From an uncultured SAR116 cluster alpha proteobacterium (GTDB lineage Bacteria; Pseudomonadota; Alphaproteobacteria; Puniceispirillales; Marisalimonadaceae), in assembly GCA_902529515.1 (NCBI GenBank), contig CABZWX010000006.1, positions 1 to 64,000 on the forward strand: a DNA stretch of 64,000 nt. Direction: 5' to 3'. Positions 1 to 64,000 of the stretch are shown piece by piece. The position numbers and the translations under genes are program-made. Every line of letters begins with the position of its first letter. Within the stretch, counting starts at the first letter, position 1. The notes below the pieces were generated by a model. That model was not told the origin of the DNA. It did no database searches and worked only from the letters and a program-made list of their open reading frames with translations.

Positions 1-2
1 AA

Positions 3-1511
3 GTTTTAGTAAAAAATAAAATAGAAATTCTCTCTACAGGAGGAACTGCTAAATATTTAAAACAAAATTTTATTCCTGTAAAAGAAGTATCAGATCAAAC
101 AAACTTTCCTGAAATTTTAGATGGAAGAGTTAAAACCTTAAATCCTAAAATACATGGTGGTATTCTTTTTAGAAGAGACGATCCTTCACACTTAGAACAA
201 ATGCAGAAACATGATATTTACGAAATAAATCTCTTGGTTATTAATTTATATAAATTTAGAGAGACGTTACAAAAAACATCTAAAAACAGAGATATAATAG
301 AAAATATTGATATTGGCGGACCAGCAATGATTAGAGCTGGAGCAAAAAATCATGAATTTGTAACAGTTGTTACAGATCCCAATGACTATCCAGAATTTAT
401 TTCACAAATTGATAACAATGGAAAAATTAAGTACTCATACAGAAAATATCTTGCTGCAAAGGCATTTAGATTAACTAACGAATACGATAACGCCATTTCA
501 GATTGGTTAGAAGATAAAGAGATTATCTCATCAACTTTTCCTGAAAATTTGTCAATTAATTTAAATAAGTCATATGAAATGCGATACGGTGAAAACCCAC
601 ATCAAAAAGCAGCACTTTATAAAACATCTGATAAAAGAAAAGGAATTACAAATAGTGAAAAACTGCAAGGCAAAGAACTTTCTTATAATAATGTAAATGA
701 CGCGGACGCTGCATTTGAGCTAATCTGTGAATTCAAAAAACCTGCTGTTGCCATAATTAAACATGCCAATCCTTGCGGAGTAGCAGAAAACGATGATCTT
801 AATTCTGCTTGGGAAAAGGCACTTCAAACTGACCCTGTAAGTGCTTTTGGTGGCATAGTATCTATAAATAGAGAATTAAAAAAAGATTTAGCTCTCAAAA
901 TGAAGTCACTTTTTTTAGAAGTCATTATTGCTCCCAGTGTTGACAGAGAAGCTTTAGAGATTTTTGCTGACAAGCCAAATGTTAGAATATTGGCAACTGG
1001 TTCACTAGCATCACCAGAGGATACAGGTTTATTATTTAAATCTATTTCTGGTGGGATGTTAGTACAATCGCGTGACTATAAAGTTTTAAACAGTGACAAC
1101 ATTAAAATAGTAACAAAAAGGAAACCCACAAATAAAGAAATTGATGATTTGTTGTTTGCATGGAAAGTTGCAAAACATACAAAATCAAATGCTATTGTTT
1201 ATGCAAAAAATTTACAAACTGTAGGTATTGGAGCAGGTCAAATGAGTAGAATTGATTCCACTTCAATAGCTAACGAAAAAGCAAAAAGGGCGTCCAATTT
1301 AGCTAAATTGGAAACGTCAATGGCTTATAAATCCGTTGTAGCTAGCGATGCTTTTTTTCCGTTTGCTGATGGTTTGATTGCTGCAGCAAACTCAGGTGTA
1401 ACCGCTGTTATTCAGCCAGGTGGATCTATTCGTGACAAAGAGGTAATTGAAGCAGCTGATGAAAGAAATATTGCGATGATTTTTACATCAATTAGACATT
1501 TTAGGCATTAA
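3..1511 (+). CDS. purH: Bifunctional phosphoribosylaminoimidazolecarboxamide formyltransferase/IMP cyclohydrolase, 5' truncated by window edge
   Basis: Frame is open upstream of the listed ATG at 201 (VLVKNKIEILSTGGTAKYLKQNF...DGRVKTLNPKIHGG); AICAR transformylase motifs such as KHANPCGVA and SAFGGIVS. Confidence 0.96.
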   Translation, partial: VLVKNKIEILSTGGTAKYLKQNFIPVKEVSDQTNFPEILDGRVKTLNPKIHGGILFRRDDPSHLEQMQKHDIYEINLLVINLYKFRETLQKTSKNRDIIENIDIGGPAMIRAGAKNHEFVTVVTDPNDYPEFISQIDNNGKIKYSYRKYLAAKAFRLTNEYDNAISDWLEDKEIISSTFPENLSINLNKSYEMRYGENPHQKAALYKTSDKRKGITNSEKLQGKELSYNNVNDADAAFELICEFKKPAVAIIKHANPCGVAENDDLNSAWEKALQTDPVSAFGGIVSINRELKKDLALKMKSLFLEVIIAPSVDREALEIFADKPNVRILATGSLASPEDTGLLFKSISGGMLVQSRDYKVLNSDNIKIVTKRKPTNKEIDDLLFAWKVAKHTKSNAIVYAKNLQTVGIGAGQMSRIDSTSIANEKAKRASNLAKLETSMAYKSVVASDAFFPFADGLIAAANSGVTAVIQPGGSIRDKEVIEAADERNIAMIFTSIRHFRH

Positions 1512-2623
1512 AAATCAAGAATCTCATTATTTTTTAAAGCATTCAAAATTTTTTTAATTAAACTTGGGAGTGCTAAATCATTTATATTTTTTTTTTGTAC
1601 AAATCTATAAGAGCTTTTGCTTAAGTCATTAATCAATGCATTTCCATCATTTATTGTAGCAATTGCCACAGAGCAATTAAGTTTGAAATGAGTGAAAATG
1701 TGATTTAAATTCTGATCTAATATCTTCCATTTCATACCTAAAAAAATAGGTTTTTTTTTATTAAATTTTGGAGATTTTTTAAATCTATTACTTTCTTCAT
1801 ACCAGCCTATCGAGGGCAACACATCCATGTTGGCTAAAAGTCCACTACTCTTATTGGTTTCAAACAAAACAGCACCATTTTTATTCTGTAAATAGAAGAA
1901 TAATCCATACCGCTCTTCTTTTTCTTTTTTTGGAAGTTTTATTGGATATTGCTTAGCACTAGTTGTGCCACCAACGTCACAAATAGCTAATAAAGGACAC
2001 ATTTTACATCTTGGTGACTTAGGAATACAAATTAATGAACCTAAATCCATTAAGGCTTGTGCATAATCTCCATGCCTGTTATCAGGAAGGTGTTTTTCAG
2101 CAATGTTTTTGATAAAAATCTTTGATTCCTTTATGGGTTTTTCAACCGCATAAAATCTTGAAAAAACTCTTTCAACATTTCCATCTATTACATTTGATTT
2201 TCTATCAAATGCTATAGCCATAATGGCTGATGATGTATATTCGCCTATTCCAGGAAGGGCCATTAAAGAATTTTTATCTGTAGGGAAAAATCCATCATAT
2301 TTATTAGAAATTATTTTTGCTGTTTCATGCAAATTTTTAGCTCTACTATAATAGCCAAGTCCTGCCCAATATGAATTAATCTCATGTAATTCTGCTTTTG
2401 CAAGGGTATTTATATCAGGCCATTTTCTAACAAACTTTAAAAAATATGGTATTACTGTTTTTACTACAGTTTGTTGCAACATAATTTCTGATAAATAAAC
2501 AAAATAAGGATTTGAAATTTCACCTGGTGGCGCTCTCCAAGGTAAAATTCTTCTATTAAAGTCGTACCAAGATAACAATGAATTTGAAAAAGTATTGTAG
2601 TTATTTTTTTTTAACTGTGTCAT
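1508..2623 (-). CDS. mutY: A/G-specific adenine glycosylase
   Basis: WYDFNRRILPWR, SEIMLQQT, LPGIGEYTSSAI, C-x6-C-x2-C-x5-C iron-sulfur motif (CIPKSPRCKMCPLLAIC). Confidence 0.95.
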   Translation of the reverse strand: MTQLKKNNYNTFSNSLLSWYDFNRRILPWRAPPGEISNPYFVYLSEIMLQQTVVKTVIPYFLKFVRKWPDINTLAKAELHEINSYWAGLGYYSRAKNLHETAKIISNKYDGFFPTDKNSLMALPGIGEYTSSAIMAIAFDRKSNVIDGNVERVFSRFYAVEKPIKESKIFIKNIAEKHLPDNRHGDYAQALMDLGSLICIPKSPRCKMCPLLAICDVGGTTSAKQYPIKLPKKEKEERYGLFFYLQNKNGAVLFETNKSSGLLANMDVLPSIGWYEESNRFKKSPKFNKKKPIFLGMKWKILDQNLNHIFTHFKLNCSVAIATINDGNALINDLSKSSYRFVQKKNINDLALPSLIKKILNALKNNEILDF

Positions 2624-2679
2624 ATAATTTTATTATATAATAAAATCAAAAAAATTTAATTTAAAATAATTGTTAACAT

Positions 2680-3117
2680 ATGAAGTCTTTGTTAAAAATC
2701 ACAGAAAATATTTTTGAGAAAAATCTGAGTAGATTAGGATCTATTCAAAATCATATATTTTTCAATTGGGCACATATTGCAGGTCAATATGCAGATATAA
2801 CAATTCCACATAAAATAAAATTTGGTAGAAAAAAAAATATCGATGGCCAAATAACAATCAAAGTCCAAAGTGGCTTCGGACTTGAAGTGCAATACGCAAT
2901 TCCACTTCTATTGGATCAAATTAATGCTCGATTCGGATTTAAAGCAATATCAAAAATGAAAATTATTCAAGCTGACATTCAGAACAACTTTGAAATAAAA
3001 AAAGAACCTATTAAACGTACTTTGGAAAATACTCTAGAAAATTTGGAGTCTAATATACTTCCAGACAGCGAACTGAAATTAGCAATGCAAGAATTTGAGA
3101 TTTCTAGAAAAAAATAG
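2680..3117 (+). CDS. DUF721 domain (DciA-like) protein
   Basis: 145 aa, HIFFNWAHIAGQYADITIPHKIKF pattern; position between mutY and dsbA/smc as in other alphaproteobacteria. Confidence 0.7.
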   Translation: MKSLLKITENIFEKNLSRLGSIQNHIFFNWAHIAGQYADITIPHKIKFGRKKNIDGQITIKVQSGFGLEVQYAIPLLLDQINARFGFKAISKMKIIQADIQNNFEIKKEPIKRTLENTLENLESNILPDSELKLAMQEFEISRKK

Positions 3118-3203
3118 TTGCATTTTATAAAATCTTGTTCTTTGTACATTAATCTTAGTATATAAGATTACTATTATTTGAAATTTTAAATGAGCAAAAC
3201 AAT

Positions 3204-3842
3204 ATGGGGAAAAATATGTTTTTAAATAGAAGAAAATTTTTACTAAGTATTGGTGCTTTTTTCTTATTTTCAAAAAAAAGTTTTTCAAATCAAACCTCAT
3301 TAAACGAGTTGATGCGAAAACAATTTTTGGGTTCTAATAATGCACCCATTAAAATAAAAGAATTCTTTTCATTAACCTGTGGTCACTGTTCTAACTTTCA
3401 TATAAAAACTTTACCTCAACTCAAAAAAAAATACATTGATACGGGTAAAGTTCAATTAGAATTTATTGATTACCCCCTTGACAGACTTGCCGTTATAGCA
3501 GCTACATTAGCTAGATCAATACCAACAAAGGATGGATATATAGAAGCTGTTAGCATTTTATTAAAAAAGCAGAAACAATGGGCATATTCAAAAAATCCTT
3601 TGAATGAATTACAATCAATTGCAAAATTATTTGGAATATCATCAAAAAAATTTAATGATATTTCTCAAAACATTCCTCTTATGCAGGAAATTGTTACAAA
3701 AATGGAGGAAGAGTCTAAAAACTTTGATATAAACTCCACTCCAACTTTCATTGTAAATGATAAATATAAAATTTCTGGAGCTCTATCTTTCAAAGACTTT
3801 GAAAAAGAACTTTTGAAGTCAATTAACGCAAAAAAGTCTTAA
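3204..3842 (+). CDS. DsbA-family thioredoxin-like protein
   Basis: N-terminal RRKFLLSIGAFFLF signal, FFSLTCGHCSNFH CxxC active site, STPTFIVN cis-Pro loop. Confidence 0.88.
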   Translation: MGKNMFLNRRKFLLSIGAFFLFSKKSFSNQTSLNELMRKQFLGSNNAPIKIKEFFSLTCGHCSNFHIKTLPQLKKKYIDTGKVQLEFIDYPLDRLAVIAATLARSIPTKDGYIEAVSILLKKQKQWAYSKNPLNELQSIAKLFGISSKKFNDISQNIPLMQEIVTKMEEESKNFDINSTPTFIVNDKYKISGALSFKDFEKELLKSINAKKS

Positions 3843-3860
3843 GGTAAAATTGGAAAACAA

Positions 3861-6800
3861 ATGAAATTCAAATCAATAAGAATTTCTGGATTTAAATCTT
3901 TTTTAGAGCCAACAGAAATAGACCTTAATGAAGGGTTAACTGGGATAGTAGGTCCAAATGGCTGTGGCAAATCAAACATTGTAGAAGCTATTAAATGGGT
4001 AATGGGTGAAAACTCAGCAAGACAAATGCGTGGCGAAGGTATGGATGATGTAATTTTTTCTGGATCAAATGAACGTCCAGCAAGAAATTTTGCAGAAGTT
4101 ACAATTAAATTAGATAATACTGAAAAAAAAGCTCCTGCTAATTTTAATCAATTTAATGAAATTGAAATTTCAAGAAAAATTGAACGAGATAAAGGTTCGA
4201 CTTACAGGGTTAATTCTAAACAAGTTAGAGCTAGAGATGTACAATTAATTTTTGCAGATACCGCTACTGGAGCTCGATCATCAGGAATTGTAAGTCAGGG
4301 AAGGATTTCACAAATAATTGAGTACAGTCTTGACGATAGAAGAATAATTCTTGAAGAAGCTGCAAACATTAAAGGGTTACATAATAGGAGACATGAAGCG
4401 GAATTAAAATTAAACGGAGCTACTGATAACTTAAGTAGGTTGTTAGATATTGAGAATACATACAATCAACAACTAATTGAATTAGAAAAACAAGGTAGAA
4501 AGGCAGCTCGTTACAGATCAGTAGGAGATAGATTAAGAAAAGCAGAAGCTTCGCTTTTCTTGTCATTATTAAATTCCGCTGAAAAAGAATTTGATGAACT
4601 AGAAACAAAATTTGAGAAATCAAAAAATAACGTCGAAGAGGCTCAAATAAACTTATCTAAAAACACAAAATCAAAGCTAGAAATTTTTAATAAGTTACCT
4701 GAGCTAAGAAAAGTTGAAACAGAAAAAGCTGCTATTTTACAATCATTAAATATTTCAAAAATAAGATTAGAAGAAGAAGAAGCAACTTCAAAATTTACGT
4801 TGAATAATGTTCTTAACCAAATAACACAAATAGAAACTGATATTAAAAGAGAAATTGAAATAAAAGACGATGCAAATAAAACAATTGCAAATCTTCTTTT
4901 AGAAAAAGACAAGCTACAATTAGATACAAAAGATTTCACAACTAAGAAAAATGATGCTTCAAAAAAAGTAAATGAACTTAAAATAAAATCTGAAGATGCA
5001 GATGCAAAACTTTCATCTATTAATTCCGAAATTTTTTCAATAAAATCTGACAAATCAGATCTAGAAAATCGTATTAATAATTTAAAAGAAAAAATAAAAA
5101 ATTCAGAAGATCAAAAATCACAGTTCAATATTACTGAAGATAAAAAGTTAATCGATGAGCACAACAAAATAAGGGTTAATATTGAAAAGTTAATTAAAGA
5201 AGAAAGCAACAAGCTAGAATTAATAAAAAAACAATTAGAAACTAAAGAGAATTTAAATATAAACCTAAAAGAAAAGAAGGGTAAAATAGATTATGATCTC
5301 AATGTAATGAGAGCTGATTTACATTCTTTATCTTCGCTATTAGGCTATGATGAATTCAAAAACAACACTCTAGAAGCAACAATAGATGATATAGGGAACC
5401 TTCAAGATGCAATTGGATCGGTACTAGGTGAAACAATATTAGCTCCAATAAATTCAGACAATTCAGACGAACAGGACATTTCTTACTGGAAAGAAATTAC
5501 AACTAAATTTGAAGAAAAGTTACCCAAAGGTGCTACTCCTATAATTTCTAAAATAAAAAAGAATTCAATTCTAGATATTGCATTAATCGGTATAGGCATT
5601 GTAGAAAATGAAAAAACTGCTCTTAAACTTCAAAAAGAATTATCTTTTGGACAGGCTTTGACAACTTTAAAAGGAGGCTTATGGAGATGGGATGGATATG
5701 TTCAACCTTTAGGTGTTCAAAATAGTTATTCAGAAAGATTACAACAAATTACTAAATTAAGAAATTTACAAGATGAATTACCATCTAAAGAAAAAGAAGA
5801 AGTTACAATTGTTAATGAAATTATTCAAAATGAGTTGGAATTAAAGAAATTTTTTGGAACAACGAAGGAAATAGAATCTAAAATAAACTTACTGAATAAT
5901 GAATTAAATGACACAAAATTATCAATTTCAAGTTTAGATTCAAAGATAAATTCAAGTAATATCTTATTAAAAGAACATCAAAATATTTTAGATACATCTC
6001 AAAAAGAATTAGTAGATTTAGAAACACTATCTAAAAAATCACTAAACTTGCCAACTTTACTAGCAGATGAATTAAAAATCAGAAATGCAGCTGATCAATG
6101 TAGAAACGAATTGACAGGTGCAATGGCTGCAGAGCAACAAATTAGAAATCAGGAAAGTTTTCAACAAAGAAACCTAATGCAAATTAACAATCAAAAAAAT
6201 GATTGGGAAAACAGAAAGGACGAGGCAGAAACAAGAATTAAATCTTTAAAAGAAAGACTAGATAACTTGAAAGAAGATAAATCAAGACTTGAGAAACTAC
6301 CAGATAATTTTGTGGAAAAAGCTAATGAATTAAATATCAAGATTGAAACAGCTGAACAAAAAAGAAACCTTGCTGCAGATAAGTTAGTACAAACGGAAAC
6401 ATTATTTAATGAAGCCGAAAAATTGGAAAAATCGTCAGAACAAAATTTAGCATCTTTTCGAGAAGTCATGATAAAAGTAGAAGCCGCACTTAATCTAGCT
6501 AGCACAAAAATAGAAAATATCGAGGATAGAGTTTATGAGAAACTCAGGGTAAAGTCGAAGCAATTAAAAGAAATTGTTAATTTAAGTGACAACGAAGAAT
6601 TAAATACATCAATCGAAACTTTAGAAAAAACAGTTCAAAGATTATTAAATGAAAGAGAATCATTAGGCGCTGTAAATTTACGTGCCGATGAAGAAATGAA
6701 CGAAATGAGACAAAAAATTGAATTGATGTCTAAGGAAAGAGTTGACTTAGAATTAGCAATTGAAAAACTAAAAAGTGGAATTTTTGAATTAAATAAAGAA

Positions 6801-7289
6801 GGCAGACAACGTCTTATAGATAGTTTTGAGCTCGTAAATAAAAACTTTAAGAAACTTTTTAAAGAGCTTTTTGGAGGTGGAGACGCTGAATTAAAATTAG
6901 TTGGAGATGATGATCCTCTTAAAGCTGGATTGGAAATATTAGCAAGTCCACCTGGAAAAAAAATGCAATTACTTTCCTTGTTGTCAGGTGGAGAACAAGC
7001 TTTAACAGCCATATCTCTCATTTTTTCTGTTTTCTTATGCAATCCTGCTCCAATATGTATTTTAGATGAAGTAGATGCTGCTTTGGATGATAGTAATGTT
7101 AGCAGATTCTGTAACTTATTAGATAAAATAGTAGATGAAACAGAAACCTATTTTTTAGTTGTGACACACCACAGATTGACTATGGCTAAAATGAATAGAC
7201 TTTTTGGTGTTACTATGGAACAAAAAGGCATAAGTAGACTAGTTTCTGTTGATTTAGAACAAGCAAATAAAATAAAGGATATAGCCTAA
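3861..7289 (+). CDS. smc: Chromosome segregation protein SMC
   Basis: Walker A GPNGCGKSN, long coiled coils, hinge, C-terminal LLSGGEQALTAISLIF and ILDEVDAALDD. Confidence 0.97.
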   Translation: MKFKSIRISGFKSFLEPTEIDLNEGLTGIVGPNGCGKSNIVEAIKWVMGENSARQMRGEGMDDVIFSGSNERPARNFAEVTIKLDNTEKKAPANFNQFNEIEISRKIERDKGSTYRVNSKQVRARDVQLIFADTATGARSSGIVSQGRISQIIEYSLDDRRIILEEAANIKGLHNRRHEAELKLNGATDNLSRLLDIENTYNQQLIELEKQGRKAARYRSVGDRLRKAEASLFLSLLNSAEKEFDELETKFEKSKNNVEEAQINLSKNTKSKLEIFNKLPELRKVETEKAAILQSLNISKIRLEEEEATSKFTLNNVLNQITQIETDIKREIEIKDDANKTIANLLLEKDKLQLDTKDFTTKKNDASKKVNELKIKSEDADAKLSSINSEIFSIKSDKSDLENRINNLKEKIKNSEDQKSQFNITEDKKLIDEHNKIRVNIEKLIKEESNKLELIKKQLETKENLNINLKEKKGKIDYDLNVMRADLHSLSSLLGYDEFKNNTLEATIDDIGNLQDAIGSVLGETILAPINSDNSDEQDISYWKEITTKFEEKLPKGATPIISKIKKNSILDIALIGIGIVENEKTALKLQKELSFGQALTTLKGGLWRWDGYVQPLGVQNSYSERLQQITKLRNLQDELPSKEKEEVTIVNEIIQNELELKKFFGTTKEIESKINLLNNELNDTKLSISSLDSKINSSNILLKEHQNILDTSQKELVDLETLSKKSLNLPTLLADELKIRNAADQCRNELTGAMAAEQQIRNQESFQQRNLMQINNQKNDWENRKDEAETRIKSLKERLDNLKEDKSRLEKLPDNFVEKANELNIKIETAEQKRNLAADKLVQTETLFNEAEKLEKSSEQNLASFREVMIKVEAALNLASTKIENIEDRVYEKLRVKSKQLKEIVNLSDNEELNTSIETLEKTVQRLLNERESLGAVNLRADEEMNEMRQKIELMSKERVDLELAIEKLKSGIFELNKEGRQRLIDSFELVNKNFKKLFKELFGGGDAELKLVGDDDPLKAGLEILASPPGKKMQLLSLLSGGEQALTAISLIFSVFLCNPAPICILDEVDAALDDSNVSRFCNLLDKIVDETETYFLVVTHHRLTMAKMNRLFGVTMEQKGISRLVSVDLEQANKIKDIA

Positions 7290-7374
7290 TTAAAGTTTTT
7301 GAAGTAAACTCTTGACTTATTTGTTAGCTCAAAATAATTTAAGCACGCTTATAGTTTTCATTTGAAAGTATAGT

Positions 7375-7683
7375 ATGAGCACGTTAAATAAAGAAAAAAA
7401 TTTATCAAAAAGAATAGATGCTGCACTAGCTAAGAAGGATTATAAAAAAACATTTAGAGATACAGATTCGCTTAATATTTACTATAGAGTTGGAACAGAA
7501 TTACTAGCAGGTTTGCTTATTGGTGCGGGCTTAGGATGGACAATAGATCAGTGGTTTAATACAACTCCATTATTCTTATTAGTATTTTTTTTATTAGGTG
7601 GTGTAGCTGGGATATATAACCTTTGGAGAGTTTTGACTGGCAAAGGTTTGAAAATGGGATTTTTTAACGAAAAAGAAAAATAA
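7375..7683 (+). CDS. atpI: ATP synthase protein I
   Basis: Small two-TM AtpI-like protein (ELLAGLLIGAGLGWTIDQW) directly upstream of atpB. Confidence 0.85.
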   Translation: MSTLNKEKNLSKRIDAALAKKDYKKTFRDTDSLNIYYRVGTELLAGLLIGAGLGWTIDQWFNTTPLFLLVFFLLGGVAGIYNLWRVLTGKGLKMGFFNEKEK

Positions 7684-7684
7684 T

Positions 7685-8428
7685 ATGAATTCACCTGTAG
7701 AACAATTTACAATTAAAACTTTATACGAACTTAATTTTATGGGTGTTGATGTATCATTCACTAACGCTTCTCTATTCATGATGTTGTCTATTTTTGGGTC
7801 AGTTTGTTTTTTATATTTTGGATCAAGGAAACAAGCACTTATACCTGGAAGATTTCAATCGTTAGTAGAAATGTCATATGAGTTTGTTGCAAATATGGTT
7901 AAAGAAAATGCAGGCAAAGGTAGTCAAGCTTACTTTCCATTTATTTTCACTTTATTTATGTTTATTTTATTTGGAAATCTGCTTGGAATGATACCCTACA
8001 GTTACACTTTCACGTCACAAATAGCAGTTACTTTTACATTGGCTGTAATTATATTCGTAGGAGTTACAATTATTGCAATTTTAAAACATGGCTTTAAATT
8101 TTTTACATACTTTTTTCCATCTGGAGTTCCAATTGGCCTAGCACCTCTATTGATACCAATTGAAATTATCTCTTACTTTATCCGTCCAATTAGTTTATCT
8201 GTCAGATTATTTGCTAATATGTTAGCCGGACACACAATGATGAAGGTATTTGCTGGACTTATAATTATGATGGGATCAGCAGGTGGCGTTTTAAAAGCAG
8301 GTGCCGTATTACCTCTTTTGGCAGTTATTGGTTTAACTGGACTGGAATTTTTAGTAGCCGCACTTCAAGCCTATGTTTTCAGTATTTTAACATGTATGTA
8401 CCTTCATGATGCAATACATTTACACTAA
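7685..8428 (+). CDS. atpB: F0F1 ATP synthase subunit a
   Basis: SLSVRLFANMLAGHTMMKV and LEFLVAALQAYVFSIL signatures. Confidence 0.97.
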   Translation: MNSPVEQFTIKTLYELNFMGVDVSFTNASLFMMLSIFGSVCFLYFGSRKQALIPGRFQSLVEMSYEFVANMVKENAGKGSQAYFPFIFTLFMFILFGNLLGMIPYSYTFTSQIAVTFTLAVIIFVGVTIIAILKHGFKFFTYFFPSGVPIGLAPLLIPIEIISYFIRPISLSVRLFANMLAGHTMMKVFAGLIIMMGSAGGVLKAGAVLPLLAVIGLTGLEFLVAALQAYVFSILTCMYLHDAIHLH

Positions 8429-8469
8429 TTCATTACTAAATTTAAAATTACTCAAGAAAGGAAAAAAAT

Positions 8470-8697
8470 ATGGAAATGGATGCCGCAAAATTAATAGGAG
8501 CTGGATTAGCCGTTATAGCTTTAGCTGGAGTTGGAGTTGGAATTGGTAATATTTTTGCTTCATTAGTTACAGCTGTTGGAAGAAACCCAGCAGCAAAAAA
8601 TGAAGTATTTGGAATAGCTATTTTAGGATTTGCACTAACAGAAGCTGTTGCACTTTTTGCATTAGTTATTGCGTTATTACTATTATTCACATTCTAA
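8470..8697 (+). CDS. atpE: F0F1 ATP synthase subunit c (H+-type carboxylate, no Na+ motif apparent)
   Basis: 75 aa, two glycine-rich TM helices, [12 protein letters not shown] loop, [20 protein letters not shown]. Confidence 0.97.
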
Positions 8698-8711
8698 TAA
8701 AAATCTAATCT

Positions 8712-8737
8712 TGCCTATAGTAATTTAACTATAGGCA
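8712..8737 (+). terminator. Hairpin between atpE and atpF' (intra-operon attenuator/terminator candidate)
   Basis: TGCCTATAGT-6nt-ACTATAGGCA, 10-bp perfect stem, followed by GATTTTTA. Confidence 0.65.
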
Positions 8738-8762
8738 GATTTTTACTAAATAAGAATAACAA

Positions 8763-9350
8763 ATGTCATACTATCGTAAATTTATCTTAGTTTTACCACT
8801 CTCTACAAGCACTTCTTATGTTGCTCAAGCTAATGAAGGTAAAGCTGGACTGCCACAATTAGATTTTAATACATATCCATCTCTTGTTTTTTGGTCTGTT
8901 TTATCACTAATTATAGGTTATATCTTGATGAAATATCTGGTAACTCCAAATATAAAATCAATTTTAAATAACAGGGAAACTAATATCCAAAATGACTTAG
9001 TAAAAGCTAAAACTTCAAGTCAAGAGACTGAAAAAATAAAGGAAAATATTATTAATTCTCAGACGGAAATAAAATCTAGATCACAATTAATTGTGAATCA
9101 AGCTCTTGCTGAATCAAAACAAAATATCGAAAAAAAAGAAAAAGATATAAATCAAAAATTAAATGAAAAATTAGTTAAAGCTGAGAAACAAATAATGGAA
9201 ACACAAAAATTAGTTATAAAGGAAGTTATAAATAACGCTGAAGAACTCACTGCAAAAGTCATTCAAAACTTAACTGATCTCAAATACGATAAGGTTGATG
9301 GCAAGAAAGCAATTAATACAGCATCAAAAGATGTATTAGTGGAGAAATAG
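8763..9350 (+). CDS. atpF': F0F1 ATP synthase subunit b'
   Basis: N-terminal TM then long charged coiled coil, 195 aa, tandem with second b-type subunit. Confidence 0.88.
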   Translation: MSYYRKFILVLPLSTSTSYVAQANEGKAGLPQLDFNTYPSLVFWSVLSLIIGYILMKYLVTPNIKSILNNRETNIQNDLVKAKTSSQETEKIKENIINSQTEIKSRSQLIVNQALAESKQNIEKKEKDINQKLNEKLVKAEKQIMETQKLVIKEVINNAEELTAKVIQNLTDLKYDKVDGKKAINTASKDVLVEK

Positions 9351-9351
9351 A

Positions 9352-9837
9352 ATGTACTTTGATGAGACAGCATGGGTTGCAATTGCGTTTTTATTATTTT
9401 TTGTGTTGGTTTGGAAAAAAGGTAAGAAAGCTATACTTTCTTTACTAGATGAGAGATCATCATTAATTGAAAAAGAACTTAATGAAGCTAAATCACTTAA
9501 AGAAGAAGCTTTGGAAGAACTGAGGCTTGCTTTACAAAATCAAAAAAATGTTTCTGACGAAGCTGAAAATCTAATTAAAAACGCAAAGGAAACTGCTAAA
9601 AAAATTCAAGAAGAAGCAAATTTAAAATCGCTTGAAATGGTTAAAAGAAAAGAAGAACAAGCCAGGCAAAAAATCTTATCGTTAGAAGCTGAGGCTATAA
9701 AAAAAATTAAAGAAATTACTAGCAGTATCGTAATAGAATCATCTAAAACTTATATTAAACAGAAATTAGATAACAAAGAAAACATTAATCTAATTTCTAA
9801 ATCTTCAAATGAGATTAAATCCTCTATTATAAAATAA
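9352..9837 (+). CDS. atpF: F0F1 ATP synthase subunit b
   Basis: N-terminal TM, LLDERSSLIEKELNEAKSLKEEA coiled coil. Confidence 0.92.
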   Translation: MYFDETAWVAIAFLLFFVLVWKKGKKAILSLLDERSSLIEKELNEAKSLKEEALEELRLALQNQKNVSDEAENLIKNAKETAKKIQEEANLKSLEMVKRKEEQARQKILSLEAEAIKKIKEITSSIVIESSKTYIKQKLDNKENINLISKSSNEIKSSIIK

Positions 9838-10266
9838 CTACTTTATTCCTAGCAAAACTTGTCCTCCAGCAGGAACTTTCAATTCAAATGTTGTAGCTCT
9901 ATCTACTATTTTACTACCTTTTAACAAAAATTGAGAATAGTTAAATTCATCTCTATCAAATTCTTTTTTATTAAAATCTACTGATACTACACTAATATTG
10001 ACAGGAACATAATCTTCCTTTGTTGTTTCATTTCTAATTGCTCGTATATTAACAGAGAGCTCCATTTGAATATCATTGCCATCTTTGTAGCAAAACTTTT
10101 GCACACCTCTAAATCCTAAATAAACCGGTGAGTTACCTTCTGAATTAACAACTATTTCAGCAGCTTTTTTAGGTGCAATCAATTTAGGACATTCAACAAC
10201 ATCTTTTTTAAAAGTTGAGCAACCATTAAAAAATAAAAATGAAATTATAATAAAAACTCGAGTCAT
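9838..10266 (-). CDS. Hypothetical lipoprotein
   Basis: Signal peptide with lipobox-like FFNGC; convergent with atpF. Confidence 0.65.
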   Translation of the reverse strand: MTRVFIIISFLFFNGCSTFKKDVVECPKLIAPKKAAEIVVNSEGNSPVYLGFRGVQKFCYKDGNDIQMELSVNIRAIRNETTKEDYVPVNISVVSVDFNKKEFDRDEFNYSQFLLKGSKIVDRATTFELKVPAGGQVLLGIK

Positions 10267-10350
10267 ACATAATATCCTAAAAATGTAAAAAATTTTGTAA
10301 CTTGGCTAATCTTTATTGACGTATTGATTGTAATACATCAAAACTAAATT

Positions 10351-11304
10351 ATGAAGAAACAAAAAATTAATTTATATCTTGCATCACCAAGAGGTTTTTG
10401 TGCAGGTGTTGATAGAGCTGTAAAAATTGTAGAAGAGTCTATTAAAAGATTTGGGTCTCCAGTCTATGTTAGGCATGAAATAGTTCATAATAAAGATGTT
10501 GTTAATTCTTTAGCTAGAATAGGCGCTGTGTTTGTTGATGAAGTTAATGAGGCACCAACTGATCGTCCGATTATCTTTTCAGCACATGGTGTTGCTAAAT
10601 CAGTCATGGATGAGGCAAAACAAAGGAAAATGATTTCTATAGATGCGACTTGTCCATTAGTAACTAAAGTTCATAATGAAACAATTCGTCATTATAATTT
10701 AGGAAGACACGTTTTATTAATTGGACATAAAGACCATGTAGAAGTAATTGGGACTATGGGGCAAGTTCCAAAAAATAATATTACTCTGATCGAAACAGAA
10801 GAAGATGCGTATAAAGTTAAAATAGATAATCCAGACAATTTAGCTTTTGCTACCCAAACGACATTGTCCATAGATGATACAAGTAAAATTTTAAGTATTT
10901 TAAAATCTAGATTTCCAAATATTAAAGGCCCGAGTTCTGAAGATATTTGTTATGCAACTACAAATAGACAAATGGCAGTAAAATCAATGTCAAAAATATG
11001 TGATTGCATTTTAGTTATAGGAGCTGAAAATTCCTCTAATTCTGTTCGTCTTGTAGAAGTTGCGTTATCTCACGGTGTAAAAAAAGCTATTTTAATACCC
11101 AACGAGAATAAACTTGATTTGTTTTTAAAAAAATTTGATCCCTTAAAATCTCCTAATATTGGTTTAACTGCTGGTGCATCAGCACCTGAGACCCTAGTAC
11201 AAGTATTAATATCTAAACTTAAAAAAGATTTTGAAGTTAATTTGATAGATCATGAAGTGACAAAAGAAGATGTTAAATTTAATTTACCAAAAATTTTACG
11301 ATAA
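10351..11304 (+). CDS. ispH: 4-hydroxy-3-methylbut-2-enyl diphosphate reductase
   Basis: LASPRGFCAGVDRAV, HEIVHNK, IFSAHGVAKSV, DATCPLVTKVH, APETLVQ. Confidence 0.97.
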   Translation: MKKQKINLYLASPRGFCAGVDRAVKIVEESIKRFGSPVYVRHEIVHNKDVVNSLARIGAVFVDEVNEAPTDRPIIFSAHGVAKSVMDEAKQRKMISIDATCPLVTKVHNETIRHYNLGRHVLLIGHKDHVEVIGTMGQVPKNNITLIETEEDAYKVKIDNPDNLAFATQTTLSIDDTSKILSILKSRFPNIKGPSSEDICYATTNRQMAVKSMSKICDCILVIGAENSSNSVRLVEVALSHGVKKAILIPNENKLDLFLKKFDPLKSPNIGLTAGASAPETLVQVLISKLKKDFEVNLIDHEVTKEDVKFNLPKILR

Positions 11305-11320
11305 GTTTTAGGATTTAGAG

Positions 11321-12297
11321 TTGGCAGTCTATACAAATTTAAATGAAGGTCATATAATAGATTTTTTAGAGCTATACGATATTGGTAAGTTAATTTCATT
11401 TTCTGGTATTACAGAAGGAATAGAAAACAGTAACTTTCATTTAAAAACATCTAATGGTAATTATATACTCACTATTTTTGAAAAAAGAGTAGATATTAAG
11501 GACATTCCTTTTTTTATTAAAATTATGCTTCATTTAAACAAAAATGGTTATTGTTGTCCTGAACCAATACGTGATAAAAATAATAAATTTCTTCAAAAAT
11601 TAAAAGGAAAACCAACAATTGTTGTTAATTTTCTTGAAGGAAAATCCAAAAATAACGTAACTATTGATGATTGTAATCAAGTCGGTTCCAGTATGGGGCT
11701 TATGCACCTCTTTAGTAAAGATTTTGAACTTCAAAGAGATAACTCTCTTTCTATAAAGGGATGGAAAACATTAATTAAAAATTGTAATAATTCCATACCA
11801 GTTAACGTATTAGATAAACTTCAACCTGAATTAATGCAAGATATACAAGATTCCTTTGATTTTGTTTCTAAATTTTGGCCACATGACTTGCCAAAAGGTT
11901 TTATTCATGGAGATTTTTTTCCTGATAATGTTTTTTTATTAATGACAAAATTACGGGAGTAATTGATTTTTATTTTTCATGTACTGATATACTTGCATAT
12001 GATTTGGCGATTGCTATTAATGCTTGGTGTTTTGATAAGCAATACAATTTTCAAGATAAAAAATATCAAGCTCTATTAAAAGGATACAACTCTAAAAGGA
12101 AATTAAGTAAAGATGAAGAATTCTTTTTACCACTATTGTGTCAAGCTGCTTCACTACGTTTTTTATTAACAAGATTATTTGATTGGGTAAACACACCTAT
12201 TGAAGCTAAAGTTGTTCTCAAAAATCCAGAAGAATACATAACAAAACACAAATATTTTAAGAAATTAGTTAAAAATATTAAATATGTAGGAAATTAA
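11321..12297 (+). pseudogene. thrB: Homoserine kinase (ThrB type II), split by one frameshift at a T7 tract
   Basis: ORFs 11321-11962 (TTG start) and 12004-12297 are consecutive parts of one protein; adding one T at about 11931-11937 restores [46 protein letters not shown]. Confidence 0.9.
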
Positions 12298-12299
12298 TC

Positions 12300-12734
12300 A
12301 TGAAAAAAAACATTACTATTTTTACAGATGGTGCATGCTCTGGAAACCCTGGAAAAGGTGGATGGGGAGCTGTTTTACTTTATCAAGATAATGAAGAACA
12401 TTTATCTGGATCAGAAAAATTAACTACAAATAATAGAATGGAACTTAAGGCAACAATTGAGGCTTTAAAAGCAATAAAACACCCAAGTAAAATAAAATTA
12501 TATACAGATTCACAATATGTTAAAAATGGAATAACAGAATGGATTATTAATTGGAAAAAAAATGGATGGAAAACCGCCAATAAAAAAAAGGTCTCCAATA
12601 AAGAGCTTTGGATTGAACTAGATGAAAATGTGAATCTTCATAATGTAGAATGGTTTTGGGTTAAAGGACATTCTGGAAACCATTACAATGAAATTGCAGA
12701 TAAATTAGCTGTAAATGCAATGAATGAGAAATAA
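12300..12734 (+). CDS. rnhA: Ribonuclease HI
   Basis: [56 protein letters not shown]. Confidence 0.97.
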
Positions 12735-12741
12735 TAAAATT

Positions 12742-13221
12742 CTATAGATTTTTTAAAATATTTTCTGCAGTTGAAACCTCAAATGCTCCAACTTCTTCTA
12801 CAAATGACTTTCTGATTACATTATCATCAACTATCATGGCAAATCTTCTTGATCTATGCCCCATTATTCTACCAAAATTCATATCTAGATTAAGAGACTG
12901 TGAAACTGAACAATCAGAATCAGACAACATGTCAATTTTTCCTTCAACTTCATTTGCTAAACCCCAAGCACGCATTACATGTGGATCATTCACTGCCATA
13001 CATGCAATTATATCTACACCTTTATCTTTAATATCTTGATAATATTTTACATAACCTGGCAAATGCTTAGCAGAACATGTCGGTGTAAAAGCTCCAGGTA
13101 AAGCAAACAAAACAACTTTATTCGATTTAAAATAATCATCAGTTTTGACTTCTTTTACTCCCTCACTATCTTTTATAAGAAATATTCCAGAGGGGAAATT
13201 ATTACCTATATTAGCTGACAT
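12742..13221 (-). CDS. Peroxiredoxin (Prx5-like, AhpC/TSA family)
   Basis: VVLFALPGAFTPTCSAKHLPGYV, NDPHVMRAWG, GHRSRRFAMIVDD. Confidence 0.95.
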   Translation of the reverse strand: MSANIGNNFPSGIFLIKDSEGVKEVKTDDYFKSNKVVLFALPGAFTPTCSAKHLPGYVKYYQDIKDKGVDIIACMAVNDPHVMRAWGLANEVEGKIDMLSDSDCSVSQSLNLDMNFGRIMGHRSRRFAMIVDDNVIRKSFVEEVGAFEVSTAENILKNL

Positions 13222-13282
13222 GCAAACTCCTTATATTTATTTAAATTATACTTAAACTATATCACTGGGTTTTAAAATAAAA

Positions 13283-15253
13283 TTATTTTGCTAATTTAAT
13301 ATATTTCTGAATTTCTTTAATAGTCAGTAATTCAGACAGAATTTTTCCATTTGACAATAATGGACCATAAATTTCATTGTACGGTATTCCATAACGTTGT
13401 TTTTTAGTTAAGAATTTTTTAATATTTTTGTTCGGTTTAGTCCAATCTAATGTTAGAACTTTTACATTATTTCTTTTAAAAATTTCTGATACTTGTTTAG
13501 TTTCAAGTACCAAAGCTTTATTCACCTGACATGTTATACACCAATCTGCAGTTATATCGATAAATACAATTTCACCTTTTGCTGCCAACTGATTTGGTAA
13601 TGAAATATTTTTGTTTATATCCCAATTAACTATCTCTAAATTAGAATAGTTATTTAAATTGGTTTCAATTTTTGTCTCTAATTTCATTAATATATTTATT
13701 AACCATAACGAAGTAAGTAGAAGGAAAATAGCCATAATTTTTTTAAAAGTTACTAACCATTTATCAGGCTTCGGAATAATTGATATAATTTTTGGAAATA
13801 ACATTATTAGAATTAGGGGTAATGACAAACCTAGACCCATAATTAAAAGAATAGAAAAAATTTCGACAGTACCTCCAGATAAAGCAAAACCAACTGCAGT
13901 ACCCACTAATGGCGCTGTACATGGAGTAGCTAATAAAGTTAATGTAATTCCAGTAATGAAATCTCCAAAAAAACCCTCCCCCCTATATGATAGAATATTT
14001 AAAACTTTTGGAGGTAAGAAAAAATTAAATAACCCTAAGAGATTAAAACCAAAAAAAGCTGTTAGTAAAATCATAAAAATTAGAAAATATGGATTTTGAA
14101 ATTGCACACCCCACCCAACAAGTTCACCCGCAGACTTAACAATGTAAGTAACTAAAGCTAGCAATAAAAAAGATGTTAATATACCCAATATATTAAATGA
14201 TATTTTCTTTCTAAATATTACTTTGTTTTCCGTTCTTAGATTTACTAATTGAATCATTTTCAAAGATAATACAGGGAGAACACAGGGCATAAAATTTAAA
14301 ATAAATCCACCAATTAAAGCGATTATGAAAATTTCAAAACCAATTGAAATTTTATTTTCATTAAATTTTAATATATTTTTATTCGGTAAATTTGACTGTT
14401 TAGTTATAATTTTCTCATAACTTATGTTATTACTTAGAAAAGTTAATTTTAAAAATTCAAATTCATAGTCTTTTTTTTTCTTAAAATTAATAGTTAGATT
14501 TAAAAGTTCACCATTTTTTGAATATCTAGGTTTCTCAAAAATGAATTCTTTATTATCTTCTATAATTATATCATAAGGGCTTATATTTAATTTATTTATA
14601 AATGATAATCTTAGTTTATCATCAGATTGATCGAATGAGTAAAGTTCTAAATCTTTACTTCCTAGAAACTTAGGTACCTTATTCTTATATCTAAGTATGT
14701 CTTTTATTTTAGAATTATCTTCATAATGTTTAGTTAAATTACTTAAATCATAATTAAAACTTACTGGAACACATATTTCAGCACATACTTGTGCCTCAAA
14801 TTGAAGTGGCCCTGATATCTTTTTGTTTTTGTTTAACCGTTCTATAATTATTGGAAAAATTACTTCATTTTCGTAACCAAATGTCTCAATACCGAAAAAC
14901 TTAAATCTTTTAGGGTTTGGAAATAGTAAATTCATTGATTTAATATTATTTCCTGTTTCCCATTTGATTTCTGGAGGTAGTCCTGCATCACCAGGATTTC
15001 TCCAATATATTTTCCATTCTGGTAAGAGGTTTGCTTTTAAACCAATAAGAATTTTTGTTGGTGTGGTTTCAAATATTTTACCAAATAAAATATCAAATTT
15101 AACAAAATCATAATTCTCATTAGCTACGTTATTTGGATTAGAAACAAAAGTGTTAGAAACAGATTTGCTTACATTAGTCAAACTAATTAAAGTTAGAGAT
15201 ATCAAAAAAATTAAAACTTTAAAGTATTTAAAATTAACTAGTTTATTGTGCAT
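13283..15253 (-). CDS. Thiol:disulfide interchange protein, DsbD/ScsB-like with C-terminal thioredoxin domain
   Basis: N-terminal periplasmic domain, central multi-TM with FMPCVLPVLSLK and TLLATPCTAPLVG, C-terminal DITADWCITCQVNK. Confidence 0.93.
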   Translation of the reverse strand: MHNKLVNFKYFKVLIFLISLTLISLTNVSKSVSNTFVSNPNNVANENYDFVKFDILFGKIFETTPTKILIGLKANLLPEWKIYWRNPGDAGLPPEIKWETGNNIKSMNLLFPNPKRFKFFGIETFGYENEVIFPIIIERLNKNKKISGPLQFEAQVCAEICVPVSFNYDLSNLTKHYEDNSKIKDILRYKNKVPKFLGSKDLELYSFDQSDDKLRLSFINKLNISPYDIIIEDNKEFIFEKPRYSKNGELLNLTINFKKKKDYEFEFLKLTFLSNNISYEKIITKQSNLPNKNILKFNENKISIGFEIFIIALIGGFILNFMPCVLPVLSLKMIQLVNLRTENKVIFRKKISFNILGILTSFLLLALVTYIVKSAGELVGWGVQFQNPYFLIFMILLTAFFGFNLLGLFNFFLPPKVLNILSYRGEGFFGDFITGITLTLLATPCTAPLVGTAVGFALSGGTVEIFSILLIMGLGLSLPLILIMLFPKIISIIPKPDKWLVTFKKIMAIFLLLTSLWLINILMKLETKIETNLNNYSNLEIVNWDINKNISLPNQLAAKGEIVFIDITADWCITCQVNKALVLETKQVSEIFKRNNVKVLTLDWTKPNKNIKKFLTKKQRYGIPYNEIYGPLLSNGKILSELLTIKEIQKYIKLAK

Positions 15254-15306
15254 TATTTCTTTTTGGTTATTATTAGAATTGTCAGTAATATATTGGAATT
15301 ATAATT

Positions 15307-15867
15307 ATGGATCAAGAATTGTTAGGTAAACTGCTAATTGCCTCTCCAGGACTTGAAGATATAAGGTTTCAGGATTCAGTTATATTGATTTGTGAACATT
15401 CTAAGGATGCCACAATGGGTTTAATTCTAAACAAACCACTTTATAATTTTGACACATCCCAATTTTTAAAGAAAATGAAAATTAATTCTGCAACTAATTT
15501 CAAATCCAGCCCTACTTTTTTTGGTGGTCCTGTCCATCTAAATCAAGGTTTTATTATACATTCTAATGAAAAAAAATATAAAACATCTGAAGATATTTTA
15601 GATGATGTAATGATAACTAGTTCTGAAGAAATCTTAATTGATATTTCAAAAGATAAATCACCGGAACATGCAAAAATTTTCCTTGGATGTGCAGTTTGGG
15701 ATCAAGGACAACTTGACAATGAAATACTAGAAAATTCTTGGATCATAAGTAACTCAAGTAAAGATTTAATATTTCATAATCACTTGGAATTTTCATTATG
15801 GAAAAAGTGTTTAAAAAACATGGGAATAGATCCTAGTAAGTTAGTATCATATTCAGGAAGTGCTTAG
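15307..15867 (+). CDS. YqgE/AlgH family protein
   Basis: GKLLIASPGLEDIRFQDSVILICEHSKDATMGLILNKPL, FFGGPVHLNQGFIIH, GCAVWDQGQLDNEI. Confidence 0.93.
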   Translation: MDQELLGKLLIASPGLEDIRFQDSVILICEHSKDATMGLILNKPLYNFDTSQFLKKMKINSATNFKSSPTFFGGPVHLNQGFIIHSNEKKYKTSEDILDDVMITSSEEILIDISKDKSPEHAKIFLGCAVWDQGQLDNEILENSWIISNSSKDLIFHNHLEFSLWKKCLKNMGIDPSKLVSYSGSA

Positions 15868-15875
15868 TAGTTATT

Positions 15876-17132
15876 TTAATTAAGTATTGTTGAAATCTCT
15901 AATTTTTTTAAAGAATTTGCATTTGGTCCTATCACAGATAATACAGGCTTAGCATAATTAAACAACTTATCACATAAATCATAAATAGAAGAAATAGATA
16001 TATTTTCTATGCTTCTTATAACCTCTTTAGTTTCTATCAATTTTCTAAAACTAATCATATTTTTTGCAAAATATTCTGACCTTGAACTGTTACTTTCTTG
16101 ACCCATTATAAAACCAGATTTCATTTGTGCTTTTGCTCTATCAAGCTCTTCAATAGATATGAATTTTTTTATTTTTTTCCATTCTATTAAACTTGCTTCA
16201 AGTAATTGATCAACATCGTTAGGCGAAGTTCCAGCATAAAAACCAAATAAGCCAGAAGAACTTTGCATCTGTGTAAAACTAAAAATGGAATAACATAAAC
16301 CTCTTTTTTCTCTAATCTCTTGAAACAACCTAGAAGACATCCCACCACCTAGTATAATTGATAGCGCTCTGAGAGAAAAACGATCAACATCTATGTTTTT
16401 TAGACCTTCAACACCGAATACTAATTGTGTTTGTTCTAAGTCTCTATCTTCTGCAATAAATCCTGAAGTCCATTCAGAGTTGACTTTTTTAGGTTTATTA
16501 CCTTTTTTGATTTCTGAAAATTTTTCTTCAACGATTTTAAATAAATGATCCTTATTTAAGTTTCCAGACATAGAGACAACCATGTTTTCTGGAGTATAAT
16601 TTGAATCTAGAAAGAATTTTAAATCAGACTGTTTAAAACTACTTACAGTTTCTTTAGTGCCAAGAATAGGTCTTCCCATTGGTTGATTTTTAAAAGCAGT
16701 TTTAGTAAAATTTTCAAACACTCTATCGTCTGGAGCATCATAAGATTGTCCTATCTCAGAAATTATAACCCCTCTTTCTCTCTCAATTTCATCTTTAGGG
16801 AAAGTTGAGTTTTTTATAATGTCTGAAAGTATATCAACTCCTAATTCAGCGTTTTCTCTCAATACTTTGAGAAAATAAGCAGTAACTTCTTTACTAGTGT
16901 AAGCATTGATATCACCTCCAACATCTTCGATCTCTCGTGCTATTGTTTCGGCATTTCTATTTTTGGTTCCTTTAAAAGCCATATGTTCTAACATATGGGC
17001 AATTCCACATTCATCATTATTTTCGTTAGAACTGCCTGCACCTATCCAAACTCCAATAGATGCACTTTCAACATCAATTTGATCATTAATAATTGTTATA
17101 CCATTATCAAGAGTTTTAAATTCTACACTCAT
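15876..17132 (-). CDS. M16 family zinc peptidase (mitochondrial-processing-peptidase-like)
   Basis: HxxEH motif in GIAHMLEHMAFKGT, GGDINAYTSKEVTAYF. Confidence 0.95.
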   Translation of the reverse strand: MSVEFKTLDNGITIINDQIDVESASIGVWIGAGSSNENNDECGIAHMLEHMAFKGTKNRNAETIAREIEDVGGDINAYTSKEVTAYFLKVLRENAELGVDILSDIIKNSTFPKDEIERERGVIISEIGQSYDAPDDRVFENFTKTAFKNQPMGRPILGTKETVSSFKQSDLKFFLDSNYTPENMVVSMSGNLNKDHLFKIVEEKFSEIKKGNKPKKVNSEWTSGFIAEDRDLEQTQLVFGVEGLKNIDVDRFSLRALSIILGGGMSSRLFQEIREKRGLCYSIFSFTQMQSSSGLFGFYAGTSPNDVDQLLEASLIEWKKIKKFISIEELDRAKAQMKSGFIMGQESNSSRSEYFAKNMISFRKLIETKEVIRSIENISISSIYDLCDKLFNYAKPVLSVIGPNANSLKKLEISTILN

Positions 17133-18547
17133 AACATTCTCATAGATTTTATAATATATTCTTGAACATCTTTTAAATTAGGATCAATTGTTTTGAAGTT
17201 TTCTTTTCGACTCATAATTTGATCTAAATGCGCAGGAAATTCAGGTATTATACCAATACTTTTTTTTATAACTTGTGGAAATTTAGCAGGATGTGCACAA
17301 GCAAGAGAAATTATAGGACAATCATTGGAAATGATTTTTTGTTCAATAGCTTTTTGCACAGCGCCATAACCTATCGCGCTGTGGGGATCGAGCATATATT
17401 TGTGATCAATATAGATCTTTTTAATTATATTAAGAGTATCAAAATCACTTATCTTAAAAGCTACGAATAAATTATTTATTTTGTTAAGTTGGTCTTGAGT
17501 AATTTGAAATTTTCCATCAACTTTAAATTCATTCATTTGCTTTTTGACTAAATTTGTATCTCTATCATTTATTTCGTATAATAGTCTTTCAAAATTGCTA
17601 GAAACTTGAATATCCATACTTGGACTATAAGAAGGAAAAACATTTTTTCGTTTCATTATACCATTTTCAAAAAACCTGGTAAGTATATCATTTTGGTTTG
17701 AGCCACATATAAGTTTAGATATAGGAAGCCCCATTTTTTTTGCCATCCATCCTGCTAAAATATTGCCAAAATTACCTGTGGGCACTGAAAAAACGACCTC
17801 TTTTTCAGGAGATCCTACTCTAAGCGCAGAGTAGAAATAATACACTATTTGAGGTAATAATCTAACCCAATTAATTGAGTTTATAGCTGAGAGTGATGTA
17901 CGATCTTTAAAATTTAAATCTTCAAAACAATCTTTAACAATTGCCTGACACCCGTCAAAATCAGTTTTTACAGATAAGGCATGAGCTCCGTCTTCATTTA
18001 TCCAGGTCATTTGTTTTTGTTGAACTTCTGATACCCTTTTGTGCGGGAAAAGTATAAAAATATCGATATTATCTTTCCCCTTAAATGCCTCTAGAGCGGC
18101 AGAACCAGTATCACCGCTAGTCGCACCTAAAATTACAGCTCTTTTATTCTTTTTTTCTAGCGCAATGTTAAATGCTCTGGATAAAAATTGCATAGCATAA
18201 TCTTTAAATGCTAGTGTGGGACCATGAAAAAGCTCAAGAATGTATGTGTTTTCCTTAAGCTCTTTTAAACGAGCTACTTCATTACCAAATGTTGAATAAG
18301 TAGACTCACATATATTTGAAATATCGTCCTCATCCAAAAAAGGTTGAATAAAAGGTTTTAAAATTTTAGTAGCTAACTTTGAATAAGTAAGTTCTTTCAT
18401 GTTTTTTAAGTCACTATAACTAAAACTTGGCCATTTTTCTGGCATAAATAACCCACCATCTCTTGCTAAGCCAGCTAAAAGAACCTCTTCATATGAGAGA
18501 GAATTATCTCCTCCCCTTGTACTTGAATATTTAATATAATCATCCAT
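17129..18547 (-). CDS. thrC: Threonine synthase
   Basis: YSSTRGG N-terminus, ELFHGPTLAFKDYAMQFL, ILGATSGDTGSAALEAF. Confidence 0.97.
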   Translation of the reverse strand: MDDYIKYSSTRGGDNSLSYEEVLLAGLARDGGLFMPEKWPSFSYSDLKNMKELTYSKLATKILKPFIQPFLDEDDISNICESTYSTFGNEVARLKELKENTYILELFHGPTLAFKDYAMQFLSRAFNIALEKKNKRAVILGATSGDTGSAALEAFKGKDNIDIFILFPHKRVSEVQQKQMTWINEDGAHALSVKTDFDGCQAIVKDCFEDLNFKDRTSLSAINSINWVRLLPQIVYYFYSALRVGSPEKEVVFSVPTGNFGNILAGWMAKKMGLPISKLICGSNQNDILTRFFENGIMKRKNVFPSYSPSMDIQVSSNFERLLYEINDRDTNLVKKQMNEFKVDGKFQITQDQLNKINNLFVAFKISDFDTLNIIKKIYIDHKYMLDPHSAIGYGAVQKAIEQKIISNDCPIISLACAHPAKFPQVIKKSIGIIPEFPAHLDQIMSRKENFKTIDPNLKDVQEYIIKSMRML

Positions 18548-19283
18548 TTCGTTTATTCTTTTTAAATATTAATCTTCCAGATGACGCGTGATATGAAAAG
18601 TACACAAATAGAAGAGATAAAGCTAATCCATACCAGGTTATTGCATATGATAAGTGTTGATTGCGAAATTTAGGTTCACCGTCTACCCCTATAGGCAGTG
18701 TCAGCTTTTCGCCAATACGCAGAGCATCAATATAATAATTATTAATTGTTTTTTTCGAGATAATATTTATAAAATCAAAAATCTGATTAGGTACAATTGT
18801 AAACCAAAAACCATTTTCTCCGTCATTTTCTGGAACAAAATAACCTTTTTTTTGTGGATATCTTATAATTCCTTTTAATTTTACTAAGCCTTTGGTAAGA
18901 CTAAACTTTCTTTTTTCAGGGTTTTTATAACTTTCTGATACCCAACCTCTGTTAATAAGAACAATTTTGTCATTTTCCATAATAAATGGAGTTATCACGT
19001 GAAATCCAGCGTTGCCTTCGTAAGTTTTGCCAGTAATATAAATTTCATTACTGTGCATAAAACGACCTAAAATACCAATGGACTTAAATTCATTAATTGA
19101 AGACTTTTCTAGTTCAGCAGGATCAGTTATCGGATTAGATTGACTTTGCGTAAGATAATTTTGAATCAGAGCTTCTTTCCAAAATAATCTCTTTACCTGC
19201 CAAGTGCCAAAACTAATTAAAATAGCGAAAGTCAATATAGAAAATATTGATGGCCATAACATTGGCTTAAATTGTATTTTCAT
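18540..19283 (-). CDS. SURF1 family cytochrome oxidase biogenesis protein
   Basis: FGTWQVKRLFWK, ITPFIMENDKIVLINRGWV, YAITWYGLALSLLFVYF. Confidence 0.93.
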   Translation of the reverse strand: MKIQFKPMLWPSIFSILTFAILISFGTWQVKRLFWKEALIQNYLTQSQSNPITDPAELEKSSINEFKSIGILGRFMHSNEIYITGKTYEGNAGFHVITPFIMENDKIVLINRGWVSESYKNPEKRKFSLTKGLVKLKGIIRYPQKKGYFVPENDGENGFWFTIVPNQIFDFINIISKKTINNYYIDALRIGEKLTLPIGVDGEPKFRNQHLSYAITWYGLALSLLFVYFSYHASSGRLIFKKNKRNG

Positions 19284-19328
19284 TATTAGTATATAAACCT
19301 TATTTTTAACAAGTATTATAGATACCTA

Positions 19329-20114
19329 TCAACCACCCCACCAATATATACAAACAAATAAAAATAACCAAACAACATCAACAAAATGCCAATACCAAGC
19401 TGCTGCTTCAAAACCAAAGTGATGATCAGCAGTAAAATGACCTTTAAGACCTCTAAATAAGCAAACTGTTAAAAATATTGTTCCAACTAATACATGAAAT
19501 CCATGGAAACCAGTAGCCATATAAAAAGTTGAAGCATAAATTCCATCAGTAAACGCAAAAGTGGCATGCTGATATTCATATGCTTGAACCGCTGTAAATA
19601 TTGCACCTAAAATTATAGTTAAAACAAGACCTGTTATAAAATCTTTTCTATTATCATGTTGAAGAGCGTGATGAGACCAGGTAACTGTACAACCAGATAA
19701 TAGTAATATTAGTGTATTAATTAAAGGTAGATCAAATGGGTCTAGAGCGACAATATCCTCTGGTGGCCACACACCAGTATCAGGATATAAACTTGAATCA
19801 AAAAAAGCCCAAAAAAAAGCGACAAAAAACATAACCTCAGAGCAAATAAAAAAAATCATGCCATATCTCATACCAATTTGGACGATAGGTGTATGATGAC
19901 CTTGGTATTCAGCCTCTCTTACAATGTCCCTCCACCAATAAAACATAGTAGCTAACACCATAAACAAACCTGCACCTAACACCCATAACGAGTATGGATA
20001 TTCATGCATATATAAAGTAAGCCCAAGAAATAGGGTAAAACCAGCAGCAGATCCTAATGCAGGCCATGGACTTGGTTCAACTAAGTGATATTGATGTTTT
20101 TGTTCGCCACTCAT
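19329..20114 (-). CDS. ctaE: Cytochrome c oxidase subunit III
   Basis: HQYHLVEPSPWPALGS, FFICSEVMFFVAFFWAFFDSSL, GFHGFHVLVGT, HFVDVVWLFLF. Confidence 0.97.
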   Translation of the reverse strand: MSGEQKHQYHLVEPSPWPALGSAAGFTLFLGLTLYMHEYPYSLWVLGAGLFMVLATMFYWWRDIVREAEYQGHHTPIVQIGMRYGMIFFICSEVMFFVAFFWAFFDSSLYPDTGVWPPEDIVALDPFDLPLINTLILLLSGCTVTWSHHALQHDNRKDFITGLVLTIILGAIFTAVQAYEYQHATFAFTDGIYASTFYMATGFHGFHVLVGTIFLTVCLFRGLKGHFTADHHFGFEAAAWYWHFVDVVWLFLFVCIYWWGG

Positions 20115-20182
20115 TTCATTCTCCTTAATTAACCTTTTTATAACCTAACTCAACTTAATCCAAAAAATTTTTAACTTATAAA

Positions 20183-20722
20183 CTATGTTTCAGCATTAAA
20201 AAATGTATATGACAAAGTGATCTCTTCCAAGTTTTTTGTGTTTTCATCGTCATTTATGCTTGGGTCAACATAAAATGACACAGGCATTTTAACCTCCTCT
20301 CCCGGCTGAAGTGTTTGTTTTACAAAACAAAAACAATCTACTTTCATAAAAACACTTCCAGCTTTCGGAGGAGATACGTTAAATACTGCTGTACCTGTTG
20401 TTGGTTTGTTCGACAAATTTTTTGCTGTATAGTAAATTACTTGTTGTATACCAGGCTGAACAATTATTTCTTTCTTAGGAGCCTTAAATTCCCAATTAAG
20501 TTCTTGTGATATATTTGAATCAAATCTTATTTGAATATTTCTATATTGACCATTTGATCCTGGAGCTAGTGAAGCTCTTTGAACCGTTCCTGCATATCCA
20601 GTAACTCTACAAAACAAATCATACAATGGAACAGAGGCAAAAGATAAACCAAGCATAAAAAAAACAATCAGGAATGCCCACTTTAGAGAATTATTATTTT
20701 TTTTGGATAAACTTGAAGACAT
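20183..20722 (-). CDS. ctaG: Cytochrome c oxidase assembly protein CtaG/Cox11
   Basis: VPLYDLFCRVTGYAGT, FMKVDCFCFVKQTLQPGEEV, LSYTFF. Confidence 0.96.
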   Translation of the reverse strand: MSSSLSKKNNNSLKWAFLIVFFMLGLSFASVPLYDLFCRVTGYAGTVQRASLAPGSNGQYRNIQIRFDSNISQELNWEFKAPKKEIIVQPGIQQVIYYTAKNLSNKPTTGTAVFNVSPPKAGSVFMKVDCFCFVKQTLQPGEEVKMPVSFYVDPSINDDENTKNLEEITLSYTFFNAET

Positions 20723-20866
20723 TTATGCAGTGACATCCATTCTTAAAATTGTAATAAAAAAGAAAAGAACTACCATAAATATTATTATTCCTAAAATAGC
20801 AAAATTCTTCGATTTTCTATTTTCGTAAAATGCTCTAATATATTCTTCATTTTTATTAGATTTCAT
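20723..20866 (-). CDS. 47-aa single-TM small ORF between ctaB and ctaG (CoxF-like position), below the ORF-track cutoff
   Basis: MKSNKNEEYIRAFYENRKSKNFAILGIIIFMVVLFFFITILRMDVTA*; overlaps the ctaB stop by ATGA and abuts the ctaG start. Confidence 0.85.
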   Translation of the reverse strand: MKSNKNEEYIRAFYENRKSKNFAILGIIIFMVVLFFFITILRMDVTA

Positions 20867-21813
20867 ATTTCACCTATCATAAAATTAATGATGAGTTTAT
20901 CAAAACAAATACTCGCAAACAAAATACTCAAATAAAAAATTGAGTACACAAACAGACCTCTTTCTGAATCTTTATTTTCTTTTATTACATAAATAGATCT
21001 TCTAATAAATTCAATATTCAGTAATGTAACGACAATCATGTAAAAGTTACCAGAGTAATTTAAAATCCAAGGAAGGTATGCGCAAGGCATGAGTAAAAGT
21101 GAATAAATAAATATATTCTTTCGAGTGGTTATATCACCATAAATTATTGGTAACATTGGTATTTTAGCAGCTTTATAATCTGATTTATTTACTAAAGCCA
21201 GAGCCCAAAAATGTGGCGGTGTCCATAAAAATATTATTAGAAATAATATTAGAGCTTCTAGCCCAATAGAACCTGTAGCACAAATATGCCCAATAACCGG
21301 AGGGAATGCGCCAGCAGCACCACCTATTACAATATTTTGAACAGTATGTCTTTTAAGCCACATGGTGTAAACCACCGCGTAGAAAAATATTGTAAAAGCA
21401 AGTAAGCTTGCTGCTAACCAATTTACAGATAAACCTAGTATTATTATAGACAAAATAGATGTAATAATTCCAAATGATAGAGCTTCAGAAGGTTGGATCT
21501 TACCAGATGCTATAGGTCTATTCTTTGTTCTATCCATTAAAACATCAATGTCTTTGTCATACCATTGATTAAGAACACCAGACGCACCTGCTCCAAGGGC
21601 TATAGCAAATATACCTATCAAAGCTAAATATGGATTAATTGAATTACCTAATACAGGAGTCGCATTATAATATCCAACAAAAGCTGTAAAAACTACTAAT
21701 GACATAACCCTAGGCTTCATAAGATTAATATAATCATATGGTGAACCTAAGTTGTTGTTATCTTCAGAAATATCCTTATTGTTAATTGCTATCGATGGCA
21801 TATTAAAGTTCAA
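20863..21813 (-). CDS. ctaB: Protoheme IX farnesyltransferase
   Basis: YINLMKPRVMSLVVFTA, NQWYDKDIDVLMDRTKNRPIASG, WTPPHFWALAL. Confidence 0.97.
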   Translation of the reverse strand: MNFNMPSIAINNKDISEDNNNLGSPYDYINLMKPRVMSLVVFTAFVGYYNATPVLGNSINPYLALIGIFAIALGAGASGVLNQWYDKDIDVLMDRTKNRPIASGKIQPSEALSFGIITSILSIIILGLSVNWLAASLLAFTIFFYAVVYTMWLKRHTVQNIVIGGAAGAFPPVIGHICATGSIGLEALILFLIIFLWTPPHFWALALVNKSDYKAAKIPMLPIIYGDITTRKNIFIYSLLLMPCAYLPWILNYSGNFYMIVVTLLNIEFIRRSIYVIKENKDSERGLFVYSIFYLSILFASICFDKLIINFMIGEI

Positions 21814-21821
21814 AACCTATA

Positions 21822-24313
<2,492 letters not shown>

Positions 24314-24579
24314 TATTTATGCTCCTCAAACTTTAATCAAATCATATCTAAAATAATAGAATAAAGTTAAATTAATTTGAAATGATTCTAAAATACGTTT
24401 TTATATGTATTACTTAAAACTTTTTTATGAAAATTGCTAGATCTAAAACCAAATAAATTATTTTTTTTAGAATAAATTATTATTTAATTATCAAATTCAT
24501 ATATTTTAGTGTTAATATTGAAGAATGGTAATTATGTCACCATGTCATATATATAAAATTTTAATTAAAAGGTCCAAAA

Positions 24580-26028
24580 ATGGAAAATAAATCACCATTA
24601 GAAATAACTGATAAATTGTTTTACGAGGATAATGATTTTGATCTTAATAAAGCTCAATCTATTGTATCAGACACTCTAAAAGATGCTGATGACGGAGAAT
24701 TGTATCTAGAATCAACAAAATCAGAATCGTTTTCGTTTGACGATGGACGAATGAAAAATATTGCTTACGACAGCACTAAGGGGTTTGGTTTAAGGGCAAT
24801 TGCAGGCGAAGCAAGAGGATTTGCTCATTCGGGCGAGATAACAGAGTCTTCTCTTAAAAGAGCCTCAGAAACAGTCAGGTCTGTTTCGAAAAACTATTCA
24901 GGAGTAATGGCTCCAGGTCCATCACATGGAACTAACAAACCACTTTACACTTCAATAAATCCAATTGAGAAAACTTCATTTAAAATGAAAACAAGTTTAC
25001 TTCAAGAAATTGATGCTTATGCAAGGTCAATTGATAAAAAAGTTATTCAAGTTTCAGCATCTATTTCTGCCTCTTACCAAGCAATTCAAATATTAAGAGG
25101 TGATGGAAAGAGAACTGCTGACATTAGACCTCTTATTAGACTTAACGTATCACTAGTTGTTGAAAAAAATGGAAGGAGAGAGACTGGAAATTCCGGATGT
25201 GGAGGAAGAGGTATATATGAAGAATGGATTAATTCTGATAGATGGAAAGGTCAAGTTAATGAAGCTTTGAGAATCGCTAATACTAACCTTGAATCAATCC
25301 CTACACCTGCTGGTGAAATGCCTGTTATTTTAGGTCCAGGATGGCCAGGTGTTATGTTACACGAAGCTGTAGGTCATGGCTTAGAAGGAGATTTTAATAG
25401 GAAAGGTACTTCAATATTCTCAAGGAAAATTGGAGAAAAAGTTACTGCTGACGGGGTTACAGTTATTGATGATGGAACAATTGAAAACAAAAGAGGATCA
25501 ATAACAATTGATGACGAGGGTACAAAATCATCAAAGAATATTTTAATAGAAAATGGAATTTTAAGAAATTATATGCAAGACCGACAAAATGCAAGATTAA
25601 TGAAAATGGAACCAACTGGAAATGGGAGAAGACAGTCTTATTGTTACTACCCTATGCCTAGAATGACAAACACTTACATGGATAATGGAACAATTGAACC
25701 AGAAGAGATTATAAGTACAGTTAAAAAAGGTATTTATGCTGTTAATTTTGCTGGTGGACAAGTTGATATTACAAATGGGAAGTTTGTTTTTTCTGCTTCA
25801 GAGGCCTATCTAGTAGAAAATGGAAAAGTTAAACAGCCTCTTAAAGGAGCAACTCTAATTGGCAATGGCCCCGACGCAATGTCGAAAATTTCTCTTATTG
25901 GAAATGATATGTCTTTAGATGACGGAATTGGCACATGTGGAAAAGAAGGTCAGGGTGTCCCTGTAGGCGTTGGACAACCTACGTTATTAATGGGAGGCAT
26001 CACAGTGGGAGGTACAGATACGAACTAA
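24580..26028 (+). CDS. tldD: Metalloprotease TldD
   Basis: MLHEAVGHGLEGDFNRKGTSIFS, GEMPVILGPGWPGV, C-terminal GTCGKEGQGVPVGVGQPTLL. Confidence 0.96.
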   Translation: MENKSPLEITDKLFYEDNDFDLNKAQSIVSDTLKDADDGELYLESTKSESFSFDDGRMKNIAYDSTKGFGLRAIAGEARGFAHSGEITESSLKRASETVRSVSKNYSGVMAPGPSHGTNKPLYTSINPIEKTSFKMKTSLLQEIDAYARSIDKKVIQVSASISASYQAIQILRGDGKRTADIRPLIRLNVSLVVEKNGRRETGNSGCGGRGIYEEWINSDRWKGQVNEALRIANTNLESIPTPAGEMPVILGPGWPGVMLHEAVGHGLEGDFNRKGTSIFSRKIGEKVTADGVTVIDDGTIENKRGSITIDDEGTKSSKNILIENGILRNYMQDRQNARLMKMEPTGNGRRQSYCYYPMPRMTNTYMDNGTIEPEEIISTVKKGIYAVNFAGGQVDITNGKFVFSASEAYLVENGKVKQPLKGATLIGNGPDAMSKISLIGNDMSLDDGIGTCGKEGQGVPVGVGQPTLLMGGITVGGTDTN

Positions 26029-26032
26029 AGTA

Positions 26033-27379
26033 TCAGAAAGCGTTATCGATAAATACTTTGTCTATATTTTTCTTCCATATGCCATTAAACTTCTCTAGAA
26101 GAATTTCAGCTTCAGTCTTTTTATTTCTAATGATATTGTAAAGTGGATCTAAAAACTGTCTTTCATCAACGCCTCGTTCATCTAATTTATTACGTCTTTG
26201 AAGGCCTAAACTTGAAATCCTAATCATTTCTTCTGCTATATCGATAATTTTTTTGGATCCTAGTTTCCCATTTAAACCGTATTTTGCAGCCGAAATTCTT
26301 CCTTCTTCTAGAAGCTGAGCATTCATAAATGGCTTTGCCAAATCATAGGCCTCTAATTGAGCCTCACTATCATACAATAATCCCACCCATAACGCTGGGA
26401 GAGCACAAATTATATTCCAAGGCCCACCGTCTGCACCTCTCATTTCTAAATATTGTTTAAGTCTAACTTCTGGGAATGCAACTGTTACATGGTCCTCCCA
26501 ATCTTTTAGAGAAGGAAATTGACCTTCAAAACCTTCTAATTTTCCATCCATAAAATTTAAAAAAGATTTTCCAGATACGTCAATATATTCGCCTTCCCTG
26601 TATACAAAATACATTGGCACCTTGAGGACATAATCTAACCATTCCTCATAGCCAAAAGATGCATTAAAAACAATTTCTGGTATACCTGTTCTATTAGGGT
26701 CAGTATCTGTCCAGACCATTGCTCTTGAGGATAAATATCCACTTTCTTTTCCTTCAATAAATGGGGAATTAGCGAAAATAGCTGTTGAAATGGATTGTAA
26801 TGCTAAAGACGTTTGAAACTTTTGGACCATGTCTTGTTCATTAAAATAATCCAGATTAACTTGAATAGTACATGTCCTTAACATCATATCTAATCCGAGT
26901 TGACCAACTTTAGGCATAAAATTTTTCATGATTTCATATCGACCCTTTGGCATCCAATTTTGCTTTGAACGAGACCATTTAGGATCATAACCTAGACCAA
27001 TCATTGATAATCCAAGTTTTTTCATGGCTTTTTTCATGATTTTTAGATGTCTTCCAGTCTCTCTACATGTTTGATGTAAGTTATCCAGAGGAGACCCCGA
27101 TAATTCTAATTGTCCACCAGGTTCAAGAGAAATTGACGCACCAGTTTCATCTTTTAAAGCAATCGTATTGTTTTTTTCTAAAATTTTTTCCCATTTATTT
27201 TCTTTTGCAAGATTATTTAATAGTTCACTCACACCTGATTTACCAAAATAACCAACTCTTTCTAAGTTATTTAAATGAAAAACAAATTTTTCATGTTCAG
27301 TACCTATTTTCCAATCTTCTCTTTTTTTTTCACCTTCTTTAAACCAATTTATGAGGTGTTCTTTCTTTAATCTTGGCAT
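26033..27379 (-). CDS. gshA: Glutamate-cysteine ligase (plant/alphaproteobacterial type)
   Basis: IGTEHEKFVFH, ISLEPGGQLELSGSPLDNLHQT, CTIQVNLDYF, MRGADGGPW. Confidence 0.95.
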   Translation of the reverse strand: MPRLKKEHLINWFKEGEKKREDWKIGTEHEKFVFHLNNLERVGYFGKSGVSELLNNLAKENKWEKILEKNNTIALKDETGASISLEPGGQLELSGSPLDNLHQTCRETGRHLKIMKKAMKKLGLSMIGLGYDPKWSRSKQNWMPKGRYEIMKNFMPKVGQLGLDMMLRTCTIQVNLDYFNEQDMVQKFQTSLALQSISTAIFANSPFIEGKESGYLSSRAMVWTDTDPNRTGIPEIVFNASFGYEEWLDYVLKVPMYFVYREGEYIDVSGKSFLNFMDGKLEGFEGQFPSLKDWEDHVTVAFPEVRLKQYLEMRGADGGPWNIICALPALWVGLLYDSEAQLEAYDLAKPFMNAQLLEEGRISAAKYGLNGKLGSKKIIDIAEEMIRISSLGLQRRNKLDERGVDERQFLDPLYNIIRNKKTEAEILLEKFNGIWKKNIDKVFIDNAF

Positions 27380-27475
27380 TTAAATCTCATATTTAGATTA
27401 TGGTAAAAATTGAAAATATTAACACTTAACATGTTATAATATTTCTAATCTATATTGAACTTAATTATAAGATTA

Positions 27476-28231
27476 TTAATTATTTTTTATATCTCTTTTT
27501 AAATAGTGCCAAAGAGAAAGAGCAGCAATTACTGCTGTATCAGATCTCAAAATTCTAGGTCCCAGATCAATTGGTCTTATAAACTTCTTTTCTCTTAAAT
27601 AATTTGTTTCATTTGTACTGAAACCACCTTCAGGACCCACTAGAATAGCACCAAAAGACTTTGTTGACAGATTTTTAAAATCTATTTTGACGATATCGTT
27701 ATTTTTAATCGTTTCGTCACAAAAAAATATAATTCGATCATTATCCCAATTAGGAATTAAATCTTTAAGTTTATTTACAGCACAGACTTCAGGGATAGTT
27801 ATGCGTTCGCATTGTTCAGAAGATTCAATAGCTATATCTTGCAATCTTTTTAGATTTAAATTTTTTGTGATAGTACGTTCTGTAATTACAGGTATAATTT
27901 TAGATACTCCCAATTCAGTTGCCTTTTGCACTATATATTCAGTTGGAGATTTTTTAACTGGCGCAAATAATAACCAGATATCATTTTCAATTTTGACATC
28001 TCGTATTTTTTTAATGATATTAATTATAATTGTGTTTTTATAAATTTCAGAAATTTTAGCCAAAAACTCACCATTAACGCTATTAAAAATTAAAATTGAA
28101 TCATCAATTTTTTTTCTCATTACATTTATTAAATAATGAACTTGTTTATTTTCTAATTTAACTGGATCTTCTAAAGATAATTTTCCTGGAAAATAAAGTC
28201 TGATTTTAGCTTTATAAGATAAATCTAACAT
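27476..28231 (-). CDS. rsmE: 16S rRNA m3U1498 methyltransferase
   Basis: VQKATELGVSKIIPVITERT, LVGPEGGFSTNE, LGPRILRSDTAVIAAL. Confidence 0.95.
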   Translation of the reverse strand: MLDLSYKAKIRLYFPGKLSLEDPVKLENKQVHYLINVMRKKIDDSILIFNSVNGEFLAKISEIYKNTIIINIIKKIRDVKIENDIWLLFAPVKKSPTEYIVQKATELGVSKIIPVITERTITKNLNLKRLQDIAIESSEQCERITIPEVCAVNKLKDLIPNWDNDRIIFFCDETIKNNDIVKIDFKNLSTKSFGAILVGPEGGFSTNETNYLREKKFIRPIDLGPRILRSDTAVIAALSLWHYLKRDIKNN

Positions 28232-28307
28232 TTGAGAAAACGATATCCTTAAAAATTTCTTTCACTGATCATTGATTACAATATAGTATAATGATATTGC
28301 ATTATTT

Positions 28308-29222
28308 ATGAATATCCCCAAACAAAATAATTCTGACATGCTTGATAATGGTTGGTGGAATATACTTCCTAAACATTATATTAAATGGATAAGATTAGGG
28401 AGATTTGACAGACCTGTCGGTTTTTTGCTTCTTCTTCTACCTGGGTGGTGGGTACTTCCATTAACAAATTTAGATTTTATAAACTGTATAAAACTAATGT
28501 TTATTTTCTTAATAGGTTCAATTGTTATGAGAGCTGCAGGATGTACTATTAATGATATGTGGGACAAAGATATTGATAAAAAAATTTCTAGAACAAAAAC
28601 AAGACCGCTTGCCAGTGGTGAAATTTCAATTTTACATGCAACCTATTTTTTAATTACAATGTTATTAATTGGTTTAATTTGTCTATATCAACTAAATATT
28701 TATACTTGGTTTATAGCTGTCTCAGCGATACCTCTAGTTATCCTATATCCCTTGGCTAAAAGATTTACAAAATGGCCACAAATTATCTTAGGATTGACTT
28801 TTAGTTGGGCTGTCCCTACAGCTTGGTCTGCTGCAAATGAAGACTGGAATCTAGGAATATTCATTATGTATTTGGCAACTGTATTCTGGATCATTGGATA
28901 TGACACAATTTATGGATGTCAGGATAAAAATGAAGATGAGATTTTTGGTATTAAAAATTCTGCTGTTTCGGCTAAAAATTTCTTAACTCTTTTTGTAGGA
29001 TGTTCCTATAGTTTAATGTTTTGCTTATTAATTATTAGTGGATATTTATTAAATAATAATATCTTTTGGTACATTGGTGTATCGATTTGTGGATTGCATC
29101 TTACTTATCAAGTAATAAAAATAAAAAACATAGAACAGAATAATCCACTGCAAATATTTAAATCAAATGTCGTCCTCGGTCTGTTGTTAACATTATCATC
29201 TTTAGGAAATTATATACGTTAA
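28308..29222 (+). CDS. ubiA: 4-hydroxybenzoate octaprenyltransferase
   Basis: YIKWIRLGRFDRPVGFLLLLLPGWW, AAGCTINDMWDKDIDKKISRTKTRPLASGEIS. Confidence 0.96.
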   Translation: MNIPKQNNSDMLDNGWWNILPKHYIKWIRLGRFDRPVGFLLLLLPGWWVLPLTNLDFINCIKLMFIFLIGSIVMRAAGCTINDMWDKDIDKKISRTKTRPLASGEISILHATYFLITMLLIGLICLYQLNIYTWFIAVSAIPLVILYPLAKRFTKWPQIILGLTFSWAVPTAWSAANEDWNLGIFIMYLATVFWIIGYDTIYGCQDKNEDEIFGIKNSAVSAKNFLTLFVGCSYSLMFCLLIISGYLLNNNIFWYIGVSICGLHLTYQVIKIKNIEQNNPLQIFKSNVVLGLLLTLSSLGNYIR

Positions 29223-29234
29223 TAGACAGATATT

Positions 29235-30056
29235 CTAAATTTTGTATTTTAACCTAAAAACTCCGTCTACTAAAATCATATGTGGAAAAGTCAATGCTGC
29301 CAAACCAATAAACGTTACTTTTATAATTGTATCAGAATACGAATATAAATTTAGTAAAATATAATATGCAGTTCCACCACCTAACCAACTAAATACAGAA
29401 AAAATAGTCATTAGGTACAATAATTTTTTCTTTTCCATAAAGTTTAGTAACGTTGGTATAATTCTTTTAAAATGGTGAATGCTGTGAATAAGACAAAAAT
29501 ATATCGCAAATGCTGGCAAAGGTGGAAAAAGTGATATCACTAAAACCATCACAGTAAATAATTTGATATAATTTTTAGAGAAAGTAATTTTTTTATAATT
29601 AAATAATATTAAAATTAATGATGAAATCCATACTAAAAGAGTCACATAAAGAAATTGCCACAATAAATATAATTGATTACCAGATAAAATTGAAAAGAGA
29701 TGATCAACTTCATCTTTGTTAAAAAAAATTATGCCCAATACTATCAGCCCCCCATGAGCATAACCACAGATATAATATAAATTATTATTTTTCCAATTTA
29801 AATCACCACAACCAAAATGAAAAACACTTACTGTTAAGAACAAAATGAGGGAAAAGACTGGTAAAAAATACCACAGAACAACAATTAATGTGGCAACTAA
29901 TAAATATGTAATTATAAATCGTACCTGTAAATAAAAACTTTTCGTAAAACCTAATGTAACAGAGATAGCTCCATCAAGAGCTCCATGCGGGATACCCATA
30001 AAAATAATAAAAAATAATGAGATATAATCTAACCAATCTAAGGTAAATTGAACCAT
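29235..30056 (-). CDS. blh: Brp/Blh-family beta-carotene 15,15'-dioxygenase
   Basis: FIIFMGIPHGALDGAIS, VFHFGCGDLNW, SIHHFKRIIP; adjacent to crtY and the proteorhodopsin cluster. Confidence 0.93.
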   Translation of the reverse strand: MVQFTLDWLDYISLFFIIFMGIPHGALDGAISVTLGFTKSFYLQVRFIITYLLVATLIVVLWYFLPVFSLILFLTVSVFHFGCGDLNWKNNNLYYICGYAHGGLIVLGIIFFNKDEVDHLFSILSGNQLYLLWQFLYVTLLVWISSLILILFNYKKITFSKNYIKLFTVMVLVISLFPPLPAFAIYFCLIHSIHHFKRIIPTLLNFMEKKKLLYLMTIFSVFSWLGGGTAYYILLNLYSYSDTIIKVTFIGLAALTFPHMILVDGVFRLKYKI

Positions 30057-31153
30057 TTACGATACACAACATAAAAAAATGATTTAATAAATGGTATTTT
30101 AGGCATTGAAATAATTATTTTGCAAGTTGTTAATAGTGAAGCATTTCCAGACATAAATTTAGCCATTTCATCACCATTTAAAATTCTGGCTAAACTTGAA
30201 AAAATTTTGGAAGCTAACATAGGATACTCATTTATAACATTTACAAATATTTTATCTAAAAATAAATCAATATCATTATGAATTTGAGTATTAATTTTTT
30301 TTCTATTTTTTATTTGGCTAATTATTTTAAATGCCTGTTTTTGAATAAAAGTAAAAGCATATCCTGAAGAAGGTCTTACTGCCCCCCCTCTTGTACCAAT
30401 ATTATAAATTTCTCTAGATGAACAAGAAACATAATGCATGGGAATAACACCTTTTTCATGATCACTCTTTGTGAACTTGTCCAAGTTAAAATATTTTTTG
30501 AGATATTTTGAAATTTCAGCTGAATAAAATTCTTTGTTTTCAACTGTTTTTGAAAACATTGTAGATTCAACCAATGCTTTCCGTTTACTAAATGGTAGTA
30601 GGTAAATAAAGTGCATACCTCTTGACTGGTCACATCTGAAATCCATTAATGTTACTATATTTTCATCAAATACATTTTTCTCAGAAGTAACTACAAATCC
30701 TTCAAAATGCTGCAACAAAATATTGCTTGGTATTTTAGGTGGTCTGCTATCAAAAACTAAATCACCTTTAATTTTCTTATTCTTTACAAATAATTGACCA
30801 TCTTTTTCAAGTACATCATTTTCTAAAATGGTAAATTTTTGACTTGGGAGTTGTTTTTTACATATATCCAACCATTTTTTCCTTTTTATTACACAATAAG
30901 GATATTTAACTGACGTTAGAATATGTTTAGAGTCATTAGTATTGATTGACCATTTAGACCACACATGATTTGCTTTATTAAAAGCCTCATAATTGATTTT
31001 AACTTTCCAAAATCCCCAAAAATGATCTTTATTAGTTTTATTTTTGTTACCTATAAATAAATTAAATTTGTAGTTAGGTAAGTTACGAATTAATCTAGCT
31101 AATGATAGTGCTGCGCAACCACCTCCAATAATGTTAATTTCCTTTTTTATCAT
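30038..31153 (-). CDS. crtY: Lycopene beta-cyclase
   Basis: NIIGGGCAALSLARL, DHFWGFW, FDSRPPK, GTRGGAVRPSSGYAFTFIQKQ. Confidence 0.95.
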   Translation of the reverse strand: MIKKEINIIGGGCAALSLARLIRNLPNYKFNLFIGNKNKTNKDHFWGFWKVKINYEAFNKANHVWSKWSINTNDSKHILTSVKYPYCVIKRKKWLDICKKQLPSQKFTILENDVLEKDGQLFVKNKKIKGDLVFDSRPPKIPSNILLQHFEGFVVTSEKNVFDENIVTLMDFRCDQSRGMHFIYLLPFSKRKALVESTMFSKTVENKEFYSAEISKYLKKYFNLDKFTKSDHEKGVIPMHYVSCSSREIYNIGTRGGAVRPSSGYAFTFIQKQAFKIISQIKNRKKINTQIHNDIDLFLDKIFVNVINEYPMLASKIFSSLARILNGDEMAKFMSGNASLLTTCKIIISMPKIPFIKSFFYVVYRKWFNLP

Positions 31154-32054
31154 TCACTAAATTTTCTAAATAAATATGTAATTCAAAATTATGCTTTTTC
31201 TTATTTCTTAAATAAAAAATTTCTTTAAAAATCTTGAATAGTGTAATTTTTATCTTCGAGAAGATTGATGTTATTTGCCTTCCATTTTGCCAATTGTAAT
31301 TTTCATTTTCTAACTGTACCCCAATCTCTCTGTAGACTCCTGATGCTACAGAAATTGCAACTCTTGAATTAAAGGGCAAAAAAGTGAAACCTTTTTCTCC
31401 ACTCAAATAATATTGTTCAGCTAGAATTAATAATTTTTTTATACCTTTTGAAATCATATGAATTTTTTTTAAGTCATTAGTTTTAGCCGCTAAAACTATT
31501 CCTTTAGGTGAAATATTCTGGACCCAGCTCCCAGGTAAATATCGTCTTCCCATTTTAGCGTCTTCTAAAACATCTCTTGCAATATTTGTAAGCTGCATAG
31601 CTATTCCAAGATCTATAGCAAATGATTTAGCAAAATCATTATCACACTTTAAAGCGTCACACATCATTATTCCAACAGTTCCGGCAACATGATAAGAATA
31701 TCTAATTAACTCTTCTTCCTGCTTAAACAAAATACCTTTTTGATCTAAAATAAGTCCATCAATTAAATCTATTACTGCTTTTTTAGACGATGATTTTAAA
31801 AATTTAGGATACTTAATTGAATAAGTATTTTCTAGTTCTGTAATGATATTTTTTTTAATAATAGATTTAATATTAATAAGATATTTATGGGAATTAGCTT
31901 CTCCACTATCTGCTATGTCATCTAAGATTCTACAAAAACTATATAGCTCAGCTGCCCTATTTATACATTCTTTATTTAAGAACTTACCAGCCCAATGAAA
32001 ACTTTTGCCATTTTTTTTTAGTACTATTTTATCATCATCAACATGGCAGTCCAT
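31134..32054 (-). CDS. crtB: Phytoene synthase
   Basis: YSFCRILDDIADSGE, DALKCDNDFAKSFAIDLGIAMQLTNIARDVLEDAKMGRRYLP. Confidence 0.95.
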   Translation of the reverse strand: MDCHVDDDKIVLKKNGKSFHWAGKFLNKECINRAAELYSFCRILDDIADSGEANSHKYLINIKSIIKKNIITELENTYSIKYPKFLKSSSKKAVIDLIDGLILDQKGILFKQEEELIRYSYHVAGTVGIMMCDALKCDNDFAKSFAIDLGIAMQLTNIARDVLEDAKMGRRYLPGSWVQNISPKGIVLAAKTNDLKKIHMISKGIKKLLILAEQYYLSGEKGFTFLPFNSRVAISVASGVYREIGVQLENENYNWQNGRQITSIFSKIKITLFKIFKEIFYLRNKKKHNFELHIYLENLVNDKKGN

Positions 32055-32065
32055 TTTTAGCTCTT

Positions 32066-33562
32066 TTATCTTAATAACCTTTCAACAACTTTTGCTGATG
32101 ATAATACTCCTGGAATACCAGCACCAGGATGAGCTCCAGCTGCAGCAAAGAATAAATTGTTAATATGAGGATCTTTATTATGATATCGAAACCATGCAGA
32201 TTGTGAAAAATTTGGTGCTATTGAAAACCCTGCACCATGAGTAGAGCGGTAATCATTTTTAAAATCAACGGGAGTCATATAAAATTCATCACAAATATTA
32301 TTTTTTAATTCTGGTAAAATTGTACTATCCAAAGCGTTTACAATTCTGTCTTTAAGTTTATCACCTTCAATTTTCCAATTAATATTACCTTGTAAATTAG
32401 GAACAGGACAAAGCACATAAAAACTATCGCAACCTTTTGGAGCAAAACTTTCATCAGTTGCAGTAGGTCTATGAATGTATAATGAAAAATCTTCACTTAA
32501 AATTTTGTTATCAAAAATATCAGTTAACAAACCTTTAAATCTTTTACTCAGCCATATTGAATGGTGGGCTATATTTAAATATTGTTTTTTTGTCCCAAAG
32601 AACAAAACATACATCCCGAACGAATAACTGGTTAATTTTTCAGGTAGAAATTTTTTTCTTCTTTTACTTCTTGATTTCAAAATTTCATTATAGAAAGTTG
32701 GTGGATCTCCGTTAAAGATATAATTATCAGCATAAAATGTATTGCCATCCATACATTCAATTTTTTCAATTTTATCCTTTGTTTCAAAAGCATTTTTAAT
32801 ATCTGTATTGTATTTTATTTCAACCCCTGTCCGCTCTAATAATTTTGTTAACTCTTCAACAAGTTTTCCAGTGCCACCCATACTAAAGTAAACTCCCCAA
32901 TTTCTCTCTAGAAAATGTATAAGCGCATAAATAGAGGTAGTAGTAAATGGGTTTCCTCCTACCAATAATGGATGTATAGAAAAAGCTGCTCTCAAATGCT
33001 GATTCTTGATATATTTATTTACCAACTGAGAGACTGTTAAATAGCTTTTTAACTTTATTAGGGCAGGTACTTGTTTCATCATATAGAAAAAGGAGCTAAA
33101 AGGTTTATCTGATAATTTAGTAAAACCTACATCAAAAATAGATTTAGAAGCTTCTAATAATTTATCGTAATTATTTGCATCTTCTTTTGAAAATTTTTTC
33201 ATTTCTTTTTTAGTTTTTTGTATACTTTCGGAATAGTCAAAAGTTTGATTGTCATGAAAATGAAACCTATACCAAGGTTCTAAAGGTTTAAACTCAATAT
33301 ATTCTTCTCTTTTCTCTTGAAATAGTTCAAAAAGTTCATCAAATAAAAAAGGAGCTGTAATGACAGTTGGTCCAGCATCATGTTTGAAACCATTTTTTTT
33401 AAAAACTTGTGCTCTACCTCCTAAAGAACTTAACCTTTCTAATAAGGTTACTTGATGACCTAGGGCTCTTAATCTAAGAGCAATTGCGATACCACCAAAA
33501 CCACCACCAATTACAATACTTCTTAGACTTTTATTAATTTGTTTTTTTTCAAATAAATTCAT
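32066..33562 (-). CDS. crtI: Phytoene desaturase
   Basis: VIGGGFGGIAIALRLRALGHQVTLLERLSSLGGRA, GFKHDAGPTVITAPFLFDELF, FFAAAGAHPGAGIPGVLSSAKVV. Confidence 0.97.
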   Translation of the reverse strand: MNLFEKKQINKSLRSIVIGGGFGGIAIALRLRALGHQVTLLERLSSLGGRAQVFKKNGFKHDAGPTVITAPFLFDELFELFQEKREEYIEFKPLEPWYRFHFHDNQTFDYSESIQKTKKEMKKFSKEDANNYDKLLEASKSIFDVGFTKLSDKPFSSFFYMMKQVPALIKLKSYLTVSQLVNKYIKNQHLRAAFSIHPLLVGGNPFTTTSIYALIHFLERNWGVYFSMGGTGKLVEELTKLLERTGVEIKYNTDIKNAFETKDKIEKIECMDGNTFYADNYIFNGDPPTFYNEILKSRSKRRKKFLPEKLTSYSFGMYVLFFGTKKQYLNIAHHSIWLSKRFKGLLTDIFDNKILSEDFSLYIHRPTATDESFAPKGCDSFYVLCPVPNLQGNINWKIEGDKLKDRIVNALDSTILPELKNNICDEFYMTPVDFKNDYRSTHGAGFSIAPNFSQSAWFRYHNKDPHINNLFFAAAGAHPGAGIPGVLSSAKVVERLLR

Positions 33563-33584
33563 AGGAATTGTTAACCATAAAAAA

Positions 33585-33610
33585 AAGCCTGTAGGATTAC
33601 CTACAGGCTT
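33585..33610 (-). terminator. Rho-independent terminator downstream of proteorhodopsin
   Basis: AAGCCTGTAGG-4nt-CCTACAGGCTT, 11-bp perfect stem; on the minus strand it is followed by a T run. Confidence 0.9.
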
Positions 33611-33631
33611 TAATTTTAATTTTTTTAATGC

Positions 33632-34396
33632 TTACGCATCGGATTCTGTGGTTGCCGCTGCCCAAATGGCTAAACAGAAAGCAATTTTGTTAATAACGTC
33701 TGCAATGTTATAAATAAAATTTAAGCTATTTGCGTCAGCACCACCGGCCATGTAACCCATGAAATAACCGATTGGGTAAATAGCCCAACCAATTGTGACA
33801 ATCCATTTCATTGTATTAAAAGCTGATTGGACGGATTCAGGTGCACTATCTGCGCTAACTTTACTAGCTTCACCAGCAAATATTTCATATAGAATGAATA
33901 TCCATCCAGCCATTCCAACTACAAAACCAATAGTTGCATTTATAAAGCCAGCTTCACCTAAGTATCCACCAATTAACATTACCAAAGAACCAAGGAATAA
34001 TCTCCAGAAAACTCCACCAGCAATAGCAGTACATGCTGCAAGAATTAGATAAAATTCAATCATTTGAAGTGGAACTGTAATTATCCAGTCGACATATCTA
34101 AATACTGTAGGAGATGCACCTGTAGCAACCCATACATCTCTCATGTAGAAGTAGTGAACTGCTGCAACTAATGTAACAAGAGCGCCAACAACTAGAGATG
34201 TTCTCCATTTGCCTTTAACTCTCAATGATTCCATTAAGAAAAAAACAGTTGCTGCAACCATGGCAATAGATATTATCCAAAAACTTATACCAACAGCATC
34301 ACTTGGGTCTAGATTACCACCGTGTGACCCTGCAAATGAAAGTGTTGGAAGTAGGGCTAAAAAACTAGCCGGTATTAAATATTTTAAAAAAGACAT
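33632..34396 (-). CDS. Proteorhodopsin, blue-type (Q105) proton pump
   Basis: VFRYVDWIITVPLQMIEFYLILAA gives D97, T101, Q105, E108 in green-PR numbering; H75 in AAVHYFYMRDVW; retinal lysine in ADVINKIAFCLAIWAA. Confidence 0.97.
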   Translation of the reverse strand: MSFLKYLIPASFLALLPTLSFAGSHGGNLDPSDAVGISFWIISIAMVAATVFFLMESLRVKGKWRTSLVVGALVTLVAAVHYFYMRDVWVATGASPTVFRYVDWIITVPLQMIEFYLILAACTAIAGGVFWRLFLGSLVMLIGGYLGEAGFINATIGFVVGMAGWIFILYEIFAGEASKVSADSAPESVQSAFNTMKWIVTIGWAIYPIGYFMGYMAGGADANSLNFIYNIADVINKIAFCLAIWAAATTESDA

Positions 34397-34430
34397 TTAT
34401 AAACTCCCCTTATACTTGTCATGTTTAATT

Positions 34431-34446
34431 TCTAGCAACTGCTAGA
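34431..34446. promoter_or_regulatory. Inverted repeat upstream of proteorhodopsin start (operator or 5'UTR hairpin candidate)
   Basis: TCTAGCA-AC-TGCTAGA, 7-2-7 perfect arms, about 35 nt upstream of the ATG; AGGGGAG ribosome binding site lies between. Confidence 0.45.
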
Positions 34447-34575
34447 TTTAATGCAAAATAGCACATTTAGCGAAAACAATAAAAGGGAATTTAAGGTTAA
34501 GCAACAATTAAAAGCAGTTTAATTTCATTTATTTTTTAAATAAATTGTTAACATATTGATTTATATCGTTTTTTT

Positions 34576-34596
34576 AATTGATAATAATTATCAATT
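34576..34596. promoter_or_regulatory. 21-bp perfect palindrome matching the Fur 7-1-7 consensus
   Basis: AATTGATAATAATTATCAATT; the core TGATAATAATTATCA fits TGATAATnATTATCA; about 180 nt upstream of the proteorhodopsin start. Confidence 0.45.
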
Positions 34597-34748
34597 TCAA
34601 TCAAAAATTTACTAAATTTGCATGATTTATTAGATTTAACTTATAAATTTTACTAATTTCAAATATTTTTTGTGTTCCCAAGGATTAAAGTAAATATAAT
34701 TTTTTGTAAAAAAAATTTAACTAAATGGACTATATTTCATTATTGGAT

Positions 34749-35525
34749 TTAAATTATCAAGTTACCACGAATACTTTTTTTAACAATTTCCCAATTAGGA
34801 TTTTTTGGTTTTATTGCTTTTGACTTAAGTTGTTTATGAAGACTAATTCTATAACTTTTATTGTTGATAACTTTATCAATCCATTCTGATAATTTATTTT
34901 CTTCAATACCTAAACTATGAATAAGAGATAATAATGCGTTTTTTTCACTAGAACTTTTTAATGTAACATTCTGAGCATTGATTTCGGATAACCTTTTAGG
35001 TTTGTTATCGTAAAATGGAAAAACACCTGCTATTGATATATATCCATATATTTGTTTTTCATATTTAAAATCTTTTATTTTAACAGTGTCTAACTTTAAC
35101 TTTACGAAACTGTAAGCAACTCCTAATGCTTCACTTAAATGCATAATTTCTAATTGTTCTTCATTGAGCCATAATACATTAAGTTCTACTTTAGTTCCTT
35201 TACTAGGCCATTGGGTAGCTGGCATTGATCCATAAGCAGACAAAGACGCTGCATAAACTATATCAGAGTCAATTAAAATAGCAGGCGTGACACAAATATT
35301 CTGATTTAATGAAAATTTTCTTTTTAATTGATATGGTGATCTATTAGAACCTACTGATAGTATAGGTATTCTATTATTCAAATCATCACATATACCTCTA
35401 ATAAATTCACCCTTATAAAATGAAAAAGAATAGTTAGGTGCAAAATATGGATAACTTATAGCTCTGTCAAATGATGAAAAATTAGGAAATAATTCTTTAG
35501 TAATCTTTTGATTATCACTTCTCAT
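34749..35525 (-). CDS. Hypothetical protein, possible gamma-glutamylcyclotransferase-like fold
   Basis: PILSVGSNRSPYQLKRKF resembles the YGSN loop; SAYGSMPATQWPSKGTKVELNVLWLNEEQLEIMHLSEALG resembles the central GGCT pattern. Confidence 0.5.
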   Translation of the reverse strand: MRSDNQKITKELFPNFSSFDRAISYPYFAPNYSFSFYKGEFIRGICDDLNNRIPILSVGSNRSPYQLKRKFSLNQNICVTPAILIDSDIVYAASLSAYGSMPATQWPSKGTKVELNVLWLNEEQLEIMHLSEALGVAYSFVKLKLDTVKIKDFKYEKQIYGYISIAGVFPFYDNKPKRLSEINAQNVTLKSSSEKNALLSLIHSLGIEENKLSEWIDKVINNKSYRISLHKQLKSKAIKPKNPNWEIVKKSIRGNLII

Positions 35526-35539
35526 ATCAAATAATCTTT

Positions 35540-36484
35540 TTATAAACCTAAAGTTTCATTATATCCTAGAGCAATATTCATAGATTGAATAGCAGCACCC
35601 GAAGCACCCTTACCTAAATTATCTAATCTGGATGAAATAATTAACTGATCATTTTCATCATTTCCAAAAACACTGATATCAAGATAGTTTGTTCCTACTA
35701 AATTATCTGGTCTAAAGTATCCTTTTTCACTAATACCTTCATCTTGTTTTAAAACTTTAATAAAATTAGCTCCTGAGTAAAATTTTTCCATTAAGAATTG
35801 AATCTTTAAAGTATCAATTTTCTCATTAAACCATGAAAAATGTAATGGTATAGAAACAATCATACCTTGAATGAAATTACCAACCGATGGACTAAAAATT
35901 GGTGTTCGCTCTAACTTGTTATGATAAATTATTTCTGGTAAATGTTTGTGATTTAATTTAAGTCCATAATAAAAAAAAGGTTCATTATCTGTTTCCTTAA
36001 AATAATTAATCATCGATTTTCCTCCACCTGAATAACCACTAACAGCATTTATGACAATTGGAATGTTTTTGCTTAAAATACCCTTTGATATAAGTGGTTT
36101 TAGAATTACATTAGCCCCAGTAGAATAACATCCAGGTGATGCAATGCGTTTTGAATTTTCAAGACTTTTTCTGTAATTCTCTCCTAGCTCTGGAAGTCCA
36201 TATGACCAATTTGGATTAGTTCTGTGAGCTGTAGAAGCATCAATAATTATTGGTGATTTATCTCCAAGTTCATCAGCTATTTGAACTGTTTCGATAGATA
36301 TTTCATCAGGTAAGCACAAAAATGTTACATCCGATTTTGCTAACATTTCTTTTTTATAAGAAATATCTTTTCTTTTAGATTGATCAACTGACATTATATT
36401 AATATTTGGATGCTTTCTTAACTTTTCATGAACTTGCAAACCTGTAGTGCCAGTTTCTCCATCAATAAAAATATCCTTTTTCAT
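35540..36484 (-). CDS. argC: N-acetyl-gamma-glutamyl-phosphate reductase
   Basis: IFIDGETGTTGLQVHEKL, SPGCYSTGANVIL, SGYSGGGKSMI, NLGKGASGAAIQSMNIALG. Confidence 0.96.
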   Translation of the reverse strand: MKKDIFIDGETGTTGLQVHEKLRKHPNINIMSVDQSKRKDISYKKEMLAKSDVTFLCLPDEISIETVQIADELGDKSPIIIDASTAHRTNPNWSYGLPELGENYRKSLENSKRIASPGCYSTGANVILKPLISKGILSKNIPIVINAVSGYSGGGKSMINYFKETDNEPFFYYGLKLNHKHLPEIIYHNKLERTPIFSPSVGNFIQGMIVSIPLHFSWFNEKIDTLKIQFLMEKFYSGANFIKVLKQDEGISEKGYFRPDNLVGTNYLDISVFGNDENDQLIISSRLDNLGKGASGAAIQSMNIALGYNETLGL

Positions 36485-36590
36485 ATTTACCTATTTATCT
36501 ACTTATAAAGTTGCAACAATTGAGACAGTATATTAATAAAGCATATATAGATCTTTTGTAAATTCTCTTTTTCATAGGAACAAAATTTAA

Positions 36591-37949
36591 ATGTCTACAA
36601 AAAAACTTAATGATAAGGATATTATGAACCTTCTTATTGATACAGCTATTACAAATGGCGCAACCAGTGCAGACTGTGTTTTATCAAGAAGCAGAGGTGT
36701 GTCGATTACTAGAAGATTAGGTAAAGATGAAAACATTCAAAGGTATGAAGACTTTGACACTGGATTAAGAGTATTTGTTGATAATAAAATTTCATCAATT
36801 TCGACTAATGAAAATTCTGAAGAAGCTCTGAAAGAGGTTGCAAAAAGAGCTGTCGAAATGGCTAAAATTGCACCAGAAGATAAATATAGCTTTATAGCAA
36901 GTAAAGAGATGCTTCAAAACTCCCCAATACAAGATAGTTTTTTTATTGATAGTTATGATTCTGTAGAACCAAGTATTGATGTAATAAGAGATAGAGCGTC
37001 AGAAGTTGAAGATATAGCTTTAAGTGTAAAAGGTATTACTAATAGTGATGGTGCAGATTCATCATGGGGTGAAGGAGAAACACTCTTGATGACATCTAAT
37101 GGTTTTTTCGGGTCGACAAAAAAATCTAATCACAGCGTATCAGTAGTTGTTATTGCTGAAAAAAATGGAAAAATGGAGAGAGACTATGATTATTCTTCAA
37201 AAGTTTATGGTGAAGATCTAAAAGACGGTATAAAAATCGGACATGAAGCTGCAAAAAAAACACTGGCCAGGATTGGTGCTAAAAAACCAGTAACTGGACA
37301 ATATCCAGTAATTTTCGACCCAAGAGTATCTAGGTCACTAGCAAGTCACTTTGCATCAGCTATTAATGGATCATCAATAGCACGCAAAACCAGCTTTCTA
37401 AAAGATTCCTTAAATAGTAAAATTGCAAATGAATCAATTACTTTAATTGATGACCCCTTTCTTGAAAGAGGTTTAGGCTCAAGATTATTTGATGCAGAAG
37501 GCCTAGGTACCTCCAAGCATGTATTAATTGAGGATGGAGTGCTCAAAAATTGGTTATTAGATTTATCATCTGCAAGACAATTAAATATGTTACCAACTGC
37601 AAATGCAAAAAGAGGTATTAGTGGTCCTCCTATGCCGGGCACAACTAATCTGACTTTATTACCCGGTGTAGCTTCACCTGAAAGTATTATTTCTAGTATA
37701 ACTAATGGTTTTTACATCACTGATATGATTGGTAGCAGTGTATCTATGGTTACCGGTGATTATAGCCGTGGTGCTAGTGGTTTTTGGATTAAAAACGGAG
37801 AATTATCAACCCCTATTTCAGAAGCAACTATAGCAGGTAATTTAAAGGATATGTTTAAAACACTTAAACCTGCTAATGATCTTGATTTTACACATTCTAT
37901 AAATTGTCCAACCATTTTAATTGAAGGCATGACAATAGCAGGTAATTAA
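36591..37949 (+). CDS. pmbA: TldE/PmbA family metallopeptidase partner
   Basis: VIFDPRVSRSLASHFASAINGSSIARKTSFL, TNLTLLPG, GASGFWIKNGEL. Confidence 0.95.
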   Translation: MSTKKLNDKDIMNLLIDTAITNGATSADCVLSRSRGVSITRRLGKDENIQRYEDFDTGLRVFVDNKISSISTNENSEEALKEVAKRAVEMAKIAPEDKYSFIASKEMLQNSPIQDSFFIDSYDSVEPSIDVIRDRASEVEDIALSVKGITNSDGADSSWGEGETLLMTSNGFFGSTKKSNHSVSVVVIAEKNGKMERDYDYSSKVYGEDLKDGIKIGHEAAKKTLARIGAKKPVTGQYPVIFDPRVSRSLASHFASAINGSSIARKTSFLKDSLNSKIANESITLIDDPFLERGLGSRLFDAEGLGTSKHVLIEDGVLKNWLLDLSSARQLNMLPTANAKRGISGPPMPGTTNLTLLPGVASPESIISSITNGFYITDMIGSSVSMVTGDYSRGASGFWIKNGELSTPISEATIAGNLKDMFKTLKPANDLDFTHSINCPTILIEGMTIAGN

Positions 37950-38612
37950 TTGAAAGAAAGATCAAAAAATTTTAAATTTAACAGATTTTTAGCTTGGTTT
38001 GACATGATTGTTAAAGATCATGGATTTTTGAGATTTTGTTATCACAATTTTCATCAAATTGACGAAAAATTGTATAGGTCAAATATGCCTACACCCCTTA
38101 GAATAAAGAGCTACGGTAAACTTGGAATAAAAACTATAATAAATCTAAGAGGAATTAGAAGGGATGGTGGCTGGTTATTAGAAAACGAGGCTTGTGAAAA
38201 AAACAACATAAAATTAATAGATTTTAGAGCAAGGTCTCGCGCAGCTCCTGAAAAGGATATGATATTTAAAGCTGAAAAACTTTTTAAATCTATAAAATAC
38301 CCTGCTTTAATACATTGTAAATCAGGTGCTGATAGGGCTGGTATAATGTCCGCATTATATATGCTGACTTATAAAAAAGAACATCCCAAAATTGCAAAAC
38401 AACAATTATCTTGGAGATATCTTCACGTAAAATGGGCAAAACCTGGAGTTTTAGATAGTTTTGTTGAAGAATATTCAAAACAATATAAACAAAATGAAAT
38501 GAAGTTTATAGACTGGGTAAAAGAAAAGTATGATCCTGAAAAATTAGAGCGTAATTTCCGATCTATTTGGTGGGTTAATAGATTATTAGATGATTTTTTG
38601 AAAAGAGAATGA
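37950..38612 (+). CDS. Dual-specificity/tyrosine phosphatase family protein
   Basis: C-x5-R motif HCKSGADRAG, YRSNMPTPLRIKSYGKLGIKTIINLRG; TTG start. Confidence 0.85.
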   Translation: MKERSKNFKFNRFLAWFDMIVKDHGFLRFCYHNFHQIDEKLYRSNMPTPLRIKSYGKLGIKTIINLRGIRRDGGWLLENEACEKNNIKLIDFRARSRAAPEKDMIFKAEKLFKSIKYPALIHCKSGADRAGIMSALYMLTYKKEHPKIAKQQLSWRYLHVKWAKPGVLDSFVEEYSKQYKQNEMKFIDWVKEKYDPEKLERNFRSIWWVNRLLDDFLKRE

Positions 38613-38618
38613 CTTTTC

Positions 38619-40373
38619 TTAAGCTTCTGAATTATGTAGTTTTTTGTAATAATCAGAATTTTTAATTAACTCTTTGTGATTACCTGAATCTAAAATTTTA
38701 CCTTTATTAAATAAAATTATTTGATCTGAATTAATTATTGTGGAAAGTCTATGCGCAATAGTGATTGTAGTTTTATTCTTTGTTAATGTTTCAAGTGTTC
38801 TATTAATTTCGCTCTCAGTTTCAGCATCAAGGGAACTTGTTGCCTCATCTAAAAGTAAAATAGGAGCATCTTTTAGGATAGCTCTAGCAATTGATATACG
38901 CTGTTTTTGTCCTCCAGATAATGTGTTACCACCTTCCCCAACAACCGTGTTATAACCATCTAAAGAATTAGTTATAAATTCGTGTATATCTGCATTCATT
39001 GCTGCTTTTTTAATTTTATGATCAGGTGCATTTAAATTCCCAAATCTAATATTATCTATAAAACTTTTGTTATAAATTATAGTTTCCTGACTAACCAATG
39101 AAATATTATTTCGAAGTGAATTTAAACTAATGTTCTTAATGTTTTCTTCATTAATTAAAATTTCACCATTTATTGGATCATAAAATCTTGAAATTAAATT
39201 AATGATTGTTGATTTTCCAGACCCACTTTGCCCTACCAGCGCAACTTTTGAGCCTGAATTAATAACAAAGTTGATATCATCTAATACCTTGTTCTTTTTA
39301 TTATATGCAAAACTGACTGACTTAAAAGTTATTTTTGGTGGTTTGTTTTTTGTTATTTTTAAATTAGGAGCAGAGGATAAACTAATAACTTTTGGTGTAA
39401 TTTTTAATTGTGTGTAAATCCTTCCTAAAGCAGAAAGAGCTTCTTGAAAAACAGTATTGAATGTACCCAACGCCCTAGCAGGTTGTGCAATCATTAACAA
39501 TGCCGTTACATAACCCACAACACTTCCAGGAGATAATTCACCTATTGATACCCGGTAGCTTGCAAAACCAATTACACTTGCTGCTGCAACTCCTCCTAAT
39601 ATTTCCAATATAGGCAAAACTTTTGCTCTACCAATTACCAAACTGAACATCTTTTTAAATAACGAGTTTAACACACCTTTAGATCTATTAATTTCCATCT
39701 TCTCTAAATTATACGATTTTACCATTCTTATGCCTTGAAGCATCTCAGTAAGCGTAGAAGTGACTGTTTCCATTTGTTCTTGAAGAGTTGTTGCTATAAT
39801 CTTTTGTTTTTTTCCAATCCTAACAATAGGCCTCAATGCTAATGGATAAATTACTATAACTAATATTGATAAAAGCCAATCTAACCAAATTAGATAAAAC
39901 AATAATGCTATAACTGTAAAAGTATCCCTAACTAAATTATTTATAGCTCTCTCAAAACCATCTCTAATTAGAATAACATCATTCATTATTCTAGATACAT
40001 GATTGCCCGATGATAATTTATTTAATTCATCCAAGTCGGCAGTAATGAATTGCTTAGTTAGTTTTTTTTGTATGTCTACCGAAATTGATAATGAAATTTT
40101 AGAAACTTGACTTATTTGGAAAAACATTGCAATTCCTCTAATAATTGCAACAAAAGAAATAATAAATGGAAAAATAATCCAGTTACTATTATCATCTAAT
40201 AAACCATCGAAAACCAATTGTATTAAGTAAGGATAGATTGAAGCAGTAGCAGCAACAACAACCAATAGTGTAAAAGCCAAAATTATATCAATCTTATAAA
40301 TGGATGCGAAATCATTCCAAAATTCTATAATTAAACTTTTATTTTTGTTTTTTATCATTTGATTTATGTTCAT
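38619..40373 (-). CDS. ABC transporter ATP-binding/permease (MsbA-like lipid exporter)
   Basis: Six-TM domain plus VALVGQSGSGKSTIINLISRFYDP, TLSGGQKQRISIARAILKDAPILLLDEATSSLD; adjacent to lipid A genes. Confidence 0.92.
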   Translation of the reverse strand: MNINQMIKNKNKSLIIEFWNDFASIYKIDIILAFTLLVVVAATASIYPYLIQLVFDGLLDDNSNWIIFPFIISFVAIIRGIAMFFQISQVSKISLSISVDIQKKLTKQFITADLDELNKLSSGNHVSRIMNDVILIRDGFERAINNLVRDTFTVIALLFYLIWLDWLLSILVIVIYPLALRPIVRIGKKQKIIATTLQEQMETVTSTLTEMLQGIRMVKSYNLEKMEINRSKGVLNSLFKKMFSLVIGRAKVLPILEILGGVAAASVIGFASYRVSIGELSPGSVVGYVTALLMIAQPARALGTFNTVFQEALSALGRIYTQLKITPKVISLSSAPNLKITKNKPPKITFKSVSFAYNKKNKVLDDINFVINSGSKVALVGQSGSGKSTIINLISRFYDPINGEILINEENIKNISLNSLRNNISLVSQETIIYNKSFIDNIRFGNLNAPDHKIKKAAMNADIHEFITNSLDGYNTVVGEGGNTLSGGQKQRISIARAILKDAPILLLDEATSSLDAETESEINRTLETLTKNKTTITIAHRLSTIINSDQIILFNKGKILDSGNHKELIKNSDYYKKLHNSEA

Positions 40374-40501
40374 ATCAATCCAATTATTATACCATTTATT
40401 TTAATCTATAATAATAATTATATGTATAGATAGTTATTTTGTTTTGTGTAAATTTAATTTAATACTCAATTTTAAATTTGTGCAGTAATTTGGATTTTTA
40501 A

Positions 40502-41173
40502 ATGCATGTTTTAAAACGTTTTAGCAAAACTGGTGCCGGACAAAAACTAATTGGTTTTATCTTTTATTTTATTACAAAATTAATTTTACATTCAATTAGA
40601 TGGGAATATTTTGAGCAAAGCAAAAAATCAAAAATTTTTGATAATAAACATAAATATATTTTTTGTTGCTGGCATAATAAGTTATTTTTAGGCCCTCATC
40701 TTTTACCAAGAAATAGAGTAATTAATGCTCTTCAGTCCAGTCATTCTGATGGAATGATTACCTCTTTAGCATTTCAATATCTAGGAATGAATGTAATACT
40801 AGGCTCCTCAAAAAAAGGAGGAATGCAAGCATTCAGGAAAATGGTAAAATGTTTACAATTAGGTGAAAGTATAGCAATTACACCAGATGGTCCTAAAGGT
40901 CCTAAAGAAAAAGTAAAGGAAGGTATTATAAAACTAGCACAAATGACAAATACTCCAATTATCCCTTTGGTGTGGGCTACTAGAAAATATAAAATAATTA
41001 ATTCTTGGGATAATTTTGTTTTACCATATCCATTTTCGAAAGGAATATATAGTTTTGGGAAACCAATATTTATAGAAAAAAAAATAAATATAAATAAATT
41101 TGAGCTTGAAAGGCAAAACCTTGAAAATGAAATCAAAAGACTTACTAAAATATTAGAAAGTAGAATAAATTGA
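40502..41173 (+). CDS. DUF374 lysophospholipid acyltransferase family protein
   Basis: FCCWHNKLFLGPHL, SSHSDGMITSLAFQYLGMNVILGSSKKGG, ITPDGPKGPKEKVKEG. Confidence 0.92.
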   Translation: MHVLKRFSKTGAGQKLIGFIFYFITKLILHSIRWEYFEQSKKSKIFDNKHKYIFCCWHNKLFLGPHLLPRNRVINALQSSHSDGMITSLAFQYLGMNVILGSSKKGGMQAFRKMVKCLQLGESIAITPDGPKGPKEKVKEGIIKLAQMTNTPIIPLVWATRKYKIINSWDNFVLPYPFSKGIYSFGKPIFIEKKININKFELERQNLENEIKRLTKILESRIN

Positions 41174-41200
41174 AACTTATAATAAATTTGGGAACTTACA

Positions 41201-42520
41201 ATGACACTGTCAACATATAATTTTTTATGGGGAATATTAAAATTGTTTTTGCCAAGTTATTTAATTAGACGCCAAAAAAAAGGTAAGGAAGATAAATATA
41301 GACTTAATGAAAGGTATGGAATTTCAAAAAAACTGCGACCAGATGGTACTCTTGTTTGGTTACATGGAACAAGTGTTGGTGAGTCTGTTGCAGCCTTAGC
41401 ACTCGCTAATTCAATGAAAAAACATGGTTTTGGTAATAATAAAAATGAGTTTTTTTTGTTAACAACTAATACTACTTCTTCTGGTAAATTAATAAAAGAT
41501 AAAATAAAAAAAGGTTTACCTGCAATTCATCAATATCATCCTTATGATCATCCTAAATTTGTTTCAAAATTTTTAGATCAATGGAAACCTAATATGGCTG
41601 TTTTTATGGAATCAGATTTCTGGCCTAATTTAATATATTTAACTGCAAATTCTAATATTCCAACTATTCTAGCATCTTCACAAATGTCAGATAAATCTGC
41701 TCGTTTTTGGACAGGGTTGGGTTACTTTTTGGCAAAAAAAATTTTTAGTAAAGTTGATCATGTTTTAGCTGTTGATCCCAAACAAGAGGCTTTATTTAAA
41801 AAATTAGGTGCTAAAAATGTTAAAAGTTTAACAAGTCTTAAGTCAATAGCTGAAAAACTCCCTATAGATCAAAATTATGTAATACAGCTAAAAAGGAATA
41901 TACATAGAAAAAAAATATTAATTGCTGCCTCAACTCATCCAGGAGAAGAAGAGTTAATGATTAAGTTGGCTGACCTCCTTAGAAAAAAATCTCATGATAA
42001 TATTTTAATTATAATCGCACCAAGACATATTAATCGAAGCCTAGGAATTAAAAATAGAATTAAAGCTGCTGGATTCGACATAAAATCAAGAAGTAAAGGT
42101 GAATTTCCATCAAAAAATGATATTTTCTATCTTTCAGATACAATGGGGGAAATGGGCTCACTAATGGAAATGTCGGATTTAGTTTTTGTGGCTGGGTCTA
42201 TGGTACCCGTTGGAGGTCATAGCCCATCTGAAGCATCTCAATTTGGTAAGCCAGTTATAATGGGTCCACATTCTGAAAAATGTGATGCTCAGATTAAAGA
42301 TCTGGTTTGGTCTGGAGGGGCTATACAAATAGAAAAAGGCCCAAAAATGAATGAGAATTTTCTTAATAATGTTGTTGAGTTACTTAGTAACTCAGAACGC
42401 TTAGAAGATATGGGAAGAAATAGTTTAATTGCCTCTGGTTATGCCCAACAACGTGCAGATGAAGCAAGTATAAATTTGATTGAACTATTAAAAACATACA
42501 GAAACATAAAAGTTGCTTAA
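41201..42520 (+). CDS. waaA: 3-deoxy-D-manno-octulosonic acid transferase
   Basis: LVWLHGTSVGESVAALAL, FMESDFWPNLIY, AASTHPGEEELM, VGGHSPSEASQFGKPVIMGPH. Confidence 0.96.
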   Translation: MTLSTYNFLWGILKLFLPSYLIRRQKKGKEDKYRLNERYGISKKLRPDGTLVWLHGTSVGESVAALALANSMKKHGFGNNKNEFFLLTTNTTSSGKLIKDKIKKGLPAIHQYHPYDHPKFVSKFLDQWKPNMAVFMESDFWPNLIYLTANSNIPTILASSQMSDKSARFWTGLGYFLAKKIFSKVDHVLAVDPKQEALFKKLGAKNVKSLTSLKSIAEKLPIDQNYVIQLKRNIHRKKILIAASTHPGEEELMIKLADLLRKKSHDNILIIIAPRHINRSLGIKNRIKAAGFDIKSRSKGEFPSKNDIFYLSDTMGEMGSLMEMSDLVFVAGSMVPVGGHSPSEASQFGKPVIMGPHSEKCDAQIKDLVWSGGAIQIEKGPKMNENFLNNVVELLSNSERLEDMGRNSLIASGYAQQRADEASINLIELLKTYRNIKVA

Positions 42521-43514
42521 AATGTTTAGTACACCTGAATTTTGGTATAAAAAAAATATTATATCAAAATTACAAATTATACTTCTTTATCCATTTTCTA
42601 TTTTTTGGATTCTAATTGATGATTTTAAAAGATACTTCTCAAAAACTTATAAATCTAAATTAAAGGTAGTTTGCATAGGCAATCTAACTGTTGGAGGAAC
42701 AGGCAAAACCCCTTTTTCAATTTACACTTACAAACTTTTAAAAAATTTAGGTTATAATCCTGTTTTTTTAACCAGAGGTTATGGTGGCTTAAAAAAAGGA
42801 CCAATAGAAGTTAATAATTCACACCATTTTCAAGAAGTTGGGGATGAATCAATATTATTAAGCAAAGTTGGTACCACAATTGTTTCTAGAAACAGATCCT
42901 TAGGAGCTAAATTTATTGAAAAACATAAGGATAAATTCAACATTATAATAATGGATGATGGTTTACAAAATTATCAATTAAAACAAGATATAAAATTTCT
43001 ACTAGTTGATAAAAAGCTAAAACTAGGCAATGGTTATTGTTTGCCTGCAGGACCATTAAGGCAGCCTATTGAACGTGGTCTCAACGATATTGACAAAATA
43101 ATATTAACAGGAGAGAGCGACAAGAACGAAAAAGATTTATTTAAGTCTTTTAACATTCCAGTAATTAAATCAAATATTAAGACAACTAATATACCAAAAA
43201 TAAAAAAAGAAAAATTACTAGCTTTTTGTGGCCTAGCCAATCCTAATAAGTTTTTTAACACTCTCAAAAAGAATGGATATGAGATTTCATCCACAAGAAA
43301 ATTTCCTGATCACTATGCTTACAAAAATAATGATATTAATAATTTAATATTTTATGCAAATGACCTAAACCTAAAGCTCATTACTACTGAAAAGGATTAT
43401 GTTAAAATTTCAGAAAATAAAGACCAAATACATTTTTTACCAATTGAATTGGAATTAGGTGTAAAAGATAAGTTAAATTTTGAGTTATTTCTGCAGGAAA
43501 AACTAAATGCCTGA
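42513..43514 (+). CDS. lpxK: Tetraacyldisaccharide 4'-kinase
   Basis: VVCIGNLTVGGTGKTPFSIY, FLTRGYGG, IIMDDGLQNYQL. Confidence 0.96.
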   Translation: MLKMFSTPEFWYKKNIISKLQIILLYPFSIFWILIDDFKRYFSKTYKSKLKVVCIGNLTVGGTGKTPFSIYTYKLLKNLGYNPVFLTRGYGGLKKGPIEVNNSHHFQEVGDESILLSKVGTTIVSRNRSLGAKFIEKHKDKFNIIIMDDGLQNYQLKQDIKFLLVDKKLKLGNGYCLPAGPLRQPIERGLNDIDKIILTGESDKNEKDLFKSFNIPVIKSNIKTTNIPKIKKEKLLAFCGLANPNKFFNTLKKNGYEISSTRKFPDHYAYKNNDINNLIFYANDLNLKLITTEKDYVKISENKDQIHFLPIELELGVKDKLNFELFLQEKLNA

Positions 43515-44394
43515 TCCCTTAAGTTTTAGAATTAAAAAGCAATTTGATAGGTACGTTCATGATCCAATTGCAGCTATAATAGCTATTCCATTATTTTTAA
43601 TACTTAAGCTTTTACCATATAAATTTTCATCTTATTTGTGTGGAACATTAATGTATTTAGTCGCTCCGCTTACTTCTTATAACAAACGTGTAAAAAAACA
43701 TTTAAAAATTGCTTTCCCTAATAAGTCTAGAAAAGAGATAAATAAAATTACATCACAACATTGGTTTATGCTCGGACAAACAATTGGTGAGATGCCACAT
43801 ATTAATAATTTGATTAGATTAGGTAATTTGGAAACTGAAGGTTTAGAAAGAATTAAAAAAGGTCCTGCCATTCTTGTTGGAGCACATATGGGTAATTGGG
43901 AATTCCTTTTAAGAGTTGGAGATCTTGCAGGAAGACGAGCTGGATATGTCTTTAGACCTATAAATAATTGGATATTAAATAAAATACAAATTTACAGAAA
44001 TAAAGATGCTAATGCTGACTTTTATAGAAAAGGTCGTCTTGCGGCTATAGGCATGGCAAGCAAACTTAAAAAAGGTGAAGTTGTTGGACTAACAGGAGAT
44101 CAACTTTTAAGAGAAGGTATTATGGTTCCTTTTTTTGGAATTGAAACACCAACACCTCAGGCAGCTGCAGTTATGGCTATAAAATGGAATGTGCCAATTT
44201 ATATGGTAAGGGTGGAGCGTTATAAGGATTTAAAGTTCAAATTAAGTGTTGAGGATAAACTTAAATTTCCCAAAAACTTGGATAAAGATAAAGCTACATA
44301 CGATATTACTAGATTAATTTCTAAAAGGATTGAAGAATGGATCATAGATAGACCAGAACAATGGCTTTGGGCACACAGACGGTGGGGCAAATAG
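43507..44394 (+). CDS. lpxL: Lipid A biosynthesis lauroyl-type acyltransferase
   Basis: ILVGAHMGNWEFLLRVG, GLTGDQLLREGIMVPFFG, PEQWLWAHRRWGK. Confidence 0.95.
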   Translation: MPDPLSFRIKKQFDRYVHDPIAAIIAIPLFLILKLLPYKFSSYLCGTLMYLVAPLTSYNKRVKKHLKIAFPNKSRKEINKITSQHWFMLGQTIGEMPHINNLIRLGNLETEGLERIKKGPAILVGAHMGNWEFLLRVGDLAGRRAGYVFRPINNWILNKIQIYRNKDANADFYRKGRLAAIGMASKLKKGEVVGLTGDQLLREGIMVPFFGIETPTPQAAAVMAIKWNVPIYMVRVERYKDLKFKLSVEDKLKFPKNLDKDKATYDITRLISKRIEEWIIDRPEQWLWAHRRWGK

Positions 44395-44503
44395 AGTGAG
44401 GTTACTTTCGCTGTTGGTGTAACACTATGCGCGAGGGAATGGCTTGATATTTATATTAAATATGCTAAACGGATAGGGCGTTATCTAAATGAAAAATTAT
44501 TGA

Positions 44504-44617
44504 TTACACACCAAACCAGTTATCATATTCTAAGTAAATTACTGTTATTGCTATAATTACGTATGCACAAAGATACCATTTAAAAATATAAGAATATGGT
44601 TTACCGTTTTTTTTCAA
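44504..44617 (-). CDS. 37-aa small membrane-protein ORF (TTG start)
   Basis: (M)KKNGKPYSYIFKWYLCAYVIIAITVIYLEYDNWFGV*; one TM helix; 19 nt downstream of the 66-aa ORF on the same strand. Confidence 0.5.
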   Translation of the reverse strand: MKKNGKPYSYIFKWYLCAYVIIAITVIYLEYDNWFGV

Positions 44618-44636
44618 TTCATTTCCTATAAATTAA

Positions 44637-44837
44637 TTAAAATATATAGTTTAATCCTCTAAAGAAAAACCAAAAAATAGCAAAAATCAAATGAAAAGCT
44701 AAAGAAATGAAGATTGCTTTAAATAATTTATTATTTCCATCATCCCACCAACTTGTAAAAAGATAAATTAACTTTTTAAATTTATTTTCTCCATCATTCC
44801 ACCATTGGTCAAAATTATTTGTGATTTTTTTTGTCAT
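44637..44837 (-). CDS. 66-aa small membrane protein with internal WWxDGxNK repeat
   Basis: MTKKITNNFDQWWNDGENKFKKLIYLFTSWWDDGNNKLFKAIFISLAFHLIFAIFWFFFRGLNYIF. Confidence 0.65.
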   Translation of the reverse strand: MTKKITNNFDQWWNDGENKFKKLIYLFTSWWDDGNNKLFKAIFISLAFHLIFAIFWFFFRGLNYIF

Positions 44838-44838
44838 C

Positions 44839-44970
44839 TCATTTAACTATAAAATTATATCCCATATTAGGGTTAGTTAATATTGAAGGAGATATATAAA
44901 AAAAAATATAACCTTTTAACAAAATAAAAAAAATTGCCACAAATAGAAATAGCTTTAGTTCTTTTCTCAT
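44839..44970 (-). CDS. 43-aa small membrane-protein ORF upstream of the 66-aa ORF
   Basis: MRKELKLFLFVAIFFILLKGYIFFYISPSILTNPNMGYNFIVK*; its stop lies 1 nt before the next ATG (TGAGATG). Confidence 0.55.
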   Translation of the reverse strand: MRKELKLFLFVAIFFILLKGYIFFYISPSILTNPNMGYNFIVK

Positions 44971-45193
44971 AACAAAATTTACCACATTTAGTTTTTATAT
45001 AAAATATTTTATATTTTTAATTTATATTCATATAAATATAAATTTGATTAAATTAAAAGTTTACAATAGTTTACCACTTGGTACGTCCTGCAAGCACATA
45101 TTAAAAAATACTTTTTCTTTTAAGACATTTAGGTTGACTAAATCACATTAAATAGTTCGATCTGATCACATCTTATATAAGTAAATCCAAAAC

Positions 45194-46531
45194 TTATTTA
45201 TCTAATTGTGCTGATCTAATTTCATCTGAAAACTTAATTTTCACATTAGCATTTTTGGGAGCTTCACTGCTAAGTTTAATTGGTTCACCTTTATTGTTCA
45301 TTACAAGAGAAAACCCTCTTTCAAGAACTCTATTATAGCTTGAAGCTTCGAGCAACTGATTTAAAGAATTTAATTTAGTTTCTTTACTATTGATAATGTT
45401 TTCGAGAAAATTTTTAAATTTGGTTTCAAGAAGTTGTTGTTTTGAAACTAAATTACTTATCAAGATTTTTGGGGGCAATAAATATTGTGCAAATTGAGTA
45501 ATTTTATTTTTTTTCTCTACAAAAATATCTTTGAATAAATTTTCAAAATCTTTGTATATAAAATCTAACTTTTGAGTTTTATTCTCAAAAATTTTGTCTG
45601 GCTTACCTAACAACTTAATAAGGTAATTAATACGATCTTTATTAAAATATAACTTATTATTGAAGGATGACTTAATCCTTAAATTTAATTCGTCAATTCT
45701 TGATATTAATTCATCTCTTACTGGAACTGCTTTTTCTGCAGCTGCTGTCGGCGTTGGAGCTCTTAAGTCAGATACAAAATCAATCAATGTTGTATCTGTT
45801 TCATGACCTACAGCAGATATTACTGGTATAGAACTTTTATATACTGATCTAACTACAATTTCTTCATTAAATGACCATAAATCTTCTAAGCTACCTCCAC
45901 CTCTAGCAACTATAAGCAAATCAGGCTTTTTAATAGTTGTATCATCTGTTAATTGATTAAATTTATCAATTGCATTTGATATCTGGTGTGCAGAATCTTC
46001 ACCTTGGACAGCAACTGGCCACAAATAAACATGAGAAGGAAATCGATCAGATAATCTGTGAAGAATATCTTTTATTACAGCGCCTGAAGGACTGGTGATA
46101 ACACCTATGATTTTTGGTAGGTAAGGTATTGGCTTTTTAAATTCTTGATCAAACAATCCTTCTTTAAGAAGTTTTTTTCTTCTATCTTCAAGCATTTTTA
46201 GAAGCGCACCTTCTCCTGCCAATTCCATACTTTCTACAATAATTTGATATTTAGATTGCCCTGCAAAAGTGGTTACTTTCCCAGTACAAATTACTTCCAT
46301 ACCCTCCTCTGGCTTTATTGATAACCTTGGTAAAGTATATTTCCAAATTATTGCAGCAATTGTACCTTCTGCATCTTTGAGGGTAAAATAAACATGTCCT
46401 GACCCTGGAAATGAAGGTCGAGAAATTTCACCCCTAATACGAACATAACTAAAGTTTGTTTCAACTAATTTTTTAATTACATGTGAAAATTCGCTTACAG
46501 AATAAACAGGATTATTTGTATTAGTAATCAT
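45194..46531 (-). CDS. xseA: Exodeoxyribonuclease VII large subunit
   Basis: [90 protein letters not shown]. Confidence 0.97.
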
Positions 46532-46616
46532 AGGATTGCAAAAAGATTTCTATTTATCATGCATTAATAGTATGGCATATTTCAAAAAATCTAAAGGCTT
46601 TTGGAGTAATTAATTC

Positions 46617-47879
46617 ATGAATATTTTAGTAGTAGGTGGAGGTGGTAGAGAACACGCTATTGCTGCAACTTTATCAAAGTCACCCTTAACAACAAGGCTA
46701 ATTGTTGCTCCAGGAAATCCTGGGATTGAAACATTTGCTGAATGCTACCCAATAGCCGCTGACGATATACCAGGACAATGCAAGTTAGCAAAAGATGTTA
46801 AAGCAGATATTGTTTTTATAGGCCCTGAAATACCGTTAGTCCTAGGTTTAAAAGATGAATTATCAAAATTAGGAATTAATGCATTTGGGCCTTCAAAAAA
46901 AGCAGCTCAATTAGAGGGTTCAAAAACTTTTTCTAGAAATTTTTGTAAAAGGCATAATATTCCACAACCAGAATTTAAATATTGTACCGATATAAATACT
47001 GCAAAAAAGCAAATTGAGGTTTTAAATGGATATTGCGTTGTAAAAGCTGATGGCCTTGCTGCTGGCAAAGGCGTTTTTGTATGTGACACAGTGGATCAAG
47101 CAATAATTGCATCAAAAGAAATGTTAGAAAAAAATAAATTTGGTGATGCAGGAAAGTCAATTTTGATAGAAGAAAGAATAAACGGCATTGAAGCAAGTGT
47201 TTTTGCAGTTTCAGATGGAAATGATGCAGTTTTAATTGGAACAGCTCAAGATCACAAAAGAGCCTATGATAATGATAAGGGACCAAATACTGGTGGCATG
47301 GGGGCTATTTCTCCTGCCCCTGCATTAAATCAAAATTTAAATAAAGAAGTATTTAATAATATTATTTCACCTACAATTAATGGGATGAAATTAGAAGGAT
47401 ATCCTTATGAGGGGATTTTATACGCTGGAGTAATGATTACAGAAAAAGGACCCAAAGTAATTGAATTTAATTGCAGATTCGGAGATCCTGAAACTCAGGT
47501 TGTACTTCCTCGTTTAAATACAGATTTAGTAAGTATCATTCAAAAAACAATTAAAAAAAATCTAAAAAATATGACTGTTGATTTAATTCCCCAAAATGCA
47601 ATTACTGTCGTAATAGCAAGTAAGGGGTATCCTGGTGAATTTAAAAAAGGAGTTTTATTACCATCGCTTAAAAACTTTAATGATAAAAATGAAATATCTG
47701 TGTTCCATTCAGGCACTTCTAAAGATAAAAATGAAAACCTTATTTCAAATGGTGGAAGAGTTTTATCAATAACATCTATTGGAGCCAATGTAAGAGATTG
47801 TAGGCAAAAAGCATATGATATTGTAGAAGCTATTAACTGGGAAGAAGGTTTTTATAGAAAAGATATTGGTAAACTCTGA
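46617..47879 (+). CDS. purD: Phosphoribosylamine-glycine ligase
   Basis: ILVVGGGGREHAIA, VVKADGLAAGKGVFV, NTGGMGAISPAP, EFNCRFGDPETQVVLPRL. Confidence 0.98.
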   Translation: MNILVVGGGGREHAIAATLSKSPLTTRLIVAPGNPGIETFAECYPIAADDIPGQCKLAKDVKADIVFIGPEIPLVLGLKDELSKLGINAFGPSKKAAQLEGSKTFSRNFCKRHNIPQPEFKYCTDINTAKKQIEVLNGYCVVKADGLAAGKGVFVCDTVDQAIIASKEMLEKNKFGDAGKSILIEERINGIEASVFAVSDGNDAVLIGTAQDHKRAYDNDKGPNTGGMGAISPAPALNQNLNKEVFNNIISPTINGMKLEGYPYEGILYAGVMITEKGPKVIEFNCRFGDPETQVVLPRLNTDLVSIIQKTIKKNLKNMTVDLIPQNAITVVIASKGYPGEFKKGVLLPSLKNFNDKNEISVFHSGTSKDKNENLISNGGRVLSITSIGANVRDCRQKAYDIVEAINWEEGFYRKDIGKL

Positions 47880-47881
47880 AA

Positions 47882-48334
47882 TTATCTTATTTCTTTAAAA
47901 AATTCTTTTATTAATTTTTCGGACTTTTTTGCAGAAAATCCTGAATAAACTTCTAATTTGGCTTTAGATTTGCAATTTGAAAACATTCTAACACCATTAT
48001 CAATAGCTCCCCCTTTTTTATCTTCTGCACCGTAATATAAACGCCTTATTCTTGTTAGCTTAATAATACTTGCACACATTATACAAGGTTCTAACGTAAC
48101 CCAAATATCATAATCATTTAAATATCTGCTTCCTGTGATTTTAAGAGCTTTTTCTATTACTAGTTTTTCTGCGTGGCTTGTTGCATCATTTCTAGTTTCT
48201 ACTAAATTATGTGCTTTAGCTATGACATTACCATTTTTATCAACTATTATAGCACCAACAGGAACTTCTTGTTTTGCTTTCGCTTTAATAGCTTCATTCA
48301 TTGCTAATTCCATATAATCAATTTTACAAATCAA
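47882..48334 (-). CDS. tadA: Nucleoside deaminase (TadA-like tRNA adenosine deaminase)
   Basis: VPVGAIIVD, HAEKLVIEKA, VTLEPCIMCASIIKLTRIRRLYYGAEDKKGG. Confidence 0.93.
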   Translation of the reverse strand: MICKIDYMELAMNEAIKAKAKQEVPVGAIIVDKNGNVIAKAHNLVETRNDATSHAEKLVIEKALKITGSRYLNDYDIWVTLEPCIMCASIIKLTRIRRLYYGAEDKKGGAIDNGVRMFSNCKSKAKLEVYSGFSAKKSEKLIKEFFKEIR

Positions 48335-48441
48335 ATTCTTTTCCCTTATTGTAAGTAATGTTGCTAATACTTATTAAAACCTATAATACAAAACTATGAA
48401 AATAGCTCACAAAAAAATTTAATCCAAAACTATATAAAAAC

Positions 48442-49212
48442 ATGAATCCAGAAATTAAATTATCTAATATTAAGACCAATAGGATAGCGAAGGTTATTGC
48501 AAGATCAGGTTTATGTTCTAGAAGAGAAGCTGAACGTTTAATTATAAGTGGTAATGTAAAAGTTAATAACAAAATATTATTAGAATGCGGTGTAAATGTA
48601 ACTTCAAAAGATAAAATTGAAGTAAATAATCAGCCTTTACCTTCAAAAGTTGCAACTAAGTTGTGGCTTTTCAATAAACAAAGAGGATATTTAGTAACAA
48701 ATAATGATCCAGAGGACAGGCCTACGATTTTTGATCAATTAAAGGAAAAAATAGATACTAGGTTTATATCTGTTGGTCGTCTAGATATGGACTCAGAAGG
48801 TTTGTTGTTGCTCACTAATGACGGTGATTTAGCAAGAAAACTTGAATTACCATCGACAGGCTGGCTTCGAAAATACAAAGTTAGAGTACATGGATATGTA
48901 ATTAAAAAAGATCTAGAATTGCTTAAAAATGGGATCACTGTAGATGGCATTAGATATGGTAAAATAGACGCTAAACTAGACAAACAACAAGGCAGCAATG
49001 CTTGGCTTACTTTGGGTATAAGAGAGGGAAAAAACAGAGAAGTTAGAAGAGTTATGAGCTATCTTGGATATAATGTTAATCGTTTAATTAGAGTATCGTT
49101 TGGGCCATTTCAAATTAAAAATCTAGCTTCTGGAGAGATAGAAGAAGTAAAAAACAAAATCCTTAAAGATCAATTAGGGTTTTCAAAGCCGAAGAATAAA
49201 AATAGAAAATAG
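48442..49212 (+). CDS. RsuA/RluB/E/F family 23S/16S rRNA pseudouridine synthase
   Basis: S4 domain RIAKVIARSGLCSRREAERLI, SVGRLDMDSEGLLLLTNDGDLA, REGKNREVRRVMSYLG. Confidence 0.95.
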   Translation: MNPEIKLSNIKTNRIAKVIARSGLCSRREAERLIISGNVKVNNKILLECGVNVTSKDKIEVNNQPLPSKVATKLWLFNKQRGYLVTNNDPEDRPTIFDQLKEKIDTRFISVGRLDMDSEGLLLLTNDGDLARKLELPSTGWLRKYKVRVHGYVIKKDLELLKNGITVDGIRYGKIDAKLDKQQGSNAWLTLGIREGKNREVRRVMSYLGYNVNRLIRVSFGPFQIKNLASGEIEEVKNKILKDQLGFSKPKNKNRK

Positions 49213-49234
49213 TTTTAAAATTTAAGATTTTGTT

Positions 49235-49816
49235 ATGAGAATAATAGGTGGTAAATTTAAAGGATTAAAGCTTCTTACGCCAGATAGTAATAAAATTAGA
49301 CCAACATCAGATAGATTAAAAGAATCTCTTTTTTCAATTATTACCTCAAATAAATATAAGATAAATATTGATGATTGTAATGTACTTGATATTTGTAGCG
49401 GAACTGGATCGTTAGGGATTGAATCCTTTTCTAGGGGAGCTAATGCAGTTTATTTTGTAGATAAAGACTATAAATCAATAAATTTAATTTATAAGAATAT
49501 TTCAAAATTAAACATTGATATTAAATTTGAAAATAAAATTAAAATTATTAAAGATGAGGCAACAAAAGCACTTGAAAATATAAATGAAGTATTCCAAATA
49601 GTTTTAATAGATCCGCCATACAATTCAAATATAACAGAAAAATGTTTATTTAAATTGAAGAAACTAAATTTAATAAATCAAGATAGTTATATTTTTGCTG
49701 AGAGTAGTAAAACAGAAGACTTCAATTATGATGGTTATGAGATTTTGGATATAAAGATTTACGGAAACTCTAAATTAACAATATTACGATTATTAAATTC
49801 AATTTCTATTAAATAA
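49235..49816 (+). CDS. rsmD: 16S rRNA m2G966 methyltransferase
   Basis: MRIIGGKFKGLKL, RPTSDRLKESLFSII, VLDICSGTGSLGIESFSRGA, VLIDPPYNS. Confidence 0.95.
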   Translation: MRIIGGKFKGLKLLTPDSNKIRPTSDRLKESLFSIITSNKYKINIDDCNVLDICSGTGSLGIESFSRGANAVYFVDKDYKSINLIYKNISKLNIDIKFENKIKIIKDEATKALENINEVFQIVLIDPPYNSNITEKCLFKLKKLNLINQDSYIFAESSKTEDFNYDGYEILDIKIYGNSKLTILRLLNSISIK

Positions 49817-51595
49817 TTTCTCAATATCCTTCAGTGATAGACTAATAGATGTAGGCCTTCCATGATTACATTGTCCAGAATTTGGTGTTTTTTCCATTTC
49901 TCTAAGTAACTGATTCATTTCAGATTCATTTAAATTACGTCCTGATCTTACTGATCTATGACACGCAATATTACCTAATATAAGATCAACTTTTGCAAGA
50001 TAAGATGAAGGAAGTCCAGTTCCTGACAAATCATCTCCTAAATCAATAATGATTTGTTTGATATCAGCATCTCCCAACAAAGCAGGGATTTCTCTTACAA
50101 CAATCGCATCCTCCCCGAATAGTTCTATAACAAAACCTATATCTTCTAACAATTCAATATTTTCTTTTATTATTTCTAATGGAACTGGCTCAAGATTTAT
50201 AACTTCTGGAAGTAACAAAATTTGTCTTTCTATTGATTTATTCTGTCTTGCAAATTTCATTTTTTCTAATGTTAATCTTTCATGAGCAGCATGTTGATCA
50301 ATTATCACAATACCATTGGAATTTTGAGATATAATATAATTTTTATTAAATTGTCCTAATGCAGCACCTAAGGGAAAGCTCTCATTATCTAAAGTCTGCA
50401 TTGAGTTATTTTCAAAATCATCTTGTTTTAAAGCTTTTTTTAAAGGTGTAACTTCAATATTACTAAAAATTGATTGGTTTTCATTTTGATTGTCATTAGA
50501 CAGATAGTTCTTATTTGGGTTCACTCTTTCATTTAAAGTAAATTTTCCAATTGCTTCTTTGGAAATTTCACTAGTCGTTTGAAAAAAATTTGAATTTAAC
50601 TCTTGGCTTATTGATCCTACTAATAAACTTCTAACTAAAGCACTATCTTGAAATCTCACTTCCGTTTTTCCAGGGTGAACATTGACATCAATAAAATCAG
50701 TTGGCACGTCAATAAATAAACAAAAAATCGGGAACCTTCCCTTTGGAAGAGTGTCTCTATAAGCTGATCTTATTGCGCCCGATAGGTTTCTATCTTGAAT
50801 AGATCTTCCATTTATAAATAAGTGTTGTTGACTATAGTTTGATTTATTTAGAGTTGGAAGACCAATTAAACCATGTATTTTTAAAAATTTTGTATCTGTT
50901 ATTTGCTTTGAATTTTGAATTTTTATTGCTTCATCAGCAAAACTTGCCCCCATTAACTTTCTAATCCTATTTATATATAATGCATCTGCTTCATTTTCGG
51001 ATTTAATACTCAATAATTCACGACCATCAGCTTTAAAACTAAAGCCAACAAGTGGATTTACTAAAGCCATCTTTAGAATAATCTGATGACAATAGCTTTT
51101 TTCAACTTGAGTAGATTTTAAAAATTTCAACCTAGCAGGAGTAGCAAAAAAAAGATTTTTTATGGATACTTTTGTACCTATTTCTAGTGTGGAAGGATAA
51201 ACCTCGTTAAAGTCTCCTGCAAAAACATCTAGTGACCAAGCTTGATTTGAATCAATATATTTTGACTGCAGATTTAATTCACTAACTGCTGCAATGGAAG
51301 GAAGTGCTTCCCCTCTAAAACCTAAATATTCTATCTTATTAAAAGTGTTGTCAGGCAATTTTGATGTTGCATGCCTCTCAATGGCTAATGGAACATGGTC
51401 TTTCTGAATACCAATACCATTGTCAGATACCGAAATTAAATTTTTTCCGCCATTTTCTAAAATAATATCTATTTGAGACGCTTTGGCATCCAAAGAATTT
51501 TCAATTAATTCTTTTAGTGCAGATGAAGGTCTTTCTACAACTTCACCAGCTGCTATCTGATTAATTAGATTCTGTGGAAGCCTTCTAATTTCCAT
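49799..51595 (-). CDS. mutL: DNA mismatch repair protein MutL
   Basis: IRRLPQNLINQIAAGEVVERPSSALKELIENSLDA, GFRGEALPSIAAV, DVNVHPGKTEVRF, GQCNHGRPT. Confidence 0.97.
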   Translation of the reverse strand: MEIRRLPQNLINQIAAGEVVERPSSALKELIENSLDAKASQIDIILENGGKNLISVSDNGIGIQKDHVPLAIERHATSKLPDNTFNKIEYLGFRGEALPSIAAVSELNLQSKYIDSNQAWSLDVFAGDFNEVYPSTLEIGTKVSIKNLFFATPARLKFLKSTQVEKSYCHQIILKMALVNPLVGFSFKADGRELLSIKSENEADALYINRIRKLMGASFADEAIKIQNSKQITDTKFLKIHGLIGLPTLNKSNYSQQHLFINGRSIQDRNLSGAIRSAYRDTLPKGRFPIFCLFIDVPTDFIDVNVHPGKTEVRFQDSALVRSLLVGSISQELNSNFFQTTSEISKEAIGKFTLNERVNPNKNYLSNDNQNENQSIFSNIEVTPLKKALKQDDFENNSMQTLDNESFPLGAALGQFNKNYIISQNSNGIVIIDQHAAHERLTLEKMKFARQNKSIERQILLLPEVINLEPVPLEIIKENIELLEDIGFVIELFGEDAIVVREIPALLGDADIKQIIIDLGDDLSGTGLPSSYLAKVDLILGNIACHRSVRSGRNLNESEMNQLLREMEKTPNSGQCNHGRPTSISLSLKDIEKLFNRN

Positions 51596-51608
51596 ATTTT
51601 TAACCTAA

Positions 51609-52127
51609 TTATTTAATTAGCAAAGGCTTACCTGAGCTAATATCAACTGCTGGGGATGGATTTGTATTAATATCTTGTTTTGATAATTTATTTTTCTTGA
51701 TTCTTAAGGCTTCTTTTTTTGAATCAATTACAACACCTGTTTTTGGAATGTTTCCAAACAAAATATCTATTCCTGTTCTTTCACCTAATGAAATACCAAG
51801 CGTTTCTTCATCAACTAATTTTCTTATATCTTTTGGTACATTTTTGGTATCAAATAACTCACCAAAACTATTAGAATCTTTCTCATCTTTAATATCAATC
51901 TCCTTATTTATATTAAAATTATCATTAGTATTCTCCAGATCATTATTTTTAAGAACCTGAGGATCTATTTCGTAACCTGGAGGAATTAAAAGAGAAGGCG
52001 TTACTGCTACAGAAAATTCATCAGGAACAACTACTTCTTTACCAACAGCTTTTCTGAAATCTGAACAACTTGATAACATTCCCATAGGTATCAAAAAAAT
52101 AAATATTATAAGAAATTTAATTTTCAT
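51609..52127 (-). CDS. DUF3035-type lipoprotein (start trimmed to the internal ATG before the signal peptide)
   Basis: MKIKFLIIFIFLIPMGMLSSCSDFRKAVGKEVVVPDEFSV with lipobox LSSC; sits between lspA and mutL; track start at 52178 overlaps lspA more. Confidence 0.8.
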   Translation of the reverse strand: MKIKFLIIFIFLIPMGMLSSCSDFRKAVGKEVVVPDEFSVAVTPSLLIPPGYEIDPQVLKNNDLENTNDNFNINKEIDIKDEKDSNSFGELFDTKNVPKDIRKLVDEETLGISLGERTGIDILFGNIPKTGVVIDSKKEALRIKKNKLSKQDINTNPSPAVDISSGKPLLIK

Positions 52128-52605
52128 AGTAAGTTCTCTCAATAGTAAAAAATTGATTATAAAGAAACAAAGTTGCACCTATGAAGATTATTGTATCAGC
52201 AAGATTAAATGCTGGCCAGTGTAAATCTTGAATGTGGAAATCTATGAAATCCACTACCTTTCCATAAATAATTCTATCAATCGCGTTACCAATTGCCCCA
52301 CTCGCGATAAAAATAAATCCGAGGGATGAATATCTAGGTAATTTAAATGAAGAATAAATTAACCAAATACTAACTAGAAAAGCAAAAATAGTGAAACCAT
52401 ATCGACCTATTTCACCAGAATCTTGAAATAAACCAAAAGAAATCCCACTATTCCATACTGGTGTCATTGATAAAAAAGATGTCAGTTCAATCGACTGATA
52501 TTTAATAAATAGATTTTCAATTGCCCATATTTTTGATACATAATCAAAATATATAAAAACCAAAAAAATCAAAATAAGATTAAAAATACCAAAGTTTTTT
52601 TTCAT
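52117..52605 (-). CDS. lspA: Lipoprotein signal peptidase
   Basis: VWNSGISFGLF, ASGAIGNAIDRIIYGKVVDFIDFH, WPAFNLADTIIFIG. Confidence 0.96.
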   Translation of the reverse strand: MKKNFGIFNLILIFLVFIYFDYVSKIWAIENLFIKYQSIELTSFLSMTPVWNSGISFGLFQDSGEIGRYGFTIFAFLVSIWLIYSSFKLPRYSSLGFIFIASGAIGNAIDRIIYGKVVDFIDFHIQDLHWPAFNLADTIIFIGATLFLYNQFFTIERTYYEN

Positions 52606-55379
52606 TTAATTTTATTAAGCACTTTTGCACACCTATTGCAAATTTCAACATTATCTCTAACTTCTGGAACTACTTTCCAGCATCTCATACATTTTCCTCC
52701 TGATGCTAAATCTACTCTTACCTTAATTTTTGTTTCAGATAAATTTTTATTTAAATCCATTTGAACATCTGAACAAATAAAAATATCTGGCAGATTTACA
52801 TCTTTGAGCACATTATAAGAATCTTCATTTGCTTCTATTAAAACCTTAGCTTGAAGACTAGAACCTAACACTCCTTCTTTTCTCTTCTCTTCAATAGAAG
52901 ATGTAACTACTGATCTTAATTCTCTAATTTCAGACCATTTTTTACCAATTTGTGAGTTTTTCCATTCTTTTTTAGCTTGAAAATAAGTTTGCAAATGGAC
53001 TGAATTTTCTTGATCTCTATATCTACTTTGCCAAGCCTCTTCCGCAGTAAAGCAAATAATTGGAGCTAGCCATGTAGTTAACGATTGAAATAAAATATCC
53101 ATGACAGTTCTACAAGATTTTCTCTCAGCACTACTTGGATTTTCGCAGTATAAAGTATCTTTTCTTATATCAAAATAAAAAGCTGACAAATCAATAGTAC
53201 AAAAATTATGAATATCTAAGTAAATATCATGAAGGTTAAACTTTTCTGTGTTCTCTTGTATTTTTTCACTTATTTCAGAAACTCTATGTAGAACCCATTG
53301 TTCTAATTCAGGCATTTCAGTAAAATTTATTTTTTCATTTTCACTAAAGTCATTCAATGCACCTAGTAAATATCTAAGGGTATTTCTAAGTCTTCTGTAA
53401 TGATCAGAGTGTCTAATTAAAATTTCTTTTCCAATTCTAAGATCATCATAGTAATCAGAGCCTACCACCCATAAACGAAGAATATCAGCGCCAAACTCAT
53501 TTATTACTTTTTGGGGTGCAGTAATATTGCCAAGAGATTTTGACATCTTCCTACCTTGTTGATCTAAAACAAAACCATGAGTTAAAACTGCGTCATATGG
53601 AGCACGCCCCCTTGTGCCACAACTTTCTAGTAAAGAAGAGTGAAACCATCCCCTATGTTGATCTGTTCCTTCAAGATATAATGAAGCAGGCCAGAATAAA
53701 TCATCCCTCTCCTCTAGTACAAATGAATGAGTAGAGCCAGAGTCAAACCAAACATCTGCAATATCTGTTACCGCTTCATAATCGTCTGGATTATATTTTG
53801 AACCTAGAAAAAAGGAAGAAGGTTTTTCAAACCAAACATCTGCTCCCTCAGTTTTAAAAGCTTCAACTATTCTGTCTATTACTTCTTGATCTCTAAGTGG
53901 CTCTTGAGTTTTTTTATTTACAAAGATTGCAAGAGGCACGCCCCATGCCCTTTGGCGAGATATACACCAGTCAGGTCTATCTTCTATCATTTTAGTTAGG
54001 CGATTTTGACCCTGAGGAGGATAAAAAGTTGTTTGTGACAAGGCTTTTAGAGAAGTGTCTCTTAAGTTGTTAGTTGTCATCGAAATAAACCATTGAGGTG
54101 TTGTTCTAAAAACAAGAGGTGCTTTTGATCTCCAACTATGTGGATATGAGTGATTTAATTTTCCACGTCCTATCAAGGCATTATGTTCAGACATAATATC
54201 AGCAATAATTTCATTATCCTTTAAAACACGGAGTCCACCTAACAAAGGTAAATCGCTATTTAATATTCCATTATCTGAAACAGTTTCTGGTATTGGTAAA
54301 TTATTTTGTCTTCCAAGTTCAAAATCATCTGCACCATGACCCGGAGCAATATGAACGAAACCTGTTCCCTGATCAGTTGTTACAAAATCAGCTTCTAGAA
54401 GTAAAACCTCATGTTCATAACCATTATTGTTTAGTGGATGGGCTAAAACCGTTCCTGCAAAATCACTGCCCTTAAGGGTATTGGAAGAATTAAAACTTAA
54501 GACAGAAATGTCTTTAATTACATCTTCCACCAATTCCTTAGCTATAATAATTTTATCACCAATTTTTGCTAAAGAATTCTCACCTACATTGGTAACTTCT
54601 ATAAGTGAATAATCAATGTCCTTACCATATGCTACCGCTCTATTACCTGGCATTGTCCATGGTGTTGTTGTCCAAATTATTATTTCAAAATCGTTTATTA
54701 TATCCAATGATGTTTTAACAACTGGAAACCTTGCAAAAATAGTAGTACTTATGTGATCATGATATTCGATTTCAGCTTCTGCTAAAGCAGTTTTTTCAAC
54801 TGGAGACCACATTACAGGCTTAATTCCTCTGTAGAGGCTACCATTCATAAGAAATTTTCCTATTTCAGACATTATTATAGCCTCTGATTCATACTTCATA
54901 GTCGAATATGGATCTTCCCAATCACCATAAACACCTAATCTCTGAAATTCTTCTGATTGAACATCCATCCATTTTGCAGCAAAATCTCGACATTCTTTTC
55001 TAAATTCTACTATTGGAATATCGTCTTTATTTTTTTTCTTTTTTCTGTAATTTTCTTCTATTTTCCACTCAATCGGCAATCCATGACAATCCCATCCAGG
55101 AACATAATTTGCATTCTTACCAAGCATGGATTGAGACCTATTTATTACATCTTTAATTATTTTGTTTAAAGCGTGGCCTATGTGCAAATTTCCATTTGCA
55201 TATGGAGGTCCATCATGAAGTATAAAAGGCTCAGAATTTTTTCTTTGCTTTCTCAATTTTTTAAAGAGGTTAATTTCTTTCCATAATTTTAATATTTGTG
55301 GTTCTTTAGTTGGAAGACCAGCTCTCATTGAAAAATCAGTTTTGGGTAAATAAACGGTATCTTTGTAATCAGTCATCAA
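52602..55379 (-). CDS. ileS: Isoleucyl-tRNA synthetase
   Basis: LHDGPPYANGNLHIGHALNKIIKD, VPGWDCHGLPIEW, RKMSKSLGN, C-terminal zinc motif CMRCW...CNRCAKV. Confidence 0.98.
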   Translation of the reverse strand: MMTDYKDTVYLPKTDFSMRAGLPTKEPQILKLWKEINLFKKLRKQRKNSEPFILHDGPPYANGNLHIGHALNKIIKDVINRSQSMLGKNANYVPGWDCHGLPIEWKIEENYRKKKKNKDDIPIVEFRKECRDFAAKWMDVQSEEFQRLGVYGDWEDPYSTMKYESEAIIMSEIGKFLMNGSLYRGIKPVMWSPVEKTALAEAEIEYHDHISTTIFARFPVVKTSLDIINDFEIIIWTTTPWTMPGNRAVAYGKDIDYSLIEVTNVGENSLAKIGDKIIIAKELVEDVIKDISVLSFNSSNTLKGSDFAGTVLAHPLNNNGYEHEVLLLEADFVTTDQGTGFVHIAPGHGADDFELGRQNNLPIPETVSDNGILNSDLPLLGGLRVLKDNEIIADIMSEHNALIGRGKLNHSYPHSWRSKAPLVFRTTPQWFISMTTNNLRDTSLKALSQTTFYPPQGQNRLTKMIEDRPDWCISRQRAWGVPLAIFVNKKTQEPLRDQEVIDRIVEAFKTEGADVWFEKPSSFFLGSKYNPDDYEAVTDIADVWFDSGSTHSFVLEERDDLFWPASLYLEGTDQHRGWFHSSLLESCGTRGRAPYDAVLTHGFVLDQQGRKMSKSLGNITAPQKVINEFGADILRLWVVGSDYYDDLRIGKEILIRHSDHYRRLRNTLRYLLGALNDFSENEKINFTEMPELEQWVLHRVSEISEKIQENTEKFNLHDIYLDIHNFCTIDLSAFYFDIRKDTLYCENPSSAERKSCRTVMDILFQSLTTWLAPIICFTAEEAWQSRYRDQENSVHLQTYFQAKKEWKNSQIGKKWSEIRELRSVVTSSIEEKRKEGVLGSSLQAKVLIEANEDSYNVLKDVNLPDIFICSDVQMDLNKNLSETKIKVRVDLASGGKCMRCWKVVPEVRDNVEICNRCAKVLNKIK

Positions 55380-55419
55380 ATTGTCTCTATATAAATCAAA
55401 TTATTAATGTCTTATTTTG

Positions 55420-56400
55420 TTATTTATGAAATTCAAATGCTCTTTTAGTATCGATCTTGATTTGTTTTTGCAGTTCTGACAAAGAATTGAATTTTTTTTC
55501 AGGTCTTAAAAATTCAATAAGTTCAACATTTATTCTTTTTCCATACAAATTTGTCTCAGCATTGTTTTTAAAATCAATTATATGAGTTTCTAAATTTATA
55601 GAATCTCCAGAAACAGTAGGTCTTGTACCTATATTTGATATAGATGGCAACCAAACATGTGATATTTCAGTGTTTTTACTACTAATTATTCTTAATCTGG
55701 AAATATAAACTCCTAATGGCGGTTTTAAAAAGTTCTTCAAACTTAGATTTGCAGTTGGAAAACCCATCTCTCTTCCCTGTTGTTTTCCTTTTTCTACATT
55801 GCCAGTTATAGACCAATTTCTACCAAGCAGATCATTAGCTAGTTTTAATTGTCCATTCTGAATCAATTTTCGTATTTTTTGGGAACTGATTATTTCATAT
55901 TTTTTCTCAGTTAAAGAAGAGAATTGTTTTAAATCTATCGAAACAAGTTGCAATCCTAATGTGTTAGCAAAGCTCCTTGTGTTTTCGATACTTCCTTCTC
56001 TATTTTTCCCAAATTTAAAATTTGAACCTGCAAACATTTTAATAATATTGAAATTCTGTTTTAGAATTTGTGATAGAAATTGCTCAGCATTACAGTTTTT
56101 TAACTGTTCATTAAATTCAATGATTATTAGAAATTCAACACCAATTTTACTTAATAATATTTCCTTTTCTTCAGAATCTACTAATTTAAAAGAAGGACTC
56201 TTAGGGTTAAAAAAATCTCTTGGATGGGGATCAAATGTTACAACACCAAAAGCTAGATTGCTTTCTTTTGCTTGCAATTTACATTCATTTAAAAGTTTGA
56301 CATGTCCTTGATGAATACCATCAAAATTTCCAATAGCAACAGCTAATTGCCCTTCAATAGGAGGTGGGATGTCACCAATTTTCCATTTAATAATATTCAT
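55420..56400 (-). CDS. ribF: Bifunctional riboflavin kinase/FAD synthetase
   Basis: VAIGNFDGIHQGHVKLL, GREMGFPTANLSL, GVYISR, NIGTRPTVSGDSINLETHI. Confidence 0.96.
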   Translation of the reverse strand: MNIIKWKIGDIPPPIEGQLAVAIGNFDGIHQGHVKLLNECKLQAKESNLAFGVVTFDPHPRDFFNPKSPSFKLVDSEEKEILLSKIGVEFLIIIEFNEQLKNCNAEQFLSQILKQNFNIIKMFAGSNFKFGKNREGSIENTRSFANTLGLQLVSIDLKQFSSLTEKKYEIISSQKIRKLIQNGQLKLANDLLGRNWSITGNVEKGKQQGREMGFPTANLSLKNFLKPPLGVYISRLRIISSKNTEISHVWLPSISNIGTRPTVSGDSINLETHIIDFKNNAETNLYGKRINVELIEFLRPEKKFNSLSELQKQIKIDTKRAFEFHK

Positions 56401-56555
56401 AGAAATGTTATAACCATATTAAGTTTTTAAACTCAAGCTGATATATAAACAATTTCATACTCTTTGTAATTATTTTTGTTATTCAAAATTTTATTATATG
56501 AATTAGTATCAGATAGGACATAGCTTTTAAGTAAATTTTATAAGGGTAAATTTAG

Positions 56556-57398
56556 ATGGACAAAATGAACATGAATTTTGAAATTATTTCTAACCTTATA
56601 AATAGCTCGATACAAATTTTTGTTTCCTACGCTGGCCAAGTCTTAGGCGCTACATTAATACTTATAATAGGTTTCTATTTTGCAGGCAAATTAAGTAAAA
56701 TTGCACGAAAAAATTTAAGTCGTATTAAAAAAATTGATCCCCTTATAGTCCCAATAATTGGCAACATAATTAGATACGGAATAATTATTATTACAATTAT
56801 AGCTGTTTTAGGACAATTCGGTGTACAAACAACTTCAATTATTGCTGTCTTAGGTGCTGCAGGTTTAGCAATTGGGTTGGCTCTTCAAGGAACGCTGTCA
56901 AATGTAGCTTCAGGAGTAATGTTATTATTATTAAGGCCTTTTAACACAGGCGATTGGGTAGAAACAGGTAATGTTTCTGGGACAATAAAAGAGGTTGGTC
57001 TTTTTACTACAATAATTGACACTTTTGACAATGTGTATGTATCGATACCTAATTCTAGTATTTGGAATAGTACTATTATTAATCATTCACACTATGAAAC
57101 AAGAAGAATTGATGTAGATATTGGAATACATTATGACACAGATCTAGATTTAGCGTCCAAGACCTTACTAAAATTGGCAGAAGATGAAAGAGTATTAAAT
57201 AAACCAAAAGAGCCACAATTTTTAGTTATGAAATACGACGATAGTGCTATTGTTGTGAGATTAAGATTGTATTCACATACAAAAGATTGGTATGCTCTTT
57301 ATACAGATTTAATGCGCAAACTAAAACCAGCACTAGACGAAGCCGATATAGAAATACCGTACCCACATAGGGTAATTAACTCAAAAAATTTAGTGTAA
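56556..57398 (+). CDS. mscS: Small-conductance mechanosensitive channel MscS family
   Basis: IIAVLGAAGLAIGLALQGTLSNVASGVMLLLLRPFNTGDWVE, YVSIPNSSIWNSTIINHS, IEIPYPHRV. Confidence 0.95.
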   Translation: MDKMNMNFEIISNLINSSIQIFVSYAGQVLGATLILIIGFYFAGKLSKIARKNLSRIKKIDPLIVPIIGNIIRYGIIIITIIAVLGQFGVQTTSIIAVLGAAGLAIGLALQGTLSNVASGVMLLLLRPFNTGDWVETGNVSGTIKEVGLFTTIIDTFDNVYVSIPNSSIWNSTIINHSHYETRRIDVDIGIHYDTDLDLASKTLLKLAEDERVLNKPKEPQFLVMKYDDSAIVVRLRLYSHTKDWYALYTDLMRKLKPALDEADIEIPYPHRVINSKNLV

Positions 57399-58087
57399 TG
57401 CCTACTTCAAAAAAAATAAATCAAGGATTAGTAAAACTTACAAAGAAAAATATTAGTGACGGTCGGTTAGGTGAAAAAATTAAGAGCATAAGCGGAAGTG
57501 ATAAAGTTCTTACCAAAAAAGAGTTAATAGAGGAAAGAAGAAAAATAATACCCGATGATGGTATTGGTGAAGATATTTATATTTTTGGTTATGGTTCCCT
57601 TTTGTGGAACCCTACAATAAATTATGAAGCTCAACATTTGGCAAAAATCTATGGTTTTCATAGAAGTTTCTGCATGAAAACTCATTTAGGCAGGGGATCA
57701 TTTAAATATCCTGGTCTCATGCTTGGGCTTGATAAAGGAGGATCCTGTAGAGGATCCGCATATAAACTCAATAGAAATGATGCAATTAAAAACATAGATA
57801 TATTATTTAAAAGAGAAATGGTAACAGGTGCTTATAAACCTAAATTACTTAAAACAAAGTTAGACAACGATCAAATAGTTTCTTCATTAGCCTTCACAGT
57901 AGATAAGAAACATAAAAATTATTTTAATGAAAAAAATACCTCAATTAAAGCTAGTATGATTTCTAAAGCAAATGGATTTTTAGGAACTTGTAAAGAGTAC
58001 TTTGAATATACTTTAGAGAGTCTTGAAGAATTAGATATAATTGACAAAGAAATGAGAGCAATCTCTTTGTACTTAAAAAATAATTAA
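57398..58087 (+). CDS. chaC: ChaC-family gamma-glutamylcyclotransferase
   Basis: IYIFGYGSLLWNPTINYEAQHLAKIYGFHRSFCMKTHLGRGSFKYPGLMLGLDKGGSCRGSAYKL, FKREMVTGAYKPK. Confidence 0.94.
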   Translation: MPTSKKINQGLVKLTKKNISDGRLGEKIKSISGSDKVLTKKELIEERRKIIPDDGIGEDIYIFGYGSLLWNPTINYEAQHLAKIYGFHRSFCMKTHLGRGSFKYPGLMLGLDKGGSCRGSAYKLNRNDAIKNIDILFKREMVTGAYKPKLLKTKLDNDQIVSSLAFTVDKKHKNYFNEKNTSIKASMISKANGFLGTCKEYFEYTLESLEELDIIDKEMRAISLYLKNN

Positions 58088-58090
58088 TAC

Positions 58091-59683
58091 TTATAAATCT
58101 TGTTTAATAAGATCTGATGCTTTTTCTGCTATCATCAACGTTGCAGCATTTGTGTTTCCTGATGGCATGGTTGGCATTATTGAAGCATCTGCAATTCTAA
58201 TATTACTTATACCATTAATTTTAAGAGATGGAGAAACAACTGCTTTATTATCAATACCCATTCTACAACTACCTATTGCATGATAAACAGTCGCACCTTT
58301 ATTCCTAATAAAATTTAGAATTTCTTCGTCAGATTTTATATTGTCTCCAGGCAGAGTCTCACAAACTGAAATTTTTTTCATTGTAGAAGTTCTTAAAAGT
58401 GACCTACAAATTTTTACACCTTCAACTAAAGCATCTTGGTCTATTTTTTCTTTCAAATAATTTGGCTGAATTATTGGTGGGTCTGTTATCTTATTTGTGG
58501 AGGCTCTTACATAGCCTCTACTTTGAGGTCTTGATTGCCACACGCCACATGTAATTCCAGGAAAATTTTGAAGCTTACCTATCATTCCCTCGGTATAAGA
58601 GGCTGGAGTGAAAACAAATTGTAAATCAGGAAAGTCTATTTTGGGAGAAGATTTTAAAAATGCTCCAACATGTGCTGGACTATATGAAATTAAACCTTTT
58701 TTGGAGGTAAACCATTTTATTATTTCCAATACTAAATTGAATCCACGAGCTTTCTCGTTTAATGAAATAGGCTCAGTTATTCTATTGGCAATCCTAACAG
58801 CATAATGATCTTGCAATCCTTCGCCAACATTTTTAATTTCAAATAATGGTTCAATGCCTATAGATTTTAAATATTTAGCATCGCCTATACCTGAAACTTG
58901 TAGCAAATGTGGAGTACCAATTGCGCCAGCACACAAAATAATTTCTTTATTTGCAAAAATTTCAAATGTTTTATTATTTTTCTTGCACAATAATCCAACT
59001 GCTTTTTTATTTTTTAATATAATTTTTAAAACTGTTGTATTCTTTTTAATATTTACATATTCTCTTCTTAGAGCTGGTTTTAAAAAAGCATCATAAGCAC
59101 TAAATCTAATGCCATTTTTAATGGTACGTTGATAGTAAAAAATACCCTCTTGTTGACCTGAATTATAATCGTTTTGGACTTGTATACCTAATTCGTTGGA
59201 ACCTCTAATAAATTCTTCACATAGAGGATGTTTTTCAACAATATCAGATACATACAAAGGACCTTGTTTTCCTCGAGTAGTTTCATCTCCATTTTCTTTG
59301 TATTCTGATTTTTTAAAATATGGAAGCACATCGTCATAAGACCAACCCAAATTACCTTGTTGTGCCCATTGATTATAGTCATCTGGTTGCCCTCTCACAT
59401 ATAGATGACCATTAATGGAGCTTGAACCTCCATAGCCTTTTCCTCTTGGAAATAATATTTCTCGATTATTTACATAATCACTTCCTTCGGTTTTAAAACA
59501 CCAATTGAACCTTTTATCATTAATTGTTTTAATAAAACCTGCTGGCATCTTTACATATGGATGCTGATTACTTCCTCCTGCTTCAATAACACAAATTTTT
59601 ATTTTGTTATTTTCTGATAACCTATTAGCTATGACCGAACCAGACGACCCAGCCCCAACTACTATATAATCAAAGTTTTCCAT
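58091..59683 (-). CDS. GMC-family oxidoreductase (choline dehydrogenase-like)
   Basis: YIVVGAGSSGSVIANRLSE, FPRGKGYGGSSSINGHLYVRG, ILCAGAIGTPHLLQVSGIGD, GNTNAATLMIAEKASDLI. Confidence 0.94.
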   Translation of the reverse strand: MENFDYIVVGAGSSGSVIANRLSENNKIKICVIEAGGSNQHPYVKMPAGFIKTINDKRFNWCFKTEGSDYVNNREILFPRGKGYGGSSSINGHLYVRGQPDDYNQWAQQGNLGWSYDDVLPYFKKSEYKENGDETTRGKQGPLYVSDIVEKHPLCEEFIRGSNELGIQVQNDYNSGQQEGIFYYQRTIKNGIRFSAYDAFLKPALRREYVNIKKNTTVLKIILKNKKAVGLLCKKNNKTFEIFANKEIILCAGAIGTPHLLQVSGIGDAKYLKSIGIEPLFEIKNVGEGLQDHYAVRIANRITEPISLNEKARGFNLVLEIIKWFTSKKGLISYSPAHVGAFLKSSPKIDFPDLQFVFTPASYTEGMIGKLQNFPGITCGVWQSRPQSRGYVRASTNKITDPPIIQPNYLKEKIDQDALVEGVKICRSLLRTSTMKKISVCETLPGDNIKSDEEILNFIRNKGATVYHAIGSCRMGIDNKAVVSPSLKINGISNIRIADASIMPTMPSGNTNAATLMIAEKASDLIKQDL

Positions 59684-59693
59684 AATATTTTAT

Positions 59694-60548
59694 TTAATAA
59701 TCATTTATAGTTGATGTTTGGCCAGCTACAGTTGTTCTAACCATTAACCTTTTTTCTATTTTGCCTTTTATTGGGGTAGCTCTATGTAATACAGCTCTAT
59801 TATCCCACATAATTAAATCAAATGGTTCCCAAACATGAGAATAAATAAATTTTTCTGTGTCAATGTAAGAGTAAATTTCAGCCAAGAGAGCATTACTATC
59901 ATTTTCTGACATCCCTTCAACATTTCTACAATGCGCACCTAAATAAAGAGATTTTCCATGCTTATTATCACTTAAAACTAATTTTTGTTTAACTGGAGGA
60001 AGAGCTTGTTTTTCTTCAGGAGTAACTAGGTTTGGATCAATTTTTGATCTTCCATGAGAATAATCATGCCAACAAATTTTATTATCAATCTTTAATTTTA
60101 ATTCCTGAGGTAAAGCATTGTAACTAGCTCTCATTGACAAAAACTCTGTATTTCCTCCAAGTGACGGGATCATTTTAGCTGATAAAATTGACATTTTAGA
60201 TGGAATTTTTTTAAATGAACTATCACTATGCCATTCTTGGTTGGCTAAATTATTTAATCTTTGTCTATCTGTGGGTGAAACAATGTTTCCATTTTCATCA
60301 AAGTTACGAAGAATAATAAGTTTTGAACCAGATCCATCTGTCCCAACTTTTGTCAGTTCAAGGGTGCCAAAATTTTCACTAAATTTTATGTGCTCATCAT
60401 CTGTGATATTTTGATTTCTAATAACAACTATAGAAAATTCTGATAAGAGATCTGATATTTTATTAATAGTTTCTTTATCTGAAATCTTTGTAACATCTAG
60501 ATCATTAATTTCTAAGCCAATAGCATCACCAAGTTTGGATGTAATCAC
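59694..60548 (-). CDS. TauD/TfdA-family 2-oxoglutarate-dependent dioxygenase
   Basis: QEWHSDSSFKKIPSKMSILSAKMIPSLGGNTEFLSMRASY, MWDNRAVLHRATPIKGKIEKRLMVRTTVAG. Confidence 0.93.
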   Translation of the reverse strand: MITSKLGDAIGLEINDLDVTKISDKETINKISDLLSEFSIVVIRNQNITDDEHIKFSENFGTLELTKVGTDGSGSKLIILRNFDENGNIVSPTDRQRLNNLANQEWHSDSSFKKIPSKMSILSAKMIPSLGGNTEFLSMRASYNALPQELKLKIDNKICWHDYSHGRSKIDPNLVTPEEKQALPPVKQKLVLSDNKHGKSLYLGAHCRNVEGMSENDSNALLAEIYSYIDTEKFIYSHVWEPFDLIMWDNRAVLHRATPIKGKIEKRLMVRTTVAGQTSTINDY

Positions 60549-60628
60549 TTTCAGACCTCCCTAAAATTTATAAATATAATTTTATTTTAAACATCTAAAT
60601 CAAATGATCAATACAAAGTAACTTTACA

Positions 60629-60706
60629 CTATTTATAATATTTTTCGTTTAGATTTTTATACAAAGTCAGCATGCTAATCCAATCATTACGTTCATCACT
60701 AGTCAT
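60629..60706 (-). other. 25-aa micro-ORF, or detached C-terminal tail of the HTH protein
   Basis: MTSDERNDWISMLTLYKNLNEKYYK*; its ATG overlaps the HTH gene stop (TAATG). Confidence 0.35.
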
Positions 60707-61038
60707 TATATTAGTCTTGCATAAACATAATCTCTCCATGATTCAAAAAGCTCTTCGGAGACTTGGAACTCAACTTTATTTGCTCTTCTATGAATACTTA
60801 ACCATCCTTCCTTTTCACATTCATCCACAATTAAGGATATCGCCTGTCTAGTACTTCCAAGCTCTTTGGTAACATATGAAATCGAATAAAATTGGTTTAC
60901 GGTATACGCATAGTTACAAATTCTAGCAAAAACGTTTCTTAGAGGTGTTGAATTAAAATATCTCTGCATTCTTGTATTCGTTCTATCAACTCTAGCTTGA
61001 TAGATTTTTATTTCGTGTAAGGATATTGTTTTTACCAT
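60706..61038 (-). CDS. Small HTH (MarR/winged-helix-like) DNA-binding protein
   Basis: SISYVTKELGSTRQAISLIVDECEKEGWLSIHRRANKVEFQVSEELFESW winged-helix-like pattern. Confidence 0.7.
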   Translation of the reverse strand: MVKTISLHEIKIYQARVDRTNTRMQRYFNSTPLRNVFARICNYAYTVNQFYSISYVTKELGSTRQAISLIVDECEKEGWLSIHRRANKVEFQVSEELFESWRDYVYARLI

Positions 61039-61176
61039 TTCTTTATAAATTAGATTTTGATTAAATGATTTAAAATTTTTTTCTTTGTATTTTTCATATT
61101 TATTTTCAACATTAGTTTTAATTTTATTAGAAAGGTTATTATAATAAATAAATAATCATTAAATAAATAAAAAAAA

Positions 61177-61998
61177 ATGGCAGAACAACAAAATATAAAT
61201 GATGATGTAAAAATATTAAAATTAGAAATTTTAAGTAAAAATCTTAAACAAAACTGGAACCTCGATAATGATTTATGGAATGAAGAATTTCCACATGATT
61301 ATAGGTTTGAAGATACATATTTACAGTTAAGTTTTGTTTTAAGAGATTTTAATATGAACGAATTAAAACATTTAATTACCATTACAAATTTGTTTGATAT
61401 TAAAAATTACAGTCATGAAATTGCTACTTTAATTAACAATTATATCAAAAGCTGTGCAGATTACATTAATCATGAATTAGATGGAAACACAGAAGAATAT
61501 TTTAAGAAATTTAATAAAAATAATAATTGTTTTTCTTATGAAAAAAAAATTAAAGATGAACTTAAAAAATACAATATTCAATATGCAGTATTTTTTTATG
61601 GCACATTAAGATCATCAGAAGTAAGAACAGCAGTCCTTGGAAAAGATATAAGGGAAAATATGATGAATACTGCTACTTTACAAAAATATAAAGTATTTAA
61701 AGTTAAAGACACTCATTATCCTTTGATAAAATATACTAACAGCGAAAAAGACATCGTTGAAGGAATAATAGCAAAAAATTTAACTTACGATGAGTTAATG
61801 AAATTAGATAGATTTGAAGGTAAAAATTATTTTAGACAATTTATTAAAGTTGATATAAAGAATTATATTTTAGATGCTCAAATCTATTTACCTAAAGCCA
61901 ATCTTATTTCGTCAGAGCCATGGAATTACGATGATTGGTATAAAAATGACATGAAAAAATTTTTTGAAAATGAATTTGATTTAAATGGTGTTAAATGA
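61177..61998 (+). CDS. Uncharacterised N-terminal region fused to a gamma-glutamylcyclotransferase/AIG2-like domain
   Basis: C-terminal YAVFFYGTLRSSEVRTAVLG and LMKLDRFEGKNYFRQFI (YGTL loop and acidic residue); N-terminal ~130 aa unrecognised. Confidence 0.7.
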   Translation: MAEQQNINDDVKILKLEILSKNLKQNWNLDNDLWNEEFPHDYRFEDTYLQLSFVLRDFNMNELKHLITITNLFDIKNYSHEIATLINNYIKSCADYINHELDGNTEEYFKKFNKNNNCFSYEKKIKDELKKYNIQYAVFFYGTLRSSEVRTAVLGKDIRENMMNTATLQKYKVFKVKDTHYPLIKYTNSEKDIVEGIIAKNLTYDELMKLDRFEGKNYFRQFIKVDIKNYILDAQIYLPKANLISSEPWNYDDWYKNDMKKFFENEFDLNGVK

Positions 61999-62011
61999 GT
62001 TAATTTGAAAT

Positions 62012-62737
62012 TTAGTTACTTTTCAATTTTTGTATTTGATCCCAAGCAGCATTTATTGCTCTCATTTTATTTTTACTTTCATTTATGACTTCAATTGGTA
62101 CACCTTTGCTAATCAAAAGATCTGGATGATGATCTTTAGAAAGCTTTATATATTTTTTTCTAATTGATTTTAAATCATCAGTTGGTTGACTTTCTAAAAC
62201 TATATAAGGATTTAGTTTGTCTGACGATTTTCTAGATTCTTTTATACTTTCGTATTGATTTTGACTAAGGCCAAAAATAAAAGCAATGTTAGCTATCATA
62301 GATTCTTCTTCATTACTTACATGTCCATCAGCCTCTGCAATGTAAAAAAGAATATTTATGACTTCTTCTAAAACATTCTGATTACCCTTAAAAATTTCAG
62401 AAATTTGTTTTGCATAAGGTTCATACCCAGTGCTTTCATCTTTAGCCTTGTTAAAAATCTTGGCTACCTGATCAATTTCACTATCTGGTATTTGAAGTTT
62501 CTCTTTTACTGCAATTAATTCTTCTTTACTAACTCTTCCATCAGCTTTACTTAGTTTTGCAGAGAGAATTATTAACGATAAAGCAAAAATTTGTTGTGCA
62601 TTTTTTTGGCTTCCAAAAGTATTTGATGAGCTAATATTTGAAATTTTTCCTCCTAAAAATGATCCAAGTAAAGCTCCAAAGGGACCACCTAAAGAAAAAC
62701 CTATAACACCACCTAATAAACTTCCCCAAATTGACAT
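62012..62737 (-). CDS. TerB + DnaJ domain protein (DjlA-like)
   Basis: Gly-rich membrane-like N-terminus LLGGVIGFSLGGPFGALLGSFLGG, TerB-like middle, C-terminal IRKKYIKLSKDHHPDLL (HPD motif). Confidence 0.85.
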   Translation of the reverse strand: MSIWGSLLGGVIGFSLGGPFGALLGSFLGGKISNISSSNTFGSQKNAQQIFALSLIILSAKLSKADGRVSKEELIAVKEKLQIPDSEIDQVAKIFNKAKDESTGYEPYAKQISEIFKGNQNVLEEVINILFYIAEADGHVSNEEESMIANIAFIFGLSQNQYESIKESRKSSDKLNPYIVLESQPTDDLKSIRKKYIKLSKDHHPDLLISKGVPIEVINESKNKMRAINAAWDQIQKLKSN

Positions 62738-62834
62738 GATTTAATTCTCAAATTTTTAACGGATTTATATTTTACATATAATTACTAAAAATAAATAATA
62801 AAGCATTTAACCTATTATTTAAATTGGAATAGTT

Positions 62835-63261
62835 ATGAAATTAAGAAAAAAAGATCCTTGGAAATCTGCCAGTGAATACTCCAAAGATTTATCTGGTTTA
62901 ACTATAAATTTATTAGTTAAGGACATTAAACATTCAAAAATTTTTTACAAAAAATTATTAATGCTAAAATTATATATCAAGATCCTGATTTTGCAGCGAT
63001 AGAAGGGTTTGGAAGTAGATGGTGTTTTCATTCATACCATACTTATGATAAACACCTATATATATTATAAAAAATTCTACACCAAAAGGATTAGGAATAG
63101 AATTAAGAGTTATAGGTTGTGATCCTGATAGAGCAGAAGAAAGAGCAAGAAAAGAAAAATATATTATTTTATCTAATTCAATGAATAAACCTCACGGTAT
63201 GAGAGAATGTTACATGCGTGATAATAATGGATTTTGTTGAGTGCCATCCATTTTGGTTTAA
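62835..63261 (+). pseudogene. Decayed VOC (glyoxalase/bleomycin-resistance) family gene
   Basis: Pieces in different frames: MKLRKKDPWKSASEYSKDLSGLTINLLVKDIKHSKIFYKK / NAKIIYQDPDFAAIEGFGSRWCFHSYHTYDKH / IKNSTPKGLGIELRVIGCDPDRAEERARKEKYIILSNSMNKPHGMRECYMRDNNGFC(TGA)VPSILV. Confidence 0.85.
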
Positions 63262-63272
63262 ATTTTTATAAA

Positions 63273-64000
63273 TCACCAACCATTAGTTCTTGACCAACTG
63301 TCCACAATTGTTCCGTTTTCTAAAATATTATAATTACTGTAAGCTGCGCAAGTTAAACAAGCATGATTTGGTAATATGCGAACTAAACTTCCTATAGGTA
63401 ATTTATCAAACCAGCTTGTGTTATCTATATTGATTGAACCATGCTCTTGATGAACTTCAGAAATGTTGAGTCCTTCATGGGCTAGTGCTGTGTTAGGATC
63501 ACAAACTAATCCGTACCCAGCTTTAGGCATAAAATTATTTGCACTAGTATCTTTTGATAAGGCTAATGCACCAGCATCAATTAATATTTTTCCTTTTTGT
63601 TGATTATGACCAATTACACTTGATAAAACGGTTAAAGCTATTTCATCTATTTCACAAATACCCCTTGAAGCCTGAGCTAAATCCCAAAACATATAAATCC
63701 CTGCTCTTACTTCAGTGATACCTTTTAATTGTTCAGCATAAAACATTGTAGGAGTTGATCCTATACTTATGATAGGAGGATTATTTTTGGTATTTACAAA
63801 ATTCTTCAAAGAAGCAATAGCTTGTTCACGTTCAATGTTACTAATTGATATAATTTCTTTTTTATTGTTGGTTGAATAACTATGACCAGCATGGGCTAAA
63901 ACTCCCAACAACTTTGTATAATGATTTATGTTGAAAACTTTAGATATTTCTCTAATTTTTTCATCTTGATAAGCTAAACCGCTTCTTCCTTCACCACAGT
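63273..64000 (-). CDS. D-threonine aldolase / DSD1-type PLP enzyme (alanine racemase N-terminal fold), 5' truncated by window edge
   Basis: Frame is open to the window edge (CGEGRSGLAYQDEKIREISKVFNINHYTKLLGVLAHAGHSYS...); SIGSTPTMFYAEQLKGITEVRAGIYMFWD, VHQEHGSI, RILPNHACLTCAAYSNY. Confidence 0.9.
   Translation of the reverse strand, partial: CGEGRSGLAYQDEKIREISKVFNINHYTKLLGVLAHAGHSYSTNNKKEIISISNIEREQAIASLKNFVNTKNNPPIISIGSTPTMFYAEQLKGITEVRAGIYMFWDLAQASRGICEIDEIALTVLSSVIGHNQQKGKILIDAGALALSKDTSANNFMPKAGYGLVCDPNTALAHEGLNISEVHQEHGSINIDNTSWFDKLPIGSLVRILPNHACLTCAAYSNYNILENGTIVDSWSRTNGW

Follow-up and report, generated by a model that had tools for sequence, protein, structure and literature searches.

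The well-studied small membrane proteins of bacteria are, in the parts of the literature drawn on here, mostly regulators or subunits of larger membrane complexes, with CydX as an example (PMC4325964; PMC11539335), a protein of 37 aa (PMC4325964). The locus described here, a cassette of three short open reading frames (A, B and C) in a SAR116 bacterium, resembles this class in the length of its products, in the single membrane helix of each, in being encoded in an apparent operon, in being under selection and in being easily missed by annotation cut-offs. It differs in that the operon contains no large partner gene, has no sequence match and encodes three different peptides, and in that the bacterial family lacks cytochrome bd. 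Type I toxin peptides (Hok/Ldr/Ibs/DinQ-type) are likewise tiny and hydrophobic, and A shares with them a multicopy, island-associated character; the cassette differs from them in that one operon joins three peptides unrelated to each other, whose aromatic and charged residues are conserved, in the modeled surface part of B, and in that an Rfam search found no antitoxin RNA at the cassette. A further likeness is to the tRNA-linked tyrosine-recombinase islands (tycheposon-like) of marine bacteria, since the cassette lies beside a tRNA-Leu in two genomes and paralogues of A lie beside tRNA-Arg and integrase genes; here the difference is that the cassette has neither a recombinase nor recognized ends, and that its copy in the window is not at a tRNA.

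The cassette in the xseA-lpxL gap

The window, by which we mean the whole 64,000-nt stretch of DNA that was analyzed, comes from a SAR116 single-cell genome of the GTDB AAA536-G10 group (1.28 Mb in 79 contigs, 62% complete). Within it, the gap that holds the cassette has the genes for Kdo transferase, LpxK and lipid A acyltransferase at one end and those for GARS (purD) and the large subunit of exonuclease VII at the other, and the cassette is on the strand opposite to that of waaA-lpxK-lpxL. The features to which we refer are as follows:

44839..44970, minus strand: ORF A, ATG start, 43 aa (MRKELKLFLFVAIFFILLKGYIFFYISPSILTNPNMGYNFIVK); one membrane helix, invariant internal KG
44637..44837, minus strand: ORF B, ATG start, 66 aa; two helix-turn units followed by a membrane helix of 29 residues
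44784..44804, minus strand: repeat unit 1 of B, WWNDGEN, residues 12-18; from the alignment, a turn in the model
44730..44750, minus strand: repeat unit 2 of B, WWDDGNN, residues 30-36; from the alignment
44624..44627, minus strand: AGGA, Shine-Dalgarno-like sequence 6 nt upstream of the TTG of C
44504..44617, minus strand: ORF C, TTG start, 37 aa; one membrane helix (residues 7-35)
44487..45081, minus strand: relocated block, A-B-C and roughly 100 nt preceding A; extent of the alignment to the cassette where it lies elsewhere in the chromosome
44395..45193, no strand: enlarged gap, from the lpxL stop codon to the xseA stop codon; about 30-60 nt where relatives lack the cassette

The sequence-only reading had described three consecutive minus-strand ORFs of 43, 66 and 37 aa, spaced by 1 and 19 nt and with one hydrophobic helix each. 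The coordinates reproduce this arrangement exactly (the A-B junction reads TGA-G-ATG), and each ORF has a single strong 19-residue hydrophobic stretch, with best octanol sums of -16.1, -16.8 and -10.9 kcal/mol for A, B and C, respectively. An alternative GTG start for A lies upstream at 44985 and would give a product of 48 aa. That the peptides belong to no recognized family also held, as A, B and C gave no credible match in Pfam, NCBIfam, PHROGs or PADLOC. None of the three was found in viral contigs, nor B in phage records; the cassette region had no Rfam match, and B had no sequence or fold match in the PDB.

Selection on B and C, and the status of A

Chance ORFs would be the simplest account of such a locus, given that the region is AT-rich and that TTG and GTG starts occur everywhere in it. 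This account is scarcely credible, however, because dinucleotide shuffling of the gap, repeated 3000 times, produced a same-strand chain of three ORFs of 37 aa or more only once, and the strong conservation of frame and residues rules it out for B and C and, in most relatives, also for A. Within the window's clade, Nei-Gojobori dN/dS was 0.20 for B and 0.15 for C, compared with 0.149 for lpxL, and 0.16 for A, a value that includes short remnants of broken copies. Shifted sense frames of B gave dN/dS >1, and the lowest value for any alternative frame of B or C was 0.35. The alignment of 16 genomes contained no indel in either B or C, and the 1-nt A-B junction was kept in all 16. Nearly all genomes of the genus retain the TTG start of C with AGGA or GGA upstream (two have ATG), and the copies of C in genus g2 show an upstream GGAGAAATT-TTG arrangement. 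From the lack of indels, the lpxL-like dN/dS, the co-occurrence of the two ORFs (see below) and the conserved starts, we conclude that B and C are real genes under purifying selection.

The comparison of frames among relatives that the sequence-only reading had suggested thus came out clearly for B and C (dN/dS about 0.15-0.22) and only partly for A, which is conserved, and under selection in its intact copies, but frame-broken in 5 of the 16 aligned genomes (G003, G004, G011, G014 and G016); some of the breaks are indels beside poly-T runs, and sequencing error may account for part of them. The last codons of A (window 44842-44880) are conserved in G004, G014 and G016 despite the broken frame, perhaps as the start region of B.

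A also belongs to a paralogue family with many dispersed copies, one of them in the window's own genome (G000:C1, L002/L189); a weaker match in the same genome (L003, 38 bp) encodes nothing related, and a search of 190 genomes across the class found no copy of A outside the window's own genome. Several paralogues lie in islands together with tRNA-Arg, a Phage_integrase or DUF6538 integrase-like gene and other tiny ORFs, and paralogues are present in the recombinase islands L185, L186 and L188. Because A is frame-broken in several genomes and has dispersed paralogues, we regard it as an optional member of the cassette, apparently drawn from a multicopy, island-borne family.

Two other small ORFs recur near the paralogues. 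A cysteine-rich ORF of 50-54 aa (MNELSDKIDTCCKDTCCADGCC...), which resembles a small metal-binding protein, is found beside them in variable regions (L002:742-894, L108:2189-2353), and a 48-aa membrane peptide (MIQNYINWEKKQIDWWKEKLG...) found beside them is near-identical between genera g1 and g2 (L113:1331-1474, L112:1641-1784, L184:4811-4954), which suggests recent transfer.

Position and distribution of the cassette

The xseA-lpxL gap is about 800 nt long in the window's clade, but only about 30-60 nt in ten relatives, and in G004 and G014 the gap is short and the cassette lies on another contig. The block at 44487-45081 is 82-85% identical to L065, L073, L070 and L064, and the roughly 100 nt upstream of A are common to both places. 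A-B-C is thus kept together, with the same adjacency and order, at no fewer than two chromosomal places. At the other places the cassette sits in a flexible region, near tRNA-Leu(GAG) in two genomes, G025 and G026 (loci L067 and L069), and G034 (L068) has an integrase-like fragment within a few kb of it. The window copy has no tRNA at its place. These alignments indicate that the block changed position between relatives as one unit, whichever of its places was the earlier. In a tree of B and C, the copies of the window's clade stand apart from most others, but G014 is grouped with G032, a carrier of the cassette in the xseA-lpxL gap; in the lpxL tree, carriers and non-carriers are intermixed. 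Both patterns imply that loss, recombination or repeated moves played a part in the history.

In other genomes of the genus, a subtilase (S8) family gene fills the gap (L050:2789-3885, by Pfam; L044, L048, L057 and a fragment in L051 are alike by eye). As the gap is short in many relatives and the same A-B-C block is found elsewhere, the lipid A neighborhood is incidental to the cassette. The sequence-only reading had ventured an envelope role from this position, and adjacency to waaA-lpxK-lpxL in the window and its close relatives would favor proteins that serve lipid A or envelope assembly. That adjacency does not extend beyond these relatives: other carriers have the block at a different locus, and in further genomes the gap is empty or filled by another insert. 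With the cassette also on the opposite strand, such a role is very improbable.

B matched 36 of the 101 genomes searched, the window's own included, and a profile search of 136 genomes of the order again returned 36, all within one family. C matched 34 of the 101 and, by profile, 35 of the 136; a second SAR116 family has C in a single genome. Matches to B in a named collection were SAR116-cluster or alphaproteobacterial single cells or bins (of the SCGC AAA536-G10 / AAA015-N04 kind), with one record assigned only to Pseudomonadota. Profile searches placed B and C, each as a single copy, in an identical set of 28 among the 40 genomes of the genus. Both were absent from the other 12, two of which are about 99-100% complete, although absences are soft in general, many genomes being incomplete. 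B and C sit on separate contigs in genus g2 and were found in different genomes in genus g4, and the B of genus g3 has a single WW unit.

Since B and C are separate single genes in other genera, the operon was probably assembled in genus g1 from independent microprotein genes, with the splitting of an older operon as the alternative. The earlier proposal of a co-translated set remains plausible, in view of the constant A-B junction and of C's own conserved Shine-Dalgarno-like sequence, but the set is not indivisible, as A decays and B and C are unlinked in sister genera. Overall, we take A-B-C to be a real operon of lineage-specific small inner-membrane proteins in SAR116 (AAA536-G10 group); the explanation as a whole, with the function proposed below for B and C, is in our estimate evenly poised.

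A 103-aa membrane protein whose gene overlaps C by a few nt in g4 was considered as a partner and rejected, as it is order-wide, mostly without C downstream, and the link rests on one genome. This protein of 103-116 aa (L176:4643-4954, homologues L190-L229) is present in 13 of the 18 genera of the SAR116 order, weakly resembles DUF1360 and ends in GGEHE or GEHE in almost all copies.

Predicted structure and function of B and C

The helix-turn unit of B is duplicated around WW-[ND][DN]G; the units end in WW-[ND]DG-x-N-K, and the membrane helix follows. An AlphaFold model of B (mean pLDDT 90) contains helices at residues 2-13, 19-31 and 37-65, in which the WW pairs close the first two helices and NDGEN and DDGNN form the turns. 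By hydrophobic moment the short helices are amphipathic, and the long helix is hydrophobic. W30, W31 and G34 of unit 2, together with K37 and K40, are invariant in 18 homologues, including the single-unit form of g3. C has the consensus KPHSYIFKWYxCAYxIIAIxVTYLEYDNWF and was modeled as a single helix.

A and B are probably translationally coupled through their 1-nt junction, and C would be translated from its own Shine-Dalgarno-like sequence with the conserved weak TTG start. B and C would form the functional core, with A as an optional third member. The predicted topology places the two short helices of B, capped by the WW/DG turns, on the cytoplasmic face of the inner membrane, with the long helix spanning it and C spanning the membrane beside B. 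Judged from sequence and models, B and C are most likely accessory inner-membrane subunits or regulators, which may act as a pair or upon some larger membrane protein and so confer a conditional benefit, and such a benefit fits the presence of B and C in about 70% of the genomes of the genus. Against a subunit role stands the fact that no partner protein was identified and that the neighbors of the cassette differ between places, so that no guilt by association can be drawn for A-B-C. The separation of B and C in g2 and g4 indicates that they can work apart.

Other functions were weighed against accessory subunits or regulators. Patchy presence, the differing location of the block, a flexible home region close to tRNA-Leu (one genome has an integrase-like fragment there) and A paralogues in recombinase islands would all suit mobile-element cargo directed against phages, as a superinfection-exclusion or membrane-barrier protein set. 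Yet the database searches that covered PHROGs, PADLOC, viral contigs and, for B, phage records gave nothing, no known defense gene was recognized adjoining the cassette, and B is restricted to one bacterial family, which leaves this an unlikely function. We consider it slightly more improbable that the peptides are small island-borne toxins of a type I toxin-antitoxin-like system, in which A-type peptides would permeabilize the membrane and an antisense RNA would silence them. Short hydrophobic single-helix peptides are expected of such toxins, and A and C fit, B being larger with surface helices; the multicopy A family, which shares its tRNA-Arg and tyrosine-recombinase islands with further tiny ORFs, fits as well. 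The cassette has no Rfam match, and promoter-like sites in a consensus scan were no commoner than in shuffles, which says little for or against an antisense RNA. Against a toxin role, the extramembrane part of B is confidently modeled, and the operon joins three unrelated peptides that are under ordinary purifying selection and keep their aromatic and charged residues.

A narrower proposal would cast C as a CydX-like cytochrome bd oxidase subunit and give the cassette as a whole an accessory role in respiration. C matches CydX in length and has aromatic residues at its helix start and a Glu near the helix end, but CydA (PF01654) was detected in none of 58 family genomes, where a control search found it in 10 of 14 control genomes. 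No oxidase genes were recognized beside C at the loci examined, nor did C have a credible match in Pfam or NCBIfam. Because the family has no cytochrome bd, we exclude this role, to which we attach next to no probability. The best-supported reading is that of an accessory subunit or regulator pair, B and C, with A optional; the toxin and anti-phage readings are weaker.

A bolder scheme, which we hold only as a doubtful possibility, is that orphan microproteins (the multicopy island peptide A, the duplicated WW-DG membrane protein B and the patchy single-helix peptide C of two families in the order) were assembled into an operon encoding a heteromeric membrane complex that travels as a unit. 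If true, this would be a minimal membrane machine built solely of proteins of <70 residues. Streamlined ocean bacteria are usually said to hold little extra DNA, and here a gap conceals three selected genes below the usual length cut-offs. The comparison suggests a way for orphan microproteins to gather into an operon and move as one block, and it defines three families with clear invariant residues that can be searched for in metatranscriptomes.
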